Origin: an uncultured Phycisphaerales bacterium
Lineage (GTDB): Bacteria > Planctomycetota > Phycisphaerae > WQYP01
Direction: 5' to 3'
DNA length: 12,700 nt
Assembly (NCBI GenBank): GCA_937901265.1
Contig: CALCHA010000174.1
Location: 1-12,700 of the forward strand
The notes under the pieces were generated by a model. The model saw nothing but the letters and a program-made list of their open reading frames with translations. It was not told where the DNA came from and ran no database searches. This document shows positions 1 through 12,700 of the stretch, piece by piece (position 1 is the first letter of the stretch; every line of letters begins with the position of its first letter). Position numbers and translations under genes: made by a program.

Positions 1-905
1 GTCCGCAGCCACGCGCCTACCCGGCACAGCGGCTCGCCCACCCGATCCCCCAGCTTCGAGATCCGCACGACCACGAATCCCACCTCCTCAAACCGAATCA
101 CCCGCCGACCCGCCCGTACCACCCGCGCCGCCCGATCCACCGTGATGGCCTGCCACCCCAGCCAGCGCGCTACCACCCAGTACATCCCGCCCGCACCCGC
201 CGCCGTGATCACTCCTCCCCACGCTGCACTGGCCACCCCCAGCGGCGGATGCGCATCCCACACCAGGCCCAGAATAATCATCAACACCACCGCCGCACCC
301 GACGCCAAACCCATCGCCATGCCCCACGCCAGCCGCGGCTTCACCACGATGCGCAAACCCGATTCGCCCTCCTCTATCTCGCGGCCGGCCAGCCCTGGTC
401 GCTGCCCCAACGCCGCCCACCACAGCAGCCATCCGCCACCCACAAACGGCATGAAAAACAGCATCCAGAACAGATCCTGCCCCTCCAGTCCGCGCACCAT
501 CACCGCGTTGTCCGGGGCAGCGGGATTGACATACACCGTCACCGCCGCCCCCACCGGATGGTCCGCCACGTAATCCGCCGCCCAATGCCCCGCGCTGGTG
601 TTGTCGCCGAAGCGCAGCCGCGTCCCCTCCCGCACCTGCCCGCCAGCCGTGTAGCGGTACCGCACCGCCACCCCATAAGTCACCGTCGGCCCGCCATGGT
701 TCCCCGGATCATTATCAACGTGCACGGTTCGCTCGATGTGCACGAGTTGCCCCGGCGCCGGCGTCCAGTTCGCCGTCAACGCCTGCCGCACGCTGTTGCG
801 CATCACCCCGCCCGCCACCACCGCCACGATCAGCGTCCAGAACAACGCTGCTCCCACCAGGACCCAGCTCACCCGCCCCCGCCCGCTCGCCGACGCCGCC
901 GCCAC
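1..905 (-). CDS. Membrane protein with DUF3592-like domain (3' end outside window)
   Basis: An open minus-strand frame runs from 965 to the window edge without a stop, so the C-terminus is missing. I prefer the GTG start at 905: AGGCGG lies 6 nt upstream, and it gives a short basic N-terminus followed by a membrane helix. The alternative ATG at 965 would overlap the end of the DeoR gene by 43 bp and add a low-complexity Ala/Gly leader. From the GTG, residues about 12-34 form a membrane helix. Residues about 45-130 look like DUF3592, with a V.Y.VAVRYRYTAGG strand pattern and the closing VGAAVTVYVNPAAPDNAV. Three more helices follow at about 143-164, 192-215 and 219-243, then a soluble tail with a PH-like strand pattern (ITVDRAARVVRAG). 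The function is unknown. It lies 17 bp after the BMC regulator and may be cotranscribed, but nothing links it to the microcompartment. Confidence 0.72.
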   Translation of the reverse strand, partial: MAAASASGRGRVSWVLVGAALFWTLIVAVVAGGVMRNSVRQALTANWTPAPGQLVHIERTVHVDNDPGNHGGPTVTYGVAVRYRYTAGGQVREGTRLRFGDNTSAGHWAADYVADHPVGAAVTVYVNPAAPDNAVMVRGLEGQDLFWMLFFMPFVGGGWLLWWAALGQRPGLAGREIEEGESGLRIVVKPRLAWGMAMGLASGAAVVLMIILGLVWDAHPPLGVASAAWGGVITAAGAGGMYWVVARWLGWQAITVDRAARVVRAGRRVIRFEEVGFVVVRISKLGDRVGEPLCRVGAWLR

Positions 906-922
906 ACAGCACCGCCTTCTGC

Positions 923-1672
923 CTACCGCGCCACCTGCAGCCGCTCCCCCAGCAGCGGTGGCCATTTCTCGTTGATTGCCCCATCGGTGATCACCAGGTC
1001 CAGCTCGTCGACCGCACAGATCCGCGCCAGACTCTTCCGCCCGAACTTCCCCGAATCCATCAGCAGCACCGACCGCGCCGCCTGCTTCACCGCCAGCCGC
1101 TCCACCTCCGCCATCTCCAGGCTCGAGTTGAACACCTCCGCCTCATACAGCCCCGCGCCGGAAAACAGCATCACGTCCGCATGCAGCCCCGACAGCGCCG
1201 CCGTCGTGATCGGACCGATCAAGACGCCTGTCCGCGGATAATGCGCCCCCCCCACCACCAGCAGTTCCACCCGCTCATCGCCGGCGAAGTGATTCGCCAC
1301 GGTGAGCGAATTCGTCACCACCTGCAGCGGCCGCGCTTCGATCTGCTCGATGCAGTATTGCACCGTCGACCCGCCATCGACATACACCGTCATCCCCGGC
1401 TCGATCATCCGCGCCGCCACGCCGCCGATGGCGCGCTTGGCGTCGACGGCTTCCCGCATGCGTTCTTCGAGGGCCAGCGATGCCGTGGAGCGCGGGCGGA
1501 AGATGACGCCGCCGTGGGTGCGTTCCACCACGCCCTGCCGCTCCAGCACTTCAACGTCGCGCCGCACCGTCGAGCTCGATACTTCCAGCGCCTCAGCCAG
1601 CACTTCGAGCTGCGCCGTGCCGCGCTCCCGCAGGATGTCCAGGAGCTTCTTTTGTCGTTCGACGATCAGCAT
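923..1672 (-). CDS. DeoR/GlpR-family transcriptional regulator
   Basis: A 249-residue protein of normal length for the DeoR family. The N-terminus is the DeoR winged helix-turn-helix (residues about 1-57). Its recognition helix reads VSSSTVRRDVEVLE (31-44), and the wing ends in the family signature RTHGGVIF (51-58). The rest is the effector domain of the isomerase-like fold: YVDGGSTVQY (97-106) corresponds to the phosphate-binding ldsGtT loop, and DLVITDGAI near residue 223 is the usual C-terminal motif. DeoR proteins normally repress sugar catabolic operons and are released by a phosphorylated sugar. Here the likely ligand is fuculose- or rhamnulose-phosphate or a downstream triose phosphate, which is inference from context. 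It sits 32 bp after the aldolase stop as the last BMC-related gene, so it probably autoregulates the operon. Regulators of this family are also found in PVM-type loci. Confidence 0.93.
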   Translation of the reverse strand: MLIVERQKKLLDILRERGTAQLEVLAEALEVSSSTVRRDVEVLERQGVVERTHGGVIFRPRSTASLALEERMREAVDAKRAIGGVAARMIEPGMTVYVDGGSTVQYCIEQIEARPLQVVTNSLTVANHFAGDERVELLVVGGAHYPRTGVLIGPITTAALSGLHADVMLFSGAGLYEAEVFNSSLEMAEVERLAVKQAARSVLLMDSGKFGRKSLARICAVDELDLVITDGAINEKWPPLLGERLQVAR

Positions 1673-1704
1673 GGGCGTTTCATTCCGCGTGCGGCGTTCG
1701 CTGG

Positions 1705-2586
1705 TTATCTGCCGGTCTTGGCCAGGATCTGGTCGGTCACCTGCTTCACCAGCGCTTCAAACGCCGCATCCGTCACCGGCTGGGCGTTGGGGGCGGCGGA
1801 GGTCCGGGTGACGGTGCCGCCGGCGCAATCGCATGCGGCCGACGCCGCCGTCGTCGTGTCCGGGAACGTGCTGACGTAGGCCTCGTTGTCGACGCCGACG
1901 CAGCCGCTGGGAGCGCACTTCAGCCGCGCATCGGGAATCCCGAACGCCGCCTTCACCTTCAAGAGGTCCGTCATTTCCTGCGCGCTCAGGAAGTTCACCT
2001 TCCCAATCTGTTTGATCAAGAGCAGGATGCGGCAGTACGCATCGATGATTTCCAGCTTGTAGTAGGTGTCCATCAGCGTGTTGGCGAAGCTCACCGTCCC
2101 GTGGTTGCCCAGCAGCACCGTGTTCGTCTCGGCCGTGATCAGCTTCGTCACGCTCTCGCCCAGACCCGCATAGCTCGGCGTCGTGTATTTCGCCGTCGGC
2201 ACCTTGCCCAGGAAGACCTCGGCCTCGGGATGCACCCCCTCCGGTATCGGCACGCCGGCGCAGGCAAAGGCCGTCGCGTGCGGCGGATGGCTGTGAATCA
2301 CCGCCTTCACGTCCGCCCGTTTCTTGTAAATCGCCAGGTGCAGCAGAATCTCGCTGGTCCGCTTGTACTTGTTCTCTTTGTCCACCTGCGCGCCATCCAT
2401 GTCCACGATCGTGATCATGTCCGGCTTCAAAAATCCCTTGCTCAGCCCCGTCGGCGTGCACAGCACCCGATCGTCGCTGATCCGCAGCGAGTGGTTCCCC
2501 TCGTTCCCGGCGCAGAACCCCTTCTGCCAAATCCGGCTTCCCACTTCACACATTTCCTGCTTCAACTGAAACAAGCTCGGATTCAT
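1705..2586 (-). CDS. Class II aldolase (fuculose/rhamnulose-phosphate aldolase type), microcompartment cargo
   Basis: The enzyme cleaves a ketose-1-phosphate to DHAP and lactaldehyde, the entry reaction of PVM-type microcompartments. The start at 2586 is chosen because GAGGA lies about 9 nt upstream and MNPSLFQL begins the family's N-terminal helix; the ATG at 2631 only adds repeat-derived residues. Family motifs: GNEGNHSLRI (27-36), CTPTGLSKG (43-51), TSEILLHL with likely catalytic Glu79, HSHPPH (98-103) with zinc ligands His98 and His100, and GNHG with third ligand His162; these match E73, H92, H94 and H155 of E. coli FucA. The catalytic domain ends near residue 222. A 70-residue extension follows: a linker with Cys224, Cys229, Cys252 and Cys254, then an amphipathic helix TDAAFEALVKQVTDQILAK (272-290) that looks like an encapsulation peptide. 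Sequence alone does not decide between fuculose and rhamnulose phosphate; PVM enzymes are thought to serve both. Confidence 0.93.
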   Translation of the reverse strand: MNPSLFQLKQEMCEVGSRIWQKGFCAGNEGNHSLRISDDRVLCTPTGLSKGFLKPDMITIVDMDGAQVDKENKYKRTSEILLHLAIYKKRADVKAVIHSHPPHATAFACAGVPIPEGVHPEAEVFLGKVPTAKYTTPSYAGLGESVTKLITAETNTVLLGNHGTVSFANTLMDTYYKLEIIDAYCRILLLIKQIGKVNFLSAQEMTDLLKVKAAFGIPDARLKCAPSGCVGVDNEAYVSTFPDTTTAASAACDCAGGTVTRTSAAPNAQPVTDAAFEALVKQVTDQILAKTGR

Positions 2587-2608
2587 CGTCAATTCCTCAC
2601 TTAAAAAA

Positions 2609-2681
2609 ACCACGGAGAACACGGAGTCCACGGAGCGGAAACTCGGCTTTTTTCTCAGTGTTCTCCGTGCTCTCCGTGGTT
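2609..2681 (-). repeat. Intergenic hairpin built of CACGGAG units
   Basis: The spacer between the RpiB-like gene and the aldolase holds an inverted repeat. The arm at about 2609-2627 (ACCACGGAGAACACGGAG-type) pairs with 2663-2681 (ACGGAG units in the opposite sense) with one mismatch over about 19 bp. Each arm is itself a tandem of CACGGAGNN units, and a third degenerate unit lies at 2629-2635. The loop is about 35 nt. The TAA stop of the upstream gene (2680-2682) is in the distal arm. There is no U-tract, so a classical terminator is unlikely; an mRNA-stabilising or processing hairpin, or a small dispersed repeat, fits better. Confidence 0.75.
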
Positions 2682-3564
2682 AATAACACATCGCAAGTTC
2701 ATTCAATTCCTTCGCCACCGCCGCCGGCAGCGACCCCACGCCTTCCACAAACGGCTTCACCAGCGGCATCATCCCCTTAAACCCAAACTGCGAATATTCC
2801 ACCACCAGCACATTGGCCCCCAGCATCTCCAGCCCCTCGCTCACCGCCCGCTCCGTCGTGCCGACGATCGCCCGCAAGCTCGGACAGCGGTTCGCATAAC
2901 ACACCCCCCGCGCTGCCGATGGCACGAACAACACCCCGCCGCGCACCTTCCGCCCCTTCACCAGCTGCGCCAACTCCTTCACCGCCCCCTTCAAATTCTC
3001 CCCGCTCGGCCGCTCCCGGCTCGCCAGCAACTGCGGCCGCAACGCCTCCACCACCTTCGCCACGCTCGGACAACTCCCCTCAATCCACCAATACGTCGGC
3101 AGCGCCTTGTCCACCGCCGCGCCCCCCGCGTTTACCTTCACCACCGTCGCCATCTCGTCGCTCATCACGTTGATCGCGTGATCCTTGATGTAATCGTGCG
3201 CCAGCGGCGTCAGCATCGCCCCCTTCGCCAGCCGCACCACCCCGCGCACGCTCTTGAGCTGCGACACCGTGATCACGCCCTTGAGCGCCGTCACCGGCGC
3301 GGGCGATGTCACGGCAACCGTCGGCGGAACCGGTAAACCTCCAGAGGACCCTGCCGCCACCACCGCAGGTGCAGGCGCGCTCTGGAGGTTCTTCAGTTCC
3401 GGAAATTTCGAGTAATCCCCCGTGCACTGCCCAATCGGCGCATGAATCTCCGCTGGCGAAGCGATTCCAGCCCCCCCGGCCCCGCCGCCCGCCCCCGCGG
3501 CGCGAAGCGCAGCCATCACCTGCTCCGCAATCGCCCTCACCAGGTTGGAATCAACATCCGCCAT
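2680..3564 (-). CDS. BMC-associated RpiB/LacA-like protein of unknown function with N-terminal targeting helix
   Basis: The start at 3564 has GGAAGG about 4 nt upstream and gives a protein beginning with an amphipathic helix (LVRAIAEQVMAAL, 8-20), very like BMC encapsulation peptides. Longer readings would overlap the dehydrogenase gene. An Ala/Gly-rich linker follows, then a conserved-looking IGQCTGDYSKFPELKN (44-59), a Pro-rich stretch (66-92), and RLAKGAMLTPLAHDYIKDH (111-129). The last resembles the LTPSAR.LL segment of EutT-type BMC proteins. The C-terminal half (about 155-277) resembles the RpiB/LacA sugar-phosphate isomerase fold: GVCYANRCPSLRAIVGTTE (220-238) and LGANVLVVEY (248-257) align by eye with the RpiB segments around aNk.pGiRAa and ..ANVL. 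The usual catalytic details are not obvious, so isomerase activity is unproven. It lies between dehydrogenase and aldolase, 29 bp from the former. A luminal role in sugar-phosphate handling or a scaffold are both possible. Confidence 0.82.
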   Translation of the reverse strand: MADVDSNLVRAIAEQVMAALRAAGAGGGAGGAGIASPAEIHAPIGQCTGDYSKFPELKNLQSAPAPAVVAAGSSGGLPVPPTVAVTSPAPVTALKGVITVSQLKSVRGVVRLAKGAMLTPLAHDYIKDHAINVMSDEMATVVKVNAGGAAVDKALPTYWWIEGSCPSVAKVVEALRPQLLASRERPSGENLKGAVKELAQLVKGRKVRGGVLFVPSAARGVCYANRCPSLRAIVGTTERAVSEGLEMLGANVLVVEYSQFGFKGMMPLVKPFVEGVGSLPAAVAKELNELAMCY

Positions 3565-3593
3565 CAAACCTTCCGACTTCCGACTTCCCATCG
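3565..3593 (-). repeat. Short CTTCCGA tandem repeat in spacer
   Basis: The spacer between the aldehyde dehydrogenase stop and the RpiB-like start holds about three copies of a 7-bp unit (CTTCCGA on the plus strand, 3569-3588). On the transcribed strand this reads GGAAGT CGGAAGT CGGAAGG, so the last copy supplies the ribosome binding site of the RpiB-like gene. Unlike the other spacers, there is no matching inverted arm here. Confidence 0.6.
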
Positions 3594-4997
3594 TCACACC
3601 ACCCGCAAGCTCCCCGCCATCGTCAACCGCCGAAACCGCGTAAACGTCAACGGATTCGTCACCCCTTCCCCCGTCGGCGTGGCAATCGTATAGCTCGGAT
3701 ACCCCTCGCCCCCGCCGCCCAGCGCCGCCGTGCAAGGCCCGTTCACCACGAACAACGTCGTGTTCATCACCCGCCCCATCCGCGTGATGTTCTGCAGGTT
3801 GTTGGAGTGAATGATCGCCGTGTGCCCGAAGCCATGCTCGTGCTTCACCGCCAGCTCCAGCGCCTTCTCAAAATTCGCCACCCGCACGAACGGCACGAAG
3901 GGCATCATCTGCTCCTCGGGCACAAACGGATTGCTCTCGTCCGTCTCGCCATACAGCAGATCGCACTTCACGCCGCTCATCCCCGCCGCCGCCGCCAGCA
4001 CGCTGCAGTCCTTGCCCACCAGCTCCTTCTGCACCGCCCAGTGGTTGTCCTTCCCCGCAAACGCCTTCTTCGTCAGCGCATCAATCTGCCCCGCATTCAG
4101 CCGCACCGCGCCGTGCCGCGACATCGCATCCATCATCGCATCAAACACCGACGCCACGACGAACACTTCCTTCTCGCCGATGCACAGCAGATTGTTGTCA
4201 AAGCTGGCCCCCGCGATGATCGCCATCGCCGCCCGGTCCAGATCCGCTGTCTCATCTACCACCACCGGCGGATTCCCCGGGCCGCCCACCACCGCCCGCT
4301 TCTTCTGCGACATCGCCGCCCGCGCCACCGCCGGCCCGCCCGTGATCGCCAGCAGCGGCACGTCGGGATGCTCGAAAATCGCGTTGGCGCTCTCCAGCGT
4401 CGGCGGATCAATGATGCAAATCAAATCCTCGATCCCGAACTTCTCCGCGATCGCCTGGTTGTACACCCGCACCGCCATCACCGCGCACTTGTAGCCGCTG
4501 GGATGGGCGTTAATCACCAGCGAATTCCCCGCCGCAATCATGTTGATCGCGTTGGCCGAGAGCGTCGGAATCGAGTGCGTCACCGGCGTCACCACGCCGA
4601 TCACCCCCCACGGCGCCGCCTCATCCATCCCAATGCCCTCATCCCCTGAATGCGCCACGCTCTTCAAAAACTCCACCCCCGGCACGCCCGCCAGCCAGTG
4701 CAGCTTCTCAATCTTGTGGTCCAGCCGCCCCACCTTGCTCTCCTCCAGCTCGATCTTCCCCCACGAATCCGCGTTCTCAATGGCAATCCGCTTGATCATC
4801 TTGCAGATCGCATCGCGCACCTTGACGCCCTTATCCGCCAGTTGCTTCTGCGCCCGCTTGGCCGCCTCCACCGCCGTGTTCACATCCTTGAACACGCCAA
4901 ACGCCCCCGACGACGCGCGCGCCGCAGGAACGCCCCCCGGAGAAAGCTGCGACAGCACTTCCCGAACCACTGCTTGTATGAGAGCGGACTGATCCAT
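3594..4997 (-). CDS. CoA-acylating aldehyde dehydrogenase (PduP-like), microcompartment cargo
   Basis: A 467-residue enzyme matching PduP/EutE size and layout. It oxidises an aldehyde, here most likely lactaldehyde, with NAD+ and CoA to the acyl-CoA inside the shell. GAGG lies 9 nt upstream of the ATG. Residues 4-18 (SALIQAVVREVLSQL) form the N-terminal encapsulation helix, followed by a Gly/Pro/Ala linker and then the catalytic domain from about residue 33. Visible motifs are PWGVIGVVTPVTH (129-141) and NAINMIAAGNSLVINAHPSG (149-168) of the nucleotide fold, LLAITGGPAVARAAM (215-229), and FDNNLLCIGEKEV (266-278), where Cys272 is the nucleophile (Cys269 in Salmonella PduP). Homologues in Pdu and Eut systems use propionaldehyde and acetaldehyde. 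The aldolase downstream argues for lactaldehyde, which is the PVM assignment. The gene is flanked by repeat-filled spacers on both sides. Confidence 0.95.
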   Translation of the reverse strand: MDQSALIQAVVREVLSQLSPGGVPAARASSGAFGVFKDVNTAVEAAKRAQKQLADKGVKVRDAICKMIKRIAIENADSWGKIELEESKVGRLDHKIEKLHWLAGVPGVEFLKSVAHSGDEGIGMDEAAPWGVIGVVTPVTHSIPTLSANAINMIAAGNSLVINAHPSGYKCAVMAVRVYNQAIAEKFGIEDLICIIDPPTLESANAIFEHPDVPLLAITGGPAVARAAMSQKKRAVVGGPGNPPVVVDETADLDRAAMAIIAGASFDNNLLCIGEKEVFVVASVFDAMMDAMSRHGAVRLNAGQIDALTKKAFAGKDNHWAVQKELVGKDCSVLAAAAGMSGVKCDLLYGETDESNPFVPEEQMMPFVPFVRVANFEKALELAVKHEHGFGHTAIIHSNNLQNITRMGRVMNTTLFVVNGPCTAALGGGGEGYPSYTIATPTGEGVTNPLTFTRFRRLTMAGSLRVV

Positions 4998-5012
4998 GGT
5001 GAACCTCGTAGT

Positions 5013-5117
5013 GGTTAAATGGTCAAATGGTCAAGTCGTTAAATGGAGTTGCAATGCCCGCACGAAAAGCGTCCATCGAAGTGGTATTTAACCACTTAAC
5101 CATTTAACTACTTAACC
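5013..5117 (-). repeat. Intergenic hairpin A of the GGTTAAGT repeat family
   Basis: Arms at 5013-5043 and 5087-5117 are complementary at 26 of 31 positions by hand alignment, and three of the five differences become G-U pairs in the minus-strand transcript. Each arm is a run of 8-9-bp GGTTAAGT/GGTTAAAT/GGTCAAAT units. The loop is 43 nt. The hairpin fills the gap between the BMC-H gene ending at 5121 and the dehydrogenase, stopping 5 nt before the GAGG of the latter. Its arms are closely similar to those at 7025-7156 and 7490-7622. Confidence 0.85.
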
Positions 5118-5120
5118 AAA

Positions 5121-5384
5121 TCAAATCTTCGCCGTATCCTCGTGCGGCCGCGCGATCACGCTGCTCGAAACAATCTGCCCCAGCCGCCCGCCCGCCGCCA
5201 CGCCGGCATCGATCGCCGCGCGAACCGCCGAGACGTCGCCTTCGAACAGGATCGCGACCAGGCCGTTGCCCACGCGATGCTGCCCCTTGTACGTCACGTT
5301 CGCCGCCTTCAGGGCCGCATCCGCCGCCTCAAAAGTCGCCACCAGCCCCTTGCACTCAATCATTCCCAAAGCCTGCTGCGCCAT
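5121..5384 (-). CDS. BMC-H hexameric shell protein (87 aa)
   Basis: A single-domain Pfam00936-type shell protein of typical length. It carries the family signatures: QALGMIECKGLVATFEAADA at the N-terminus, LKAANVTY, the pore-loop region VGNGLVAILFEGDVSAVRAA (residues about 38-57), and a C-terminal VIARPHED. Such proteins form hexamers that tile into the facets of the microcompartment, and the central pore loop (here GNG) gates metabolites. AAGGGA lies 6 nt upstream of the ATG, a good ribosome binding site. It lies between the acetokinase and the dehydrogenase. It differs from the other two BMC-H proteins in the strand before the pore (YKGQHR) and probably has a separate pore chemistry. No tandem second domain is present, so it is not a BMC-T. 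Confidence 0.97.
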   Translation of the reverse strand: MAQQALGMIECKGLVATFEAADAALKAANVTYKGQHRVGNGLVAILFEGDVSAVRAAIDAGVAAGGRLGQIVSSSVIARPHEDTAKI

Positions 5385-5402
5385 AACTGTTCCCTTATAA
5401 AA

Positions 5403-5442
5403 AAGTCTTCGTGACCTTCGTTTCTTCGTGCCTTCGTGCTTA
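5403..5442 (-). repeat. CTTCGTG tandem repeat in spacer
   Basis: Four CTTCGTG-like units (plus-strand sense) spaced 7-9 bp fill the gap between the acetokinase stop and the next shell gene. The acetokinase TAA stop lies at the edge of the last unit. No inverted partner is seen, so a strong hairpin is not expected. It is one of several different short-period repeats that occupy the operon's spacers. Confidence 0.65.
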
Positions 5443-6636
5443 ATTCGATCCCAACACAGCCACCGTCAGCCGCGCCACGATCAATTCCTCATTCGTTGGC
5501 AACATCCAAATTTGTACCGCCCCAGTCCCATCATCCAGCCGCGCTTCAATGTTCCCGCGCGCACGTTTGTTCTTCCCTGCATCCAGCCGAATCCCCGCAA
5601 ACGCCATCCCCTCCAGAATCGCCGCCCGAATCGCCGCCCCGTTCTGCCCGATCCCTCCCGTAAACGTGATCGCATCCACCCCATGCAGTACCGCCAGATA
5701 CGCCCCGAGATAATGGCGGCACGCCTCGACAAACACATCCACCGCCAGCTGCGCCCGTTTGTCCCCCGCCGCCGCCTTCTCCTCCACCTCCCGCATGTCC
5801 TGGCTCCCCGCCATCCCCAGCATCCCGCTTTCCTTGCCGAGCTTTTTCCAGATCGTGTCCAGATCAACGCCCTGCTTCAAAAGCTTCATCATCGCAAACG
5901 CATCGAAATCCCCCACCCGCGCCGCATGCGGAATGCCCGTCTGCGTCGTCATTCCGAAACTGTTGGCAACGCTCTTTCCATCCTCGATCGCCGTCACCGA
6001 GCAGGAGCCGCCCAGGTGCAAATTGATGATCCGCCGGCATTCCGGGGCGATTTCCTTCATCCGTGTCGCGATGTAGCGGTGCGACGCTCCGTGAAACCCA
6101 TACCGCCGAATGCCCAGCTTCTCCGTCCACTCGTGCGGTATCGCATACGCCTGCCGCTTCAGCGGAATCGTCTGGTGATACCCCGTCTCAAACGCCGCCA
6201 CCTGCGGAACGTTTGGCAGCCGCCGGGCAAACGCCTTCATCGCCGCGATGTAGGGTGGATTGTGCAGCGGGGCCACATCCGAAAATTCCTGCATCACCGC
6301 CAGAACATGATCATCCACCCTCACCGCACCGCCCGTGTCCTTCCCCAGCGGCCCGCCATGCACCGCCTTGAACCCGATCGCCTGCACATCATCGATCGAC
6401 GAGATCACGCCCGCTTTGGCCAGCGCGCCCAGCAAAAGCTCGATCGCCGCCGCATGGTCCGCGAGGTCCGTCGTCCCGGAAACCTTCGGCGAACCGCCCG
6501 CCGTCAGCCACCAGGCCGAATTCCCCTGACCGATGCGGTCCGCAGCGCCCTCCGCCAACACGCTCTCGCCCTTCGACATGTCGAAAAGCTTGAACTTGAA
6601 GGTCGTGGTGCCGATGTTGGAAACGAGAACGAGCAT
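5440..6636 (-). CDS. Divergent acetate/propionate kinase family protein (ackA-like)
   Basis: A 398-residue member of the acetokinase (ASKHA) family, expected to transfer phosphate from an acyl phosphate to ADP as the ATP-yielding last step. Family landmarks: VLVSNIGTTTFKFKLFD (2-18) replaces the usual V.N.GSSSlKf, then VHGGPLG (92-98), APLHNPP (122-128), FETGYHQT (149-156), YGFHGASHRY (179-188), HLGG (207-210), GIPHAARVGDFD (234-245), GIGQN (328-332) and PTNEEL (380-385). Against Methanosarcina acetate kinase, N7, H180, R241 and E384 have counterparts, but R91 is Lys90, D148 is Glu150, the pocket residue P232 is Thr231, and the GIGEN motif reads GIGQN. These changes suggest another substrate, plausibly lactyl phosphate. 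No obvious encapsulation helix is present, so it may be cytosolic. The ribosome binding site is weak (GGA about 6 nt upstream). Confidence 0.9.
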   Translation of the reverse strand: MLVLVSNIGTTTFKFKLFDMSKGESVLAEGAADRIGQGNSAWWLTAGGSPKVSGTTDLADHAAAIELLLGALAKAGVISSIDDVQAIGFKAVHGGPLGKDTGGAVRVDDHVLAVMQEFSDVAPLHNPPYIAAMKAFARRLPNVPQVAAFETGYHQTIPLKRQAYAIPHEWTEKLGIRRYGFHGASHRYIATRMKEIAPECRRIINLHLGGSCSVTAIEDGKSVANSFGMTTQTGIPHAARVGDFDAFAMMKLLKQGVDLDTIWKKLGKESGMLGMAGSQDMREVEEKAAAGDKRAQLAVDVFVEACRHYLGAYLAVLHGVDAITFTGGIGQNGAAIRAAILEGMAFAGIRLDAGKNKRARGNIEARLDDGTGAVQIWMLPTNEELIVARLTVAVLGSN

Positions 6637-6647
6637 GGAGGATCCGA

Positions 6648-6744
6648 AGAAGTCAGAAGTCAGAATTGAGAAGTCAGAAGCCCGAAACGAGAACAGATGT
6701 TCGCAGCGAACCTTCTGTCTTCTCGCTTCTCACTTCTGACTTCT
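6648..6744 (-). repeat. Intergenic hairpin built of GAAGTCA units
   Basis: Arms at 6648-6680 and 6712-6744 are complementary at 29 of 33 positions by hand alignment. Each arm is a tandem of 7-bp GAAGTCA or GAGAAGT units, and the loop is 31 nt. It lies between the stop of the interrupted BMC-H gene (6747) and the acetokinase start (6636). It has the same layout as the hairpins near 5013, 7025 and 7490 but a different unit sequence. There is no U-tract, so I do not call it a terminator. Confidence 0.85.
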
Positions 6745-6746
6745 CG

Positions 6747-7010
6747 TCAGAAATTCCCCATCAACCCTTCCGTCGGCCGCGCAATCACGTGCGAGGCGAT
6801 CAGCTCGCCCGAACGCTGCGCCGCCGCCGCGCCGGCAGCCACGGCCGCCTTCACCGAACCGACGTCGCCCGTCACGATCGCCGTGACCTACGCCCCGCCA
6901 ATCTGCAGCGTCTTGACCAGCGTCACGTTCGCCGCCTTCAGCATCGCGTCGGTCGCCTCAATCAGCGGAACCTGCCCCTTGGTCTCGATAATTCCCAGTG
7001 CCTGTGACAT
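6747..7010 (-). pseudogene. BMC-H shell protein gene interrupted by an in-frame TAG
   Basis: Translation from the ATG at 7010 gives a typical BMC-H protein: [26 protein letters not shown], then LQIGGA, a TAG codon at 6890-6888 (codon 41), then VTAIVTGDVGSVKAAV and VIARPTEGLM to TGA at 6747. The frame on both sides of the TAG is intact and conserved. Read through, the product would be 87 residues, exactly the length of the intact BMC-H at 5121-5384. Related shell proteins often have Tyr at this point (GG.YVT), so a TAC or TAT to TAG change is likely. GAGG lies 6 nt upstream of the ATG, so translation signals remain. The break falls in the pore-loop region, and a 40-residue product could not fold. 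A recent nonsense mutation, a sequencing or assembly error, or stop suppression are the options. TAG is used as a normal terminator by neighbouring genes (pduL, acpS, DeoR), which argues against global recoding. Confidence 0.88.
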
Positions 7011-7024
7011 ATGAACCTCGTGTT

Positions 7025-7156
7025 GGTTGAGTAGTTAAATGGTCAAGTGGTCAAATAAGTCCGAACACCCATGATGCCTCGCAGGCAAGTGGTTTTCGCG
7101 GCCGTGGTCAATGCATCGCTGCATACTGAACCACTCAACCATTTAACCACTGAACC
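7025..7156 (-). repeat. Intergenic hairpin B of the GGTTAAGT repeat family
   Basis: Arms at 7025-7055 and 7126-7156 match at 24 of 31 positions by hand alignment, several differences being G-U compatible in the minus-strand RNA. The hairpin occupies nearly the whole gap between the BMC-H stop (7164) and the next BMC-H start (7010), ending about 6 nt before its GAGG. The loop holds a small perfect inverted repeat, ATGCA-N4-TGCAT (7111-7124). That loop segment resembles the GCATCGCAGCATAC of hairpin C, which indicates that B and C are copies of one element. Confidence 0.82.
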
Positions 7157-7163
7157 CGTCGCC

Positions 7164-7475
7164 TCACTTCTTCGGAGCCGCCGCCGCCACGGAAGCATCT
7201 TTCTTCTTCGGCAGCAGATGGAACAAATCATCGTGCGGCCGCGCGATCACATGCACCGCCAGCACTTCGCCAATTTTCCCTGCCGCATCCGCCGCCGCGT
7301 CCACGGCCGCTTTCACAGCGCCCACGTCGCCCACGACGAAGCTCGTCACCATGCCCGAGCCCACCTTGTCCCAGCCGGCCATCGTCACGTTCGCCGCTTT
7401 CAACATCGCGTCGCTCGCCTCGATCAGCGCCGTCAACCCGCGCGTTTCGATCATCCCCAGTGCCTGGTTCGCCAT
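7164..7475 (-). CDS. BMC-H hexameric shell protein with Lys-rich C-terminal tail (103 aa)
   Basis: A Pfam00936-type shell hexamer. Motifs: [29 protein letters not shown], the pore region [20 protein letters not shown] (about 38-57) and VIARPHDDL (78-86). The domain is followed by a 17-residue tail, [17 protein letters not shown] then KK, which the intact 87-residue paralogue lacks. The pore loop reads GSG. AAGGAG lies 5 nt upstream of the ATG, the best ribosome binding site in the operon, consistent with a major shell component being made in quantity. It is the first shell gene after pduL. The interrupted paralogue follows directly, and the two N-termini are very similar, which suggests a local duplication. 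Confidence 0.97.
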
Positions 7476-7489
7476 GTCTGCTCCTTACC

Positions 7490-7622
7490 GGTTAAGTAGT
7501 TAAGTGGTTGAATGGTTAAGTGCTTGACGGAGACCTCACCCGATCCCGCCGCCGAAACGCCCACGCGGCCGGCCCGCTGCATCGCAGCATACGTAACCAC
7601 TTAACCATTTAACTATTTGACC
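7490..7622 (-). repeat. Intergenic hairpin C of the GGTTAAGT repeat family
   Basis: Arms at 7490-7520 and 7592-7622 match at 25 of 31 positions by hand alignment. The right arm includes the last codons and TAG stop of pduL (7613-7615), so part of the repeat is coding. The left arm ends 3 nt before the AAGGAG of the downstream shell gene. The 71-nt GC-rich loop contains a perfect GCTGC-ATC-GCAGC hairpin (7576-7588). The arms resemble those of the hairpins at 5013-5117 and 7025-7156. Confidence 0.83.
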
Positions 7623-8326
7623 AACTCCATCCGCGTCGCCGTCTGCAAATGACACGCGTTCCCTTCATCCGTGTCAATATGCACTTCCAGCTTCACCTTC
7701 GGGTGATAACGCACTTTCACATTTTCAAACGTCAGCCCGCAGGGCCCGTCGATCTTCAATTTCATCGAATCCCCATCTTTCACCCCGAAATGCTTCATGT
7801 CCGCTTCCGACATGTGCACGTGCCGCGCCGCCCGTATCACCCCTTCCCGCAGGTTCAACGCCCCGTGCGGCCCCACCACCACGCACCCGGCGCTCCCCTT
7901 GATATCCCCCGAAATCCGCAGTGGCAGATCAATCCCCATGAAAATGCCGTCCGTGTAGGACAGCTCGATCTGCGTGAACTTCCGCAATCCCCCCAGAATC
8001 CGCACCCCCGGAATCATCCGATTCTTGGGTCCAATGATATTCACCAGCTGCTCGCTGGCGAATTCCCCCTCCTGGTACAGATTCTTCAATTTCGTCAGCT
8101 TCGACCCCGGCCCAAACAGCACCTCAAGGTCCTCCTGCGTCACATGCATGTGCCGCGCGGAAACGTTGACCAGCAACGGGTTCGGCCCCGCGTTCGACGA
8201 CTGCGCCCGCACCAGCTCCGGCACGCCCACCCCACCCGAGCCCGCCGCCACCATCTGCCCGCGCAACGCTTTGCGCACCAGCTCTTCCACCTGCCGTCGA
8301 TCCATACCCGCCACCGCTGTGCTCAT
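7613..8326 (-). CDS. pduL: PduL-type phosphotransacylase, microcompartment cargo
   Basis: A PduL-family enzyme that exchanges CoA for phosphate on an acyl-CoA, recycling CoA inside the shell and making the acyl phosphate used by the acetokinase. It has the two PduL domains with their metal-binding histidines: SARHMHVT (His59, His61), AARHVHMS (His169, His171) and LEVHIDTDEGNAC (His216). These correspond in spacing to H48, H50, H157, H159 and H204 of the Rhodopseudomonas enzyme, which binds two zinc ions. YQEGEFASEQLV (84-95) and IPGVRILGG (105-113) are also typical. Residues 8-25 (MDRRQVEELVRKALRGQM) form the N-terminal encapsulation helix, joined by a Gly-rich linker. GGAGAG lies 6 nt upstream of the chosen ATG. 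As first gene after the regulatory gap it probably heads the operon. Substrate here is likely lactyl-CoA, by context. Confidence 0.96.
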   Translation of the reverse strand: MSTAVAGMDRRQVEELVRKALRGQMVAAGSGGVGVPELVRAQSSNAGPNPLLVNVSARHMHVTQEDLEVLFGPGSKLTKLKNLYQEGEFASEQLVNIIGPKNRMIPGVRILGGLRKFTQIELSYTDGIFMGIDLPLRISGDIKGSAGCVVVGPHGALNLREGVIRAARHVHMSEADMKHFGVKDGDSMKLKIDGPCGLTFENVKVRYHPKVKLEVHIDTDEGNACHLQTATRMELVK

Positions 8327-8572
8327 AAGGACTCTCCAGCGAACCTGAGGTCTCTACAACCTCTGAGAATAAGGCGACCCTGCCTGAAAGACCACTCCCA
8401 CGAATGGCCATTCCGACACCCCGCCCCTCCCCATCGCCCGTAAAAGCGGACGCCAGTGACGCTTTCTGCTCAAAGCTTGCCACAAGCATACAACCGGCGA
8501 CACAATTTGCAAGGTTCTTCCAGAACTTTCCAAAACACGCCACCCTCGACCGCTGCTCATCCGGTTTCTGTG
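8327..8572 (-). promoter_or_regulatory. Intergenic regulatory region ahead of the BMC operon
   Basis: This 246-bp gap between acpS and pduL is the only long non-repeat spacer in front of the operon, so it is the natural place for its promoter. On the minus strand TTGCAA (8512-8507) and TATGCT (8490-8485) are separated by 16 bp, each matching 4 of 6 sigma-70 consensus bases. Directly upstream of the -35 lies a perfect inverted repeat GTTCT-N3-AGAAC (8514-8526), a possible operator for the DeoR-family regulator. Further in are a 12-bp palindrome GAATGGCCATTC (8402-8413) and a weaker GAGGT-N7-ACCTC (8347-8363) close to the pduL ribosome binding site. I see no coding frame with family resemblance here. 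Promoter and operator assignments are inference. Confidence 0.4.
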
Positions 8573-8953
8573 CTACGCCTCTCCGATCGCGCTGGCCACC
8601 GCGATCCCCGCCGAGTGCGTGATCGACAAAAACCACCGCGCAATCCCCAGCCTCCCCGCAATCCGCGCACACTCCCCCGTCAACACAACCCCCGGCTTGC
8701 CCGCCCCATCGTTGATCACCTCCATGTCCGTCCACGCGATCTCCCCCCGCCACCCCGTCCCCAGCACTTTCAAAATCGCTTCCTTCGCCGCAAACCGCCC
8801 GGCAAACCGTTCGTCGGAATCCCGATGGCCCAGACAATAAGCCTGCTCCACCTGGGTAAAACAGCGATTGAGAAACCGCTCGCCATGCTCCGCGCGCATT
8901 CGCCCCACCCGCGCCACCTCCGCCAGGTCAATCCCATGTCCCACAATCGCCAT
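8573..8953 (-). CDS. acpS: Holo-[acyl-carrier-protein] synthase
   Basis: AcpS transfers the 4'-phosphopantetheine arm of CoA to acyl carrier protein, an essential housekeeping step of lipid synthesis in the cytoplasm. Motifs: GHGIDLAEVARV near the N-terminus with the Mg-binding Asp, RFAAKEAILKVLGTG with the second acidic ligand Glu, then the WTDMEVIND and GKPGVVLTG strands, and SITHSAGIAVASAI at the C-terminus. I choose the second ATG (8953), which puts AGGAGG 8 nt upstream. The ATG at 8959 would leave only 2 nt. The resulting 126 residues equal the usual AcpS length. It lies 59 nt after the TPR gene and may be cotranscribed with it. It is probably unrelated to the microcompartment. Confidence 0.96.
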   Translation of the reverse strand: MAIVGHGIDLAEVARVGRMRAEHGERFLNRCFTQVEQAYCLGHRDSDERFAGRFAAKEAILKVLGTGWRGEIAWTDMEVINDGAGKPGVVLTGECARIAGRLGIARWFLSITHSAGIAVASAIGEA

Positions 8954-9012
8954 GCACATGTCCTCCTGCCCCCATTACACACCACCCGCACCCCGCGTGC
9001 CATGCCCGGCCA

Positions 9013-12000
9013 TCAACGGGTCGCCGCGCGCGGGATGCCTCCGGACGCCGTCGGCGTCACCTCCGGCGGCGTGTGGTTGCTCACCGCCGAGAGCACCTGC
9101 TCAAGATACCCCTTCAGCCGCTCATCGTCGCGCGTCAGCGGCAAGTCTTCGCCGTTCAACAGCGTCTGCGCCTGCCGCCAGCGCTCCGTCGCTTCGCTCG
9201 CGCGCCCGGCGCGAAACAGCGCGTCGGCCGCATGAGCCACCACCTCTGCCGACTGCCCATCCGGCGTCTGAAGCGCCTTGTCCAGACAGGACAACGCCTC
9301 CGTGAAGCGGCCCTGCTTGTAATACACCCAGCCCAGCGAATCCAGATAAGCCCCGTTGTCCGGCTCCGCCTCGAGCGCCTTTTTAACCATCCCCTCCGCC
9401 TGCTCAAGGTTCCGGCCCGCGTCCGCCCAGTAAAAGCCCAGATCGTTGTTGGCCCCCCGGTGCGTCGGCAAGAGGGTCAGCACCTGCTGCAGCGTCCCCT
9501 CTGCCGCGGCATCCTGACCGACCTGCGACAGCAGGTGCGACAAAGCGTACAGCCGATCCGTCGTCGCCCCGTTGCGCGCGATAAAGGATTGCAGCCCCGC
9601 CACCGCAGCGCTTTCCTCAGCCCCTCCGCCGGTGGAAAGGCGCCTGGCCAACAGCAGCGCCAGCGCCTCGGAACGGGGATTCGCCGCCGCCGCCGCTTGC
9701 AGGATTCCCAGGTCGAGCGCGCTCTTTTTCTGGGCGCCCAGCTCCACATCGGCGGCAATCGCGTAGCCGGGCTGGTGCGGATGCGCTTTCACCATCCGCT
9801 GCACCAATGCCGCCGCCTCATCGGGTTTGCCCTGCGTGCGGTAGAGCTGCGCCAACGCCGCCACCAGCGACGGTACCGGGTGCGCTTCGATCGCCCCCTC
9901 CAACCCCCCCACCGCCGCCGCCCCCTTGCCATTGGCCTGACGGGCGCGGGCCAGCGCCGCGATCACCTCCGGGTCCTCCGGGTGTTGCTGGGCCAGCCTG
10001 GTCATCATCGCTTCCGCCTCTTCCCCGCGGCCCGTCTGGCTGTAGAGCGTCGCTGTCGTGATCTGCCCGAAGGTGGAGGTGGGAATGGCGTTGGTCAGGC
10101 GGCCAAGCCAGGAGACGGCGTCGCGCAGGGCGTTCTGGCCACCCCCGGGGGCGTCGGGCCGGCGGATGCGCTCGAGCAGCGATCCGATCAGCGCCTCGTA
10201 AGGCGCCCCGGACTGCGGGTGCGCCTGAATCAGATCCGTGAGCAGCTTGTCCGATTCGACATACTGCCCGCGGGCCCGATAAATCGCCGCCAGGTGCAAA
10301 TGCAGCGGCTCATCCTCCGGGAACGTCTTGCAGGCGTCGCGGGCGATCGTCAGCGCCTGCGGCAAGTCCTGTTTCGCCAACGCCAGGTCAACCCGCAGGT
10401 CCGCGGCGCGCGGCGAGGGCTGGGGCTGCGCCAGGGCGGCGTTGACCAGGATTTCCGCCTGCGAAAACTGGTCATTGGCCAGGAGCCAGTGCACGAACGA
10501 GGCCCGCGCCGGCAGGAAATCGGGGGCACCGGCGATGGCGGCCGCAAAGGCACTGCGGATCGCTTCCGGCGGGCCGTCGTTGGCCACCAGCGTGATCGCC
10601 GCCAGGTCGGCCGCGAACGCGTTGCTGCCCGGCGCGCTGGGATGAATCGCCCATTCCGCCGCGGCATCGGACGTGGCCAGCCCCGCAAAGGCGGGGAACA
10701 GCTCGTCGTATCGCGCGGGATCCCCTTGCAGCGCTTCGCCCGCGGCCGCCAGCGCCGCTTCCAGTTGCCGCGGGGTCGTCACCCGGCGAAACAGCCGCTG
10801 CAGCGTGTCGAGATCGCCGAGGTTTTTCGCCGCGTACCCGCGCAGCAGGTCGAAAGCATCGCCCGGCCGGCCGACGAGATCGTCGGCGGCCGCGAGGGCC
10901 TGTACCCGCGCCGGCTCGTCCACCTGCGCGAGCGCGGCGGTCACGGCCGGTACGAACGTGGCCTCGCGATTGACGCTCCGCGCATACCACAGCAGCAGTT
11001 GCAGCGACTCGGACGAGCCCCCGGTCGCCGTCACGAAGCGTACCGCATCCCTCTTTGCGGCGTCGAGCTCATGCGCATGCACCTCCGCACCCAGAAGACG
11101 CGACGCGATGAAGGCCTCGGTCGGACGGCTGGTGAATGCTTCGCGGTAATGCGGGATCGCCCGCGCATAGTCCCCGACCAGCACCAGGTTTTCTGCCGCC
11201 GCCAGATGCCCCGCCCACTGCTCATCCAGCAGATAGGACAGTTCCCGATCGTAGCGATAGCCCGCGACCGGAAGCGTCGCCTCGACCAGGAACTGCTCGA
11301 AGGCACGCGCGGCCGCCGCGTGGTAGCGGCCCGCCTGAAGGGCCTCGGCGAGGTAGTAGGAGATCAGCGGGGCCTGCGCTTCGCCGCGGGATTTTACCCG
11401 GTCCGCGTTCATCAGATAAAAGACCGCGCGGTCGTTGTCCTTGCGCTCCAGCCAGTAGCGCCCGAGGAGGTAACTCGTCTCCATGTCCTGCGGCTGCAGG
11501 CGATACGCCCGCTGGAGGTACAGCGACCCCCGCGCCAGTTGCGACGCGGCAAAGCACACCCGGCCCATCAGGCGCAGGACCGGGAAGGCCTCCGGATCCA
11601 GCGCCAGCGACTTGTCCAGTGCGTCCATCGCGTCACTGTTCGAACCGTCGAGAAACAGGGCGCGGCCCTGCAGATAGTATTTGACGGCCTGCGGCGGGGG
11701 CTCGTGGGGTTCGGTGGCGGGGCTCGTGGTGGTGGTCGCCCCGGCGGCGAGATCCCCCGCGGTGAACTTCTGGATGGATTCGAGAATCTGCGGGCCGGTC
11801 ATCCGCGCGCGAAGCAGCGCTTCGCCGGTCAAGGGGGATTCGGTCGGGAGCGGCCTGAAAATGCCGTTGGCGGTCGGCGGGGCGGCCAACGGCGGGGCGC
11901 TCGCGGCCGGCCGGGAGGCGGGGGAAGTGGTGGCCGCCCCAGACCCGCGCGGCACCGCGGGCGAGCAGGCCGCCAGGACGGCGGCACCCAGCAGGGCGGC

Positions 12001-12057
12001 GGCAAACGCGGCACCCCACCGGGGGCGGCGACGACAACACAACGGGACGACAGGCAT
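9013..12057 (-). CDS. Large TPR-repeat lipoprotein
   Basis: A 1014-residue protein with a lipoprotein signal: basic CCRRRPRW, a hydrophobic stretch (15-29) and lipobox LAAC with Cys31 as the lipidated residue. It is therefore probably anchored to a membrane on the outside of the cytoplasm. A Pro/Ala/Ser-rich linker (about 32-60) is followed by tetratricopeptide repeats over nearly the whole length. Clear units are YYLQGRALFLDGSNSDAMDA (near 127), the adjacent FPVLRLMGRVCFAASQLARG, and SYLLGRYWLERKDNDRAVFY. The C-terminal block (about 867-970) carries the common NDLGFYWADAGRNLEQAE and NGAYLDSLGWVYYKQGRFTE pair. No catalytic domain is seen. TPRs bind proteins, so a scaffold or outer-envelope assembly role is possible but unproven. 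GGAG lies 10 nt upstream of the ATG. It precedes acpS and has no evident link to the BMC genes. Confidence 0.93.
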   Translation of the reverse strand: MPVVPLCCRRRPRWGAAFAAALLGAAVLAACSPAVPRGSGAATTSPASRPAASAPPLAAPPTANGIFRPLPTESPLTGEALLRARMTGPQILESIQKFTAGDLAAGATTTTSPATEPHEPPPQAVKYYLQGRALFLDGSNSDAMDALDKSLALDPEAFPVLRLMGRVCFAASQLARGSLYLQRAYRLQPQDMETSYLLGRYWLERKDNDRAVFYLMNADRVKSRGEAQAPLISYYLAEALQAGRYHAAAARAFEQFLVEATLPVAGYRYDRELSYLLDEQWAGHLAAAENLVLVGDYARAIPHYREAFTSRPTEAFIASRLLGAEVHAHELDAAKRDAVRFVTATGGSSESLQLLLWYARSVNREATFVPAVTAALAQVDEPARVQALAAADDLVGRPGDAFDLLRGYAAKNLGDLDTLQRLFRRVTTPRQLEAALAAAGEALQGDPARYDELFPAFAGLATSDAAAEWAIHPSAPGSNAFAADLAAITLVANDGPPEAIRSAFAAAIAGAPDFLPARASFVHWLLANDQFSQAEILVNAALAQPQPSPRAADLRVDLALAKQDLPQALTIARDACKTFPEDEPLHLHLAAIYRARGQYVESDKLLTDLIQAHPQSGAPYEALIGSLLERIRRPDAPGGGQNALRDAVSWLGRLTNAIPTSTFGQITTATLYSQTGRGEEAEAMMTRLAQQHPEDPEVIAALARARQANGKGAAAVGGLEGAIEAHPVPSLVAALAQLYRTQGKPDEAAALVQRMVKAHPHQPGYAIAADVELGAQKKSALDLGILQAAAAANPRSEALALLLARRLSTGGGAEESAAVAGLQSFIARNGATTDRLYALSHLLSQVGQDAAAEGTLQQVLTLLPTHRGANNDLGFYWADAGRNLEQAEGMVKKALEAEPDNGAYLDSLGWVYYKQGRFTEALSCLDKALQTPDGQSAEVVAHAADALFRAGRASEATERWRQAQTLLNGEDLPLTRDDERLKGYLEQVLSAVSNHTPPEVTPTASGGIPRAATR

Positions 12058-12081
12058 GGCGGCTTGCTCCGGAACAGCAGC

Positions 12082-12111
12082 ATCTTAGGGAGGAACGCAC
12101 GCCAAGGGCAA
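12082..12111 (-). promoter_or_regulatory. Possible promoter of the TPR lipoprotein gene
   Basis: On the minus strand TTGCCC (12111-12106) and TAAGAT (12087-12082) are separated by 18 bp, each matching 4 of 6 bases of the sigma-70 consensus. The position would give a short leader of about 20 nt before the ATG at 12057, containing its GGAG. In DNA this GC-rich, such a match can occur by chance. Confidence 0.25.
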
Positions 12112-12154
12112 CGTGCGGCAATTCAAGTTGCGCCGCCGGTGGCCCCCCATGTCA

Positions 12155-12373
12155 CGGGTCGAACGTCGCCCTGTCGAAGGCGAGCGGACGGTCAAGAGCG
12201 TCTCGCAGGTCGGCGGCGGGGAAAGTTCCGGGAACCGGGCGGATTTCTGCGAGCACTTCGGGGAATGAATGCTGTGCCCAGTCCGCCTTGCTCCGAAAAA
12301 TCCTGACCGCGGCTCCCCTTTTGGCTGCCCGGCCTGGACCGCCAGAACCGCGGCGAATGGCCCTACCCCCGTT
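12155..12373 (-). other. Open frame without start codon, possible coding relic
   Basis: Between TGA at 12376-12374 and TGA at 12154-12152 the minus strand is open for 73 codons in a frame with no ATG. From about codon 23 it reads like real protein: VRIFRSKADWAQHSFPEVL, then AEIRPVPGTFPAADLRDAL, then DRPLAFDRATFDP to the stop. Composition is balanced, unlike the Arg/His/Pro-rich shadow frames here, but I do not recognise the family. The upstream part (RRGSGGPGRAAKRG) looks noncoding. It may be the 3' end of a decayed gene. The surrounding 12058-12700 has no intact gene that I can support. Confidence 0.3.
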
Positions 12374-12424
12374 TCACGCCCTATCACGATGTCCACAACG
12401 GTCCCGGCGCAGATCGGTGGCGAA

Positions 12425-12610
12425 CTACTGGACATTGCTACCAATCGCCTTGCAAAAAACCGGCTCATGAATGACACGAACTCCATATTGCCGGGCCTTC
12501 TTCGCTTTGCCTGACTGCGTGTGTGGATCGGCAACGACTAAAATATCGAGTCGCTTGGTCACCCTGCAGTCGATCCGCAATAGGAAAATGTTTTGCCCTG
12601 GGGTGACGTG
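12425..12610 (-). pseudogene. Degraded BRCT-domain gene fragment
   Basis: The minus frame ending at TAG 12427-12425 encodes RVTKRLDILVVADPHTQSGK followed by AKKARQYGVRVIHEPVFCKA. This matches the second half of a BRCT domain: VTK..d.LVv.D, SGK..KA..yG, vi.E..F. BRCT domains bind phosphopeptides or DNA ends and occur in bacterial NAD-dependent ligases and some exonuclease-fused proteins. The first half of the domain is missing. Upstream of about 12565 the frame loses similarity and meets a TGA at 12613-12611, and no ATG is available. An apparent CTCCG-rich repeat (12613-12657) lies just upstream. I read it as a remnant left after deletion or rearrangement. A tiny expressed peptide from TTG or GTG is possible but less likely. 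Confidence 0.55.
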
Positions 12611-12612
12611 TC

Positions 12613-12657
12613 AGCCCTCGTCCTCCGCGTCCCTCCGTCTCTCCACTGCTCCGCGTT
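12613..12657. repeat. Degenerate CTCCGNG tandem repeat
   Basis: The plus strand shows about five irregular units of the type CTCCGYGTC or CTCCACTG over 45 bp, related in style to the CACGGAG hairpin arms at 2609-2681 (CTCCGTG in the other orientation). It lies next to the truncated end of the BRCT fragment. No strong inverted partner is visible within the window. Confidence 0.4.
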
Positions 12658-12700
12658 GAAACGCGCGTTGTTTTCGGGAAGAGAGCCTTCATCGCCCATG

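Follow-up and report, generated by a model that had tools for sequence, protein, structure and literature searches.

The draft genome of an uncultured Phycisphaerales bacterium shows, in a locus for a bacterial microcompartment, a BMC-H shell gene whose reading frame is interrupted by a single TAG codon. This raises the question of whether the strain has lost a shell protein, whether the stop is bypassed in the cell, or whether the stop exists only in the assembled sequence. The window examined here, 12,700 nucleotides in length, is the whole of one contig (C174) from a 3.41 Mb draft genome that is distributed over 707 contigs and is 81.6% complete.

A shell gene with one internal stop

The interrupted gene, here called X, opens with an ATG at position 7010 on the minus strand and continues to a TGA that ends at position 6747, a frame of 88 codons including the terminator. 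It contains exactly one internal stop, the TAG at codon 41 that a first-pass annotation had reported. The parts of the gene are as follows.

6747 to 7010, minus strand: X, the middle BMC-H shell gene with its internal stop (PF00936, 91.7 bits, frame to TGA)
6888 to 6890, minus strand: codon 41, TAG, the in-frame stop directly after the Gly-Gly-Ala loop
6891 to 7010, minus strand: 40-codon product ending at the TAG, the first half of the BMC domain (PF00936 positions 1-36)
6747 to 6875, minus strand: downstream open stretch of 42 codons with a GTG start at codon 46, the second half of the BMC domain (PF00936 positions 43-75)

When read through the TAG, X matches all 75 positions of PF00936 with one TAG inside the match, and it is the highest-scoring of the three PF00936 matches in the source genome. 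Read in this way, X has the single, whole PF00936 domain of BMC-H shell proteins such as PduA, EutM and similar proteins. Unlike single-domain hexameric BMC-H proteins, however, it has a stop in frame where the residue that follows the pore loop should be, and in the given sequence the frame for a full subunit is therefore interrupted at codon 41.

The halves on either side of the TAG each match their own part of the profile, and each scores above the PF00936 cut-off when searched separately, in agreement with the earlier statement that the frame stays open and family-like in both directions. A frameshift or a misread gene boundary was ruled out, since an open, conserved frame extends to either side of the TAG. 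A good ribosome binding site had also been claimed, and a plausible one can be read upstream of the start codon as CACGAGGTTCAT-ATG. A scan for promoters and terminators gave nothing linkable to the stop in X.

The first-pass annotation had placed the stop in the pore loop. We located codon 41 in solved structures through P0001, the intact protein nearest to X, which is closest in sequence to 6ner (a BMC-H tandem fusion) and then to PduA and EutM-type chains. In 6ner and in 7mmx (PduA) the codon aligns to a Tyr or Leu that follows GGG. The stop is thus next to the loop, at the residue straight after Gly-Gly-Ala, but not inside it.

The position of the break invites the idea of a split shell protein, a single BMC-H subunit built from the 40-residue half and a second half whose translation restarts at the GTG at 6875. 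Each piece matches its own part of PF00936, the break adjoins the pore loop, and circularly permuted BMC-H proteins are known among solved structures (5hpn, 6nlu). Against this, a restart at codon 46 would omit codons 42-45 of X, and the split form is found in no relative examined. We regard this arrangement as the most improbable of those considered.

Imperfect inverted repeats flank X, one downstream at 6648-6744 (33-base arms, 88% complementary) and one upstream at 7025-7156 (27-base arms, 85% complementary). The word GAAGTCAGAAG of the downstream repeat is found 8 times, on 4 of the 61 contigs searched from the source genome, and the word ACCATTTAACCACT of the upstream repeat occurs twice in the same 61 contigs, both times within the window (5010 and 7138). 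Neither word is present in 14 same-family loci.

Gene content of the microcompartment locus

X lies between an intact paralogue, D, and an acetate kinase gene. The other genes of the locus are, in their order:

7613 to 8326, minus strand: PduL-type phosphate propanoyltransferase (PF06130, 230 bits; NF011652 above cut-off)
7164 to 7475, minus strand: D, the upstream BMC-H paralogue, intact (PF00936, 90.7 bits)
5440 to 6636, minus strand: acetate/propionate kinase (PF00871; TIGR00016 above cut-off)
5121 to 5384, minus strand: E, the downstream BMC-H paralogue, intact (PF00936)
3594 to 4997, minus strand: aldehyde dehydrogenase (PF00171; NF011927 above cut-off)
2680 to 3567: operon gene with a weak ethanolamine-utilization match (TIGR02536, below cut-off) and no Pfam match
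1705 to 2586, minus strand: class II aldolase, the PVM signature enzyme (PF00596, 154.4 bits in a search run on 1705-2631)
923 to 1672, minus strand: DeoR-family regulator (PF00455 and PF08220)

In PMC4207490, microcompartment loci of the Planctomycetes/Verrucomicrobia type (PVM) are described as having a class II aldolase as signature enzyme, an aldehyde dehydrogenase and a PduL-type phosphotransacylase as core enzymes, a DeoR regulator and an acetate kinase as ancillary components, and a lactate/malate dehydrogenase-type gene as the predicted core alcohol dehydrogenase. The window shares the aldolase, the regulator, both the acetate kinase and the PduL-type enzyme, the aldehyde dehydrogenase and the BMC-H genes with these loci and, judged by this gene content, is a PVM-type microcompartment locus. 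It differs from the PVM loci of that description in the TAG within one BMC-H copy, and no BMC-P gene was found in it. No lactate/malate dehydrogenase-type gene was found among the nine window proteins scanned. Three PF03319 (BMC-P) matches are located on another contig (C341), a separation that may reflect contig breaks only; the incomplete genome thus has three PF00936 and three PF03319 matches. The gene at 2680-3567 shows 35-42% identity to its counterparts in 12 same-family loci.

The presence of two further intact BMC-H genes, D and E, would fit a real and very recent nonsense mutation, by which the strain lost X and kept its two paralogues. Translation would then end after 40 residues, and half a BMC domain should neither fold nor join hexamers. 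The third paralogue seems to matter, however, since three BMC-H copies are present in 72 of 80 related stretches that were fetched (four copies in four, two copies in four) and in 15 of 16 further same-family genomes that have a PF00936 match; the remaining one (G026) is an incomplete draft with two. We consider a real nonsense mutation a serious possibility that falls somewhat short of an even chance.

Codon 41 in relatives

To our searches that read through stops, the stop in the window is the only one of its kind. It is unique among 92 PF00936 matches in 61 genomes (the source genome and 60 relatives, 26 of them with matches), and also among the 150 matches listed when 392 Planctomycetota genomes, 120 of which have a match, were searched with an alignment of the orthologues; the latter count was made by hand. 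A search of 397 genomes of the class likewise gave no stop among the matches listed, although the window's own match is not among these and no rate can be taken from them.

The first-pass annotation had proposed that the codon be compared in close relatives, and all 80 related loci have a sense codon at this position (Leu 42, Phe 17, Tyr 14, Met 7), and none of the genes contains an internal stop. These loci were collected with two peptide patterns. Because the last position of one pattern is [YF] at codon 41, the collection is biased against a stop there; the 42 loci with Leu came in through the other pattern. The 61-genome and 392-genome searches are free of this bias. The 14 same-family loci (Tyr 11, Phe 3) are, judged by their lengths, the same contigs as those of 14 genomes in the 61-genome search, and these counts overlap.

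Tyr had been described as frequent at this position, and it is indeed the commonest residue among the best 120 of 1150 protein matches (Y 81, F 38, L 1; with a narrower offset range, F 37 and I 1). These proteins are translated open reading frames that are unable to hold an internal stop, and they indicate the usual residue rather than test for a stop. Among named genomes, the closest relatives are metagenome-derived and carry the label Planctomycetota or Phycisphaerales.

A protein search with the 40-residue product returned three proteins: the product itself, encoded by a contig that has the window's length of 12,700 bases, and two longer proteins of 59 and 68 residues that continue past codon 41 with Tyr or Phe. 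The shortened form was thus found on no contig other than one of 12,700 bases. A stop common to a clade was rejected because it is absent from every relative examined, whether in the 61 genomes, the 80 loci or the 150 matches listed from 392 genomes. As far as could be seen from these comparisons, the stop looks private to this contig.

Several other unusual gene forms were encountered. P0122, an X-type BMC-H protein of 59 residues encoded on a 24,759-base contig, stops at codon 59 and has Asn at codon 58; it could be either a further shortened copy, in a relative, or a gene truncated by the end of its contig. In nine loci the D paralogue seemed to contain a stop, but these stops fall at alignment positions 88 to 102 of 93 to 107 and were read as the genes' own terminators. 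P0129, P0137 and P0073 (141-172 residues) have a whole or partial D-like BMC-H domain that runs into an X-like one. Two are encoded on contigs of 1415 and 990 bases and the third on a contig of 28,584 bases, and they are apparent tandem fusions of neighbouring shell genes or assembly products. Among titles and the beginnings of abstracts, we encountered no paper on premature stop codons in microcompartment shell proteins, and the words 'pseudogene' and 'stop codon' are both absent from the main text of PMC8217296.

A near-identical intact protein and a second private residue

P0001, the nearest database protein, is full length at 87 residues and matches PF00936 at 96.4 bits. It shares 85 of its 87 residues with X and departs from it only at codon 41 (Tyr versus the stop) and codon 58 (Asp versus Ala). 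P0001 is encoded on a single contig of 2119 bases and may come from another strain; a search with the D paralogue for a neighbour on that contig found none among the best 120 matches.

6837 to 6839, minus strand: codon 58, GCT (Ala), the second difference from P0001, which has Asp; all 80 loci have Asp or Glu here

Codon 58 was missed by the first-pass annotation, whose interpretation as a whole is partly supported. The residue is also acidic in 117 of the best 120 of 1150 protein matches, and the remaining three, all ranked 73rd or lower, have Ala. Only one of 81 sequences assigned to X has Ala at this position (L125, 43% identity).

The change at codon 58 can be aligned with either of the two leading explanations. 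Loss of an almost universal acidic residue in addition to the stop is expected of a gene free of selection, and under a nonsense mutation it would represent early relaxed constraint. If the stop is instead a consensus error, the two odd codons, only 51 nucleotides apart, may stem from the same poor reads. Private residues are, however, not confined to X. At columns that are invariant in same-family loci, a set in which the window's genome is the sole member of its genus, the window has 4 deviating sites in X, and seven other operon genes have 3 to 25 each. At columns at least 97% conserved by class, deviations number two in the aldolase, none in the aldehyde dehydrogenase, two in ackA, one in X (codon 58), none in D and one in pduL. 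The change at codon 58 is therefore no clear excess over the other operon genes, and because these genes also have private residues at conserved sites, it is weak evidence for either error or mutation.

TAG as a terminator in the source genome

Genomes that reassign or suppress TAG form a known kind, and the shared feature here is an in-frame TAG in a conserved gene. The source genome differs from them by having RF1, by its normal use of TAG as a terminator and by the absence of a second TAG that passes our scan of 374 kb. The RF1 gene, on contig C550, matches its profile from position 5 to 358 of 361 with a score of 404 bits, a little under the curated cut-off of 423, and its product carries the release-factor motifs GGQ and PVT. 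TAG ends 20 of 139 long open reading frames with coding-like codon use in 61 sampled contigs. It also ends three genes in the window (deoR, pduL and an acpS-like gene), as had been pointed out for neighbouring genes. The amber suppressor tRNA that the first-pass annotation had suggested seeking was not detected: no CUA anticodon is present among 20 tRNAs typed by ARAGORN, an incomplete set that has no tRNA for several amino acids and comes from an incomplete genome. One more weak tRNA match (25.2 bits), at a contig start, was left untyped.

A codon-usage scan of 61 contigs (374,152 bases) gave 54 stops past the first threshold and two past all filters, of which the TAG in X is the stronger; by this measure it is distinct from a chance stop. 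The sample consisted of the window, contigs C1 to C40 and 20 contigs picked because they were named in earlier analyses, and it is not random. Sensitivity was 40% (1065 of 2660 planted stops recovered), as measured on the model's own training open reading frames, and at this sensitivity no second in-frame TAG passed all filters. The other candidate is a TGA at L181:6228, on the plus strand of contig C550, with coding-like open stretches of 416 and 174 codons on either side; it may separate neighbouring genes that share a frame, or it may interrupt one gene.

Genome-wide recoding of TAG was rejected because RF1 is present, TAG serves as a terminator and the scan gave no second in-frame TAG. The earlier view that general recoding is unlikely is strengthened by the first two of these observations, and the incomplete set of typed tRNAs includes none with CUA.

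The same observations bear on read-through of this one codon, whether programmed or background, by a suppressor or near-cognate tRNA, which would yield a short and a full-length shell protein. The frame downstream of the TAG is conserved to its end, and the stop comes straight after the pore loop, where a shortened form is at least imaginable. Against read-through are the presence of RF1, the ordinary use of TAG as a terminator, the lack of a typed CUA tRNA and the absence of the stop from every relative examined, and codon 58 would be left unexplained. We judge such read-through to be very improbable. A version in which the TAG is real and is read through at some rate, so that a 40-residue half-subunit is made beside the full subunit and the share of X in the shell is tuned, seems slightly less probable again. 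Of the three options in the first-pass annotation, loss and single-base error both still stand, whereas suppression into short and full forms has gained no positive support, with no stop in the relatives examined and no CUA tRNA found in the incomplete genome.

Consensus error or recent mutation

We consider the TAG in X to be most likely a consensus error in a fragmented draft, an explanation to which we give about an even chance. A highly fragmented metagenome assembly would have taken the wrong base from poor reads at codon 41, and the unusual codon 58 may stem from the same reads. The organism would then make a normal 87-residue BMC-H protein, and the stop would be nonexistent in the cell.

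Several observations are consistent with such an error. P0001 is intact, the stop occurs in no relative examined, the 40-residue form was found only on a contig of 12,700 bases, and the draft is both fragmented and incomplete. Coverage values of 1.75 to 8.2 are given in the titles of 13 of 14 same-family loci, which indicates that low depth is common in the group, the window's own value not being among these. Furthermore, PMC4787001 reports that substitution errors in one HiSeq metagenome data set cluster, with G preferentially replacing A, C or T; this bias fits the base found at codon 41.

Other observations weigh against an error. The error-prone 3-mers given in PMC4787001 are absent before the third base of codon 41 on both strands, assuming that the third base is the one that changed. 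On the gene strand, TGG precedes the middle base of codon 58, but it ranks only third in that paper, for MiSeq R1. The assembly does not look rich in errors, as internal stops are present in 0 of 43 ABC-transporter matches and 0 of 28 response-regulator matches in the source genome. Ala at codon 58 has the few precedents noted above, private residues occur in other operon genes too, and P0001, whose source is labelled only '-', a mark also applied to proteins that the window encodes, may represent another strain.

A real nonsense mutation accommodates some of these points, since the given sequence is unambiguous at codon 41 and there is no general excess of stops that would point to a bad assembly. 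It is less easily reconciled with the state of the gene, which has no frameshift and no decay beyond two codons and is otherwise identical to P0001, and with the shortened form having been found on no other contig. There is little to choose between the fit of an error and that of a recent nonsense mutation, and the chances given here are judgements, none of them computed. We infer that the cause is an error and not a real mutation, such that the interruption would not be a real feature of the cell; this reading is only slightly ahead of a real, ordinary pseudogene.

Implications

Lone in-frame stops in draft metagenome genomes call for checks against reads and near-identical copies before gene loss or recoding is claimed. 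If the TAG in X is real and bypassed, it would represent an unusual way of setting the composition of a microcompartment shell. If it is a true nonsense mutation, it would show the loss, in one strain, of a member of a conserved set of three shell paralogues.
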